From contig JAQWCF010000008.1 in assembly GCA_028706105.1 (NCBI GenBank), positions 1 to 35,000 on the forward strand: DNA of 35,000 nt, written 5' to 3'. Origin of the DNA: Candidatus Margulisiibacteriota bacterium. GTDB lineage: Bacteria > Margulisbacteria > Riflemargulisbacteria > GWF2-35-9 > DYQY01. Every line of letters begins with the position of its first letter. The first letter of the stretch is position 1. Below, piece by piece: positions 1 through 35,000 of this stretch. A program made the translations under genes and the position numbers. The notes beneath the pieces are model-generated. The model searched no databases and was not told the DNA's origin. It worked only from the letters and a program-made list of their open reading frames with translations.

Positions 1-119
1 AAAGTCGCTACTATGAAAATAATAATTTCTTTGATGGTGAAATATTCATAAGTAATTTAGGTAATAATAATGTCTGCAATTGCTGGTGTTATTTTTACTA
101 CTTTTTATTTCTCTTATTA
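1..119. other. Unassigned left edge, no gene recognised
   Basis: AT-rich stretch downstream of the CDF transporter gene. Frames on both strands are short; the longest plus-strand reading (third frame, running to about base 149) is Asn/Phe/Tyr/Leu-rich and does not read like a protein end. I see no hairpin followed by a T-run that would end the transporter transcript. Confidence 0.4.
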
Positions 120-986
120 TTAATTAGGTTCAATATGAATTAGAATGCTAATTAATTCAGGGATTTCTTGCTTTAGTTTATCTTTAAGTGCATGAGAGAT
201 GGCATGGCCTTTTCTGATTGTTAGGTTTGCGTCCAAAGTGGCATGCATGTCCACTAAATAGTTCATCCCAGATTTGCGAATAAGACATTTTTCAATAGCA
301 ATAATGCCATCAACATTTGAAGCTACTTTTTTAATAGAAATTATTAAATCGTCATATAAATGTTCATCCATAATTTCTGCTAGTGCTGTTTTTAGAAGCA
401 GAAAACAATTGTAGAAGATAAACGCTGCTGCAAAAAGAGCTGCCCAATCGTCTGCATACTCAAATCCTTTTCCAAATAGTAGAGCAACAGAAATCCCAAT
501 AAATGCAGCTATAGAGGTAATCGCATCGCTTCTGTGATGCCAGGCGTCAGCTTTTAATGCAGAGCTGTTGATTTTTTTACTTTTAAGTAATACGAATCTA
601 TAGCAACCTTCTTTCCAAAGGATTATAGCCCCAAGCACATAGAGAGTCCAGGCTTCTGGTGAGGCATGCGGTTGCTGTAAGTTTTGAATGCTTTGATAGG
701 TAATGATGGAGGCTGATACAGCTAGAAAGGCAACTATTAAGAAAGTAATAAGTGATTCTGCTTTTCCGTAGCCATAAGGATAATTTCTGTCAGCAGGCTT
801 GCTTGAGTATTTAATGCCGAACAGTACAAAAATAGATGAGAAAATATCCGAAGTAGATTCAATCGCGTCAGCTTTTATTGCGTAGGAATTACCAAAAAAA
901 CCAGCGAACCACTTGATAATAGCTAAGCAGGTATTTCCTAGGATACTAAAATAGGCTGTTTTGATAGCTGTTTGCTCTTTGGACAT
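120..986 (-). CDS. Cation diffusion facilitator (CDF) family metal efflux transporter
   Basis: A 288-residue membrane protein that should export a divalent cation (Zn, Fe, Mn or similar) from the cytoplasm in exchange for protons. The CDF plan is visible: hydrophobic helices from about residue 10 to 195, then a soluble C-terminal domain (about 200-288) of the metallochaperone-like fold with paired histidines. The transport-site pairs are E43/D47 in helix 2 (ADAIESTSD) and H150/D154 in helix 5 (DAWHHRSD). Glu replaces the more usual His or Asp in helix 2, so the metal cannot be predicted. No Shine-Dalgarno precedes the ATG; a TACAAT box with an upstream TG lies 7 bases before it, suggesting a leaderless mRNA. 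The gene is divergent from the small protein at 1117. Family certain, substrate unknown. Confidence 0.93.
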   Translation of the reverse strand: MSKEQTAIKTAYFSILGNTCLAIIKWFAGFFGNSYAIKADAIESTSDIFSSIFVLFGIKYSSKPADRNYPYGYGKAESLITFLIVAFLAVSASIITYQSIQNLQQPHASPEAWTLYVLGAIILWKEGCYRFVLLKSKKINSSALKADAWHHRSDAITSIAAFIGISVALLFGKGFEYADDWAALFAAAFIFYNCFLLLKTALAEIMDEHLYDDLIISIKKVASNVDGIIAIEKCLIRKSGMNYLVDMHATLDANLTIRKGHAISHALKDKLKQEIPELISILIHIEPN

Positions 987-993
987 CTATAAG

Positions 994-999
994 ATTGTA
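994..999 (-). promoter_or_regulatory. Extended -10 box directly before the CDF gene (leaderless candidate)
   Basis: On the minus strand TGTTACAAT ends 7 bases before the ATG at 986. The TG one base upstream makes it an extended -10. Transcription would start at or beside the A of the start codon. Confidence 0.5.
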
Positions 1000-1116
1000 A
1001 CATACATGGCAATAGAATTTTATGGGCTGGAGATTAATTTTAATTAAATGTTTATGCAAGAAAACTAAGGGATATTACGTTATATTAATATAAGCTTCGC
1101 AAAAGGGGGATTTGTT

Positions 1117-1473
1117 ATGGTGGAAATACAAGGGATTCAAAATATAAACTCAAGTGAGGTTTCTTCTGATTTAGGGGTTTTGAAAACCGAATCTTTGAGT
1201 ACCAAAAAAGATGATCAGTTAAAAATTAAGTCCATGGAGGAAACTTCTACAGAAGAAGAAGTTGTAGCGGTTGATTTAAGCGTCTCTGTTAATTTAAAAA
1301 GTATAGAAGGCAATGACTCCTTACCAGACTTAATGAAGGTGGAATCAAATAAAAATTTCGTTTCTAAAGCAGAGTTTATGGCGGCTAAGAATAAAGTCCA
1401 GGCAACTGAGGCAAATACGGCATCAGCTGGGTCTGATGCAAATCGACCATCTTTTAGTACAGCTTCAGAGTAA
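1117..1473 (+). CDS. Small acidic protein of unknown function
   Basis: 118 residues, rich in Ser, Glu, Lys and Val, with no signal peptide, membrane segment or cysteine. I recognise no domain; the composition suggests a largely disordered protein. A strong ribosome site (AAAAGGGGGA, 8 bases before the ATG) and a clean stop argue that it is translated. It is monocistronic, divergent from the CDF transporter and convergent with the sodium symporter, whose stop lies 21 bases away. A short C-terminal region (about 85-100, KAEFMAAKNKV) could be helical. It could be a lineage-specific structural or regulatory partner; nothing in the neighbourhood assigns a job. Confidence 0.65.
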   Translation: MVEIQGIQNINSSEVSSDLGVLKTESLSTKKDDQLKIKSMEETSTEEEVVAVDLSVSVNLKSIEGNDSLPDLMKVESNKNFVSKAEFMAAKNKVQATEANTASAGSDANRPSFSTASE

Positions 1474-1494
1474 AAATAGTTTCTTTAGAATATT

Positions 1495-2943
1495 TTATTT
1501 AAACGCTATTTCTATAGTTTCTTTCGGCAATGGTTTGGTAAGAAGACTAACTATTGGTATTACGAAAAACGGAACAATCATTGCGATGCTGGCAGACAAT
1601 GGTGACTGTGATGCTGGAAGAGCGTAAAAGAGAATGATTGCAGTTAGAAAACCACTAATCATTCCTGCCCAGCTGGCTAATTTGGTTGTTTTTTTCCAAA
1701 ACAATCCATAGACATAGGGAGCCATAAAGGAACCAGCAACAACACCCCAAGATAAAGACATTAAGGTAACAATAACGCTAAACTGGAACCTAGCAATAAC
1801 CCAAGAGCATATGATAAAAATTCCACTCAAAACTCTCATCAGAATAAGTAGTTGTTTTTGAGACGCTTTTTTGTTGATGGTTCCATTGTAAAAGTCCATA
1901 ACAAGAGCAGACGCAGAGACAAGAACAAGAGAGGATAAAGTAGACATTGAGGCCGAGATAATTAGTATTAAAATCACTGCCATAAAATATGGTGGTAAAT
2001 ATTGATTAAGCATAGTTGGGATAAATAAATCAAATACTGGTTGACCTTCCACTATTGGTACCGAGGTAAAAAAGACATGCGTCATAGAACCAATGAAATA
2101 AGCAGCAAAGACTATAACTGTTGCAAAGACAGTGGTAATGATGGCTGCTTTGTTGATAAGGGACTCATCTTTTATTGCATAAAACTTTTGAATCATTTGT
2201 GGTAGTCCCCATGTTCCAAAAGAGGTCATGAAAACTAGTGAGGCAAGCGTAAGCCAACCTGCTTGTTTTCCTACAGGAATGTGAGCGCTGTAATTGGTGA
2301 TAATTGTACTAATAGAGGGCATTAGTCCTCCAGCGTGATTGCTAAGAGTTATTACCATTAGGATGGAGCCAAAGAACATAATGACGCCCATTACAAGATC
2401 ATTAATGGCTATAGCAAAATAGCCTCCTAGTACTAAATATACTCCGGTTAAGAGAATCATTGAAAATAGGGCAAGATCATAAGGAATATTGAAGCTTATT
2501 TCAAAAAGATGGCCCAAACCTTTAAAGACGGAGGCAGAATAGGGAAGTAAGAAAATGAAAATAATGAGCGATGAGAAAATTTTTAAGGCAGGGCTTAAGT
2601 ATCTTTGATTAAAGAACTCTGGCATAGTTAGTGCGTTGAGGTTGTTAGTCATTCTTCTGGTTCTTTTTCCTAAAACTTTCCAGGAAAGATAGCAGCCAAT
2701 AACAACGTTTCCAAGTGCAATCCATAAAACATTGATGCCAAAACCCCATCCGAGTTTTCCAGCGAAACCAATGAACAATACGGCAGAGAAATAAGTAGTT
2801 CCATAAGCGATTCCAGAGAGCCAAGCCCCAATTGTTCTGGAGCCTAAGAAGAAATCGTTAACAGAAGATATTTTTTTCATGCTCCAGATGCCTATTGAGA
2901 TAATTACCAAAACAAAAATAGTTAAGAAAATTGCATTAATCAT
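1495..2943 (-). CDS. Sodium:solute symporter (SSS family)
   Basis: A 482-residue inner-membrane transporter with about 13 hydrophobic segments, the usual size for the LeuT-fold sodium/solute symporters (PutP, PanF and relatives). Family features include the N-terminal FFLGSRTIG segment followed by AYGTTYFSAV, the GGYFAIAINDLVMGVIM segment near residue 175, and the SASMSTLSSLVLVSASALV segment after residue 330, which corresponds to the sodium-site helix. The solute could be an amino acid, pantothenate or another organic acid and cannot be told by eye. The start is supported by GAAAGGA 12-13 bases upstream. The gene stands alone, between the convergent small protein and the RRM gene. Family certain, specificity unknown. 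Confidence 0.92.
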   Translation of the reverse strand: MINAIFLTIFVLVIISIGIWSMKKISSVNDFFLGSRTIGAWLSGIAYGTTYFSAVLFIGFAGKLGWGFGINVLWIALGNVVIGCYLSWKVLGKRTRRMTNNLNALTMPEFFNQRYLSPALKIFSSLIIFIFLLPYSASVFKGLGHLFEISFNIPYDLALFSMILLTGVYLVLGGYFAIAINDLVMGVIMFFGSILMVITLSNHAGGLMPSISTIITNYSAHIPVGKQAGWLTLASLVFMTSFGTWGLPQMIQKFYAIKDESLINKAAIITTVFATVIVFAAYFIGSMTHVFFTSVPIVEGQPVFDLFIPTMLNQYLPPYFMAVILILIISASMSTLSSLVLVSASALVMDFYNGTINKKASQKQLLILMRVLSGIFIICSWVIARFQFSVIVTLMSLSWGVVAGSFMAPYVYGLFWKKTTKLASWAGMISGFLTAIILFYALPASQSPLSASIAMIVPFFVIPIVSLLTKPLPKETIEIAFK

Positions 2944-3027
2944 AATTTAAGTTATCCTTTCAAGCGTTAATAAATAAAATGTATCATTTATTTTATAGAA
3001 CTGTCGAGAGTCAAAAAATAATAGTAT

Positions 3028-3057
3028 AAAAAAAGCCCCACGATAGTGAGGCTTTTT
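3028..3057 (-). terminator. Rho-independent terminator after RRM gene 1
   Basis: Read on the minus strand: GCCTCAC, a 4-6 base loop, GTGGGGC (one G-U pair), then a run of seven T. It lies about 30 bases after the RRM stop codon, and the A-run on the other side could make it work in both directions. Confidence 0.85.
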
Positions 3058-3084
3058 TGTTTAATCAAATAAGTTAAATGTTTT

Positions 3085-3327
3085 TTATTTAGGGCGAGCT
3101 GCGTTAACTGTAATTGCTCTTCCATTTAAATCTTTACCATTTAATGCTGTGATAGCTGCTGTCGCTTCTGCTGTGTCATCCATCGTTACGAAACCGAAAC
3201 CTTTGGAACGATCTGTGTCTCTATCTTTAACGATTTTAACTTTGCTTACTTCTCCGAATTCTGAGAACATTTCTTGTAAATCGTTTTCTCTTACTTCATA
3301 TTTTAAATTTCCTACGTATATATCCAT
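3085..3327 (-). CDS. Single-RRM RNA-binding protein 1
   Basis: 80 residues forming one complete RNA-recognition motif, as in the cyanobacterial Rbp family. RNP2 is IYVGNL (residues 3-8) and RNP1 is KGFGFVTM (42-49), keeping the aromatic residues that stack on RNA bases. The chain ends almost at the domain border (NAARPK), without the glycine-rich tail of many cyanobacterial members. It probably acts as a single-stranded RNA chaperone in the cytoplasm; in cyanobacteria such proteins are often cold-induced, which is only an analogy here. The start has AAGGAG 5 bases upstream. A good promoter lies far upstream, giving a leader of about 130 bases, and a terminator follows, so the gene is transcribed alone. 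A second copy lies at 8179-8454. Confidence 0.95.
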   Translation of the reverse strand: MDIYVGNLKYEVRENDLQEMFSEFGEVSKVKIVKDRDTDRSKGFGFVTMDDTAEATAAITALNGKDLNGRAITVNAARPK

Positions 3328-3466
3328 TTTTTCTCCTTTTCCTTTTGATATCGATTAGTTTTGGGAATTGTTTGTGTGTTTTTGATGCTTAACTTAACCA
3401 TTTACTCCAAACCTAAATTTATAAGTGCAATCAAGACAAAACTTGCTCATACTTATATCTTTTTAA

Positions 3467-3495
3467 ATTATATACTGATATTTTTTAGGATGCAA
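3467..3495 (-). promoter_or_regulatory. Promoter of RRM gene 1 with a long 5' leader
   Basis: On the minus strand TTGCAT (3495-3490), a 17-base spacer and TATAAT (3472-3467). The start would be near 3460, leaving an untranslated leader of about 133 bases before the ATG at 3327. Such length is common for cold-shock-type genes controlled through their leader. Confidence 0.65.
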
Positions 3496-3593
3496 TATTC
3501 TATTCAAAAAATACATTAAAGATAGTAATAGAATTTCTTGAAATAGTTGAATTAGTGGATTAAACTCCATTGCTGGAATTTTTAGGAGTTTTC

Positions 3594-4205
3594 ATGAATC
3601 AATTTAGGAAGAAATTAACCAAGATAAAAAACTTGTTAAACAACGCAGAAAAGGCAAGTTTAAAGTTTAAAAAAACATACAAGCTAGATTGTTTTGCTGG
3701 CTGCGGGAAATGCTGCTCGAATGATAGCGTAGAAGCTTCTAGTTTAGAGTTTTTGCCCTTAGCAGAAGATATTTGGAAGAATGGCGGTGCGCTTGAATTG
3801 CTAGAGAAATTAAAGGATATTGATAGTTTAAGTCCTTGTGTCTTTTACGTTCATGACGGGATTGATTCAACCAAAGGGTTTTGTTCAGCATATAAAATGC
3901 GTGGTCTAATATGTAGATTGTTTGGATTTTCTTTGCGCAAGAACAAGGCTGGTGGTCAGGATGTACTTACGTGTAAAGCAATTAAAGAAAAATATAATTT
4001 GGCTAATGTTTTGTTTGAAGATACAGAACAAGAATATTTGATGTCAGCATATTATCTTCAATTGGCCGACATCGATTACAGTCGTGCCTTTAAAAGGTTT
4101 CCAATTAATCAAGCAATCATGGAAGCAATGCTTGAGTACGGATTATTGAATTCTTTTCACAAGCCAAGAGGGACAAAGCAAACACCTAGCATAAAGGCGA
4201 GTTAG
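3594..4205 (+). CDS. YkgJ-family cysteine-cluster protein
   Basis: 203 residues. The C33-x3-C37-x2-C40-C41 motif (CFAGCGKCC) followed by further cysteines (SPCVFYV, GFCSAYKMRGLICRLFGF, LTCKAI) is the mark of the YkgJ / UPF0153 cysteine-cluster family, predicted to bind iron or zinc. The biochemical role of the family is not established. I chose the ATG at 3594 because AGGAG lies 5 bases upstream; the longer reading starts at a TTG at 3570 without a ribosome site. It is soluble and monocistronic, convergent with the UPF0316 gene. The last residues (about 190-203) are basic and polar and probably disordered. Confidence 0.85.
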   Translation: MNQFRKKLTKIKNLLNNAEKASLKFKKTYKLDCFAGCGKCCSNDSVEASSLEFLPLAEDIWKNGGALELLEKLKDIDSLSPCVFYVHDGIDSTKGFCSAYKMRGLICRLFGFSLRKNKAGGQDVLTCKAIKEKYNLANVLFEDTEQEYLMSAYYLQLADIDYSRAFKRFPINQAIMEAMLEYGLLNSFHKPRGTKQTPSIKAS

Positions 4206-4243
4206 TTTTTAATAAATAACACTAGGATAACAACAGTCTGAGA

Positions 4244-4825
4244 TTATTTAAATAATTTTCTTTTGTTTAATAAGGCAATGTAGCTTTCGGATAATGAATC
4301 CCTTCTATGTGGAAAGAACCCCTTGTTAACAGTATGAACGCCTTCTATAGTGTAAAAAGCCTTTGGGTTTATGTCTTGGATAATTTTGATTACTCTTTTT
4401 TCATGAACTTTGTTGATTACAGTAAAGATAATACTAACTTCTTGGTCTATGCCTTGACCTTGAACCTCGGTTATTCCAACCTGGCAATCTTTTAAAGCAG
4501 CAATGAGTTCTTTTACTTTTTTTGTAGCAATTATTCTAATTAGTACAATATTTTCTGCAAACTTTTCAACTAAGAGTACTCCCATAAAGTTGCCAACTGC
4601 GAAACCACCAGCATAAGCAAAGTAGTACACTACATTGGTGAGATTTTGAATGACTTGGCTAATAACAACAAGCCAAAGTAACGCTTCGAAAAACCCGAGC
4701 AAAGCAGTGATAGCCTTTTGTCCTCTAGAAATATAAATTATTCGGATAGTTCCAATGGTAACATCGATTATTCTTGAACAGAATATTAAAAAAGCGATGA
4801 TTACAATATCCCAAGGTATCTGCAT
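4244..4825 (-). CDS. UPF0316 / DUF2179-type membrane protein
   Basis: 193 residues. Three hydrophobic segments (about 7-25, 38-60, 63-86) are followed by a soluble domain whose text (VGITEVQGQGIDQEVSIIF, then VIKIIQDINPKAFYTIEGV) matches the DUF2179 fold, also found at the C-terminus of YitT proteins. This arrangement is the UPF0316 family (YebE of Bacillus). Function is not established; the DUF2179 part is thought to be ligand-binding. The start has GAAGGGA about 12 bases upstream and a TATACT box near 4860, so it has a normal short leader. Convergent with the YkgJ-type gene and divergent from rlmN. Confidence 0.85.
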   Translation of the reverse strand: MQIPWDIVIIAFLIFCSRIIDVTIGTIRIIYISRGQKAITALLGFFEALLWLVVISQVIQNLTNVVYYFAYAGGFAVGNFMGVLLVEKFAENIVLIRIIATKKVKELIAALKDCQVGITEVQGQGIDQEVSIIFTVINKVHEKRVIKIIQDINPKAFYTIEGVHTVNKGFFPHRRDSLSESYIALLNKRKLFK

Positions 4826-4916
4826 GTAGTGGTTTTCCCTTCTAGTGTTTATTAAAGTATAGCACGTTGAGTAGCTCGTTTGCGTATTTGTTTAGATGTT
4901 TAAGGGGCTAATGAGC

Positions 4917-4922
4917 TATAAT
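4917..4922 (+). promoter_or_regulatory. -10 box directly before rlmN (leaderless candidate)
   Basis: A perfect TATAAT lies 6 bases before the ATG at 4929, and there is no Shine-Dalgarno. Transcription would start on the start codon. The upstream ATG at 4896 is then before the promoter and cannot be the start. Confidence 0.55.
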
Positions 4923-4928
4923 AGTTAT

Positions 4929-5927
4929 ATGATAAATATATTAGACTTTGGATTGAAAGAACTTCAGAAAGAGTTCACCAAAAACGAGTTTCTGGGCTAT
5001 AAAGCTAAGCAAGTGTTTGAGTGGATTTATAAGAAAGCTGTCTTTGACTTTGTGAAAATGACTTCTATTTCTTTTGCTGATGCTAAGAAGCTACAAGAAG
5101 TATTTGAGCCAATACTTTTGGACTATAAGAAGAAGACAGGAATTTCTACCGTCAAATTTTTAATTAATACGCATGATGGGTTTGTTATAGAATGCGTTGT
5201 TATCCCTAGCAACAAAGGGAATACCTTATGTGTTTCAACACAAATTGGTTGTGCGCTTAAGTGTGATTTTTGTGAGACAGGCAAGGGTGGGTTTAAGCGA
5301 GACTTAACTTCGGCAGAGATAATTTTGCAGTATTTAGTGGCGCGTCAGGAAGGATATGATGTTGAACGAGTTGTTTATATGGGAATGGGCGAACCATTAC
5401 TTAATTTGGACAATGTTTTAAAAGCTACCAATATCCTTAATGATGAAAATGGTGCGAATATTGGAATGCGAAGATTTACATTATCCACAGCGGGCATTAT
5501 TCCAGGAATAAAAAAGATGATAGAAAAGGGCGTTAAATTGAATTTGGCAGTATCTTTACATGCAGCGAACAATGCTTTAAGAACTAAGTTGATGCCAATT
5601 AGTGAGAAATACAAATTAAGAGAGCTTCTTGCTGTACTTGTGGAATATCGTGAGGCAACTAGCCGTCGAATAACTTTGGAGTATGTGTTACTGCAAGGTG
5701 TTAACGATACCGACATGGATATTGAGCAATTGGTAAGCTTAGTTAAAGGAACAGATTTTCATATCAACCTGATTCCTTACAATCCGACCTCTTCTGGATA
5801 TAAAGTTTCCAATAATATGGACAGGTTTTTAGAAAAGCTAGAAAAAGCGAAAGTTAATGTAACTAAGCGAAGAAGTGAAGGGGGCGACATCAATGCAGCT
5901 TGTGGGATGTTGTCTGGCAAAAAGTGA
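4929..5927 (+). CDS. rlmN: RlmN, dual-specificity rRNA (A2503)/tRNA (A37) C2-methyltransferase
   Basis: 332 residues. A radical-SAM enzyme that methylates C2 of A2503 in 23S rRNA and, in several bacteria, A37 of some tRNAs, tuning translational accuracy. The radical-SAM cysteines are C108, C112 and C115 (CALKCDFC). The two mechanism cysteines, by comparison with E. coli RlmN, are C101 (NTLCVS) and C325 (NAACG). MGMGEPLLN and HINLIPYNP are further family signatures. The start at 4929 (MINILDFGL) agrees with family length and with the TATAAT box placed 6 bases upstream. The stop overlaps the GTG of the HAD gene (GTGA), so the two are translationally coupled. Identification is firm; the Cfr resistance paralogue is less likely given the typical RlmN text and housekeeping context. 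Confidence 0.96.
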   Translation: MINILDFGLKELQKEFTKNEFLGYKAKQVFEWIYKKAVFDFVKMTSISFADAKKLQEVFEPILLDYKKKTGISTVKFLINTHDGFVIECVVIPSNKGNTLCVSTQIGCALKCDFCETGKGGFKRDLTSAEIILQYLVARQEGYDVERVVYMGMGEPLLNLDNVLKATNILNDENGANIGMRRFTLSTAGIIPGIKKMIEKGVKLNLAVSLHAANNALRTKLMPISEKYKLRELLAVLVEYREATSRRITLEYVLLQGVNDTDMDIEQLVSLVKGTDFHINLIPYNPTSSGYKVSNNMDRFLEKLEKAKVNVTKRRSEGGDINAACGMLSGKK

Positions 5928-6556
5928 TTGATGGCTTAAATGTTGCTTTTTTTGATATAGATGGAACGCTTCATCATGGCGACACTATTTGGGAAACTAT
6001 TCATAAGAAAAATGGCACTTGGGAAAGCCATGGCAGAGTTTATCTAGAAAAGTATCTTAATAAACAAATCAATTTTAAAGAGTTTGCTTGTTTGGATGTA
6101 GCAGCTTGGAAAGGTTTGTCAGAAGCTGTAGTGCTAGAGGCTGTCGCTGAGTTTAAAGTTGTTCCAGAAGCAGAGAGGCTATTAAACAAATTAAGGGTAA
6201 CCGGTGTAGACGTTTATCTTGTAACCAACAGTTTGTCGCATGTTGCCAGAGATATTGTTGCTAGGCTTGGATTGACTGGGCATATTTCCAACGATTTGAT
6301 TGTTCACGACGGAAGATTAACTGGTGAAATTCTGATAAACATTAACTACTATGATAAGGGCGATGTTGTAAGGAAAATATTAGCTGAAATGAATAATCCA
6401 GTTTCGTTGGCTATTGGTGATGGTGGTAATGATTTGGCAATGTTAAAAGAAGTTACTTATCCAATATTGTATAATCCAAAAGAGAGAAGTTTTCCTGACT
6501 ATAAAGGGTTTGTGGCTAGAGATTGGGGCGAGGTGTTGGAGTATTTTGAAAAGTAA
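5924..6556 (+). CDS. HAD-superfamily phosphatase (SerB-like, HAD-IB type)
   Basis: 210 residues from a GTG that overlaps the rlmN stop by four bases. All HAD motifs are present: I FFDIDGTL (nucleophile D11, acid D13), II VTNS, III the lysine of YYDKGD, IV GDGGNDLAML. The cap is a helical insert between motifs I and II, as in phosphoserine phosphatase and its HAD-IB relatives. It should hydrolyse a small phosphate ester in the cytoplasm; the substrate cannot be told. A TTG at 5900 is in frame and gives 8 more residues (MWDVVWQK), but GTGA coupling is the simpler choice. No clear ribosome site is seen before either start. The operon ends here, followed by a REP-like element. Confidence 0.88.
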   Translation: MIDGLNVAFFDIDGTLHHGDTIWETIHKKNGTWESHGRVYLEKYLNKQINFKEFACLDVAAWKGLSEAVVLEAVAEFKVVPEAERLLNKLRVTGVDVYLVTNSLSHVARDIVARLGLTGHISNDLIVHDGRLTGEILININYYDKGDVVRKILAEMNNPVSLAIGDGGNDLAMLKEVTYPILYNPKERSFPDYKGFVARDWGEVLEYFEK

Positions 6557-6628
6557 CCTTAGTCCGCTGATTTGTCAGATAAGGTTATTGAGTAGCAAGA
6601 GTTCAGATTAATCCTTGTCTCTTTAAGA

Positions 6629-6670
6629 CTCCCTAATGGAGGGAGCTGTCACCGAAGGTGACTGAGGGAG
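6629..6670. repeat. REP-like palindromic intergenic element
   Basis: Two adjacent hairpins: CTCCCT / AGGGAG (6629-6645) and GTCACC-GAA-GGTGAC (6648-6662), then GAGGGAG, which could pair with the first arm instead. The pattern of CTCCCT and GTCACC arms is that of REP/RAYT-associated repeats seen in many unrelated genomes. It sits between the convergent HAD and citrate synthase genes and may also end transcription. Confidence 0.7.
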
Positions 6671-6681
6671 CAAACCTTTGC

Positions 6682-8046
6682 TTAACGTTTATCTATTGGA
6701 ATATAGCTCCGTGGTTCTGCAATGCCTTTATAGGCTGGACGAATAATTTTGCCACCGTTGGCCATTTCTTCTATACGGTGTGCAGACCATCCTGCAATAC
6801 GAGCTATCGCAAAAAGTGGAGTGTATAATTCTTCTGGGATACCTAACATTTTATAAACAAAACCTGAAAAGAAGTCTACGTTAGCGCTTACACCTTTGTA
6901 GATTTTTCTTTTTTCTCCAATTATTTCAGGTGCAAGAGTTTCTATTTTTACATGAAGATTAAATTCATCAAGCAGGCCTTTTTCTTCGGCAAGCTTTTTA
7001 GCGTAGTCTCTAAGAATGATTGCTCTTGGGTCTGAAAGTGAATAAACAGCATGTCCAATTCCGTAGATTAATCCAGAATTATCAAAGGCTTCCTTGTTAA
7101 GTAATTTCAAGATATAGCTTTTAACTTCTTCGTCATTTTCCCAATCTTTTATTTCTTTTTTGATTTCATCAAACATATGTACTGCTTTAATGTTGGCTCC
7201 ACCATGACGGGGTCCTTTTAAGGAACCAAGCGCTCCAGCTATAGTTGAGTAGGTGTCTGTGCCACTAGAAGAAAGTAAATGAGTCGCAAACGTAGAGTTG
7301 TTGCCGCCACCATGTTCAGCATGAAGTACTAATGATATATCTAGGAGCTTTGCTTCTAAATCAGTGTATTTGCTATCACTGCGTAACATATACAGAATGT
7401 TTTCTGCAGTAGAAAGCTCAGGTTTGGGATGGTGAATGACTAAACTTTTTCCTTCAAACTGATGGATGTAAGCCCTATAGGAATAAACAGCGAGTAGAGG
7501 GAAGGTGGCAATAAGCTTTATGCATTGCTCTAAAATATTTTTGATGGAAATATTGTCAGGGTCTTTATCGAAAGTATATAAACCTAAAACTGCTCTTGCC
7601 ATAGCATTCATAACGTCGCTACTTGGCATTTTTAAGATACCATCATGAACAAATCTTTTGGATAGTTTTCTAGATTCAACTAGCATGTCTTCAAAGCTTT
7701 TTAATTCTTTTTTGTTTGGCAAATCTCCAAAAAGCAATAAATAGCACGTTTCTTCAAACCCAAAATGTTCGCTTGCAGAAAAGCCGTTCACTAAGTCTTG
7801 TATTTCTATTCCTCTATAAATGAGTTTTCCGTGAGCAGATGAACCGTCTGCATTGTAAGCATGTACTTCGCCTATTTGGGTAAGTCCAGCTAATACGCCT
7901 TTTCCGTTGACGTCACGAAGACCTCTTTTGACATCATATTTAGTATATAGTTCTGATTTTACTAGACTTTTTTTAGTAGCTATTTCGCTCCAATTTGTAA
8001 GGAGCTGTTCTTTTTTTGTTAACTTTTCTTCATTAGTTTTTTCCAT
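6682..8046 (-). CDS. gltA: Citrate synthase (Si-type)
   Basis: 454 residues. Condenses acetyl-CoA and oxaloacetate to citrate in the cytoplasm. The active-site elements of classical citrate synthase are present: LHAEHGGG (about 241-248), H281 in GPRHGGAN, H332 in GIGHAVYS and D391 in NVDFFSG, matching pig H238 region, H274, H320 and D375. The N-terminal extension of about 45 residues before GVLAGLTQIG resembles the longer citrate synthases of anaerobic bacteria. A 2-methylcitrate synthase cannot be excluded by eye, but no prp genes are near. It is monocistronic: no other TCA gene is in the window, so it may mainly feed 2-oxoglutarate and glutamate synthesis. Extended -10 TGTTATAAT and AAGGTAGG precede the start. 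Confidence 0.93.
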   Translation of the reverse strand: MEKTNEEKLTKKEQLLTNWSEIATKKSLVKSELYTKYDVKRGLRDVNGKGVLAGLTQIGEVHAYNADGSSAHGKLIYRGIEIQDLVNGFSASEHFGFEETCYLLLFGDLPNKKELKSFEDMLVESRKLSKRFVHDGILKMPSSDVMNAMARAVLGLYTFDKDPDNISIKNILEQCIKLIATFPLLAVYSYRAYIHQFEGKSLVIHHPKPELSTAENILYMLRSDSKYTDLEAKLLDISLVLHAEHGGGNNSTFATHLLSSSGTDTYSTIAGALGSLKGPRHGGANIKAVHMFDEIKKEIKDWENDEEVKSYILKLLNKEAFDNSGLIYGIGHAVYSLSDPRAIILRDYAKKLAEEKGLLDEFNLHVKIETLAPEIIGEKRKIYKGVSANVDFFSGFVYKMLGIPEELYTPLFAIARIAGWSAHRIEEMANGGKIIRPAYKGIAEPRSYIPIDKR

Positions 8047-8078
8047 TAGGCCTACCTTAATTGTTTATTTGTTAGATT

Positions 8079-8084
8079 ATTATA
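8079..8084 (-). promoter_or_regulatory. Extended -10 promoter of citrate synthase
   Basis: TGTTATAAT on the minus strand, with TATAAT at 8084-8079. The predicted leader is about 26 bases and contains AAGGTAGG (8058-8051), a normal ribosome site, unlike the leaderless genes nearby. Confidence 0.6.
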
Positions 8085-8132
8085 ACATATAGATTTTGTA
8101 AATTAATTCTGTATAAGTTGTTTTATGTGAAA

Positions 8133-8168
8133 AAATCAGAGGGGCAACATCATCACAATGTTGCCCCT
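8133..8168 (-). terminator. Rho-independent terminator after RRM gene 2
   Basis: An 11-base-pair perfect stem, AGGGGCAACAT / ATGTTGCCCCT, with a 7-base loop. On the minus strand it is followed by TGATTTTTT. It lies just after the RRM stop. Confidence 0.9.
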
Positions 8169-8178
8169 CCAAGCTAAA

Positions 8179-8454
8179 TTACCAACGGTTGTTTGTTGGG
8201 CGTTCTTCTTTAGGTTTAGCTAAAGATACCTTTAAGTCTCTTCCGCCTAAATCTTTACCATTAAATGATTTGATTACAGCGTTAGCTTCTTCTTCTGAAC
8301 TCATTTCAACAAATCCAAATCCTTTTGAACGATTTGTTTCTCTATCCATGATTACATTAGCAGATACTACCTTGCCAGCTTCTGAAAATAATTCTGTGAT
8401 AGAATCATTAGTTGCTGAAAATGGTAGATTTCCTACGTATAGTTTATTTTGCAT
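8179..8454 (-). CDS. Single-RRM RNA-binding protein 2
   Basis: 91 residues, a paralogue of the protein at 3085-3327. RNP2 LYVGNL (5-10) and RNP1 KGFGFVEM (44-51) are intact, with the intervening MDRETNRSKGFGF segment nearly the same as the first copy. The tail is slightly longer and charged (AKPKEERPTNNRW). Expected to bind single-stranded RNA in the cytoplasm. A strong AAAGGAG lies 6-7 bases before the ATG. Promoter, structured leader and terminator show a self-standing transcription unit. The two copies differ in leader and tail and may answer to different conditions. Confidence 0.95.
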   Translation of the reverse strand: MQNKLYVGNLPFSATNDSITELFSEAGKVVSANVIMDRETNRSKGFGFVEMSSEEEANAVIKSFNGKDLGGRDLKVSLAKPKEERPTNNRW

Positions 8455-8494
8455 ATTTTTTCTCCTTTCTTAATAATTAACAGACTTTAGACTA

Positions 8495-8507
8495 CGCACA
8501 GAGTGCG
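8495..8507 (-). other. Small hairpin in the leader of RRM gene 2
   Basis: CGCAC-AGA-GTGCG, a 5-bp GC-rich stem in otherwise AT-rich sequence, about 40 bases before the start codon and inside the predicted leader. It could act in leader-level control or mRNA stability. Confidence 0.4.
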
Positions 8508-8538
8508 GTAAATTTTAAGAGAAATAATTAGGGGGAAA

Positions 8539-8566
8539 ATTTTAACAATCACAAGAACCATGTAAA
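8539..8566 (-). promoter_or_regulatory. Promoter of RRM gene 2
   Basis: Minus strand TTTACA (8566-8561), 16-base spacer, TAAAAT (8544-8539). The predicted start near 8532 leaves a leader of about 77 bases. Confidence 0.5.
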
Positions 8567-8668
8567 AAATATCTATAACTAATTCTATTATTCTAAGTAC
8601 TATTTTGGGTTATTGTATATCCTTTTTTTTATCTTGGCTAGTATTATTTTTTTATTTAATCTATTAAT

Positions 8669-10087
8669 TTATAATAATGGTTTGCCAAGACGTGCTAAGC
8701 CATCTCGAAGTTTGATTAGTAAGTGGCGACTATCAACAAAAGATAAGTCTATTTTTTTAGCAATAAGCTTTTTTTCTTGAAAAGTAGCATTTAGCTCTTT
8801 AGCGAGTTTGGTTGAATAGCATTCTAGATTAAATTCATAATTTAGCCTTAAGCTACGCTGATCCCAATTAGCAGAACCAATAAAACACCAGAAATCATCT
8901 ACCACCATAAATTTGCTGTGATCAAAGGGAGCGGCTCCTAAATAAACTTCACTCCAATTTAGTATTTGCCACATTTGAGCCATAGCGGCCCATTGTACCA
9001 AGCGAAAATTATTTTTTTCTGGTATCATAATTGTTATTTTCACGCCACGTCTTGAAGCACTTTTAAGCGCAGAAATGAGCGTACTGTCAGGGAGAAAATA
9101 GGGGGACTGAATAGTGATTGATGACCTTGAACAGCTGATAGCTCCTAGAATAGTATCTCTTAATTGGTCAGAACCATCGTCTGGACCATCGCTAATGCCT
9201 CTGGCTGGGATATTTCCTGCGGCCTTGATGGTGGGAAACCATTCGGGAGTGGTTAGCTCCTCATTTGTTATATATGCCCAGTCGAGCACAAAGGTTTCTT
9301 GTAAATGTCTAACGACAGGCCCCTCAATTTTAAAGTGAATATCTTGAATGGGGTTTTTAGGATTATTTGCTTGTATAGAAAAACGACTGAGGTTCATTCC
9401 TCCGGTAAAACCTATTTTCCCGTCAATAACAATAATTTTTTTATGATTTCTTAGGTTTAAATACTGTGTTTTCCAGGGGAGAAGGGTCGGATTAAATAAA
9501 TGGACGCGAATATTGTTCTTTTTCAAGAGCTTAAACATACTAGGTAAGGAATAGAAGGCCCCTACACCATCAATAAAAACATTGACTATAACGCCTCTTT
9601 TCTTCGCTTGAATGAGTGCTTGGAGAAAAGGGTGGCAAGTTTCATGGCCATCAAAAATGTAAGAACAGAGGTTTATGGAGTGTTTAGCTTGTCCCATTGC
9701 TGTAAGAATCGCTGGATACGCTTCATCTCCATTTTTATATAAACTAATAGCGTTTCCGGGTAATAATGGAGTGAATATTATTTTGTCTACAATTTTTTCT
9801 ATTTGTTGTAAATGTTTTTTAGTTATAGGTACATTTTTATTTGCGAAAGGGCATTCTTCTTGGTTTGGTAATCGAAGTTGTTTAGTTTTTAGGGTATTTT
9901 TTAAAACTTTTTTCTTTACTCTATTAATACCAAATAAAAAATAAGCCACAATTCCAAAGAAAGGATAGATAAAAATAAACAAAATCCAGTTTAGAGCAGA
10001 GCTGGCACTCCTTTTGTTTAAAATAACATGGCTGATTGCGAAAATCGCCAAGGTAATGTGAATAAAAATTATTAATCTTGCAAGCAT
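8669..10087 (-). CDS. cls: Cardiolipin synthase (phospholipase D superfamily)
   Basis: 472 residues. Two transmembrane helices at the N-terminus (about 3-20 and 31-52; PLDc_N type) anchor two phospholipase-D catalytic halves. The HKD motifs are H215-x-K217-x4-D222 (HKKIIVIDG) and H390-x-K392-x4-D397 (HSKFMVVDD), each followed by the usual GGMN and GSAN serine/asparagine turns. It should join two phosphatidylglycerols into cardiolipin and glycerol at the inner membrane. I chose the ATG at 10087 rather than 10117 because a TATAAT box lies 6 bases upstream of 10087 and would be inside the longer reading. Monocistronic; divergent from the TspO-like gene. Confidence 0.94.
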   Translation of the reverse strand: MLARLIIFIHITLAIFAISHVILNKRSASSALNWILFIFIYPFFGIVAYFLFGINRVKKKVLKNTLKTKQLRLPNQEECPFANKNVPITKKHLQQIEKIVDKIIFTPLLPGNAISLYKNGDEAYPAILTAMGQAKHSINLCSYIFDGHETCHPFLQALIQAKKRGVIVNVFIDGVGAFYSLPSMFKLLKKNNIRVHLFNPTLLPWKTQYLNLRNHKKIIVIDGKIGFTGGMNLSRFSIQANNPKNPIQDIHFKIEGPVVRHLQETFVLDWAYITNEELTTPEWFPTIKAAGNIPARGISDGPDDGSDQLRDTILGAISCSRSSITIQSPYFLPDSTLISALKSASRRGVKITIMIPEKNNFRLVQWAAMAQMWQILNWSEVYLGAAPFDHSKFMVVDDFWCFIGSANWDQRSLRLNYEFNLECYSTKLAKELNATFQEKKLIAKKIDLSFVDSRHLLIKLRDGLARLGKPLL

Positions 10088-10093
10088 ATTCTT

Positions 10094-10099
10094 ATTATA
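10094..10099 (-). promoter_or_regulatory. -10 box directly before cls (leaderless candidate)
   Basis: Minus-strand TATAAT followed by six bases (AAGAAT) and the ATG. No Shine-Dalgarno can fit, which predicts a leaderless message. Confidence 0.55.
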
Positions 10100-10206
10100 T
10101 ACCAGATTATATAACATAATGAAAATGAAGGATTATTATTTGGGATTTTTGAATAAAAAGAAGATAAATTTAATTTATTAAGTTTTATAATTTTTAGAGA
10201 GGAATA

Positions 10207-10236
10207 TTGGAATATTTTAGTTATTAGCTTTATAAT
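10207..10236 (+). promoter_or_regulatory. Promoter of the TspO-like gene
   Basis: TTGGAA (10207-10212), 18-base spacer, TATAAT (10231-10236). The start near 10243 leaves a leader of about 22 bases carrying GGGAGG (10251-10256), 8 bases before the ATG. A conventional contrast to the leaderless cls promoter on the other strand. Confidence 0.65.
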
Positions 10237-10264
10237 TAAAAAAAAGTTCTGGGAGGATAGTATT

Positions 10265-11026
10265 ATGAAAAATAAAACAATGTTGATGGCTTTAAGCGTT
10301 CTCACCTTTTTGTTTATGCTAACGCTCAATGCCTTAGCCAATATTTTGCCAATTAATGGTTATAACACTGGTCAACTTTCTGATATGTACCCTAATTTAT
10401 TCGTTCCAGCAGGAATTACTTTTTCAATTTGGGGATTAATTTATATAGCGCTTATATTGTTTATCTATGGTTTATATAAGCTAAAACTTTCAGAAGAAAA
10501 GGGATTTATGAATATCTCAATTCTGTTTAGTATTAGTAATTTGTTGAACGGCTGCTGGATTTTGGCCTGGCATTATAAGTTTGTATTTATTTCCTTAATA
10601 ATAATGATTTTGCTTCTTATTACCTTATCTGCGATGTATTCATCAGTCAAAAAACTTAATAACAGTAAGGGTGTCTTTCTTGTAAAGTCAGCTACAAGCT
10701 TGTATCTTGGCTGGATATCCTTAGCTACTGTTGCCAATTTTTCTGCTTTTTTGGTGAATATAGGATGGAATAGGTTTGGTTTTAGCGAGGTATTTTGGAC
10801 TTTATTTATGATTATAGTTGTTTTGGGTTTAACTATAGTTTTCTTATTAAGAGAAAAGGATATAGTTTTTTCTCTGGTTGTCTTGTGGGCATATTGGGGG
10901 ATTGTTATTAAAAGATTAGCAACAGTTCCAGTTTATAATCAAATAGTTATTACCACAGAATTATCAATGGTAGTTGTTTTTGTTTTAATGCTATTAACAG
11001 TCTTGAGGTTATTTAAAAAATCATAA
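10265..11026 (+). CDS. TspO/MBR-related tryptophan-rich membrane protein
   Basis: 253 residues, almost all in hydrophobic segments (six to eight helices). Text such as PAGITFSIWGLIYIALI, LLNGCWILAWHY and SLYLGWISLATVANFSAFL resembles the tryptophan-rich sensory protein family in its longer form (YtaB of Bacillus). Members are membrane proteins often linked to porphyrin or stress responses, but the role of this long branch is not established. The start is supported by GGGAGG at 8 bases. It probably heads a short operon with the DUF2141 protein (stop next to the start of that frame) and the pyrimidine-dimer glycosylase. Confidence 0.6.
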   Translation: MKNKTMLMALSVLTFLFMLTLNALANILPINGYNTGQLSDMYPNLFVPAGITFSIWGLIYIALILFIYGLYKLKLSEEKGFMNISILFSISNLLNGCWILAWHYKFVFISLIIMILLLITLSAMYSSVKKLNNSKGVFLVKSATSLYLGWISLATVANFSAFLVNIGWNRFGFSEVFWTLFMIIVVLGLTIVFLLREKDIVFSLVVLWAYWGIVIKRLATVPVYNQIVITTELSMVVVFVLMLLTVLRLFKKS

Positions 11027-11043
11027 AACATATTTTTTTATTT

Positions 11044-11406
11044 TTGCTATCTTTATCTTTTGGTGTAAACATTTCTGGAGATATAATTAGATTATCTGGA
11101 AAACATCCAGTAGTTGTTAATCTTTATAATTTGGAAAGCTGGGCAAAGAATACGCCTTTCAGGCAGTTAGTTGTCCCAACAGAAATAGTAGGAAAGACCT
11201 TTAAGTTCGAAGTTCCTACCGGAGATTATGGGATAGTTGTTATTGAAGATAAAGACAGGAACGGGAAGTTAAGCTTTGGTCTTTTTGGTCCTTCTGAGCC
11301 AGCAAAGGTTTATAATTTAGATAAAATAGTTTTTGGCCCACCTGATTTTAATGATTTTAAGTTTAGCGTTACTTCAGACATAAAAGATTTAACTATAAAG
11401 TTTTAA
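11044..11406 (+). CDS. DUF2141-like small exported protein (true start probably upstream at a non-standard codon)
   Basis: 120 residues from the first conventional start, a TTG. The body reads as DUF2141: an N-terminal beta region (PVVVNLYNL), then PTGDYGIVVIEDKDRNGKL and FGPSEPAKVYN, close to the family's P-x-G-x-Y...D-x-N-x-NGKL pattern. Members are small exported proteins of unknown role. The open frame extends upstream to the stop of the TspO-like gene and reads IIKHIFLFLLSLSFG, a good signal peptide that begins at ATC (11020) or ATA (11023) with no ATG, GTG or TTG. The ATA overlaps the TAA of the preceding gene. Start codon uncertain; family call moderate. Confidence 0.65.
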   Translation: MLSLSFGVNISGDIIRLSGKHPVVVNLYNLESWAKNTPFRQLVVPTEIVGKTFKFEVPTGDYGIVVIEDKDRNGKLSFGLFGPSEPAKVYNLDKIVFGPPDFNDFKFSVTSDIKDLTIKF

Positions 11407-11408
11407 TA

Positions 11409-11861
11409 ATGAGACTTTGGAGTATTCATCCTTCATATTTAGATTCAATTGGCTTAGTGGCTTTATGGCGGGAGGCTTTGTTAGCACAAAAAGTGTTGCA
11501 AGGTGAAACAAAAGGATACAAAAACCATCCTCAGCTTATCCGTTTTAAGGAAGCCGACAATTCATTAGAAGCAATAGGTTCTTATCTACAAACCATCTGG
11601 GACGAAGCCAAAACACGAGGCTATTCTTTTGATAAATCAAAGATATTTCTATGTAATAAACTAACTCGGTTGCCAATCACAGATGGGCAATTAAAAATAG
11701 AGTTTAATTGGTTATGTGAAAAGCTCAAAAAACGTTCTCCTGAAAAACATAGTTCTCTTTTATTTGTTAAGGAAGTTGAACCAAATTCTATGTTTGATGT
11801 TTGCCATGGTCCAAAAGCTTTTTGGGAAAAAGCTTTTTTAGCAGCAATTCCCGAAGTTTAA
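11409..11861 (+). CDS. Pyrimidine dimer DNA glycosylase family protein (Pyr_excise, DenV-related)
   Basis: 150 residues. The opening MRLWSIHPSYLDSIGLVALW, then REALLAQKVLQGETKGY and the HPQLIRF segment, matches the bacterial branch of the Pyr_excise family, whose phage member T4 endonuclease V cuts at UV-induced pyrimidine dimers. Expected to be a small soluble DNA repair enzyme; activity of the bacterial branch is inferred from the family. The ATG comes 2 bases after the DUF2141 stop, so it is probably co-transcribed, although no strong ribosome site is seen. Convergent with the small unknown gene at 11863. Confidence 0.8.
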   Translation: MRLWSIHPSYLDSIGLVALWREALLAQKVLQGETKGYKNHPQLIRFKEADNSLEAIGSYLQTIWDEAKTRGYSFDKSKIFLCNKLTRLPITDGQLKIEFNWLCEKLKKRSPEKHSSLLFVKEVEPNSMFDVCHGPKAFWEKAFLAAIPEV

Positions 11862-11862
11862 T

Positions 11863-12138
11863 TTAAATATAGTCTAGTAAATAAAAACCTTTTATTTTGT
11901 CATATTTTAACCAACCAGACCCACTGTTCTCAACTGCTTGGATGTGTTTTTTGATAACTTTGGCGTCTAGCTTAATTCCTCTATACTGCGGTCCAGTAAA
12001 GAGACGTTGGAAAGACAATTTATCTACTTCAGAAGCATCGACTAGTTTGCAATAAGTTTGGACATTATCAACTCTTGAGTAAGATGCCAAGATGTCTTTG
12101 ATTCGCTCGGATTGGGTAGGGATATCTGTTAATTGCAT
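11863..12138 (-). CDS. Small protein of unknown function
   Basis: 91 residues, soluble, one cysteine, no motif I recognise. AGGAG lies 11 bases before the ATG, and a TATACT box on the minus strand near 12175 supplies a possible promoter. The sequence is well mixed (charged and hydrophobic residues alternate), so it looks like a folded protein rather than random frame. Only one base separates its end from the convergent glycosylase gene. Confidence 0.6.
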   Translation of the reverse strand: MQLTDIPTQSERIKDILASYSRVDNVQTYCKLVDASEVDKLSFQRLFTGPQYRGIKLDAKVIKKHIQAVENSGSGWLKYDKIKGFYLLDYI

Positions 12139-12279
12139 GTTTTATTAAACTCCTGATTATTTATTTAATAAGTATAGCAAAAGAATGACAATAAAAATAT
12201 TAATACTATTAATTTAAATTAACATATGTGCAGGCGTGGGTAATGTTGTGATCCAAAAGACTTCTTTTTTATAATTCTT

Positions 12280-12924
12280 CTAATTATCTGTGCTTGCATC
12301 AAATCTTTTATTTGATAATCCAATCAACCCTCGAAGCAATCCATGCAGGATAGCAATTGGTAAAAACAAAATACCCAGAATTAACATTCCCATTTCGTAA
12401 AACAAGGAGCTGTCTTTGTATGTTTTCCCATGCAGTCGGGACAGAAATGCGCTAAAGGGTATTCCATAGATATTTCCAGCAATCATTATTTGGGCTGCTG
12501 AAAGAATAATTTGTGCTGTTTCTTCCCCGTATTCCTTCACAATAGAATCATAAGAATATTTTTTGGGAAAGCCTCTTGAATCAGCAAAGTGTTGGGCAAA
12601 CATTATGGCTTTTGCTTCTTCAGGCTTAATAAAATTATCAGCTCCGCTTAGAAAACTACTTATTTCTTCATTGCTCATGCCTTGTTGTAACGCCATTTTT
12701 GTATGCTGATAGGAACAAGCTGCGCAACCATTTACTTCGGTTACAGCTAGTTGTAACCGTTCTATAAAATGCTTATTAACTAATTTGCTTTTATTGTTCT
12801 TAATTAATTTTGCTATAGCTCTTGGAGCAAAAACAAAAGAACGATACATTTCCAATAAACTGAACTTTCGCTTAAATTCATTTTTATGAACTACTGCTTC
12901 TGACAATGTGAGATTCTTTTTCAT
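12280..12924 (-). CDS. AhpD / carboxymuconolactone decarboxylase-family protein with a membrane tail
   Basis: 214 residues. The CxxC-x3-H motif C67-x2-C70-x3-H74 (NGCAACSYQH) is the peroxidatic/resolving cysteine pair of AhpD-like alkylhydroperoxidases. After the all-helical domain (about 20-165) comes a hydrophobic stretch (about 178-198, MLILGILFLPIAILHGLL) not found in ordinary AhpD, suggesting a membrane anchor. Likely a thiol-dependent peroxidase or disulfide reductase; substrate unknown. The ATG has AAGGAAGAG 8-9 bases upstream. Monocistronic, divergent from the release-factor-like gene. Confidence 0.8.
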   Translation of the reverse strand: MKKNLTLSEAVVHKNEFKRKFSLLEMYRSFVFAPRAIAKLIKNNKSKLVNKHFIERLQLAVTEVNGCAACSYQHTKMALQQGMSNEEISSFLSGADNFIKPEEAKAIMFAQHFADSRGFPKKYSYDSIVKEYGEETAQIILSAAQIMIAGNIYGIPFSAFLSRLHGKTYKDSSLFYEMGMLILGILFLPIAILHGLLRGLIGLSNKRFDASTDN

Positions 12925-12978
12925 GTACTTGCTCTTCCTTTTTATTTAAATTTATTTTATTAGAATCTAATACTACTC

Positions 12979-12984
12979 TATAAT
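12979..12984 (+). promoter_or_regulatory. -10 box directly before the release-factor-like gene (leaderless candidate)
   Basis: A perfect TATAAT, then 7 bases (TAGTATT), then ATG at 12992. No Shine-Dalgarno. Confidence 0.55.
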
Positions 12985-12991
12985 TAGTATT

Positions 12992-13408
12992 ATGCCAGAA
13001 CAAACTATTATAAGTATAACAAAACTGAATAAATTAAAATTAAGAATGGAAACTTTAGGCATTAAAGAACAAGATCTTGTTGAGAAGTTCATCTTAGGCT
13101 CGGGAAGCGGAGGTCAAAAAGTCAACAAAACAGCTTCTACTGTTTATCTTAAATATCTCCCAACTGGCGAAGAGGTGAAGTGTGGGGAAGAGCGTTCGCG
13201 GGCAATTAATCGATTTTTAGCACGCAGAATATTATGTGATGTAATTGAAAAAAAAATCTTAGGTAAAGAATCTAAAAAACAACAAGATATAGAAAAAATA
13301 AGACGACAAAAAAACCGTAGATCTAGAAAAGCTAAAGAGAAGGTTCTTTTATTCAAACGCAAAACATCTGAAAAGAAACAAAATAGAAAAATAACTAATG
13401 ATGATTAA
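12992..13408 (+). CDS. GGQ-domain peptide chain release factor-like protein
   Basis: 138 residues. It keeps the catalytic GGQ loop (G40-G41-Q42 within GSGSGGQKVNKTAS) of class I release factors but lacks the codon-recognition domains. A long basic tail (about 85-138, rich in Lys and Arg) follows. This is the plan of ribosome-rescue hydrolases such as ArfB/YaeJ and mitochondrial C12orf65 (mtRF-R), which free peptides from stalled ribosomes; the text looks closer to the C12orf65-like branch, but this is a judgement by eye. The role is therefore probably release of nascent chains from stalled or split ribosomes. It has no ribosome site and a -10 box 7 bases upstream. Monocistronic. Confidence 0.85.
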   Translation: MPEQTIISITKLNKLKLRMETLGIKEQDLVEKFILGSGSGGQKVNKTASTVYLKYLPTGEEVKCGEERSRAINRFLARRILCDVIEKKILGKESKKQQDIEKIRRQKNRRSRKAKEKVLLFKRKTSEKKQNRKITNDD

Positions 13409-13508
13409 CTTGTAGTGCTTTTAAAGCATAATCCTTGAAACATTCTTTCTTGCTTTTTATCTTCAGTTGGGGCATCCTTATTGAAAACATTATAAGGAGT
13501 TTAGTTAT

Positions 13509-14291
13509 ATGAGGCATGTATTTTTGTCTATGGTAATAATATTGGGAAGTTTTTTGTACGCTGATTCGAGTTGGCAAACAAAAGCAGATGTTAGGTTTAA
13601 TCTTTCGCAGACTGCTTATGACAATTGGAAAGATGGTGGTGAAAATACTTGGATTTGGCAGTTAGGTTTTCTGGGAAGTCACGATCAAATCAAACCTGAA
13701 ACTAATTGGAAAAATAGCTTAAAGGTCAATTATGGCCAGAGTCGTCAAGGATCGGAAGAAATCAGAAAATCCAGCGACGAATTGCGTTTCATTTCTGTAT
13801 ATTCATGGAAAAAAAGTAACGTTTATGCCGCTTTCAATTTGTTGTCTCAAATTTCTGAAGGCAAAGATTATAGTGGGCTTACGCCGGCATTGGTTTCTTT
13901 TGCCTTTGATCCTTTGTATTTAACGGAAAGTTTAGGGTATGAAACCTTGCTATTAAATGCTATTACTACACGAGTTGGGGTTGCGTTAAAACAAACAATT
14001 GCCAATAAAACCTCCTTGACGTCTAGTAAGTCTGAATTTGGTGTTGAGTTTGTGACAGAATTTGCTCATAAACTGACTGAAACAGTATCTTATGCCACTA
14101 CTTTACAGCTATTTTCACAATTGAAGTCAGTAGATCAGATTGATGTTTATTGGGATAATGATGTAAAGGGAAAATTAACTTCAGATTTGAACTGGATATT
14201 CAACATTAATTTGAAATATAACAAAGACGTATCTTCAATAGTTCAATTAAAGCAAACGTTTGCGTTGCAATATTTATTTTCTTTGATATAA
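13509..14291 (+). CDS. DUF3078-family outer-membrane beta-barrel protein
   Basis: 260 residues with a cleavable signal peptide (MRHVFLSMVIILGSFLYA, cut before DSS). The mature protein alternates polar and hydrophobic residues like beta strands and ends in an aromatic/hydrophobic strand (TFALQYLFSLI). FNLSQTAYDNWKDGGENTW (about 31-49) is the typical opening of DUF3078 proteins, common in Bacteroidetes, whose role is unknown. It supports an outer membrane in this organism. The ATG has AAGGAG 9 bases upstream. Monocistronic. Confidence 0.8.
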   Translation: MRHVFLSMVIILGSFLYADSSWQTKADVRFNLSQTAYDNWKDGGENTWIWQLGFLGSHDQIKPETNWKNSLKVNYGQSRQGSEEIRKSSDELRFISVYSWKKSNVYAAFNLLSQISEGKDYSGLTPALVSFAFDPLYLTESLGYETLLLNAITTRVGVALKQTIANKTSLTSSKSEFGVEFVTEFAHKLTETVSYATTLQLFSQLKSVDQIDVYWDNDVKGKLTSDLNWIFNINLKYNKDVSSIVQLKQTFALQYLFSLI

Positions 14292-14437
14292 AAACAAATT
14301 TCTATTTAGTTTATTGAAAGTAAGTCTAATGTGGCTAGTTTACAATAAAAAGCTTCATCTAAGTGACTTCAAAGGATAAGAGAAAAGAATTAGGAGAAAG
14401 AAAATTAAAAAGCTTATAGTAATGCGTTTTTTTAATT

Positions 14438-14513
14438 TGGCTCCCCGGTGCGGATTCGAACCACAGACCCATTGGTTAACAGCCAATTGCTCTACCAGCT
14501 GAGCTACCAGGGA
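14438..14513 (-). tRNA. tRNA-Asn(GTT)
   Basis: 76-base cloverleaf on the minus strand. Acceptor TCCCTGG pairs with CCGGGGA (one G-U), discriminator G, encoded CCA. D arm GCTC...GAGC; anticodon stem ATTGG/CCAAT around CTGTTAA, giving anticodon GTT; T arm TGTGG-TTCGAAT-CCGCA. Compared with E. coli tRNA-Asn the ends (TCC...GGAGCCA) agree. Confidence 0.97.
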
Positions 14514-14525
14514 ACACTGTGCAAT

Positions 14526-14554
14526 ATTTAACTATATAAATTAAGTATCGTCAA
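14526..14554 (-). promoter_or_regulatory. Promoter of tRNA-Asn
   Basis: Minus-strand TTGACG (14554-14549), 17-base spacer, TTAAAT (14531-14526). The start would fall about 6 bases before the mature tRNA 5' end. Confidence 0.5.
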
Positions 14555-14563
14555 TAAGTTGAA

Positions 14564-14602
14564 ATGAGCATATTTTTGTTGTTGAAAGAAAAATATGCTC
14601 AT
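14564..14602. promoter_or_regulatory. Perfect 14-bp inverted repeat between divergent promoters
   Basis: The arms ATGAGCATATTTTT and AAAAATATGCTCAT are separated by 11 bases. The repeat fills the gap between the -35 box of tRNA-Asn (14549-14554) and the -35 box of the first histidine kinase (14609-14614). It is not placed like a terminator of an annotated gene; a regulator-binding site is the likelier reading. Confidence 0.5.
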
Positions 14603-14608
14603 AAGCCT

Positions 14609-14636
14609 TTGTCATTGTAACTGTCTGTTGTAAAAT
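14609..14636 (+). promoter_or_regulatory. Promoter of the histidine kinase operon
   Basis: TTGTCA (14609-14614), 16-base spacer, TAAAAT (14631-14636). The start near 14643 gives a leader of about 24 bases. The inverted repeat ends 7 bases upstream of the -35 box. Confidence 0.6.
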
Positions 14637-14666
14637 AAAAATACATCCTGTTGGGAAGTGGGAACG

Positions 14667-16682
14667 ATGAAGTTAAGTATTAGATATAAGGTGCCTCTGT
14701 TTTTTTCAATAACCATAATAGCTACAGCTATAATTTCTGTTTTTATAATTGCGTATATGAGCAATTACAGAATGATAGGAACTCATAAAAATTTAGTAAG
14801 AAAATTCGCTTATGAGAATGCAAGCGAAGTATTATCAAAAAATAAAAATCAGCTGGAATATAAAATGATGCTCTTGGGTAAGGAAAGCAATCATTTGAAA
14901 GCTTTCTTTTTAATAGACAATAAAAAAGAACTTGTAGCCAAATATGATCCTGGAAGCATTGTAGACCCCAGCAGTTATTTTTTGTTCTGTGATAAAGATT
15001 GTGAAAAAGATTTAGATTTTATTAAAGAGGGCAGTCAACATGTAACTATTATGAGGCTTGAGATTAGTGGAATGTTGATTGGTGTTCTTGGCGGAGTGTT
15101 TGATAAACCAAGCTTTTGGGGTTTATTAACTGAAATTGAGGATAGCGTAAAACTTTCTTTACTTGTTTTTTTTCTTGTCTCTTTTGTGTTAGTCATTTTT
15201 ATATCAGAACTGTTAAGCAAACAAATAGTTAATCCCATTATGGAGATTTCTAGATTTATTAATGAAAACAGTCATTTAAGTCCTGATTTAATGAAAAATA
15301 TCAAGATTAAGAAAAAGAAATGTTGGCTTTATAAAAAATGTAACAATCAGGAATGTGAAAGCTATAAGGATGATAATAATAATTGTTGGGATAGGTATTT
15401 CGAAAACCAGAAAAATAATGTTTCAAACCCAATGCTAGCTCCTTGTTTTGAGTGCTCTGTTTTCCTTCGAAAAGAAGATGATGAGATTGATAGATTGAAA
15501 ATATTTTTAAACCAACTTATTTCTAAAATGAGAGCTCAGTATAAACAGGGTAAACAATATAGCCAGTCACTTGAGGAGAAGGTTAATAGACGCACAGCTG
15601 AACTAAGAGAGATTACAGACGACCTAATAGCTGCAAACTTAAAAACACAGATGATTATAGAAAATGTCGCAGAGGGGATAGTTGTTGTAGATAAAAATAA
15701 TTACGTCATTCAGTTCAATCAAGAAGCAAAGAGAGACTTTTTAATAAAAGACGATAAAAATATTTTCGGTAGTAATATGGAAGATGTTTGGGAAGACAAG
15801 GTAGCCGTAAAAGAAATAGCCGCAATCGTTGCAAGAACATTTGCCTTACATAAAGGATTAGACATAGAATTAATATATGAAGTAGCAGATAAAAAAAAGC
15901 ATTTTGTGGTTAGAACAACAATTGTTACTAATGAGCATCTTGATGAAACTTTTGTTATTTTACTCATCAGGAATAACACTAACGAGAAGATAGTTGAGAA
16001 TTTTAAAAATGATTTTTTCCATATGATATCACACGATCTGAAGAACCCTTTATCCAGCGTTATTGGGTTCATTGATCTTTTATTACATGGTTCAAATAAA
16101 GATAAATTGCATGAGAAGCAGAAAAAATATTTAGAGTTTGCTAACAAAAGTGCTGGGGATCTAAAAAAGATGCTCGATGACCTTAGTACAATCATCAAGA
16201 TGCAACAGCGTAAAATAGAATTGGATAAAGAAACTTTTGTTTTAAATGATTTGTTTGTTGAAGTACAACAGTCTTTTTATCCTTTGTTTGTTCAAAATGA
16301 AACCGATTTTAAATTTAAAGTTACACCTAACGATCTTACTATCGTTGCTGACTACCAAAGAATAAAGCAAGTGCTCTCTAACCTGATTGGTAATGCAGTT
16401 AAGTCTGGAGAAAATGTTGTTGTTAAAATGGAAGCCGTCAAATTGGCTTCTGATACAATAATTGTTGTAGAAGATAATGGAGAAGGAATACCCGCAGACA
16501 AGATACCTTTATTGTTTGAACGATTTGCTCAATTATATACTTACCAAGAAGCAGACGCAGGGCTTGGCCTGGGGCTGTCTATTGTAAAAAATATAATTAA
16601 CCTACATAATGGAACTATAAGTGTTGATAGTCAGATAAACAAAGGAACAAAATTTACAATAACGCTGCCGAATAATGGTTAA
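14667..16682 (+). CDS. Membrane sensor histidine kinase with a cysteine-rich CW-type segment (kinase 1)
   Basis: 671 residues from the ATG at 14667; a GTG at 14658 is in frame. Order: TM1 (about 9-31), extracytoplasmic sensor (32-160, with a cysteine pair CDKDC at 108/112), TM2 (about 162-180), a HAMP-like linker, a Cys/Trp-rich segment with cysteines at 219, 225, 230, 240, 260 and 263 (KCWLYKKC, NCWDRY, PCFEC), coiled coil (295-325), PAS (about 325-440), HisKA with phosphoacceptor H456 (ISHDLKNP), and HATPase with N-box N576, EDNGEGIP and GLGLGLS. All kinase boxes are intact. The cysteine segment could bind a metal, Fe-S cluster or heme, or act as a redox switch. Its last 8 bases overlap kinase 2. 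No response regulator is encoded nearby. Confidence 0.93.
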   Translation: MKLSIRYKVPLFFSITIIATAIISVFIIAYMSNYRMIGTHKNLVRKFAYENASEVLSKNKNQLEYKMMLLGKESNHLKAFFLIDNKKELVAKYDPGSIVDPSSYFLFCDKDCEKDLDFIKEGSQHVTIMRLEISGMLIGVLGGVFDKPSFWGLLTEIEDSVKLSLLVFFLVSFVLVIFISELLSKQIVNPIMEISRFINENSHLSPDLMKNIKIKKKKCWLYKKCNNQECESYKDDNNNCWDRYFENQKNNVSNPMLAPCFECSVFLRKEDDEIDRLKIFLNQLISKMRAQYKQGKQYSQSLEEKVNRRTAELREITDDLIAANLKTQMIIENVAEGIVVVDKNNYVIQFNQEAKRDFLIKDDKNIFGSNMEDVWEDKVAVKEIAAIVARTFALHKGLDIELIYEVADKKKHFVVRTTIVTNEHLDETFVILLIRNNTNEKIVENFKNDFFHMISHDLKNPLSSVIGFIDLLLHGSNKDKLHEKQKKYLEFANKSAGDLKKMLDDLSTIIKMQQRKIELDKETFVLNDLFVEVQQSFYPLFVQNETDFKFKVTPNDLTIVADYQRIKQVLSNLIGNAVKSGENVVVKMEAVKLASDTIIVVEDNGEGIPADKIPLLFERFAQLYTYQEADAGLGLGLSIVKNIINLHNGTISVDSQINKGTKFTITLPNNG

Positions 16683-18555
16683 TTTATTTACATATTTATC
16701 TTTAGAAAGCATTTCATTAGGGCAACTGTACCAACAGTTCGTCATTATATTGTTTTCAGTGATCATATTGTTTTCTGCTTATATAAGCATAGTTAAGCTT
16801 CCCGCTAGCCACAACATGAAGCTTAGATTTAAAGTGGTTTTTATTAGTAATTTTATTGTTTTATTTGTTTCTTGTCTTTTTTTTATATTCCTTAGATTAG
16901 CAAAGTATAGCTACCATACTTCCGCCTTTTGGTTGCCAATATTTAGTATTGTTATTCAGCTTGGATACCTTTTAGGTCATATAATATTGCCCTTAGCGCT
17001 TATTATTCCAGAATATATTCGTGATGGAAGATTTAAAAGAGTTTTAGCTTTTTTTGTCACTATTTTTGTTTTGGTGACAGTCTTTTTAATCGCTATTGCG
17101 CTTAATCCGAGCTGGACAAAAGCTTATGTTTTGTTTATTAACAAAGGCTGGCTACTTGTAGCAATTGAGTTGTTTTTTATTATTAGCGTTGGGTTTATGC
17201 TTATTTTAAGCAAACTTAAGTCTAATATTTTTCTTTCTTTGGCCTGTACTAATTTGTTTTTTGCAAATGGGTTACACTTGATGACACTATTACAACCAAG
17301 GTATATCAAATATTTAGTTGTTTATAATTTGCTGATCATTTTAGCCAACATATTTGTGGAAATTTATATTTTCTTTGAAATAATCAAAGCTCTTCGAGTT
17401 AGCAATAACGAGGTGCAAAAGCTCAATAAAGAGTTGGAAAGCAGAATTCAAGAACGTACTCAGGATTTGTTTAATAGCAATAAGGAATTATTTCAGACTA
17501 ACTACATGCTTCATCAGGAAAAAGAGAAATTAAACGCAATAATCCGCAATATAGACGAAGGTATTATCGTGAGCAATGTAATGGGCAACATTCTGTTGGT
17601 TAATGATAGTGCCAATAGAATCTTAGGCATCAAAGATAAACAGATAGGTTCATCCATCAAAGGAATAATACAGGACAATGAATATATAAAAGACATGAAT
17701 GGGTTGGTTCTTAAAAAGGTTAGAAAGATAAGTAAAGATATTGTTGTAAATCTTGACGGTGAAGAGCGACACATTCAATACATTTCTACCCTTTCTATTG
17801 ACTCCAAAGATAATATTATTGGGATTATTACTTTGATTAGGGATGTTTCCAAAGAGATAGAAGTGGAAAGGTTAAAAACAGGATTTCTAAAAACAATCTC
17901 GCATGAATTAAAGACTCCATTAACAACGATTATTGGCTTTGCGGAAACTTTGTCTTCAGAGAGAAGAGGTCAGCTTAATAGTGATCAGAAAGATTTCGTT
18001 GATATTATAGTTAAAGAGGGCGAGCATTTGCATAGGTTAATTTCTAATCTTTTAGAGTTTACAAAAATAAGCTCTAGTAAGGCTAGCCTTATGTATGAAG
18101 AGTTTAACCTTAGATCCCTAATAACGGAAATAATGGAAAGTTTTTTGCCAATAGTCGAGTCTAAAGGAATTAAAATGAGCATTGATGAAGGAGCTATTAT
18201 CCCCTCTATTCAAGCAGATAAGTTGAAAATACAAAAGGCATTTTTAAACATTATTAAGAATGCAATTGATTATACAAACGAGGGAGAAATTACTGTCTCT
18301 TTTCATGTTGCTAAGAAAAAAATTATAACAATTATTAAGGATACAGGGGTTGGAATACCAGAAAGTGAGCAGATAAGAATATTTGATACTTTTTTTCAGT
18401 ATGACCAGAAGAAAGTTTCAGGTTATAAGAGCGGGTTAGGCTTGGGGCTTGCCTTAGCAAAGAATTTTATTCAGGTTCACGATGGGAAAATATGGGTAGA
18501 GAGCGGACAAGACAAGGGGTCAACCTTTTTTATTGAACTTCCGGTTGCTCGATAA
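16675..18555 (+). CDS. Multi-TM sensor histidine kinase with PAS domain (kinase 2)
   Basis: 626 residues, starting inside the end of kinase 1. The N-terminal 240 residues hold seven or eight transmembrane helices (from about 18 to 237) with hardly any loop, so the signal is probably membrane-embedded or hydrophobic. A coiled coil (242-290, EVQKLNKELESRIQERTQDL), PAS (about 285-392), HisKA with H410 (ISHELKTP), and HATPase with N529, DTGVGIP (556-562) and GLGLGLA (587-593) follow. Complete kinase; no receiver or output domain and no response regulator beside it. The overlap suggests kinases 1 and 2 are made together and may converge on a shared regulator elsewhere. The 3' end overlaps the convergent nadB by 26 bases. 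Confidence 0.93.
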   Translation: MVNLFTYLSLESISLGQLYQQFVIILFSVIILFSAYISIVKLPASHNMKLRFKVVFISNFIVLFVSCLFFIFLRLAKYSYHTSAFWLPIFSIVIQLGYLLGHIILPLALIIPEYIRDGRFKRVLAFFVTIFVLVTVFLIAIALNPSWTKAYVLFINKGWLLVAIELFFIISVGFMLILSKLKSNIFLSLACTNLFFANGLHLMTLLQPRYIKYLVVYNLLIILANIFVEIYIFFEIIKALRVSNNEVQKLNKELESRIQERTQDLFNSNKELFQTNYMLHQEKEKLNAIIRNIDEGIIVSNVMGNILLVNDSANRILGIKDKQIGSSIKGIIQDNEYIKDMNGLVLKKVRKISKDIVVNLDGEERHIQYISTLSIDSKDNIIGIITLIRDVSKEIEVERLKTGFLKTISHELKTPLTTIIGFAETLSSERRGQLNSDQKDFVDIIVKEGEHLHRLISNLLEFTKISSSKASLMYEEFNLRSLITEIMESFLPIVESKGIKMSIDEGAIIPSIQADKLKIQKAFLNIIKNAIDYTNEGEITVSFHVAKKKIITIIKDTGVGIPESEQIRIFDTFFQYDQKKVSGYKSGLGLGLALAKNFIQVHDGKIWVESGQDKGSTFFIELPVAR

Positions 18556-20098
18556 GAATATGTTGATGATCCAATAATGGATTGGTTTTAGGAAAATCTT
18601 CTCTATAATGAGTGCCTCTGCTTTCTTCTCTTTTTAAAGCATTTTCCGTTATAAGTTTGGCAGTAATTAACATATTTTTAGTTTCACTAAGAAGAACTAT
18701 TTCTTTGGAGGTTAAAGTAATTGCTTTATTGTACAAATCATTAAGGATATTTTTTAATTTCATTAGCTCTTGCTTGTTCCTTTTAATCCCGACTTTAGCA
18801 TACATTTCTTTTTGAATAGTTTTTTTCATGTTCAGTAGTTCGTCTTTTGTTATATTATTTGTTTTAGTTACTGCTTTGGTTTCCTCTGTATTAATTGTTA
18901 GTGGCATTGTTTTGATTTTCTTATTTATGTCTTCTGCTGCTTTGTGTCCAAAAACCATACACTCAAGTAATGAATTGCTCGCTAACCTATTCGCTCCATG
19001 AACTCCAGTTGAGGCTACTTCTCCACAAGCGTAGAGATTTGTTATCGAGGTGTGAGCCTTCGTGTCTGTTTTGATGCCACCTATCATATAATGGGCAGCA
19101 GGAATGACAGCAATTGGCTCTTTGGTTAAATCTATTCCCGCTTCGAGGCAACTAGAATAGATTACCGGAAATTTATCAGGAATATTGGGGATAGGCCGCA
19201 TATCCAGGAATACTTTTTTGTTATTTTGGAGTTGGGTGTAAATAGCTCTTGCTACAATATCTCTTGGGGCTAATTCACCTCTTTTATCATAATCAAACAG
19301 GAAGCGCTTGTTGTCTTCATTAAAAATAATTGCACCTTCTCCTCTGACAGATTCAGAAATCAAAAAATTTTTAATTTTACCTTTTTCAAGAAGAATTGCT
19401 GTTGGGTGAAATTGATAGAACTCCATGTCTCTGATCTCTGCGCCAGCAAGATAGGCAGCAGCTAGTCCGTCGCCCGTACTGCCTTCCCAATTTGTTGTTT
19501 TATCAAAAACTGCGCCAGCTCCACCTGTTGCAAGAATTGTGCACTTTGATGAGAGGTACAATTCTTTTTTTGTTTTTATGTTGATAAACTTTGCACCATA
19601 ACAATGGTTGTTTTGGACCAGTAAGTTTTGAAGGAATAAATTTTCGATGAGGGTGATGTTCGGTCTATTGAGTGCTTCGTTAGAGAGTGTTGATTGTATG
19701 CTAAAACCGGTGGTGTCTCTAACATGCATAATTCTTCTGCTACTGTGAGCAGCTTCTTTTAGAAATTCAAATTCGTTGTCGTGCGTTCGGTCAAACTTTA
19801 CACCATGGTTAATTAAATCCCAGACTCTGGTAGGCCCTTCTGTCACTAACATATTGACAGCATCTTCGTCTGAAAGTTCACAGCCGGTGAGCATTGTGTC
19901 ATTTTTGTGTACTGGAATATCGGAAGGTTCTTGTAAGGCTACAGCCACCCCTCCTTGTGCGTAAAAAGAGTTTGTGTTGTTCATTTGCCCTTTGGTGACG
20001 ATGGTTACTTGGAGAGAGCTATTTAAGTCGATTGCAGCAGTTAATCCTGCTATTCCACCTCCTATGATTAGGACATCAGTAGTTTGTGCATTTTTCAT
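18530..20098 (-). CDS. nadB: L-aspartate oxidase (NadB)
   Basis: 522 residues. An FAD enzyme that oxidises aspartate to iminoaspartate, the first step of de novo NAD synthesis. Features: dinucleotide-binding IIGGGIAGLTAAIDL near the N-terminus, ATGGAGAVFDKTTNWEGSTG, EFYQFHPTA, the RGEGA turn and GEVASTGVHGANRLASNSLL before the helical C-terminal domain. This agrees with NadB better than with the flavin subunits of succinate or fumarate reductase (there are no partner subunits, and the N-terminal active-site text is of NadB type). nadA and nadC are not in the window. I chose the ATG at 20098 over 20116 because TATAAT lies 6 bases before it. Overlaps kinase 2 tail to tail. Confidence 0.92.
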   Translation of the reverse strand: MKNAQTTDVLIIGGGIAGLTAAIDLNSSLQVTIVTKGQMNNTNSFYAQGGVAVALQEPSDIPVHKNDTMLTGCELSDEDAVNMLVTEGPTRVWDLINHGVKFDRTHDNEFEFLKEAAHSSRRIMHVRDTTGFSIQSTLSNEALNRPNITLIENLFLQNLLVQNNHCYGAKFINIKTKKELYLSSKCTILATGGAGAVFDKTTNWEGSTGDGLAAAYLAGAEIRDMEFYQFHPTAILLEKGKIKNFLISESVRGEGAIIFNEDNKRFLFDYDKRGELAPRDIVARAIYTQLQNNKKVFLDMRPIPNIPDKFPVIYSSCLEAGIDLTKEPIAVIPAAHYMIGGIKTDTKAHTSITNLYACGEVASTGVHGANRLASNSLLECMVFGHKAAEDINKKIKTMPLTINTEETKAVTKTNNITKDELLNMKKTIQKEMYAKVGIKRNKQELMKLKNILNDLYNKAITLTSKEIVLLSETKNMLITAKLITENALKREESRGTHYREDFPKTNPLLDHQHILIEQPEVQ

Positions 20099-20104
20099 AG
20101 GATT

Positions 20105-20110
20105 ATTATA
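20105..20110 (-). promoter_or_regulatory. -10 box directly before nadB (leaderless candidate)
   Basis: Minus-strand TATAAT, six bases (AATCCT), ATG. It lies in the 46 bases between the sensor stop and the nadB start, so nadB can be transcribed independently of the sensor gene. Confidence 0.55.
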
Positions 20111-20144
20111 GTCCAATTATTATTTTAAGGCGATAAATATAGTT

Positions 20145-21434
20145 TTATGAAAAATGAAAAGTGAGTATTTTTCCAACAACTTTTAGTTCTTGCATTAAAG
20201 GTGAAAAATGGATATTAACTTTTCTCCCATCTTTTAGTTCAAATAAACCAATATTGCAATTAGTATCTGTGCATTTTTTATATTTGGTTAGAAATCCCTT
20301 GCTGTTAACAATTTGGATAGAAAAATATTTAATTAATTGGTCTTCAGTATCATCATTAATTACGGTTTCAGGTAAATCCCAATCAATGCTTAACCTAGTG
20401 TTAGATTTAATGACGTCGCCATTTTGACTTAAAACTAGAACCCCATCACAGTACTCTGCTTGAAGTAGGCTATCTAAAATCCCATTATAAGCTTTGGTAG
20501 TTTTTTCTGACTTTATTCTTCTACTATACTCGTCTTTTAATAGAATATTGATTTCTTTGATTGCCTCTGATTTTTCATCTATAGTTTCAAGAAGATTTTT
20601 TTGTGTCAAAGAACATTCTTTTTCTGCTATTTTTCTTTTGTTAATTTCATTATTTAGTGTGTTTATTTGTTGTGCAGCTGTTTCTTTCATTTGCATATAA
20701 CCATTTATAAGTGGTTCAAACTCGGAGTTTTTTAACTTTGAACATTCATATAATGGTTCTGTTATATCTCCACTTTTAATTATTTCGTCTAAATCATTAA
20801 CTAATTTTTGTAGAGGTTTTGTAATTATTGAGGCGAACAATTTGATTAAACATAAACTTAAAAAGAAGGTAATAAGGGCCATGGCTATGCTAACAAAAAA
20901 GGCTTTTCTTTTTTCGTTATTGATTTTATTTTTTGTATATTCAAGTATTATGCCTCCAATAGGAGTATCATTTAGTTGGATTGGAATGTTAACGTATAAA
21001 AATTTGTTGGAAAAAAAGATAGAGGGTGTTTTTTGATGAAGTGCTTTTTGAAGTCTAGGAAAAATTAAAAGTGGTTCCTTGTCGACACTGTGAATAGTTT
21101 GTCTGTCAGTGTAAACATAAACTTCGTTTAGGTTTTGCATCCTTTTTTTTAAGGTTGTGAAGAGGATTTCCCCTTGTAAATCAAAAATTATATTGAGGTA
21201 TGTTTTTTGATCATTGATTTCTTTAATATTTTCTAGTTTATCAAGAGCTGCGATTTGAAATGGAAATATTAAATTAATTGATTCTTGTTTTAAGTTTTCT
21301 ATGAGGATGGTTTTGGAATTATAAAATAAGAACAGTCCAGCTAGAGAAGAAACAATAATTTGCATTAAAAAAGTAGTAACAATTATTTTGCTTTGTAAGG
21401 TGCTTATTAGTTTTTTTTTCTTGTTTTTATTCAT
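20145..21434 (-). CDS. Membrane HAMP-PAS sensor protein without an output domain
   Basis: 429 residues. TM1 (17-38), extracytoplasmic sensor (about 39-177), TM2 (178-200), HAMP (about 200-255, beginning ITKPLQKLVNDL), a long coiled coil (245-320) and a PAS-like domain (about 320-429, DGVLVLSQNGDVIKSN). The chain stops there: no HisKA, HATPase, GGDEF, EAL or methyl-accepting tip, and no kinase remnant in the 46 bases before nadB. Its ATG is 2 bases after the stop of the periplasmic binding-protein gene, with no strong ribosome site, so the two are coupled. The pairing resembles TorT-TorS or LuxP-LuxQ, in which a binding protein docks on a sensor kinase; here the kinase must be supplied by another protein. 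Confidence 0.8.
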   Translation of the reverse strand: MNKNKKKKLISTLQSKIIVTTFLMQIIVSSLAGLFLFYNSKTILIENLKQESINLIFPFQIAALDKLENIKEINDQKTYLNIIFDLQGEILFTTLKKRMQNLNEVYVYTDRQTIHSVDKEPLLIFPRLQKALHQKTPSIFFSNKFLYVNIPIQLNDTPIGGIILEYTKNKINNEKRKAFFVSIAMALITFFLSLCLIKLFASIITKPLQKLVNDLDEIIKSGDITEPLYECSKLKNSEFEPLINGYMQMKETAAQQINTLNNEINKRKIAEKECSLTQKNLLETIDEKSEAIKEINILLKDEYSRRIKSEKTTKAYNGILDSLLQAEYCDGVLVLSQNGDVIKSNTRLSIDWDLPETVINDDTEDQLIKYFSIQIVNSKGFLTKYKKCTDTNCNIGLFELKDGRKVNIHFSPLMQELKVVGKILTFHFS

Positions 21435-21436
21435 GA

Positions 21437-22375
21437 TTATTTTCTTGCTTTTAAAGAGTCTAAATATTGTTTATTGATTAAGATAGGCTTGATAAGAGTT
21501 TCTTTTTGATAGGAGGCTTGGGATAAAATTTGTTTTGTTATTAAAATGGTTTTTTCTGCCATTTGGTTAGAGTCTTGAGCAATCGTTCCCTCGATTCTAC
21601 CAGTTTTTATTAAACTAAGTGTTTGGGGAAGTCCATCAAAGCCTAAGAAAAAAAGATGATTACTAGATTTTAAAGTTCTATAAAAAGCTTCTGAGACAAT
21701 AATGCCTGGGTCCCAGCAACTAAAGACGGCGTTGAAGTTGGAGTCAACGGTTAGAAATTGTTTGCTGAGGTTATAGGCTTTTTCAGTTAGCCAGTCAGCA
21801 TAGACAACCTGGTATTTTATATTTTCTTGTTCACAAATTTCAGTAAATCCTTGTATTCTAAGTTGAGAATTGGGGTGTTGTTTTTCGCCTCCGAGTATTA
21901 ATACTTTTGGATTAGTGGTGTTTTTAAGTTTTTCGGCAATAAACTTACCTGCCATTCTTGCACCAAAAAGGTTGTCAGAGGTAATAAAGGCTGCAACAGC
22001 GGGATGATTAAAGTTACTATCAATTAATACTACTGGTATTTTTGCTGTTTTAAATTTATCAAGAATAGCTACTAGTTTTTTTTGATTAAATGGTGAGCCA
22101 AGCCCAAGTATTAATGCACACACTTTGTTTTCTAAGGCAAATTCCATTAACTGTGTTTGTTCTTGATCAAAGGGCAGGAAGGGGGGCGTTAAATCTATAA
22201 TGTCTATTCCGTGTAATTGGGAATAATTTTGAATTTTTTCTCCCAGTTCTTCCCAGAAAGGTTTTTCTAGAGAATAACCAATATAAATTACTTTATGAGG
22301 AATATTTTCTATGCATGCAGCATAGGTTATTACGCTTATGGCTAAGATAAAAGAAAAAATAATCTTTTTAACCAT
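21437..22375 (-). CDS. Periplasmic sugar-binding-like protein (Peripla_BP_4, TorT/LuxP-like context)
   Basis: 312 residues with a signal peptide (MVKKIIFSFILAISVITYA); the following AAC could be a weak lipobox. The mature chain is a two-lobed type I binding protein of the RbsB/LuxP class: IGYSLEKPFWEELGEKIQ, IPVVLIDSNF, TSDNLFGARMAGKFIAEKL, FNAVFSCWDPG and LGFDGLPQTLSLIKTGRIEG. No ABC transporter genes are near; the next gene is the HAMP-PAS sensor, so a sensory rather than transport role is likely. The ligand is unknown. I prefer the ATG at 22375 to 22390 because the -10 box overlaps the latter. Confidence 0.85.
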   Translation of the reverse strand: MVKKIIFSFILAISVITYAACIENIPHKVIYIGYSLEKPFWEELGEKIQNYSQLHGIDIIDLTPPFLPFDQEQTQLMEFALENKVCALILGLGSPFNQKKLVAILDKFKTAKIPVVLIDSNFNHPAVAAFITSDNLFGARMAGKFIAEKLKNTTNPKVLILGGEKQHPNSQLRIQGFTEICEQENIKYQVVYADWLTEKAYNLSKQFLTVDSNFNAVFSCWDPGIIVSEAFYRTLKSSNHLFFLGFDGLPQTLSLIKTGRIEGTIAQDSNQMAEKTILITKQILSQASYQKETLIKPILINKQYLDSLKARK

Positions 22376-22385
22376 TATGTTATAT

Positions 22386-22415
22386 ATCATAACTCTAAAG
22401 AGTCACAAATATCAA
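22386..22415 (-). promoter_or_regulatory. Promoter of the binding-protein/sensor operon
   Basis: Minus-strand TTGATA (22415-22410), 18-base spacer, TATGAT (22391-22386). It ends 10 bases before the ATG, leaving a leader of only about 3-4 bases, nearly leaderless. Confidence 0.5.
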
Positions 22416-22428
22416 AGTTAACGCAAAA

Positions 22429-25400
22429 CTATTTTTTCTTTTTAGCTTTAAAGTTTTCTACTATTGCAACAAAGCAAGGTACTACAAATAAAGTTAATAG
22501 TGAAGCTCCAAGTAATCCATATCCAAGGGACATTGCCATAGGCATTAGATATTCATCATAGCCTCCCCAACCATAAATCATCGGTATTACCCCCGCAACA
22601 GTAGTAACTGTTGTTAATATAATCGGTCGTAGTCGACTGACGGCGCCTTCGACAATGCAGTCCATGCAAGCTTCATTTGTTTTTTTACTTATTTTTTTGA
22701 TTTGGCTAACCATTACAAGCGAATCATTAACAACAACACCTGCTAGTCCTACAAACCCAACTAATGCTTGGAATGTTAAAGGTTTTCCATGTAAAGCAAA
22801 AGCAAGAATCACAGGGATTAAACTTAAGGGAATGGCTGTCATTACTAGTAACGGTTCAACTACAGAACCAAACCCAAGTATTAGAATGAAATAAATGCTT
22901 ATTATCGCAATTAGGAAGAGTTTACCGATGTCCACGAAAGAATCCATGGTTGCTTTTCCTTCACCTTTGAATTCAAAGGTCACACTTGGATATTTTTCAG
23001 CGAGGGTAGTGTCGGTGAATTTTTTCACTGTTGTCATAACTTCTAATGGAGTTGTTTTCCCTTTAATTGTATCTCCTTGAATTTTGATTGATCCTAATCT
23101 GTCATAACGAGCTATGCTTGGAACACTGTTTTGAGGTATTAGCGTTGCAAAGTTTTTAATACGGATTAGCTTGCCTTCTCTGTTTGGAACAGGCAAATCT
23201 AGCAGGTCGTTGCTGTCTTTTCTAAACTCTGGTGCTAGTTTAACGATAAGGTTTACATCATCATTGCCTTCTCTAATCGAGGTGATTGTTGTGCCAGAAA
23301 AAGCAGTTCTTAGGGTTGAGGCAACGCTGTAAATATCTAAGACTAACATACTTATTTTTGCATTATCTATGTTTAGTCTTAGTTCTTCCTTGCCGTCTTC
23401 GACATCGTCTTCTATTTCTGTTGTTCCATCAATATTTTTTATAAACAATAAGAGTTCGTTAGCAGCTAAATTCCTTTGCTCTTTATCGTTTGCTAGGAGC
23501 TGAATAGAGATAGGTTTTCCCGATTGGGGTCCACGGGATTGTGTTTCTATAATGACTTTTTCAAATCCTCCGATGTATGGTTTGATGTCTTTTTGTAATT
23601 GAACTATTATTTCTTGTGCTGTTCTATTTCTTTGGTTCAAAGGTGTTAAATAAACGTATAAAATTGCACGATGTGGGTCTGTTCCAAGATTAGACCAATA
23701 AATAGAGGAGTCATAACCAACTCTTCCAGAGGAAGAGTCCAGTTCTTGTTGAGGCAGAGAGGCAATTATTTTTTCAATAGGATTAACCATTTCTAGTGTT
23801 TTTTCTAAAGGAGTTCCAATCGGTGCTTGGAATCTAACTGTGAATTCGGTGGCTCCATTTTTCTCTGCGAAATAAAACGGAATGTATGTTTTGGCGTACC
23901 AGATAGATCCAACAAACATTAAAAAGATGAGGAAGAGGAATTTATATTTATTATCAAGAACTTTGATTAATAATTTTCTATAAACTTTTTCTAAGAAAAT
24001 CATGAATTTCTTCTTGCTGACAATTTTTTCTTGTTTATTTTCGTTATCACTAAGATAACTTGGGAGAACAAATAAAGATTCAAATAAGGATGCTGATAGC
24101 ACTAGAATCACCACCGCTGGTATTGCGTAAATAAATTTACCCATGATTCCTGGCAAGAAAATAAGCGGAAGAAAGGCAACAATAGTTGTAATTGTAGAAA
24201 AACTAACAGGAAAGGCAATATCATAGACAGCGTCCACCATGTCTTTTATCGTTTTCTTGCCTTCTTCTTTAGCTTTGTGGATATTCTCAGCAACTATAAT
24301 GGCATCATCAACCAACATTCCTAGAACAAGAATTAATCCTCCTAGGCTAAGCGCATTGATGGTGAGACCAACTTTTTTGAAAAACAGAAAAGCTAGTAAA
24401 AAGGAGAAGGGGATACCAAAAGATGTCCAAACTGCAGTTTTGAAATCTAGGAATATCCAAAGCAAAGCAAAGACCATAACCATCCCCATTAAGCCGTTGG
24501 AGATAACCATTTGAAGTCTATTTTTTGTATATTGAGACATGTCGTTACTAAGTGAATAGGAAGTTCCTTCTTCCCAATTTGTTTCGTCTAAAACCTTTTT
24601 TATTCTTTTGATAGTTTTGAGAATATCCGCACTTTCTTTTTTGTGGATACATAAAGCAATAGAGTCATTGTTGTTGCTTCGCACATATAAATCTTGCTTT
24701 TTGTAATCCTTAACAACATTGGCAACATCTTTTATTTTTAAGTTATTACCAGAAAAATTTGACCTAATAATAATGTTTTTTATATCATTAGTAGTTTTTA
24801 GTTCTTTTACCGTGATGACACTTTTTTCTTTAGGTTTAGTTTCTAATGTTCCTCCAGAAAGTCTTACATTGTTTGCGTTGATTACGCCTAATAGTTCAGT
24901 TATTGATGTTTCTGTTGATTTTAGTTTAGTAGGATCCACCTCAACCCTTAATTCCTTGTCCCTGTATCCAACTTTGCTGATTTTGCTTACACCAGGCGTT
25001 CTTTTTAGTTTAAGCTCTAGCTTATCTGCCATTTTGCGCAGTACGTCTTCGTTATCGCCTTGTAGGTTTATTTCAATAATAGGGAACATACTAGTTTTGA
25101 TTTCTAAAATACTTGGGCGCTTGAGGATATCTTTTGGTAGATCACTAACTCTGTCTACTGTTTTCTCTATGTCTCTTTTAACATCATAAGCATCTCGTTC
25201 ACTTATATTGCTGTCTATGGCCACAATGACTTGAGAAAGACCTTCTTGGCTAATGGAGGAAATGCTTTCTATGCCCTCTATTTCTTCCAGTGCATCTTCA
25301 ATTATCATTGTGACATTAAGTTCGACGTCAGATGGGGCTGAGCCTGGATAGATAGTTGTTATGACAAGTTGGTTAATGTCTATATTGGGGATGCCTTCTT

Positions 25401-25503
25401 TTTGGATAGTAAAAACAGTGAGTAATCCAGCTAAAAAAATGATGATAACTAATAAGTGTACAAGTAGTTTTCTTTGTAGAAAAAAGTCTATAAGGTATTT
25501 CAT
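22429..25503 (-). CDS. RND-family efflux pump, inner-membrane transporter (AcrB/HAE-1 type)
   Basis: 1024 residues, the full size for a hydrophobe/amphiphile RND pump. Twelve transmembrane helices with two large periplasmic loops; an N-terminal FFLQRKLLVHLLVII helix, then NIDINQLVITTIYPGSAP, and the proton-relay pair D399-D400 in LGMLVDDAIIVAEN (AcrB D407/D408). The second half repeats the fold (FVGLAGVVVNDSLVM, then RLRPIILTTVTTVAG). It should export drugs, bile-like or lipid compounds using the proton gradient. The start has GGGAG 6 bases upstream and lies 2 bases after the TolC-like stop. An operon of this type normally encodes a membrane-fusion protein too; none is present. Substrate unknown. 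Confidence 0.94.
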   Translation of the reverse strand: MKYLIDFFLQRKLLVHLLVIIIFLAGLLTVFTIQKEGIPNIDINQLVITTIYPGSAPSDVELNVTMIIEDALEEIEGIESISSISQEGLSQVIVAIDSNISERDAYDVKRDIEKTVDRVSDLPKDILKRPSILEIKTSMFPIIEINLQGDNEDVLRKMADKLELKLKRTPGVSKISKVGYRDKELRVEVDPTKLKSTETSITELLGVINANNVRLSGGTLETKPKEKSVITVKELKTTNDIKNIIIRSNFSGNNLKIKDVANVVKDYKKQDLYVRSNNNDSIALCIHKKESADILKTIKRIKKVLDETNWEEGTSYSLSNDMSQYTKNRLQMVISNGLMGMVMVFALLWIFLDFKTAVWTSFGIPFSFLLAFLFFKKVGLTINALSLGGLILVLGMLVDDAIIVAENIHKAKEEGKKTIKDMVDAVYDIAFPVSFSTITTIVAFLPLIFLPGIMGKFIYAIPAVVILVLSASLFESLFVLPSYLSDNENKQEKIVSKKKFMIFLEKVYRKLLIKVLDNKYKFLFLIFLMFVGSIWYAKTYIPFYFAEKNGATEFTVRFQAPIGTPLEKTLEMVNPIEKIIASLPQQELDSSSGRVGYDSSIYWSNLGTDPHRAILYVYLTPLNQRNRTAQEIIVQLQKDIKPYIGGFEKVIIETQSRGPQSGKPISIQLLANDKEQRNLAANELLLFIKNIDGTTEIEDDVEDGKEELRLNIDNAKISMLVLDIYSVASTLRTAFSGTTITSIREGNDDVNLIVKLAPEFRKDSNDLLDLPVPNREGKLIRIKNFATLIPQNSVPSIARYDRLGSIKIQGDTIKGKTTPLEVMTTVKKFTDTTLAEKYPSVTFEFKGEGKATMDSFVDIGKLFLIAIISIYFILILGFGSVVEPLLVMTAIPLSLIPVILAFALHGKPLTFQALVGFVGLAGVVVNDSLVMVSQIKKISKKTNEACMDCIVEGAVSRLRPIILTTVTTVAGVIPMIYGWGGYDEYLMPMAMSLGYGLLGASLLTLFVVPCFVAIVENFKAKKKK

Positions 25504-25505
25504 GT

Positions 25506-26936
25506 TTAGCTCCCTATCAATTTATTTATTTTATCTAATAAGCTGTCATTAATGCTTGCTATTGATGCCTTGAGCTTAGCAATTGCGATGATTTTGTTTA
25601 GATGATCTATTTTGCTTTGAGTATATTTTTGTCTAAAATCAGATAAGCTATAGAGGGCTGTTTTCCCTTGAGAAAATCTTTTTGTTTCAATCTCCAGAAT
25701 AGCTTTGGAGTTTTCTGCGATTTGATTAGCATTTTTTTCTATCTTTTGCAGGTTAGCTAGGTTTAACAGATTATTATTGTACTGAGTCTTTAAGGCTTTT
25801 TCTATTTTAAGAATTTCTTGCTTTGTAGATTCTATATTAGATAAAATAACTTTTGTTTGGCCATCGGTGCTATTAGTGCCAAGTGAGGTTGAAAATATTG
25901 CACCTGCAGTATATTCAGACTTAGTTAAGTCAAAGAATGATTCTTGAGAGCTATCAGTGTTTTTGTAGCGGGCAATTTCGCCATAGATAGATAAATCTGG
26001 CATGGTTTCTCTATTTATTTTTTCTAAGTCCAGCTCGTATTGAGCAAGTGTTTTTTCGAAAGTAGAAATTATTCTTAGTTTGGGAAGTGTTTTCATTGGT
26101 TCTTCTTGGCAAAAACTTTCGCATATTTCAGGACGCTTTGGAAGGTTTTCCCATTTCATTTCAGCCACAAAATTGTCACCCATTTTTTGATAGATTGTTG
26201 AGGCTAGGGCGTTCCATGCGTAGAGCGTGTCATTCAGCGCATTGCGATAAATAAGTACGGCATTTTCTGCTTGAAGTAAGTCTGTTTTTAATGCTGCATC
26301 ATTGCGATATTTTTCTTTCACTTCTTCGTGTAGGTTGGTTGCATTTTTATAACTTATATTTAAAGGTTCCAAGGCAAGAGTTAGTGAGAGCCAATCATAG
26401 TATAAATTGAGAGAATCAAGGAAATATTTTTCTTCTGCTTCTTTGATGGATAGTTCAATTATTTCTTTTTGGATGTTTAATCTTTTAAGTGGCATGTTGC
26501 TGTAGACGCCCATATTATCTTTTAAAAGAGGTTGAGTTGCCCTAAGGGTTAAGGAAGGATTGATTTGAGAAAGATTCCTAGTAGACATTTTGGAGCTATT
26601 ATCAACTCTAACATACGTTAGACTGAGATTGGTCCCAGTGTCTTCTAGTTTTTTTGTAACTCCTAAACTGCCAACTATCGTATTAATGTTTTCTAGTTTA
26701 GATGGAACAGAAGGCTGTTCTTCTTGGTTAGTATATTGAAGCGAAGCTGATAGTCTTGGGTCGTACATAGCTTGCAATGATTGTAGCGAACCTTCAATGC
26801 TTTGTGCATTAAGAAAGAGTTGCATGTAGGCAGGGTCATTTTGGGTTATTTTTAGCAAATAATCTTTGAGTGATAGGTCAGACGAGAAGGTAAAACATCC
26901 GAGAAGTAGTAGTGTTGTGATTTTGATTTTATTCAT
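25506..26936 (-). CDS. TolC-family outer-membrane efflux channel
   Basis: 476 residues from the ATG at 26936, with a signal peptide (MNKIKITTLLLLGCFTFSS). The rest is helical with heptad-like repeats and two internally related halves, as in TolC: ALESLY-type strands around PSLTLRATQPLL and EYTAGAIFSTSLG, and long helices such as ALKTDLLQAENAVLIYRNAL and RFSQGKTALYSLSDFRQ. It should trimerise as the exit duct for the RND pump encoded next to it. The 26966 start is not used, since GGAG sits 6 bases before 26936 and the start overlaps the tetR stop. Operon order tetR-tolC-acrB. Confidence 0.9.
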   Translation of the reverse strand: MNKIKITTLLLLGCFTFSSDLSLKDYLLKITQNDPAYMQLFLNAQSIEGSLQSLQAMYDPRLSASLQYTNQEEQPSVPSKLENINTIVGSLGVTKKLEDTGTNLSLTYVRVDNSSKMSTRNLSQINPSLTLRATQPLLKDNMGVYSNMPLKRLNIQKEIIELSIKEAEEKYFLDSLNLYYDWLSLTLALEPLNISYKNATNLHEEVKEKYRNDAALKTDLLQAENAVLIYRNALNDTLYAWNALASTIYQKMGDNFVAEMKWENLPKRPEICESFCQEEPMKTLPKLRIISTFEKTLAQYELDLEKINRETMPDLSIYGEIARYKNTDSSQESFFDLTKSEYTAGAIFSTSLGTNSTDGQTKVILSNIESTKQEILKIEKALKTQYNNNLLNLANLQKIEKNANQIAENSKAILEIETKRFSQGKTALYSLSDFRQKYTQSKIDHLNKIIAIAKLKASIASINDSLLDKINKLIGS

Positions 26937-27519
26937 TAATTTTCTCCTTTGGTGGTAATGATCCATATAAAAAAATATTTATTGTTTCTATTAGTTCTTC
27001 TTCTAATGGTTGTTTTCCTAAGATATAAGATTTTATAAATAAGTAGGAAAAAACAGACATAAAAAAGCTCAAGAGCAGGGATTTAGGGTTTGTTTTTTTG
27101 ATTTTACCCTCATCAATAAAACTTTGGATTTTATCAAGCAGCGTGGTTGAGTTGTTTTTGATTCTTTCAGTGAGCAATAGTTGAAAATAATTTCCTTTAA
27201 ATTCTAAAAAATCAATCATGCGTAGTTTCATCGTATCTATATCAAAGGCCGACAGAAAGGTTATCGAAAGTTTTTTGAACAATATTTCTGGTTCACTTTC
27301 TTCTTTAAGCATAAGGCTTAATTCTTCGAAAAAAACATCAAAAGGGATTGCTTGATTCAATACTTCTTTGAATAAATCTTCCTTACTTATGAAACAGGAA
27401 TAAATCCCGCCTTGTGAAACGCCGCAAGTATTTGTAATGTCGCGCATGCTTGTTCCGTGGAATCCTCTGTCTAGAAATCTTTTTTTAGCTGCAATCAGAA
27501 TAGTTTCTTTAGTTCCCAT
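26929..27519 (-). CDS. TetR-family transcriptional repressor of the efflux operon
   Basis: 196 residues. The N-terminal helix-turn-helix is clear (FLDRGFHGTSMRDITNTCG then VSQGGIYSCFISKEDLF, residues about 15-50). The C-terminal domain (about 60-196) is helical and would bind an effector, probably a pump substrate. The ATG has GGAG 6 bases upstream. It is the first gene of its operon with tolC (8-base overlap) and acrB, so it probably represses itself and the pump. A GAGCG-TT-CGCTC palindrome lies 14 bases before the start. Confidence 0.93.
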   Translation of the reverse strand: MGTKETILIAAKKRFLDRGFHGTSMRDITNTCGVSQGGIYSCFISKEDLFKEVLNQAIPFDVFFEELSLMLKEESEPEILFKKLSITFLSAFDIDTMKLRMIDFLEFKGNYFQLLLTERIKNNSTTLLDKIQSFIDEGKIKKTNPKSLLLSFFMSVFSYLFIKSYILGKQPLEEELIETINIFLYGSLPPKEKINE

Positions 27520-27533
27520 TATTTCTCCATGGC

Positions 27534-27545
27534 GAGCGTTCGCTC
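27534..27545. promoter_or_regulatory. Candidate operator of the TetR-family regulator
   Basis: GAGCG TT CGCTC, an inverted repeat that stands out in AT-rich surroundings. It lies just upstream of the tetR ribosome site, where a bound repressor would block transcription. Three direct AAGATTTT repeats (27550, 27565, 27584) follow. Confidence 0.45.
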
Positions 27546-27604
27546 TCGGAAGATTTTACGTCTTAAGATTTTTAAAATCAAGCAAGATTTTGTCAGCGTA
27601 TATT

Positions 27605-27623
27605 GATAATTTATGTTATTATC
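27605..27623. promoter_or_regulatory. 19-bp inverted repeat with Fur-box-like arms
   Basis: GATAAT-N7-ATTATC upstream of the AEC permease gene. The arms match the outer arms of the Fur consensus; the centre does not. It could serve either divergent gene. Confidence 0.3.
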
Positions 27624-27656
27624 ATTGCGATATGGGAAAATAGATAGGAGAAGAAG

Positions 27657-28538
27657 ATGTCATTATCTGTAAGCATTTTGATGTTGGTTGCTTATACGGT
27701 TATCGGGTATGTAGCATCTTTTAAATTATCTTTTAAGTATTTTAAAAAACTGCAATTTTTTATCTTTAATTTGGTTATGTCTCCTTATATTTTCTTGAAT
27801 ATTTTTAATTATTTAACTATTGATTTCTTTTTTGCTAATTATTGGATAATTATTGCACAGAGTTGGTTTATATTCTTGGCTATAATAACTTTTCGTTATG
27901 TGAAATCCAAACGAGGTAATGTTGATTTTAATATGCTAGCTTTTCAAAATGCTGGATTTTTGACTTTGCCAATCATTGCCGCTATGCCAAATAGCGAGCA
28001 TCTCAAGGTTTTATTGTTTATGTATATGATTGGATTTAACCTATCAGTTTTCTCTATCGGAGCTATGGTGTTAAGCGAGAAGAGAAATTATCGAGGGATG
28101 TTCAATTTGCCTTTTTTTGCGAGTGTCCTTCCCATAATTTTAGTTTTTATAGGCTTTGGCGGGGTTAAAATGCCAGCTTTATTACTGCTAGAGGATTTTC
28201 TTGGATTGCTTCTTATTCCTGGTGCTTTGTTTTTCTTTGGCGGGGTAATTAGACATAGCATGATTGGGAAAAAATCAGTTTTCAGCGGTGACATGCTTAG
28301 AATAATTTTAATCAAGTATTTGTTTTTTCCTGCGACAACATTGTTATTAATATACTTTTTTAAGTTTGATAAACTAGTTGCAATTCTTTTAATTATTCAA
28401 AGTTTGATGCCACCTGCAGTGAATTTGATATTGCTCCCGAGTTCAGACGAGGATAAAGATCAAATGAGCGCACAGATGGGGTTTTTGTATATTGTTTTTA
28501 TGATTGGAGCATTGGCTTTTGCAGTGTGTCAGCTGTAG
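27657..28538 (+). CDS. AEC-family (auxin efflux carrier-like) permease
   Basis: 293 residues, about ten hydrophobic helices in two halves. The first half carries FQNAGFLTLPI (the crossover N-A-G-F segment) and the second IQSLMPPAVNLILL, both typical of AEC transporters, which in bacteria move organic acids such as malate or other anions. Substrate not predictable. The ATG has TAGGAG 7-8 bases upstream. It is divergent from tetR and transcribed alone; a Fur-like inverted repeat lies upstream. It could instead belong to the efflux regulation unit, sharing the promoter region with tetR. Confidence 0.85.
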   Translation: MSLSVSILMLVAYTVIGYVASFKLSFKYFKKLQFFIFNLVMSPYIFLNIFNYLTIDFFFANYWIIIAQSWFIFLAIITFRYVKSKRGNVDFNMLAFQNAGFLTLPIIAAMPNSEHLKVLLFMYMIGFNLSVFSIGAMVLSEKRNYRGMFNLPFFASVLPIILVFIGFGGVKMPALLLLEDFLGLLLIPGALFFFGGVIRHSMIGKKSVFSGDMLRIILIKYLFFPATTLLLIYFFKFDKLVAILLIIQSLMPPAVNLILLPSSDEDKDQMSAQMGFLYIVFMIGALAFAVCQL

Positions 28539-28697
28539 TCCGATTGCTTTTTTGACATTTAATATTATCTATTAATTTCTTTTGATGTTTTTATTTTTAT
28601 TAAATGGGAATAGTAAATGTGATAGTAAGCAAAAGCTTAAAAGTATTTTGTCTGGGGTTTGACAATTAATAGTGAATAAAATAAAGGAATAGGTGTG

Positions 28698-30143
28698 ATG
28701 AGTTTTAAAATAATAGCGATGAACAATAGCAAGAAGCTTGTATCTTTATCTGATTTGCCACAACCAATTTCGATTAAAGATGTTCATCAAGGAGTAGCAG
28801 GTTTATTGAGAGTTGCACAAGAAAGAATAACACAGAAAGTCCAAGGTATTAAGAATGGTAACAATGAGAAGATAGCAATTAATCAAGCCGGAGCAATAGC
28901 GGTTGAATGCGGAGCGGGTGTTTTGCTTGAAATAAAGAATGCTGATACTGGTACTAAGATAAAATTTAAGAATATTTCAGAAGTTTTTAAATATCTTTTA
29001 GCAGAAGACAACAACTCACCAGAAAAAATTAATGACATGTTATTGGTTGCAAGGTTTGCAAATGCTACATGGAAGGCAGGTCAACCTTTGCGAGGTCTGC
29101 AAAGGATGCAAAAATCTAATTATATTCCAGCTTCTATGCTTTCAACAGAAGAGCTTGAAAAAGATTTTGTGCAGATTAAAGCAGCTACTAAGTGTTTGTA
29201 TGAGGAGATGTTAGCTAGAGCAGGCGGGGAAGAGGCATTAAACAAACTGTCTGCTGAGAATCAATTGGAAATTTTAAAAGAAATGATGCAGGACTTAGGC
29301 TTTGCTAAGAAAATTGGGGAACATTTAAATAATCAGTATTACTTAGGGATTGGAGCAACACCTCCTCAGTTTCTAGATGATGTGCCTGGTCCAGGTAAAG
29401 TGAACCAGATGATAGAGGACGAGGCAGTTAGGGTATATCTGCAGTTTGAGCTCGACAAGGCCTTGTCGACACTGAAGGAGGTGACTCCTGACGATTTAAG
29501 GCAGTTGCAGTGGTTAGGAAATAGAGTAATCGAGGGACATATGGGGCAATATCGAACAGATGGGATTAGACCTTATTTTGTGCATCAGATTCATCTATTG
29601 CGAGTGATGCATGAATTTTTTGGAGTACATAGCCCATTATTAGCAAAAATCCTTTTATTACACGATACTCGTGAAGATAGACCAGATGCTTATAAAGATA
29701 TTAAGGTAGAGATTGAAAAAATGGCTGCTGAAACAGAACCTACTGCCGATAATATTCAGTTTGGAAAAATTAGGCTGGGAGTAAGGATTTTAACAAATGA
29801 TTATGATGATCCAGAAATGGTGCAATATTTAGCAAGGTTAAGTGACCCTAGAATTGCTTTTAATAAAGATGCAGTAGATTATAAAAGCGATAAACCAGTG
29901 GGTTATTATGTTAATTATACTGATAATGATATTACATTGTTTCAGTTAGCAAAAGTTATCGATATAGTTGGCAATGGAGTTGATAGTCAATCGACTACTC
30001 CAGATTTTATACTAAAAACAAGAGCAAAAATCGATAAATATAGAGCAGGGTTTATTGATAATTCAACTTATTTAGATCAAGGATATAAAGGGAAGTTTAA
30101 TTTGTTTTATAGATTATTTGTTAAAGGTTTAGCGGGAACCTAG
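28698..30143 (+). CDS. HD-domain protein related to SpoT/MESH1 hydrolases, with an unknown N-terminal region
   Basis: 481 residues. The C-terminal half (about 270-450) reads like the HD domain of SpoT-type (p)ppGpp hydrolases: RTDGIRPYFVHQIHLLRVM with H296, LLLHDTRED with H322, D323, E326 and D327, and a late KVIDIVGN with D422 and N426 that resembles the K-L-x-D-x3-N element. There is no synthetase, TGS or ACT domain. Residues 1-270 are soluble and I do not recognise them; the segment at 118-165 (ARFANATWKAGQPLRGL...) has a weak likeness to RyR-type domains. Expected to hydrolyse a nucleotide phosphate. I use the ATG at 28698 (AAAGGA 9 bases upstream); a GTG precedes it. Monocistronic. Confidence 0.75.
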   Translation: MSFKIIAMNNSKKLVSLSDLPQPISIKDVHQGVAGLLRVAQERITQKVQGIKNGNNEKIAINQAGAIAVECGAGVLLEIKNADTGTKIKFKNISEVFKYLLAEDNNSPEKINDMLLVARFANATWKAGQPLRGLQRMQKSNYIPASMLSTEELEKDFVQIKAATKCLYEEMLARAGGEEALNKLSAENQLEILKEMMQDLGFAKKIGEHLNNQYYLGIGATPPQFLDDVPGPGKVNQMIEDEAVRVYLQFELDKALSTLKEVTPDDLRQLQWLGNRVIEGHMGQYRTDGIRPYFVHQIHLLRVMHEFFGVHSPLLAKILLLHDTREDRPDAYKDIKVEIEKMAAETEPTADNIQFGKIRLGVRILTNDYDDPEMVQYLARLSDPRIAFNKDAVDYKSDKPVGYYVNYTDNDITLFQLAKVIDIVGNGVDSQSTTPDFILKTRAKIDKYRAGFIDNSTYLDQGYKGKFNLFYRLFVKGLAGT

Positions 30144-30149
30144 TTGTTA

Positions 30150-30947
30150 TTAACACTGAACTTCAAAGTCCTTAAACCCACTGTAGTATTTGACGACTCG
30201 TGGTTTTAGAAAACGTGGGATTAATAGATTTGCATAGTAAAGTAGCTTATTTTTAGTGCCAGGTATAATTATAACTTTCTTTTTCATCATATTTTTATAG
30301 GTTATTCTGGCAACATCCTCTGCTGTCATTTTAATTTTATTATGAGACTTAAATTTGTAGTTAGCACGTTTTCCAAAGTTGCTTTCAGTGGGACCAGGGC
30401 AGAGACAACTAACCTTTATTCCTAGACAACGGACTTCTTCGTTAAGTGCTTCCGAGAAACTCACCACATAAGCTTTGCTAGCGAAGTAAGTATCCATGAA
30501 TGGTCCAGGGTAGAAAGCTGCCATGGAGCCAACATTTAATATTTGCCCTGATTTTTTTTGTATCATAGCAGGCAGAAATAGCTTTGTGAGATGAGTTAGT
30601 GCTGTGATGTTGAGTGTGATTAATTCTAGGTCTGTTTGTGTGTCTGTATGAGCAAAGAACCCATAGTTACCAAATCCGGCATTGTTCACCAGAATGTTAA
30701 TTTCTAGGTTTTGTTTTTCACATTCTTGAAATAGTTGGTTTGCAGAATCAGTTAAGGTCAAATCTTGAGCAATAGTTATTACTTCTACTGGATACTGTTT
30801 CCTTATTTGTTTGGCAGTTTCTTCTAGTGTTTCTTTTTTTCTAGATACAAGAATTAGATTATGCCCATGTCTAGCAAACTCATAGGCCAGAGCAAGTCCT
30901 ATGCCACAAGATCCGCCAGTAATTAATGTGTAGTTTTTATTGTCCAT
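30150..30947 (-). CDS. Short-chain dehydrogenase/reductase (classical SDR)
   Basis: 265 residues. NAD(P)-binding TGGSCGIG (10-17), NNAGFG (88-93) and the catalytic S141, Y154 and K158 (YFASK) are all present. The arrangement resembles DltE/YqjQ-type SDRs with a C-terminal amphipathic tail (YYANLLIPRFLKPRVVKYYS), which may bind membrane. Substrate unknown; may act on a lipid. The ATG has no ribosome site and a TACAAT box 8 bases upstream. Convergent with the HD gene, 6 bases between the ends. Confidence 0.9.
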   Translation of the reverse strand: MDNKNYTLITGGSCGIGLALAYEFARHGHNLILVSRKKETLEETAKQIRKQYPVEVITIAQDLTLTDSANQLFQECEKQNLEINILVNNAGFGNYGFFAHTDTQTDLELITLNITALTHLTKLFLPAMIQKKSGQILNVGSMAAFYPGPFMDTYFASKAYVVSFSEALNEEVRCLGIKVSCLCPGPTESNFGKRANYKFKSHNKIKMTAEDVARITYKNMMKKKVIIIPGTKNKLLYYANLLIPRFLKPRVVKYYSGFKDFEVQC

Positions 30948-30955
30948 CAGCTCTG

Positions 30956-30985
30956 ATTGTACAACTTTTATCCTTCTTGTTTCAA
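30956..30985 (-). promoter_or_regulatory. Promoter of the SDR gene (leaderless candidate)
   Basis: Minus-strand TTGAAA (30985-30980), 18-base spacer, TACAAT (30961-30956), then 8 bases to the ATG. The predicted leader is only 0-2 bases. Best-supported of the leaderless set because both promoter boxes are recognisable. Confidence 0.6.
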
Positions 30986-31009
30986 CTTATAATAAACATT
31001 TTATTTTTG

Positions 31010-32481
<1,472 letters not shown>

Positions 32482-32545
32482 CAAAGATTAAAACAGACCT
32501 CTGTCTTATTTGGTAGGAGGTGTTTTAAATAGAAAGGAATATGTC

Positions 32546-33484
32546 ATGAGTAAAATTTACAAAAACATTTCAGAAACAATAGGAAGAACACCACTTGTTA
32601 GATTGAATAGAATGACGGAAGGTTTAAACGCTGAGGTTTTAGTTAAGCTAGAATCGTTTAATCCACTTTCAAGTGTTAAAGACAGGCTAGGTGTTGCAAT
32701 GATAGAGTCTGCCGAGAAAAAGGGGTTAATTAATAAAGACACTGTTCTAATTGAGCCAACCAGCGGCAATACTGGTATTGCACTAGCTTTTATTTCTGCT
32801 TCAAGAGGGTATAGGCTTATTTTGACTATGCCAGAAACAATGAGCATGGAACGCAGGCAATTACTGAAGATTTTTGGTGCGGAACTTATTCTTACTGAGG
32901 GTTCTAAGGGTATGAAAGGTGCCATTGATAAGGCAAATGAATTGAATAAAGAGATTCCTAATAGTTTGGTCTTACATCAATTTGATAATCCAGCAAATCC
33001 AGAGATACATCGGCTTACTACAGCAGAAGAAATATGGAGAGACACAGATGGAACAGTCGATTATTTTGTGGCTGGAGTTGGAACTGGAGGAACGATTACT
33101 GGCGTAGGTGAAACTCTAAAGAAAAAGAATTCTGCTGTGAAAATAGTTGCTGTGGAGCCTATAGAATCTTCAGTTCTTTCTGGTGGTAAGCCTGGACCAC
33201 ACAAGATTCAGGGGCTTGGCGCTGGGTTTGTCCCTTCTATTTATAAGGCTAAGTTTACAGATGAAATAATTAAAGTAGACGCTCAAGTGGCTGGAGAAAC
33301 TTCAAGACAGCTAGCAAGACAAGAAGGAATTTTGGTAGGTATTTCCAGTGGGGCCGCGTTATGGGCAGCGCTAGAAGTAGCTAAAAGACCTGAGGCTAAA
33401 GGTAAGGTTATTGTTGTAGTGTTGCCTGATACAGGAGAGAGATACCTTTCTACTTGGTTGTTTCAAGAGGAAGCATCCGCATGA
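32546..33484 (+). CDS. cysK: Cysteine synthase A (O-acetylserine sulfhydrylase)
   Basis: 312 residues. Beta-family PLP enzyme: PLP lysine K45 in SSVKDRLG, substrate loop [12 protein letters not shown], phosphate loop [12 protein letters not shown] and a late [11 protein letters not shown]. It forms cysteine from O-acetylserine and sulfide (or a protein thiocarboxylate, as in CysM of Mycobacterium). Text and length agree with CysK; CysM or a CysO-dependent branch cannot be ruled out by eye. I take the ATG at 32546 (AAAGGA 8 bases upstream), not the in-frame GTG at 32510. The end overlaps the carrier protein start (ATGA). Confidence 0.92.
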
Positions 33485-33681
33485 ACGTAACGGTTAATGG
33501 AGAACTAAAGTCTATTAAAAAGGGAAGTTACATTAGTGGATTATTGTCTGCTTTTTCTATTAAACCTGAGGCAGTCGTTGTAGAACTTAATCTTAAAATA
33601 ATTAGTAAAGAGCTTTGGGATACAACTATTCTGAAAGAGAACGATAAGGTAGAAATTGTTAGGTTTGTTGGTGGAGGATGA
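33481..33681 (+). CDS. ThiS/MoaD-like sulfur carrier protein
   Basis: 66 residues. A small ubiquitin-like fold: [15 protein letters not shown], then [15 protein letters not shown] and the acidic DKVEIVRF strand, ending in the exposed diglycine tail VGGG. In ThiS such a tail is adenylated by ThiF and converted to a thiocarboxylate. The start overlaps the cysK stop by 4 bases (ATGA), so it is coupled to cysK. No thiG, thiH or moaE is in the window, so a carrier role in cysteine/methionine sulfur transfer (like CysO or Wolinella HcyS) is more likely than thiamine or molybdopterin synthesis. Unlike CysO or HcyS, the tail needs no processing before the diglycine, if GGG is trimmed or used directly. 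Confidence 0.88.
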
Positions 33682-33800
33682 CACTCCCCCTAGCCCCCTA
33701 CTTCGACAAGCTCTGCACAAGTCTCAAGAGGGAGAAAAGTAAAGTTAAAGGTGAAAAGTTCATTAACCCCTCTCATTTAGGAGAGGGTGGCGTAAAGACA
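33682..33800. repeat. REP-like intergenic repeat C inside the operon
   Basis: About 120 bases between the carrier and E1-like genes. It holds CTCCCC...GAGGGAG arms around a CTTCGACAAGCTCT stretch, then CCCTCTC-ATTTAG-GAGAGGG (33768-33787, 7-bp stem). The 18-base core at 33770-33787 repeats that of element B. It may act as an mRNA processing or attenuation site between operon genes. Confidence 0.6.
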
Positions 33801-33853
33801 ATATTTTATCAGTTTTCGGCGAGTTAAGCTGGGTGAGACTTAAAGGAGATATT

Positions 33854-34459
33854 TTGAAAAACATATTTGAAGAAGGATTATTGCGGTATTTATCAAGAGA
33901 GCAATTAGAGAAAATTCAGAGCACCAAGATTGGGATAGCTGGTGTGGGTGGACTCGGCTCTAATATCGCACAGATATTAGTTAGAACTGGATTTGTCGAT
34001 TTTGAGATAATTGATGATGATATTGTTGATTCTAGCAATCTGAATCGACAGAATTATTTTATAGACGAGATAGGTCTAGCTAAAGTAGTCACGACAGCTC
34101 GAAGATTGCAGAAAATAAATCCTGCGGTGAAGGTTAATGTTATTAACGTTAGGTTAACAAAAGATAATCTCCAAAATTTTTTTCAAGATAGAGATGTTTT
34201 ATTTGAGGCGTTTGATAATACAGAATCGAAGATAATGTTTTTGGAGTTTTTTGGTAACACAGAGAAGCTTCTTATCTTTGGTAATGGGATGTCTGGAGTA
34301 GTTGGTGAAGAAATTAAAATAAGAAAAATGAGAGATAATTTATTTATTGTTGGTGACGGTATTACAGAGGTGGGAAAAAACAATCCTCCATTGGCGCATA
34401 GGGTTATGACTTGTGCATCTTTAATGGCATCAATTGCTATAGAAAGGAATTTAGCGTGA
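33854..34459 (+). CDS. ThiF-family adenylyltransferase (E1-like) for the sulfur carrier
   Basis: 201 residues from a TTG with AAAGGAG 5 bases upstream; the GTG at 33833 is less likely. The Rossmann motif AGVGGLGSNIAQ (29-40), then IIDDDIVDSSNLNRQNYF, is the E1/ThiF nucleotide site with its adenylation arginine. The size and text fit the short ThiF type (family 2) that acts on ThiS-like carriers. It probably adenylates the carrier diglycine so that a sulfur can be added. The clustered cysteines of ThiF/MoeB zinc sites are not evident; this is common in the short type. The stop overlaps the Rrf2 gene (GTGA). Confidence 0.85.
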   Translation: MKNIFEEGLLRYLSREQLEKIQSTKIGIAGVGGLGSNIAQILVRTGFVDFEIIDDDIVDSSNLNRQNYFIDEIGLAKVVTTARRLQKINPAVKVNVINVRLTKDNLQNFFQDRDVLFEAFDNTESKIMFLEFFGNTEKLLIFGNGMSGVVGEEIKIRKMRDNLFIVGDGITEVGKNNPPLAHRVMTCASLMASIAIERNLA

Positions 34460-34899
34460 AGATATCGTTTAAAGGAGATTATGCATTGAAGGCACTGCTT
34501 TATTTAGCTATTTCTTATGGCGTAAAAGATGTCATAAGGTTGCAAGAGCTGTCTGGAGAGCTGGATATACCCCATAAGTTTTTGGAGACAGTTATGTCGG
34601 ATTTGCTAAAAGGTGGGTTTGTGAAGAGTAAGCGAGGTAAAAATGGTGGTTATTATTTAGACCAACACCCTGCTCAGATTATTTTAGGAGATGTTGTTCG
34701 TTATGTGGATGGACCGATTGAGCCAATAGCTTGTGTGGATAGTTGCTATAAAGATTGTAAGGATGTAGACCATTGTGCTCTTAGAATAATTTGGCAAAAG
34801 GCAACAAAGGCTGTTTCAGATATTGTAGATAACGTTACATTGCAAGATTTAGTAGAAAAATCTAGGAAAAGAAAAGCTATTCTAGATTATTCTATTTAA
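34456..34899 (+). CDS. Rrf2-family transcriptional regulator with a cysteine cluster
   Basis: 147 residues from a GTG that overlaps the upstream stop (GTGA), with GAAAGGA 8 bases before it; the longer frame from 34411 has no support. The winged-helix domain begins KISFKGDYALKALLYLAIS and includes the recognition region (LSGELDIPHKFLETVMSDL) and wing (SKRGKNGGYYL). Four cysteines, C93, C97, C101 and C107, lie where IscR/NsrR/RsrR-type members bind an Fe-S cluster; CymR-type members lack them. Position at the operon end suggests it senses cysteine status or Fe-S state and controls the operon through the palindrome at 31082-31101. Confidence 0.9.
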   Translation: MKISFKGDYALKALLYLAISYGVKDVIRLQELSGELDIPHKFLETVMSDLLKGGFVKSKRGKNGGYYLDQHPAQIILGDVVRYVDGPIEPIACVDSCYKDCKDVDHCALRIIWQKATKAVSDIVDNVTLQDLVEKSRKRKAILDYSI

Positions 34900-34920
34900 T
34901 TAGTGTTTTATGCTAATTAA
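34896..34920. terminator. Weak inverted repeat after the Rrf2 gene
   Basis: TTAATTAG-N9-CTAATTAA, 8-bp AT-only stem overlapping the Rrf2 stop codon. It is a poor terminator by sequence but is the only candidate between the operon and the convergent tRNA-Pro. Confidence 0.3.
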
Positions 34921-34923
34921 TTA

Positions 34924-35000
34924 TGGTCGGGGTAGCCAGATTTGAACTGACGACCACACGCCCCCCAGACGTGTGCGCTACCGGGCTGCGCTATACCCCG
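34924..35000 (-). tRNA. tRNA-Pro(GGG)
   Basis: 77-base cloverleaf on the minus strand, with its 5' base on the last base of the window. Acceptor CGGGGTA/TACCCCG, discriminator A, encoded CCA. Anticodon stem CACGT/GCGTG around CTGGGGG, giving anticodon GGG; T arm GTCAG-TTCAAAT-CTGGC. The layout agrees with bacterial tRNA-Pro. Confidence 0.96.

Follow-up and report, generated by a model that had tools for sequence, protein, structure and literature searches.

The window analyzed here, a stretch of 35,000 nucleotides from contig C8 of genome G000 (1.93 Mb in 147 contigs, 99.7% complete), encodes a solute-binding protein (SBP) and, 2 bases further on, a membrane sensor that ends without a kinase; both open reading frames and the 2-base gap given in the initial annotation were confirmed. 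The same two genes occur in a second species of the genus (G001), where stop and start overlap by 4 bases and the products share 51–54% identity with those of the window. Five genomes of the sister family (G002–G006) served for comparison, while the wider survey for relatives of the sensor covered 383 genomes. The nearest named matches of the neighboring NadB protein come from Margulisbacteria/Marinamargulisbacteria MAGs, with 50–53% protein identity.

The pair belongs to a same-strand run of TetR, outer-membrane efflux protein (OEP), RND pump, SBP, sensor and nadB genes, in which neighboring genes lie no more than 38 bases apart or overlap slightly, and it forms the putative tail of a TetR-OEP-RND efflux-pump operon (Table 1). 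The gene order in G001 is kinase 1, kinase 2, (convergent) nadB, sensor, SBP, RND, OEP and TetR. A promoter shared by the two genes, as originally suggested, finds no confirmation, the promoter/terminator scan performing at chance level (28 promoters found versus 29.4 expected), and a longer operon fits better. Equally, the statement that transporter genes are missing has to be corrected, because a TetR-OEP-RND set is encoded immediately upstream in the same orientation, and only the sugar-ABC permease BPD_transp_2 is absent. A membrane-fusion protein to go with the TetR-OEP-RND set (22429–27519) was not seen in the window ORFs that were scanned.

Table 1. Coordinates of the genes and domains at the locus (window positions)
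Feature	Coordinates	Strand	Evidence and remarks
Kinase 1 (TM-sensor-TM, Cys-rich insert, PAS, HisKA, HATPase)	14658..16682	+	Pfam; candidate partner
Kinase 2 (~6–7 TM, PAS, HisKA, HATPase)	16675..18555	+	Pfam, hydropathy; candidate partner
nadB	18530..20116	-	PF00890, PF02910; 81% identity in G001; begins 28 bases past the sensor
Kinase-less membrane sensor, 429 aa	20145..21434	-	ORF; equal end in G001
Sensor PAS, PAS_7 type, residues 330–428 (protein end)	20151..20447	-	AF2, PF12860, NF045595
Sensor signaling-helix coiled coil, residues 256–325	20460..20669	-	Best conserved segment, 63% identity
Sensor HAMP, divergent, residues 202–254	20673..20831	-	hhalign and weak NCBIfam HK matches
Sensor transmembrane helix 2, residues 179–197	20844..20900	-	Hydropathy
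Sensor periplasmic domain, PAS/Cache-like, ~residues 39–175	20910..21320	-	AF2 and Foldseek
Sensor transmembrane helix 1, residues 17–35	21330..21386	-	Hydropathy
SBP, Peripla_BP_4, 317 aa, XylFII/RbsB-like	21437..22390	-	Pfam PF13407, E = 5.3e-35
RND (AcrB-family) efflux pump, upstream of SBP, putative operon	22429..25503	-	PF00873, E = 1.2e-178; synteny in G001
Outer-membrane efflux protein (OEP), same operon	25506..26966	-	PF02321, E = 1.1e-16; synteny in G001
TetR-family regulator, operon head	26929..27519	-	PF00440, E = 1.1e-13; synteny in G001

Regarding the sensor, Pfam gave no significant domain, with neither HAMP nor PAS above threshold and no MCP signaling domain (PF00015); the HAMP and PAS assignments were therefore based on profile and structure evidence. 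The domain order is a transmembrane (TM) helix, a periplasmic PAS/Cache-like domain, a second TM helix, HAMP, a signaling coil and PAS, and both TM helices are found at equal positions in the G001 relative. In the periplasmic domain, the AF2 model places beta strands at residues 102–167 with moderate confidence, and Foldseek matched the domain with the extracellular domain of WalK (4ywz), with a TM-score of 0.61 by target. As for the HAMP, hhalign aligned 49 of 49 columns (P = 6.4e-5, probability 36%) with a profile built from the kinases and other receptors of the fetched loci; a plain HMMER profile scored the sensor above 1000 shuffles by a narrow margin, and weak NCBIfam histidine kinase matches cover TM2/HAMP (E of 9e-5 and 1.5e-4). 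The C-terminal PAS has a confident AF2 model (pLDDT ~75–89), and its sequence relatives map onto PAS_7 (PF12860), coming to within ~10 residues of the end of that domain; the coil-PAS half matches the sensor kinase family NF045595 with an E of 4.5e-7 (3.7e-13 for the relative), a match that, like all those of the sensor in NCBIfam, falls under the curated cut-off.

The AF2 model of the whole sensor, built from a two-sequence alignment, has a mean pLDDT of 60, with coil and HAMP poorly modeled; its top Foldseek match was the WalK model 9a5d, followed by many PAS structures and by the WalK extracellular domain. Within the 383 genomes, full-length relatives are confined to the two species of this genus. 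In the remaining genomes, the matches of the PAS part are PAS_7 domains, of which several belong to longer kinases, and those of the middle part are TM2-HAMP regions of kinases and of one MCP. Because the profiles, the AF2 model, the Foldseek matches and those of the relatives all lead to it, the sensor is best regarded as a histidine kinase input half ending at the PAS domain. The layout given in the initial annotation is thus supported by hydropathy, hhalign, AF2 and NF045595.

The absence of the kinase is genuine. HisKA and HATPase_c are found neither in the sensor nor downstream of it, as determined with Pfam and with a profile of four kinase cores, and the six-frame scan of positions 18556–22500 with this profile, which strongly recovered kinases 1 and 2, returned noise only; the earlier statement that the sensor has neither kinase nor chemotaxis output, and that no remnant precedes nadB, agrees with these data. 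The sensor ends roughly where the PAS fold does, just ahead of nadB, and the G001 protein (431 aa, 51% identity) terminates at the equivalent place, again after the PAS and with no output domain. A frameshift or an assembly error is excluded because an independent genome has equal gene order and ending, and because the six frames hold no kinase signal.

Synonymous change in the sensor gene is near or at saturation, and dN is between 0.33 and 0.42 per domain, being ~0.36 in HAMP and PAS and lowest, 0.33, in the coil. Such values imply purifying selection on all parts of the sensor, the cytoplasmic ones included, which argues against decay and indicates continued use of the cytoplasmic half. The SBP and the sensor evolve at an equal pace (dN of 0.36 and 0.37), and their neighbors are slower (0.13–0.22). 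The genomes searched contain no more than two full-length sensors, so the conservation described here is that of one species pair.

As for the SBP, residues 10–28 form a signal peptide-like helix; the ATG at 22375 is internal, and a start at 22390 agrees better with that of the relative. Its best solved relatives by sequence are the XylFII structures (5xsj, 5xss, 5xsd), followed by ribose- and glucose/galactose-type proteins; the E value for 5xsj is 1.8e-21 with the single sequence and 3.2e-24 with a two-species profile. Foldseek also ranked XylFII (5xsd) first, a result taken only as support for the sequence search because confidence in the SBP model is modest (mean pLDDT of 55, two-sequence alignment). 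The label TorT/LuxP-like is correct at the superfamily level but goes too far beyond it: XylFII is the nearest protein in both sequence and fold, and the score against RbsB (77 bits) is well above that against the TorT equivalog TIGR02955 (25.1 bits, and 34.2 for the relative, with a cut-off of 310 bits). A LuxP/AI-2 identity was dropped, because the genome has no LuxS (PF02664), whose presence would be supportive of AI-2 signaling though not strictly required, and uses SAH hydrolase instead.

In the HMMER alignment with RbsB, D124, R178, D252 and Q272 match the acidic, arginine and glutamine residues that contact ribose, and aromatic positions of the site differ (W46, W200 and W226 in the SBP). 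From its sequence, we infer a sugar-like ligand for the SBP, which as a query matches itself alone within G000. BPD_transp_2, the usual partner of this SBP family, is absent genome-wide (the control search was positive in 12 of 14 genomes), so that a role in uptake is unlikely and ABC import by the SBP was discarded.

The interpretation that we favor, and to which we assign an even chance, is that of a two-protein receptor cassette, in which the SBP is the co-receptor and the sensor is the input half of a histidine kinase that signals in trans; the signal of the pair probably passes to a separately encoded protein. This interpretation relies on several lines of evidence: the two genes are adjacent or overlapping in two species, the SBP is nearest to XylFII and has no permease; the sensor resembles the input half of WalK-type and other histidine kinases, with its cytoplasmic half under selection; SBP and sensor evolve at an equal rate, and the GlnH-GlnX-PknG system provides a precedent. 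The SBP would bind a sugar-like ligand in the periplasm, and its ligand-dependent form would dock on the PAS/Cache-like domain of the sensor, a contact that we infer from gene order and precedent; the change would then be relayed through TM2 and HAMP into coil and PAS, which would touch a separately encoded partner directly and thereby control it. This partner would most likely be a histidine kinase, either with its own coil-PAS or consisting of the kinase core only, and yet the output target may be of another kind. More tentatively, with chances that we place somewhat short of even, the SBP receptor would have lost its kinase and would address a histidine kinase in trans via HAMP-coil-PAS, with one receptor possibly feeding several kinases.

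The initial annotation proposed a hand-off to kinases 1 and 2, located 1.6 kb from the sensor on the opposite strand. The term orphan used for them is fair, since no response regulator is encoded on the contig of the window, and both have a coil-PAS ahead of the kinase core; they are also the closest kinases and are found in the same neighborhood in both species, so that the sensor could be conceived as a dedicated input for one or both. The sister family makes this unlikely: relatives of kinase 1 are present in five of its five genomes, with or without kinase 2, whereas the SBP and the full-length sensor are found in none (0/5). Relatives of kinase 2 adjoin kinase 1 in G002, G005 and G006 (in G003 and G004, the contigs end inside kinase 1), and the pattern of the window recurs in G002 and G005, where the 3' ends of kinase 2 and nadB overlap tail to tail with nothing between. 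Kinases 1 and 2 also evolve more slowly than the sensor, and their opposite orientation speaks further against a dedicated role. Gene order across these genomes indicates that the adjacency of kinases and nadB predates the SBP-sensor pair or at least does not depend on it. Proximity therefore no longer argues for a partnership, and kinases 1 and 2 are possible, not dedicated, partners of the sensor. Kinase 1 has a conserved Cys-rich insert after TM2 (residues ~219–270, KCWxxKKCxNxECxxYKDxxxNCWDR ... PCFxCxVFL, no Pfam match), which is a possible metal site.

As for other candidates, the signaling set of G000 comprises 15 receiver domains, ~ten sensor kinases and one CheA-like protein. One of its genes encodes a bare kinase core of 227 aa (HisKA and HATPase, with neither sensor nor TM), located on contig C19 (L181:7834-8517) in an apparent operon with a gene for a PfkB-family sugar kinase. 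This core, attractive as a partner, is conserved through the order, with homologues of similar size in five of five sister-family genomes that have no pair, and it was rejected as a specific detached kinase half; its presence throughout the order means that co-occurrence neither supports nor excludes it. In the comparison of kinase 1, kinase 2 and the bare core, to which this analysis was limited among the kinases of the genome, none shared the distribution of the pair. Three further PAS proteins with no kinase are encoded in the same phylum (G056, L221:501-1838 and 1835-2836; G035, L222:4818-5726), two of them containing the PAS_7 type and one having a 7TM region. All three end in a coil with the conserved tail ExKMIxxEKExNxLLxxLGxxxKY, a possible docking peptide for a partner that they share. 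They likewise stop with no kinase, but their tail is absent from the sensor and no SBP was seen adjoining them.

A second alternative is that the sensor acts as a negative adaptor: by means of HAMP, coil or PAS it would pair with a full-length kinase into mixed dimers and dampen that kinase, with the SBP ligand tuning the effect. In principle, a truncated dimerizing receptor is capable of such dampening, and the conservation of coil and PAS is in line with it; however, no full-length paralogous kinase with the input domain of the sensor exists in G000, where the sensor matches itself only, so that the partner for a mixed dimer is not obvious and we consider this role improbable. Of the decoy or adaptor form put forward initially, the modulating adaptor is an alternative of low probability; an inert decoy is disfavored by the purifying selection that acts on HAMP, coil and PAS alike.

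The operon suggests a third alternative, in which the pair serves the RND pump by reporting a periplasmic substrate of the pump and acting on the pump or on TetR. The TetR-OEP-RND-SBP-sensor order, kept on one strand with gaps of at most 38 bases in the window and conserved in both species, is what would be expected in this case. However, the sister-family genome G006 (L208) groups a PadR-type regulator with OEP and RND and has neither SBP nor sensor, meaning that the pump does not need the pair; furthermore, the ligands of Peripla_BP_4-type SBPs are sugars and related small molecules, not typical efflux substrates, and a service to the pump has a low probability. Finally, a degenerate SBP-kinase remnant that has lost its function would explain the missing kinase part, but it is highly improbable in view of the clean end common to two species at 51% identity, the purifying selection on every sensor domain and the negative six-frame scan.

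Returning to the cassette signaling in trans, its relevance is that SBP-activated receptors are usually recognized by their kinase, cyclase or chemotaxis output, and a conserved receptor that ends at PAS would be missed; such a receptor implies that sensing and output are linked in trans. Should a partner kinase come to light, HAMP-coil-PAS would represent an input module that is portable, and the pair would be an example of the splitting of a two-component receptor. The case also warns against taking the nearest kinase for the partner of a sensor, given that, as the comparison with relatives shows, the nearest kinases here adjoin nadB with or without the sensor.

Regarding known systems, SBPs stimulate chemoreceptors, sensor kinases, cyclic-di-GMP enzymes and Ser/Thr kinases (PMC9602780). 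The initial view that known pairs of this type have a complete kinase is too strong, because in GlnH-GlnX-PknG an SBP and a kinase-less membrane protein, GlnX, control the separate kinase PknG (PMC9769921). This system of Corynebacterium and mycobacteria resembles the pair in that the SBP adjoins a kinase-less membrane protein, but GlnH is of the SBP_bac_3 family and not Peripla_BP_4, GlnX differs from the sensor by having four TM helices, helical bundles and no HAMP, and the gene for the Ser/Thr kinase PknG lies in the GlnH-GlnX operon, whereas the run in the window has no kinase. In Synechocystis, the histidine kinase Hik36-Hik43, a CheA homologue, is split over two genes (PMC7656254).

XylFII-LytS, which senses D-xylose in Clostridium beijerinckii, includes the nearest solved relative of the SBP: XylFII is a signaling SBP that docks on a membrane receptor, and some of its structures show it in complex with the sensor kinase LytS. 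LytS, however, combines a four-helix-bundle input with all the parts of a histidine kinase, whereas the sensor has a beta-strand PAS/Cache-like input and no kinase. TorT-TorS and LuxP-LuxQ share with the pair the SBP superfamily and the logic of an SBP addressing a membrane receptor, but TorS and LuxQ are full sensor kinases, and the LuxQ-type kinase and receiver are absent from the sensor. WalK-type kinases have the same order of TM, extracellular PAS/Cache, TM, HAMP, coil and PAS, followed by HisKA and HATPase, of which the sensor has neither. The combination of an SBP with a TM-HAMP-coil-PAS receptor devoid of output was not described in the literature covered by a limited search, which is weak evidence of absence. 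The division of labor proposed here would be similar to that of MCP/CheA or GlnX/PknG, assembled in this case from ordinary two-component parts.
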